Below are positions 1-9,126 of a DNA stretch of 9,126 nt, in pieces. The first letter of the stretch is position 1. Every line of letters starts with the position of its first letter. The position numbers were made by a program, and so were the translations under genes. The stretch lies in contig CALDEO010000149.1 of the NCBI GenBank assembly GCA_937942465.1, positions 1-9,126 on the forward strand, read 5' to 3'. The stretch comes from an uncultured Saprospiraceae bacterium (GTDB taxonomy: Bacteria; Bacteroidota; Bacteroidia; Chitinophagales; Saprospiraceae). Below the pieces are notes generated by a model that was not told the origin of the DNA, ran no database searches, and saw only the letters and a list, made by a program, of their open reading frames with translations.

Positions 1-12
1 TAATTGATACAT

Positions 13-48
13 AAAAAAAGCACTACAATCAGTAATTGCAGTGCTTTT
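13..48 (-). terminator. Intrinsic terminator of the TlpA-like lipoprotein gene
   Basis: Arms 16-29 and 35-48 form a 14-bp stem with a 5-nt loop (30-34). Read on the minus strand, every position pairs, with one G-U wobble. On the plus strand the same position becomes an A-C mismatch, so the element is built for minus-strand RNA. The minus-strand transcript then runs into seven U (13-19). It lies just past the stop codon of the gene at 70-1173, which fits a normal end of transcription. Confidence 0.88.
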
Positions 49-69
49 GTATATCGTTATTTGTATTGC

Positions 70-1173
70 TTAGAGCAACTTAGTTACTTGACTTTCTAGA
101 TCATATCTAGGATTGACAGCAGCGATTTTACCATCTCTATCGATTAAGAATGTCTGAGGTATTGATCGTACACCATACATTGCTGCAGCTTCTGATTCCC
201 ATTTCTTTAGGTCACTTACATGACTATCCCACATAAGTTGATCTTTCTCGATTGCAGCTAACCATCGTTCTTTACTACGATCTGTTTGCATCTGTATTTG
301 TGCTTCGCTACCAAGTCTATTTTTAGTCTTCGTATCAACTCCATCTAGAGATACACTATATACATTAAATCCTTTGCTGTTGTATTTTTGGTACGTATCT
401 ACAACTTTAGGATTGGCCTTACGACAAGGTCCACACCAGCTAGCCCAGAAGTCGATCAATACTACTTGACCTCTTAGGTCAGACAGCTTTCTTACTTTTC
501 CGTCAGGTCCAGGAAGTGAAATTTCTGGAGCCACTTCACCTACTTTTATTTTGGCAAGAGACTGCTGTTGCATATATGACTTCTCAAGACTTGTTACAAG
601 TTGAGCATATTTATCATTCGATGCATTGTTAGGGTAGGTAGCCTGTAGTTTATTAAGTACTGATCTATGCGTAGTTGCAAAGTCAGGTCTATTGTATACA
701 CTTAGTGCTATCAACTGAGCCACCATTGGATCAGCTTCTTCAGTTACAATTTTATTTAATTGCGCATTATTGATTTCCTTCTTTTTATACTTAGATATAT
801 AATCTTGGTAAGAAGAAGATTTAGCTGATCCTTCAATAGAATAATCAAAGTTGGATATTCCGTTAAGGTCACCATTGATTTTTATTTCCTTTTCGTCACC
901 TGCAAGTACAAGCATGATACTTTTAGCACCTACTCTTACTCGGTATATGCCAGCTTCTACACCTTCAGGCATATTCATGCTGAAAGAACCAGAAGAAGAA
1001 ACATCTGTTTTATTTAAAGGTTGATTTGCATTGTCAAATCCAGTTTTATCAAAAAACACTTGAGTGTTAGATGCGCCATCAATTGTACCTTTGATAGTCA
1101 TACCTGACTGCGTACATGAGCTTACCAAAACGGCAAAAATCAATAAAAACCCGTATAAACTTAAATTCTTCAT
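70..1173 (-). CDS. DUF4369-thioredoxin lipoprotein, TlpA/ResA-type thiol-disulfide oxidoreductase
   Basis: This is probably a membrane-anchored periplasmic thioredoxin that reduces or exchanges disulfides in exported proteins; the actual partner cannot be read from the sequence. The start is placed at 1171-1173 (367 aa) because a clear lipoprotein signal peptide begins there: KN, then a hydrophobic stretch, then the lipobox VSSC with the lipidated Cys at residue 20. An in-frame ATG 19 codons upstream (1230) would bury this signal and is disfavoured. Residues about 25-130 are a beta-rich DUF4369-like domain, followed by a helical linker to about 205. Residues about 210-367 are the thioredoxin-like domain with the redox motif WCGPC at 246-250 and the cis-Pro in RSIPQTF (Pro339). 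A segment of about 20 residues (281-301) between the SLDG strand and the ERWLAAI helix looks inserted relative to typical members. The gene stands alone, with its own terminator downstream. Confidence 0.9.
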   Translation of the reverse strand: MKNLSLYGFLLIFAVLVSSCTQSGMTIKGTIDGASNTQVFFDKTGFDNANQPLNKTDVSSSGSFSMNMPEGVEAGIYRVRVGAKSIMLVLAGDEKEIKINGDLNGISNFDYSIEGSAKSSSYQDYISKYKKKEINNAQLNKIVTEEADPMVAQLIALSVYNRPDFATTHRSVLNKLQATYPNNASNDKYAQLVTSLEKSYMQQQSLAKIKVGEVAPEISLPGPDGKVRKLSDLRGQVVLIDFWASWCGPCRKANPKVVDTYQKYNSKGFNVYSVSLDGVDTKTKNRLGSEAQIQMQTDRSKERWLAAIEKDQLMWDSHVSDLKKWESEAAAMYGVRSIPQTFLIDRDGKIAAVNPRYDLESQVTKLL

Positions 1174-1526
1174 ATGTATAAACAGAATATGTATTAAATA
1201 AAAAATAACTCTTTTAAAGTAATCACTCAATCAATTATATTATGAGTGGCTAATATCAAGATAAAACAAATTTACATATAGATATATATAATTCATTAAG
1301 TGTAATGACTTATTTATCAATTAGATTAAGAAAGTTGCAATTTTATCATTGTCTTAACAATTAGTTGTCACCTAGAATTGATTATTCGAGCCCACTCGTA
1401 GATATATCAGAAATGGCAAGTAATCAAGTAGTTAGTGGTAAAAAGGAACTGGTTAATCGATAAAGGTGGTGCAGAGGAAACTCTTTTTATAATTTAAACT
1501 TTATAAGGTTATAACATGAAACTAAT
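1174..1526. other. Divergent intergenic spacer, AT-rich, no gene seen
   Basis: This 353-bp stretch separates the minus-strand lipoprotein gene from the plus-strand DUF697/SHOCT gene. I see no tRNA, no convincing small gene and no known riboswitch. It holds a candidate minus-strand promoter at 1267-1297 and a short inverted repeat (ATTGT at 1348-1352, ACAAT at 1357-1361). It also holds a weak 4-bp GAAA-loop hairpin followed by T (1473-1488) and an 8-codon reading frame (1516-1542) that overlaps the start of the next gene. No clean -33/-7 pair was found for the plus-strand gene; TAGAATTG at 1373-1380 is the nearest candidate and is one base off the -7 consensus. Confidence 0.6.
1267..1297 (-). 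promoter_or_regulatory. Candidate Bacteroidota-type promoter for the lipoprotein gene
   Basis: On the minus strand, 1274-1267 reads TAAATTTG, an exact match to the Bacteroidota -7 consensus TAnnTTTG. The expected -33 position, 19 bases away (1297-1294), reads AATG, a poor match to TTTG. Transcription would begin near 1261, giving a leader of about 90 nt. A weaker alternative, TATAATTG (1239-1232) with CTTG 17 bases upstream, lies closer to the gene. Confidence 0.35.
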
Positions 1527-2159
1527 ATGGCTGCGACAGTAATAACAGATTTGACAAAAAAAGCAAACTCAATCATTAAGAATCATATGATATGGTCGAT
1601 GGGGGCTGGATTTATTCCATTACCTATTGTTGATTTTTTTGCAGTAAGTGCGATACAGTTAGATATGATCAGACAACTGAGTACTGTATACGAAAGAGAA
1701 TTTGAGGAAACTCAAGGTAAAGCATTAATCACAGCGCTTACAGGGTCTTCCTTAGCTAGATTAGGTGCCAATGCTGTTAAATTGATACCAGGTATAGGTA
1801 CTGTATTTGGTGGATTGACACTGGCAATACTTTCTGGAGCATCTACTTATGCTTTGGGTGAGGTATTCAAAAAGCACTTCGAGACAGGTGGTACATTCTT
1901 AGACTTTGATATTTCTAGACTTAAGGATTATTATAATGATAAGTTTGAGAAAGGAAAAGAGATGGCTGAGGAGTTTCATCAGAAAAAGAAAAGCGGAGAT
2001 GTTGTAGATGATATCGTAGAAGCAGTAAAAGAGGAAGAAGAGGAGAATACAGTCAAATCTCCATTGGAGCAGCTAGAGTCAATCGCTGCTATGAAAGAAA
2101 AAGGATTGCTCACAGAAGAAGAATTCCAAATAATGAAAGCCAAAATACTAGCTAGCTAG
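1527..2159 (+). CDS. DUF697-like membrane-associated protein with C-terminal SHOCT segment
   Basis: This is a 210-aa protein of unknown function. Residues about 12-150 resemble the DUF697 (YcjF-like) family: a motif around IIKNHMIWSMGAGFIPLPIVDFFAV (20-40), the QLDMIRQL helix, then a glycine-rich hydrophobic segment (83-111). The two hydrophobic stretches, 21-44 and 83-111, suggest membrane association. A charged linker rich in Lys and Glu (about 141-178, with EEEEE at 169-173) leads to residues 180-208, which match the SHOCT pattern (LEQLE, then KGLLTEEEF, then a Lys-rich helix end). SHOCT segments are thought to mediate oligomerisation or binding. The start at 1527 is chosen because the family match begins almost at once. 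There is no Shine-Dalgarno site at the usual distance. The stop codon overlaps that of convergent tsaD. No GTPase partner gene is visible nearby. Confidence 0.82.
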   Translation: MAATVITDLTKKANSIIKNHMIWSMGAGFIPLPIVDFFAVSAIQLDMIRQLSTVYEREFEETQGKALITALTGSSLARLGANAVKLIPGIGTVFGGLTLAILSGASTYALGEVFKKHFETGGTFLDFDISRLKDYYNDKFEKGKEMAEEFHQKKKSGDVVDDIVEAVKEEEEENTVKSPLEQLESIAAMKEKGLLTEEEFQIMKAKILAS

Positions 2160-3175
2160 AAAGCGAGTCTAGGATCTGGCTTAATATCCTGATCGGCAAA
2201 TTGTTGCTCATCGTATAAGAATGTGCTCGCAATAGCGATCATACCCGCATTATCTGTGCAATATTGAAATGCAGGTATAAAGTGCTGCCCATCCAACTCG
2301 GAGGCTAGTTCTTCTATTGCGAGACGCAGGGCAGAGTTAGCAGATACACCACCGGCTATAGCGATACTATTGATGCCTGTTTGCTGACATGCTTCTCTGA
2401 GTCTATTGATCAATATGGCTACAATGGTATCTTGTATAGACCTACATAGATCATTCATATTGTCTTTAATAAAGTTAGGATCTGTCTTCATTTGCTTTTG
2501 CAGGAAGTATAAGATAGATGTCTTAAGACCACTAAAACTAAAATTTAAACCATCTACTCTAGGATGAGTAAATGTAAATTTAGGTTCGCCGAGTTTAGCT
2601 AGTTTATCAATAACAGGACCTGCAGGATAGTTCAATCCTAACATTTTACCCGCCTTGTCAAAAGCCTCACCAGCAGCATCATCAATCGTCGTACCGATAA
2701 TCTCTAATTGTAGGGGAGAGTGTACATGTACGATCTGTGTATGTCCTCCAGATACAGTCAGACATAGAAAATCTGATTGAGGTCGAGGCTCCTCGATATA
2801 GTGAGCCAGTACATGGGCATGCATGTGATTTACTTCTATCATCGGTATATCCAGAGATAATGCTAGGGATTTAGCAAAAGTCACTCCAACCAATAAACTA
2901 CCCAACAATCCAGGTCCTCTTGTAAAAGCGATCGCATTTAGATCTTTTTTAGAAATATTCGCTTGACGCAATGCCTCTGCAACTACAGGTACAATCTTGG
3001 CTTGATGCTCTCGAGATGCAAGCTCAGGTACTACTCCGCCATAGTTTTGATGGACTATTTGATTGGCAATTATATTGCTTAATATGACACCATTTGAGAC
3101 CACTGCAGCAGACGTATCATCGCAAGACGATTCGATAGCGAGGATGTTAATTATAGACTTATTGTTAACTTGCAT
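2156..3175 (-). CDS. tsaD: tRNA N6-adenosine threonylcarbamoyltransferase TsaD
   Basis: TsaD transfers threonylcarbamoyl from threonylcarbamoyl-AMP to A37 of tRNAs that read ANN codons, completing t6A. In bacteria it works in the cytoplasm with TsaB and TsaE, and TsaC makes the intermediate; none of those genes is in the window. The 339-aa length is normal. The ASKHA-fold signature ILAIESSCDDTSAA lies at 11-24. The metal-binding HxxxH pair is His117 and His121 in NHMHAH, and the later ligand Asp308 is in YCTDNAGM. Gly-rich nucleotide-binding motifs are SGGHT (142-146) and AGGVSANS (274-281). The C terminus ends in PDPRLAF. The gene is complete with no odd residues. It is divergent from the gene at 3295 (119-bp spacer) and converges with the DUF697/SHOCT gene, sharing the CTAG at 2156-2159. 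Confidence 0.97.
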   Translation of the reverse strand: MQVNNKSIINILAIESSCDDTSAAVVSNGVILSNIIANQIVHQNYGGVVPELASREHQAKIVPVVAEALRQANISKKDLNAIAFTRGPGLLGSLLVGVTFAKSLALSLDIPMIEVNHMHAHVLAHYIEEPRPQSDFLCLTVSGGHTQIVHVHSPLQLEIIGTTIDDAAGEAFDKAGKMLGLNYPAGPVIDKLAKLGEPKFTFTHPRVDGLNFSFSGLKTSILYFLQKQMKTDPNFIKDNMNDLCRSIQDTIVAILINRLREACQQTGINSIAIAGGVSANSALRLAIEELASELDGQHFIPAFQYCTDNAGMIAIASTFLYDEQQFADQDIKPDPRLAF

Positions 3176-3195
3176 TAAATTGTATCGAATATATT

Positions 3196-3226
3196 ATTGT
3201 GATTAATGTAAAAAATACTATACTTG
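3196..3226 (+). promoter_or_regulatory. Candidate -33/-7 promoter of the 3295-8783 gene run
   Basis: ATTG at 3196-3199 is followed, after exactly 19 bases, by TATACTTG at 3219-3226. Each element is one base from the Bacteroidota consensus (TTTG and TAnnTTTG), and the spacing is the canonical one. The start site would fall near 3231-3234, giving a leader of about 60 nt before the ATG at 3295. This is the best promoter candidate in the window. Confidence 0.55.
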
Positions 3227-3228
3227 TA

Positions 3229-3253
3229 GCACGCCAGAAAGAAACTGCCGTGC
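3229..3253. promoter_or_regulatory. Interrupted palindrome or hairpin at the predicted start site
   Basis: GCACG (3229-3233) pairs with CGTGC (3249-3253), and CAG (3235-3237) pairs with CTG (3245-3247). The only unpaired position between them is C3234 opposite C3248, and the loop is AAAGAAA. The element begins 2 bases after the candidate -7 box, so part of the left arm may not be transcribed. It could be a DNA operator shared by the divergent genes, or a 5' RNA hairpin if the start site lies upstream. Confidence 0.4.
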
Positions 3254-3294
3254 ATCTATAATAATAGTGCAAATTATAAAAATCAAAAAGTAAA

Positions 3295-3879
3295 ATGAAA
3301 ATACTTATCAACTTAGTTCTTTTAGCATTTATCGTTTTCCTTGCTTACTTGCTTTACGCGAATATTCAAGAGCCTATTAAATTCAGAAATGAAAAGCAAT
3401 TTCGATTGTCAAAAGTTACTGATAAGCTAGAACAGATTCGTTCTGCTCAAGAAATCTACAGAGATATCGTAGGTAACTTTGCCAATGATTTTGATACATT
3501 GGCTCAAGTACTTAAAACTGACAGTATCGAGTTTGTTAAAATCTCTGAAGATCCAACAGATCCAACGAATGCAGAAAAATTTATCAAAGTATATACTTAT
3601 ACTCCTGCAATAGATTCGATCAGGCAGATGGGTATTAACCTTGATTCACTTAAGTTTGTTCCTTTTGGTGGTGGTACAGAGTTCAATATCCAAGCGGATA
3701 CATTGACTTACCAAAAGACACTTGTTTCTGTAGTAGAAGTAGGTACAAGATGGCAAGATTTTATGGGAGATTATGCTTCTCCGAGATTTTCAAAGTATGA
3801 TAATACCTATAGACCTGCAAAGGCGGTTAAGTTCGGAGATATGAACAAACCTAGTCTTGGTGGATCATGGGGTAGATAA
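3295..3879 (+). CDS. Small membrane-anchored protein of unknown function, pseudopilin-like layout
   Basis: This 194-aa protein belongs to no family I can name. One hydrophobic segment (residues about 4-23, with a Lys at position 2) should anchor it in the inner membrane with the rest outside the cytoplasm. It is followed by an amphipathic helix (about 27-58: RLSKVTDKLEQIRSAQEIYR) and GNFANDFDTLAQVL (60-73). It then has a beta-rich tail with YTPAIDSI, FVPFGGGTEF and a Gly/Ser-rich end. The IRSAQ...Y...G.F...FDTL pattern recalls type II secretion/type IV pilin-like proteins, but no prepilin peptidase site (Gly before FxxxE) is present, so the resemblance is tentative. I recall similar proteins encoded before DUF3822 and rsmD in other Bacteroidota. 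It is first in the plus-strand run, and DUF3822 starts 15 bases after its stop. Confidence 0.75.
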   Translation: MKILINLVLLAFIVFLAYLLYANIQEPIKFRNEKQFRLSKVTDKLEQIRSAQEIYRDIVGNFANDFDTLAQVLKTDSIEFVKISEDPTDPTNAEKFIKVYTYTPAIDSIRQMGINLDSLKFVPFGGGTEFNIQADTLTYQKTLVSVVEVGTRWQDFMGDYASPRFSKYDNTYRPAKAVKFGDMNKPSLGGSWGR

Positions 3880-3894
3880 TCTACAAAATTCAAT

Positions 3895-4662
3895 ATGAAT
3901 TCAGATTTTACATCTAGATATAAAAATTTAACGCTGTCCGCAACTTATGATGCGGACAGTTTTTTTTATTGCCTATGGGGTGATAACAAGACATTGCTGC
4001 AATGCGGTGGCCATAGTGAGTTCCTATTGGCTACTAGCAAATACGCAGGCGCTAGAGTGGCCATATCATCTAATGGACTACCTTACTCTCATGTACCAAA
4101 CTCAGAATATCAGAAAGATCACAATGAGTTGTACCTAAGTAATGTATCTAGATTGCAATCTAATGTAGACTGGACATTCAGCTCCAATGAAATTGGAAGC
4201 TATGGTATCGTAACAGTTTATGGGTTCCAACAAAAACTACTTCAGAAATATCAGATTGAAAATCAATCAGATAAAATAATACACAGATCATCAGCGCTAG
4301 TATGGGCTTGCTTGCAATACCCAGTCAAACAGCCTGCAGTATTTCTCAACGTAGCAGATAATCACTGTAGCATCACAGTTGCTGACAACGAATCATTGCT
4401 TTTCTACAATCAATTTGCATTTACTGCTGCGGAGGATATCCTTTATTACTGTTGTCTTATTTTTGATCAACTCAAATTGGATAGATCTAAGCATCATCTA
4501 ATGTTGTCAGGTAATATTGCTCAGAGATCAACTCTCTACGATTTGTTATTTAAGTACATTCACAATGTTGAGTTTGTAGATTTAGACTTTAATCTTGAAG
4601 GAGGAGTTGACAAGCCTAAGCATTACTTTATGGATCACTACTCACTGATGACATGCGTATAA
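3895..4662 (+). CDS. DUF3822 family protein, possibly ASKHA/PilM-like fold
   Basis: This 255-aa protein has the DUF3822 hallmarks found in Bacteroidota. There is an N-terminal strand pair (LTLSATYDADSFFYCLW, 12-28) and a central FLNVADNHCSITVADNE strand-turn-strand (150-166). The YNQFAF segment (171-176) is followed by a helix with DILYYCC. The C-terminal part has the LSG turn (204-206), a YDLLFKYI helix and HYFMDHYSLMTCV at the end. Its function is unknown. The second half looks like the phosphate-binding core of actin-like ATPases of the PilM/GspL sort, which is my inference. It has no signal peptide or membrane segment, so it is probably cytoplasmic. The start at 3895 is supported by the N-terminal strand pair, since no later in-frame Met occurs until residue 246. 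Codons 14-24 contain a strong intrinsic terminator. Its last 10 bases overlap the start of rsmD in another frame. Confidence 0.85.
   Translation: MNSDFTSRYKNLTLSATYDADSFFYCLWGDNKTLLQCGGHSEFLLATSKYAGARVAISSNGLPYSHVPNSEYQKDHNELYLSNVSRLQSNVDWTFSSNEIGSYGIVTVYGFQQKLLQKYQIENQSDKIIHRSSALVWACLQYPVKQPAVFLNVADNHCSITVADNESLLFYNQFAFTAAEDILYYCCLIFDQLKLDRSKHHLMLSGNIAQRSTLYDLLFKYIHNVEFVDLDFNLEGGVDKPKHYFMDHYSLMTCV
3933..3967 (+). terminator. Intrinsic terminator inside the DUF3822 coding sequence
   Basis: CTGTCCGCA (3934-3942) pairs perfectly with TGCGGACAG (3951-3959). This gives 9 bp with six G-C pairs, extended by a G3933-T3960 wobble, with an 8-nt loop at 3943-3950. Eight consecutive T follow (3960-3967). 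It begins 54 bases after the stop of the preceding gene and 39 bases after the DUF3822 ATG, and it encodes residues Leu14 to Phe24. It could end transcripts of the 3295 gene, or act as an attenuator relieved by ribosomes translating DUF3822. The structure is seen directly; its activity is inferred. Confidence 0.72.
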
Positions 4663-5198
4663 TATCAGGTGACTTAGGAGGTCGTAGATTTAATCCACCA
4701 ATAACCAAGTGGCCCACAAGACCTACAACAGATATAGCTAAAGAGGGACTTTTTAATATTCTCCAAAATAGGATAGACTTCGAAGAGACTAAAGTATTGG
4801 ACTTATTCGGAGGTACAGGCAATTTGAGTTTCGAGTTTGCAAGTCGAGGAAGCACCGACATTACATATATAGACAAGTACAACCCAGCTATCGGTTATAT
4901 CAAAAAGATGGTTGTTGAGTTTAAAATTGAATCATCCATCAAGATTATCAGATCTGATGTATTCAAATACTTAAAATCTTCTGTTGATCACAAGTATGAT
5001 CTCATATTTGCTGATCCACCATACGGCTTGGATAAGCTATCTACAATACCAGAATTAATATTTGAAAAGGGTTTACTAAACCCCGATGGGATATTGATCA
5101 TTGAACATGATGCAAGCAATGATTTTAAAGATGTCTCAGGTTTTACTGAAAAACGTAAATACGGAGAAACGATCTTCTCGTTTTTTGAAGCGAGTTAA
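4653..5198 (+). CDS. rsmD: 16S rRNA (guanine966-N2)-methyltransferase RsmD
   Basis: RsmD is an S-adenosylmethionine-dependent methylase that makes m2G966 in the 30S head, acting on assembled 30S or a late precursor. The 181-aa length is typical. The N terminus has the family form MRIISGDLGGRRF, followed by the substrate-binding motif RPTTDIAKEGLFNIL (23-37). The SAM-binding motif I is LDLFGGTGNLSFEFASRG (49-66), the acidic end of strand 2 is YIDKYN (72-77), and the catalytic motif IV is DPPY (121-124). The C-terminal GILIIEHD strand is also present. The ATG lies inside the end of DUF3822, a 10-base overlap that suggests translational coupling. Placement directly after DUF3822 is typical of Bacteroidota. 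No broken motif was seen. Confidence 0.95.
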   Translation: MRIISGDLGGRRFNPPITKWPTRPTTDIAKEGLFNILQNRIDFEETKVLDLFGGTGNLSFEFASRGSTDITYIDKYNPAIGYIKKMVVEFKIESSIKIIRSDVFKYLKSSVDHKYDLIFADPPYGLDKLSTIPELIFEKGLLNPDGILIIEHDASNDFKDVSGFTEKRKYGETIFSFFEAS

Positions 5199-5221
5199 TA
5201 GTATGGTTGCACAATTATAAT

Positions 5222-5229
5222 TAGTTTTG
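5222..5229 (+). promoter_or_regulatory. Candidate -7 box just upstream of argS
   Basis: TAGTTTTG matches the Bacteroidota -7 consensus TAnnTTTG exactly. Its last base lies only 7 bases before the argS ATG, so transcription starting here would give a leaderless or nearly leaderless argS mRNA. There is no good -33 element at 19 bases; the nearest TTG (5207-5209) is only 12 bases away. It could supply argS-glnS transcripts independently of the upstream terminator. Confidence 0.35.
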
Positions 5230-5236
5230 CAGTCTT

Positions 5237-7087
5237 ATGAGTTTTACTAAAAATATACAATCGGCTATCAGTGAAAGTATACTCAAGTTATATCAACTTG
5301 AAGTGGCTACTACTGATATTAACTTGACACCTACAAGAGCAGAATTTGATGGTGATATCACCTATATCGTTTTCCCACTTGTAAGGGAGCTCAAAAAGAA
5401 GCCCGAGGATATTGCTCATGAGATCGGCACTGACATCACAGCTAGCAATGAGTCTATAAAAGCATATACTGTAGTCAAAGGTTTCCTCAATGTTTCATTA
5501 ACAGATGCTTTTTGGCTAGGACAGCTTGCAGGTATCGAAGGTGAAAACAATTATGGTACATTCCCTAAAAGGGATAAAAAAGTCTTAGTTGAGTTTTCAT
5601 CGCCTAATACCAATAAGCCCCTGCATTTAGGTCATATCCGTAACATCCTATTGGGTTGGTCTAGTTCGATGCTATTAGAGGCTGCGGGTTATGATGTACT
5701 CAAGACTCAGATTATCAATGATCGTGGGATCGCTATATGTAAGAGTATGGTCGCCTGGGGAGAATTTGGAGAAGGTAAAACACCAGAGTCTACTTCTACA
5801 AAAGGAGATCATTTCATCGGAGAGTATTACGTGCTTTTCGAAACGAAATTTAAAGAAGAATACCTGGCTTGGCAAGCAACTGACGAAGCTAATGCCACGT
5901 ATGCGGAGCACAAAAAGCCAGAACAAACAGCTGATGGTTTTTACAAAGCATATAAGAATCAATACTTCAATAACTTTAGTGCATTAGGCGCCAAAGCAAC
6001 GGACTTATTGATCAAGTGGGAAGAAAACGACACCGATGTAAAAGCACTATGGAGTAAGATGAACTCTTGGGTTTATAAGGGTTTTGATGAAACATACAGT
6101 GACCTTGGAGTATCATTTGATGATCTATACTATGAATCTGATACATACTTATTAGGTAAAGATAACATCGAGCAAGGTCTCAAGGATGGTACATTCTATA
6201 GTAAAGAAGATGGTAGTGTATGGATCGACCTCGAAGATGTAGGCCTAGATCACAAACTAGTCTTGCGTAGCAATGGTACATCGGTATATATGACACAAGA
6301 TATCGGTACAGCACAGATACGATATGATGATCATAAGACTGAGAAGATGTTGTATGTCGTAGCCGACGAACAAGATTATCATTTCAAGGTCTTATTTGAG
6401 ATCATGAAAAAGTTAAAAGCACCATTTGCTGATGGATTGCACCACCTTTCATACGGGATGGTAGATTTGCCTACAGGCAGAATGAAATCTAGAGAAGGTA
6501 CCGTCGTAGATGCAGATGACCTCATCGCTGAAGTAATAGGTGAAGTCAAAAAACAAGCCAGCGAACGTGGTGAACTAGAAGAAACTACAGAAGAAGAAAG
6601 AGCAGAAATATATAGAAAGATAGGATTGTCAGCTTTGAAGTTTTTCATACTCAAGGTAAATCCTAAAAAACGTATGATCTTCAATCCAGAAGAGAGTGTA
6701 GATATGCAAGGTCAGACAGGGCCATATATACAGAATGCGTACGTAAGAATACAGAGTATACTACGTAGATGGGAGACCATGAAGGATAATGTCACTGCAG
6801 ATAAGGAAGTCGATGTACTCCACGAACAAGAAAGCGGTCTGATACAGACATTGGTAGCGTACCCACAAGAGGTATTGTTGTCAGCAGAAAACTATGATCC
6901 GTCAGGTATGGCAAGTTACTTGTACAATCTAGCCAAAGACTATCATAAGTTTTATCACGATGTACGTATCCTTACTGCAGAGTCCCCAGAGGCAATGTTA
7001 CTCAGAATAAGACTATGCGAGAGTGTAGCAATGGTATTAAAGTCAGGAATGAAATTGCTCGGTATCGAGATGCCTGAAAGAATGTAA
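5237..7087 (+). CDS. argS: Arginyl-tRNA synthetase ArgS
   Basis: ArgS charges tRNA-Arg with arginine. It is a class I synthetase that needs the tRNA bound before it activates the amino acid. At 616 aa it is slightly long for the family. Residues 1-90 form the N-terminal Add-1 domain that recognises the tRNA elbow, ending in VVKGFLNV. The catalytic site has VEFSSPNTNKPLHLGHIRN (118-136), with the HIGH signature as HLGH at 130-133 and QIINDRG at 158-164. The KMSKS position has the degenerate MKSREG form (416-421) common in ArgRS. GPYIQNAYVRIQSI (495-508) starts the anticodon-binding domain, which ends in LLGIEMPERM. Residues about 211-248 (Ala-, Glu- and Lys-rich, containing AEHKKPEQTADGFYKAY) look like an insertion in the catalytic domain. 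argS lies 38 bases after rsmD and 25 bases before glnS, in the same direction. Confidence 0.97.
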   Translation: MSFTKNIQSAISESILKLYQLEVATTDINLTPTRAEFDGDITYIVFPLVRELKKKPEDIAHEIGTDITASNESIKAYTVVKGFLNVSLTDAFWLGQLAGIEGENNYGTFPKRDKKVLVEFSSPNTNKPLHLGHIRNILLGWSSSMLLEAAGYDVLKTQIINDRGIAICKSMVAWGEFGEGKTPESTSTKGDHFIGEYYVLFETKFKEEYLAWQATDEANATYAEHKKPEQTADGFYKAYKNQYFNNFSALGAKATDLLIKWEENDTDVKALWSKMNSWVYKGFDETYSDLGVSFDDLYYESDTYLLGKDNIEQGLKDGTFYSKEDGSVWIDLEDVGLDHKLVLRSNGTSVYMTQDIGTAQIRYDDHKTEKMLYVVADEQDYHFKVLFEIMKKLKAPFADGLHHLSYGMVDLPTGRMKSREGTVVDADDLIAEVIGEVKKQASERGELEETTEEERAEIYRKIGLSALKFFILKVNPKKRMIFNPEESVDMQGQTGPYIQNAYVRIQSILRRWETMKDNVTADKEVDVLHEQESGLIQTLVAYPQEVLLSAENYDPSGMASYLYNLAKDYHKFYHDVRILTAESPEAMLLRIRLCESVAMVLKSGMKLLGIEMPERM

Positions 7088-7112
7088 AAGAACATTTATA
7101 AAAAAGAAGTTG

Positions 7113-8783
7113 ATGTCAAACGATAGATCAGAATCAAAGAACTTTATCGAACAAATTATAGAAGAAGATATTGCCAATGGCAAACACGAGGGCCGTATAC
7201 ATACGCGGTTCCCTCCTGAGCCAAATGGATATCTACATATAGGTCATGCGACAGCTATATGCCTTAACTTTACCATAGCTAAGCAGTATGGTGGTACGAC
7301 GAATCTTAGATTTGATGATACCAATCCATCCGTTGAAGAAGTAGAATATGTCAATGCTATCAAGCGAGATATCGAATGGTTGGGCTTTGACTGGAAGGAT
7401 AATGAATATTACACTTCAGATTACTTCCCACAGTTATACGCATTTGCCGAAGATCTGATCAATAAAGGTCTTGCATTTGTAGATGACTCTACTGTAGAGC
7501 AAATCGCTGAGCAGAAAGGTACTCCAAAGGCACCTGGTACAGATAGTCCATTTAAGAATAGATCTATCGAGGAAAACCTGAAATTATTCAGAGCAATGAA
7601 AGCCGGTGAATACCCTGACGGAGCTAAAGTATTGAGAGCTAAAGTAGACATGACCTCGCCTAATATGCACATGCGTGATCCTGTTATTTATAGAATTAAA
7701 AAAGAGCATCACCATAGGACTGGCAACGACTGGTGTATATACCCGATGTATGACTTTGCTCATGGGCAGTCAGATTCTATCGAAGGTATTACCCATAGTT
7801 TGTGTTCATTGGAGTTTATACATCATAGACCATTATATGACTGGTTGATCGATAAGCTCGAAATATTCCCATCTCGACAGATTGAATTTGCTAGAAGAAA
7901 TATCAGTTATATGATCACTTCTAAGCGTAAACTGATGAAGCTAGTAGATGAAGATCTAGTTACTGGATGGGACGATCCTAGAATGCCTACTATATCAGGT
8001 ATGCGTAGACGTGGATATCCAGCATCGGCACTGAGAAACTTCTGCGAGAAAGTAGGAATGGCTAAGCGTGATAACATGATCGAAGTAGAACTACTAGAGG
8101 CATGTGTAAGAGAAGAACTTAACAAAGTCACAGATCGTGTGATGGCTGTATTAGATCCGATCAAGCTTGTAATAACTAACTATCCTGAAGATAAAGTTGA
8201 GATGCTCACGGCTGTCAACAATCCAGAAGATGAAGCTAGTGAGTCAAGAGAGATCCCATTTAGCAGAGAGTTATATATCGAGAGAGAGGACTTTATGGAG
8301 GATGCTCCTAAGAAATTCTTTAGATTGAGTCAAGGCAGAAATGTACGTCTTAAGAATGCATACATCATACACTGCGAGTCAGTTATCAAGAATGATGACG
8401 GTAGTATCAAAGAGATCCAATGTACATACTACGAAGATAGTAAGAGTGGGGAAGACACCTCTGGTGTAAAAGCCAAAGGTACACTGCATTGGGTATCTGT
8501 TGCACATGCAATAGACGGAGAAGTAAATATGTACGATCGATTATTTACAGATCCTGATCCTACAGGTCATGAAGATGTTGACTTCCTAGAGTTTTATAAC
8601 AAAGATAGTATCTCCGTCAATAAAATTGTAAAACTAGAGCCTAGTCTTGCCGATGCTAAACCAAATACCAAATTCCAATTTATGAGAAAAGGGTATTTCG
8701 TAAGTGATGATTCGCATACGAGCGATAAGCCGGTATTCAATATGACGGTAAGCCTCAAAGGTGCTTGGAAACCAAAAAAATAA
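7113..8783 (+). CDS. glnS: Glutaminyl-tRNA synthetase GlnS
   Basis: GlnS charges tRNA-Gln directly with glutamine, so at least this route need not use the Glu-tRNA amidotransferase. The protein is 556 aa from the ATG at 7113; a TTG one codon earlier is not preferred. The catalytic domain has RFPPEPNGYLHIGHATA (32-48) with HIGH at 42-45, and LRFDDTNP (66-73). GlnRS-typical segments are DWCIYPMYDFAHGQSDSIEGITHSLCSLEF (about 206-235). The KMSKS position is ITSKRK (268-273). WDDPRMPTISGMRRRGY (286-302) follows, then the two beta-barrel anticodon-binding domains with SRELYIEREDF, FFRLSQGRNVRLKNAYII and KGTLHWVS. The C terminus KPVFNMTVSLKGAWKPKK is typical, so the gene is complete. These features separate it from GltX. 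Bacterial GlnRS is generally held to come from eukaryotes by ancient transfer. It probably shares a transcript with argS. Confidence 0.97.
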   Translation: MSNDRSESKNFIEQIIEEDIANGKHEGRIHTRFPPEPNGYLHIGHATAICLNFTIAKQYGGTTNLRFDDTNPSVEEVEYVNAIKRDIEWLGFDWKDNEYYTSDYFPQLYAFAEDLINKGLAFVDDSTVEQIAEQKGTPKAPGTDSPFKNRSIEENLKLFRAMKAGEYPDGAKVLRAKVDMTSPNMHMRDPVIYRIKKEHHHRTGNDWCIYPMYDFAHGQSDSIEGITHSLCSLEFIHHRPLYDWLIDKLEIFPSRQIEFARRNISYMITSKRKLMKLVDEDLVTGWDDPRMPTISGMRRRGYPASALRNFCEKVGMAKRDNMIEVELLEACVREELNKVTDRVMAVLDPIKLVITNYPEDKVEMLTAVNNPEDEASESREIPFSRELYIEREDFMEDAPKKFFRLSQGRNVRLKNAYIIHCESVIKNDDGSIKEIQCTYYEDSKSGEDTSGVKAKGTLHWVSVAHAIDGEVNMYDRLFTDPDPTGHEDVDFLEFYNKDSISVNKIVKLEPSLADAKPNTKFQFMRKGYFVSDDSHTSDKPVFNMTVSLKGAWKPKK

Positions 8784-8794
8784 TACAATAACAT

Positions 8795-8834
8795 AATCAC
8801 CTTCTTTTTTTAGTTAAAAAAAAGGAAGGTGATT
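8795..8834 (+). terminator. Long hairpin between glnS and pyrR, probable transcript end
   Basis: Bases 8795-8811 pair with 8818-8834 through 17 positions with one T-G wobble (8805 with 8824), leaving the 6-nt loop AGTTAA. The lower stem is mixed (AATCACCTTC with its complement) and the upper stem is a T7/A7 run. It starts 11 bases after the glnS stop. No T-run follows on either strand, so it is not a canonical intrinsic terminator. It may instead protect the 3' end of the glnS mRNA. Confidence 0.5.
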
Positions 8835-8860
8835 AAATAAGACAATACTATATTTATAAC

Positions 8861-9126
8861 ATGAGCGATTCGAGAGTCATATTATCTGATGGTCAGTTCA
8901 ACATTACGTTGCAGCGTCTTGCGCATCAGTTGATCGAGATGTATGATGACTTTGCTGGTGTATGCATTATAGGTATACAAGAGCGAGGGGTATTTTTAGC
9001 AGATCGATTATATGATATCATTGAGTCCAAGCAACCTCATGGAGTCCCATTGAGAGGTAAGTTGGATATTACGTTTTATAGAGATGATTATCGGATCAGA
9101 CAAGACCCGTTGAAAGCGAGTAGTAC
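8861..9126 (+). CDS. pyrR: PyrR, uracil phosphoribosyltransferase/pyrimidine regulator (partial, cut by window end)
   Basis: Only the first 88 codons are visible; the frame is open at the window edge. The N-terminal part reads RVILSDGQFNITLQRLAHQL (5-24), then the PPi-loop region IIGIQERGVFLADRL (36-50), then GKLDITFYRDDYRIRQDPLKAS (67-87). These match the PyrR family closely. The later PRPP-binding motif lies outside the window. PyrR proteins convert uracil and PRPP to UMP, and in some Gram-positive bacteria they also control pyr mRNA attenuation. Whether this one binds RNA cannot be told here. A TATATTTA sequence at 8849-8856 is one base from the Bacteroidota -7 box and ends 4 bases before the ATG, again suggesting a very short leader. 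A hairpin separates it from glnS, so it is probably a separate unit. Confidence 0.92.
   Translation, partial: MSDSRVILSDGQFNITLQRLAHQLIEMYDDFAGVCIIGIQERGVFLADRLYDIIESKQPHGVPLRGKLDITFYRDDYRIRQDPLKASS

Follow-up and report, generated by a model that had tools for sequence, protein, structure and literature searches.

Taken as a whole, the comparisons suggest that codons 13-25 of the DUF3822 gene do more than encode protein: they probably also encode a leaky internal terminator for the predicted pilin-like gene upstream, which would lower the output of DUF3822 and rsmD relative to that gene. Judged from the sequences of relatives, the hairpin formed by these codons is not a product of chance and appears to be held in the reading frame by selection. 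By the same comparison, it goes with the upstream gene and not with the translation genes downstream.

Results

A stable hairpin inside the DUF3822 frame

The window is the whole 9,126-nucleotide stretch of DNA that was analyzed, and the features under study are listed in Table 1. A sequence-only reading had described a hairpin at 3933-3967 with a 9-bp perfect stem, one wobble, an 8-nt loop, and eight T. This was confirmed from the sequence: C3934-A3942 pairs perfectly with T3951-G3959, and the single wobble is G3933-T3960. The frame, which that reading held to be intact, remains open from the ATG at 3895 through the hairpin. The position first given, codons 14-24, was correct to within one codon; the whole element occupies codons 13-25 and the perfect stem codons 14-22.

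Table 1. Features of the locus and of the hairpin within the window
Feature	Position	Strand	Basis or annotation
Upstream gene, 194 aa	3295..3879	+	predicted type IV pilin/pseudopilin-like
DUF3822 gene, 255 aa	3895..4662	+	Pfam PF12864, E 2.7e-29; actin-like fold
5' arm of stem	3933..3942	+	folding and covariation in relatives; G3933 is the wobble partner
Loop, 8 nt	3943..3950	+	sequence and folding
3' arm of stem	3951..3960	+	sequence and folding; covariation in relatives
Run of eight T, predicted release site	3960..3967	+	read from sequence; T enriched after stem in relatives
rsmD-type methyltransferase gene, read-through target	4653..5198	+	Pfam PF03602

The predicted folding energy of the hairpin is -17.9 kcal/mol (z -5.9). 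Equal stability was reached by none of 200 dinucleotide shuffles and by none of 100 synonymous recodings drawn from local codon usage. The stem is written in codons that are scarce over the seven genes of the window, namely CTG (9% of Leu), TCC (6% of Ser), GCG (12% of Ala), and GAC (22% of Asp); the last three had already been singled out as unusual. The accompanying suggestion, that this codon choice hints at selection on the RNA, agrees with the recoding result and with in-phase covariation in relatives. The window hairpin has two features expected of an intrinsic (Rho-independent) terminator: a stable, G+C-containing stem-loop, and a T-run (T8) directly after the stem. Eight terminator-like sites occur in the window, as against 4.3 (sd 2.3) in shuffles, and the hairpin is the sole one on the + strand.

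None of the Rfam 15 covariance models matches the window at the hairpin at E <= 1, and no gathering-level match was obtained in 20 loci; a known RNA family was thus rejected as its identity. The core dyad, TGTCCGCA and TGCGGACA separated by 2-14 nt, occurs once in 1.85 Mb of the 65%-complete genome. It is therefore not a dispersed repeat within that 1.85 Mb, and a dispersed repeat or uptake-sequence dyad was ruled out.

Predicted proteins of the locus

The family of the upstream protein has no match in Pfam or NCBIfam. Structure prediction suggests a pilin-like protein with a type IV pilin/pseudopilin fold. The DUF3822 protein matches 3hrg in a profile comparison (E 9.5e-42), and its fold is related to BT_3980. 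In its model (pLDDT 92), the next nearest folds are those of PilM, EpsL/GspL, and FtsA, and the protein looks like a relative of PilM/GspL. Together, the two proteins possibly form an undescribed pilus- or secretion-like module. The product of the third gene we take to be RsmD.

In the window, the upstream gene and DUF3822 are co-directional and separated by 15 nt. Among 81 loci of relatives with both hairpin and upstream gene, the in-frame start candidate closest to DUF3822 is a TTG overlapping the upstream stop in 56 (e.g. L008, L011, L024) and an ATG overlapping it, in the pattern ATGA, in 12. Because these candidates overlap the upstream stop, translation of DUF3822 may depend on re-initiation from the upstream gene.

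Conservation within and outside the family

In Saprospiraceae, taken to be the family of the window, DUF3822 was found in 361 of 398 genomes. The sample examined comprised 127 family genomes (many genera, some repeated) plus eight from elsewhere in the order. For 91 of the 127, the homologous place holds the most stable 40-nt window, and none of 100 synonymous recodings equals it; the count rises to 105 when at most 4 of 100 are allowed. Among the eight genomes from other families, none reaches 0/100 and none has a hairpin at the homologous place. In two of these (L022, L029), a window lying 16-18 codons upstream is matched by at most 4 of 100 recodings. On a wider scan, the best windows of L016 and L029 lie elsewhere, with no recoding of 100 matching them. 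A hairpin at roughly this position also turned up in L259, the single case among 28 further genomes of the class. In this genome (G483), which lies outside the family, the hairpin is shorter (TCAGTTGC/GCAACTGA) and is equaled by none of 100 recodings; the upstream gene was not found beside its DUF3822.

When a degenerate hairpin pattern was scanned through GTDB species genomes, it returned 90 stretches, 80 inside DUF3822 and 10 elsewhere. Sorting 80 of the 90 by organism placed 71, in DUF3822, in Saprospiraceae or other Bacteroidota (one labeled just 'bacterium'); the remaining nine are scattered in taxonomy, three of them in Streptomyces. One bearer of the hairpin (L053) is the cultivable species Phaeodactylibacter xiamenensis. 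The base rate was counted with one rule over 80 loci and 522 kb of strand-wise ORF sequence. Sites with the stem sequence of the hairpin numbered 69 (56 wholly inside called ORFs and 13 not, strands pooled), and other sites numbered 39 outside ORFs and four inside. A single-protein search of the named genomes confirmed nothing.

Pairing between synonymous positions

A set of 82 loci with a four-base loop was aligned in a common register and frame, giving 80 distinct rows. Pairs are formed in 98.8% of the pairing cells, both sides change at 12 of the 14 pairs, and double changes fill 113 cells; none of 500 shuffles reaches any of these figures. Shifting the partner by 1-3 columns lowers pairing to 32-49%. 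The compensatory synonymous changes that the sequence-only reading had proposed to look for in the stem are thus found among relatives.

As the 82 loci had been selected for having the hairpin, which favors pairing, the count was redone with the protein profile alone fixing the register. This covered the 115 genomes with an adjacent upstream gene, with columns available in 108. The four pairs joining third codon positions are formed in 96, 101, 101, and 95 of the 108 loci, each above all of 2000 shuffles (shuffled maxima 65, 93, 93, and 68). The three third-third pairs that immediately flank the helix do not leave the shuffled range, with the first of them close to its top (45 vs a maximum of 47). 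Pairing of third positions is likewise within the shuffled range in family genomes without the upstream gene (10 with columns) and in the other families (7 with columns).

Both arms are read in one codon phase, which sets synonymous positions opposite one another in the stem. Third positions covary between the codon before the stem's Leu and the final codon of the 3' arm, reading A-T in 45, C-G in 22, G-C in 6, and T-A in 5 of the 82 loci. Ser and Arg AGN codons alternate across the same loci. Arms of new sequence that are still paired, at about the same place, occur in L013, L019, L028, L231, L235, and L237, and also in the diverged frames of L245, L247, and L248.

Association with the upstream gene

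Where the upstream gene adjoins DUF3822, the hairpin is found at or near its place in 106 of 115 family genomes (102 by rule, including L172 with its long spacer, and four by eye) and is missing in nine. The stem is thus conserved in relatives, as had been asked of it. Twelve genomes lack the upstream gene beside DUF3822: one (L184) has a clear hairpin, eight have none, two (L202, L228) are doubtful, and one (L199) is truncated. The gene is missing from the whole genome in 11 of the 12, the twelfth (G128) being truncated and outside that search. L184 (G149) keeps the DUF3822 hairpin, with the upstream gene not found in its genome.

Eight further genomes have the upstream gene and a DUF3822 match that is weak or absent. 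Three of these (L245, L247, L248) carry re-invented hairpins in a DUF3822-like frame, and four (L242, L243, L244, L246) have no hairpin. In L241 (G193, 81% complete), where DUF3822 is missing, the upstream gene is followed by a free classical terminator ~20 nt past its stop and then by rsmD. Outside the family, upstream gene and DUF3822 are adjacent in 13 genomes, none of which has the hairpin.

A Fisher test of hairpin against upstream gene, which ignores shared ancestry, gives p 1.9e-7 with the doubtful and truncated genomes left out and p 2.6e-6 with the doubtful genomes counted as hairpins. A phylogeny-aware test on the DUF3822 tree, which is poorly resolved and does not even separate the other families, yields only 3-4 independent pairs, and the sign test is not significant.

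The upstream gene ends at most 300 nt before the stem in all 73 hairpin loci with enough flank, and in 70 of 81 loci 50-56 nt separate its stop from the stem. L172 and five other loci have spacers of 87-216 nt with the hairpin still inside DUF3822, a position that is unexplained if the element is only a terminator. On the downstream side, rsmD follows DUF3822 in 54 of the 63 hairpin loci with room; within 4 kb of the hairpin, argS lies in 17 and glnS in 12 of the 39 loci with enough flank.

The T-run after the stem

Over the nine nucleotides that follow the AGN codon in the 82 loci, T accounts for 517 of 738 positions; synonymous recoding predicts 442 (sd 7.8) and gave no more than 465 in 1000 recodings. 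Phe codons after the stem are TTT in 85 cases vs TTC in 10, compared with 3889 vs 2148 in the loci at large. At least five T within 8 nt are present in 85 of 103 rule-based hairpins and fewer in 18, and in 15 of the 103 no T directly follows the arm. In G+C-richer copies, L024 among them, the stem persists with the T-run nearly gone. The retention of the T-run that had been looked for is therefore partial: T is enriched beyond the synonymous expectation, yet the run is short in many relatives, which suggests a tail that is selected but often weak. A formula-based terminator score is high in the window and negative for many relatives, and was not counted as evidence. Programmed slippage on the T-run was considered and ruled out, as the initial run length ranges from 0 to 8 in relatives.

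Discussion

In the reading favored here, RNA polymerase that has passed 3295-3879 would mostly halt at 3960-3967, leaving a short mRNA for the pilin-like protein, and the read-through fraction would supply DUF3822 and rsmD. One promoter could in this way provide a structural subunit in excess over the PilM/GspL-like protein. That polymerase stops at the T-run, how often it would do so, the roles of the proteins, and any effect on read-through of ribosomes moving onto DUF3822 are what we infer from the comparisons above. The sequence-only reading had offered as its simpler account that the hairpin ends the transcript of the 3295 gene and happens to sit in the next gene. The first part of this account fits the better; the second does not, in that the position appears to be held by selection.

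Internal terminators between genes are already known to set stoichiometry, as is a terminator within a coding region, that of bmrB. In cellulolytic Clostridia, internal intrinsic terminators are described as setting the stoichiometry of ABC importers, with long stems and poorer U-tracts than canonical ones (PMC9045158, available in part). The present hairpin, in which T is enriched and the tail is often weak in relatives, resembles them: as far as the available part of that article describes them, both have a long stem and a poorer U-tract and follow a gene whose product would be in excess. The Clostridia elements are, in the same partial account, intergenic, whereas the DUF3822 hairpin lies inside the next frame and is kept there family-wide by codon choice; only in L241 is such an element free-standing. 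What appears to be new, as found neither in Rfam nor in the literature search, is a terminator-like element that recurs family-wide inside the gene of a folded protein and pairs its third codon positions in phase. That search found no paper on DUF3822 and, mostly without full texts, no account of a hairpin inside it.

If the terminator reading is true, one run of letters both encodes a protein and controls the output of the next proteins. The locus offers a clear natural example of letters that serve RNA and protein constraints at once, a warning that annotation can miss terminators inside coding regions, and a joining of two uncharacterized proteins into a testable pilus-like module. A further-reaching version, which we consider rather unlikely, is a family-wide dual code: a PilM/GspL-like protein would have its first beta-hairpin encoded by the very stretch that forms a terminator with its third positions paired. 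Here the element would act as a translation-coupled valve: only ribosomes crossing from the pilin-like gene onto DUF3822 would open DUF3822-rsmD, and Saprospiraceae would in this way hold constant the proportion of subunits in an undescribed pilus- or secretion-like machine.

Among the alternatives, the hairpin could be mainly a 3'-end stabilizer or processing signal, with RNases trimming the operon mRNA back to it to leave a long-lived pilin-like mRNA and little true termination. The stem is better conserved than the T-run, as this would predict, and there are known stem-loops through which processing sets the stoichiometry of an operon: those of the cip-cel operon are described, in the accessible portion of PMC10311766, as steering mRNA processing and acting through RNA processing and stability. 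They determine subunit ratios, as the DUF3822 hairpin would, and in that partial account they are intergenic, between the genes of the operon. RNA ends inside ORFs have also been reported in Escherichia coli, where, on the partial evidence of PMC7815308, 3' ends and sRNAs internal to ORFs were mapped experimentally and most ORF-internal sRNA ends were ascribed to processing; these are experimental ends in another gene. Set against a stabilizer or processing signal are the selection for T after the stem and the classical terminator of L241 (one genome), and we regard it as unlikely.

A translation-dependent attenuator, in which ribosomes on DUF3822 would cover the 5' arm and permit read-through so that ribosome-polymerase coupling is sensed, is distinctly unlikely. 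Its attraction is that the element lies in translated codons and that the overlapping TTG and ATG start candidates suggest re-initiation. The bmrB terminator of Bacillus subtilis is a precedent: the part of PMC4191407 available describes ribosome-mediated attenuation of bmrCD in response to antibiotic, of the leader-peptide type with an antiterminator. The bmrB terminator and the predicted one in DUF3822 both lie within a coding region, and in that same partial description bmrB differs in being leader-like, whereas DUF3822 is a folded protein of ~255 aa and no antiterminator was found for it. In the 150 nt upstream across the 82 loci, the longest complement to the 5' arm averages 4.79 nt, vs 4.99 in shuffles. 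The original proposal, that ribosomal capacity is sensed ahead of a run of translation genes, is unsupported, because the region downstream often lacks argS and glnS and the search for an antiterminator found none; it is the upstream gene with which the hairpin is linked.

That protein constraint produced the hairpin incidentally, through a conserved LS...DSF peptide whose coding sequence is self-complementary by accident, is highly improbable: the commonest arms do encode a recurrent peptide, but the synonymous null, the third-third covariation, the arms of unrelated sequence and peptide, and the shuffled-range pairing in other families and in family genomes without the upstream gene all speak against it. 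A dyad acting at the DNA level, for example as a repressor operator or an uptake signal, would account for the near-perfect inverted repeat and is hardly credible given the single copy in the sequence searched, the unrelated pairing arms at the same place in several relatives, and the enrichment of T on the coding strand.

Minor observations

The hairpin pattern also appears within the gene of one Streptomyces protein that has a PVGLSTLIGADSVDFGA stretch (L065, L079, L107 (Streptomyces), and L116), for which protein conservation or another coding hairpin are options. On the minus strand of the window, a 15-pair terminator-like site with a T-tail lies at 16-48, after a minus-strand ORF at 70-1230; its Rfam matches are weak, below gathering scores, and the site looks ordinary.
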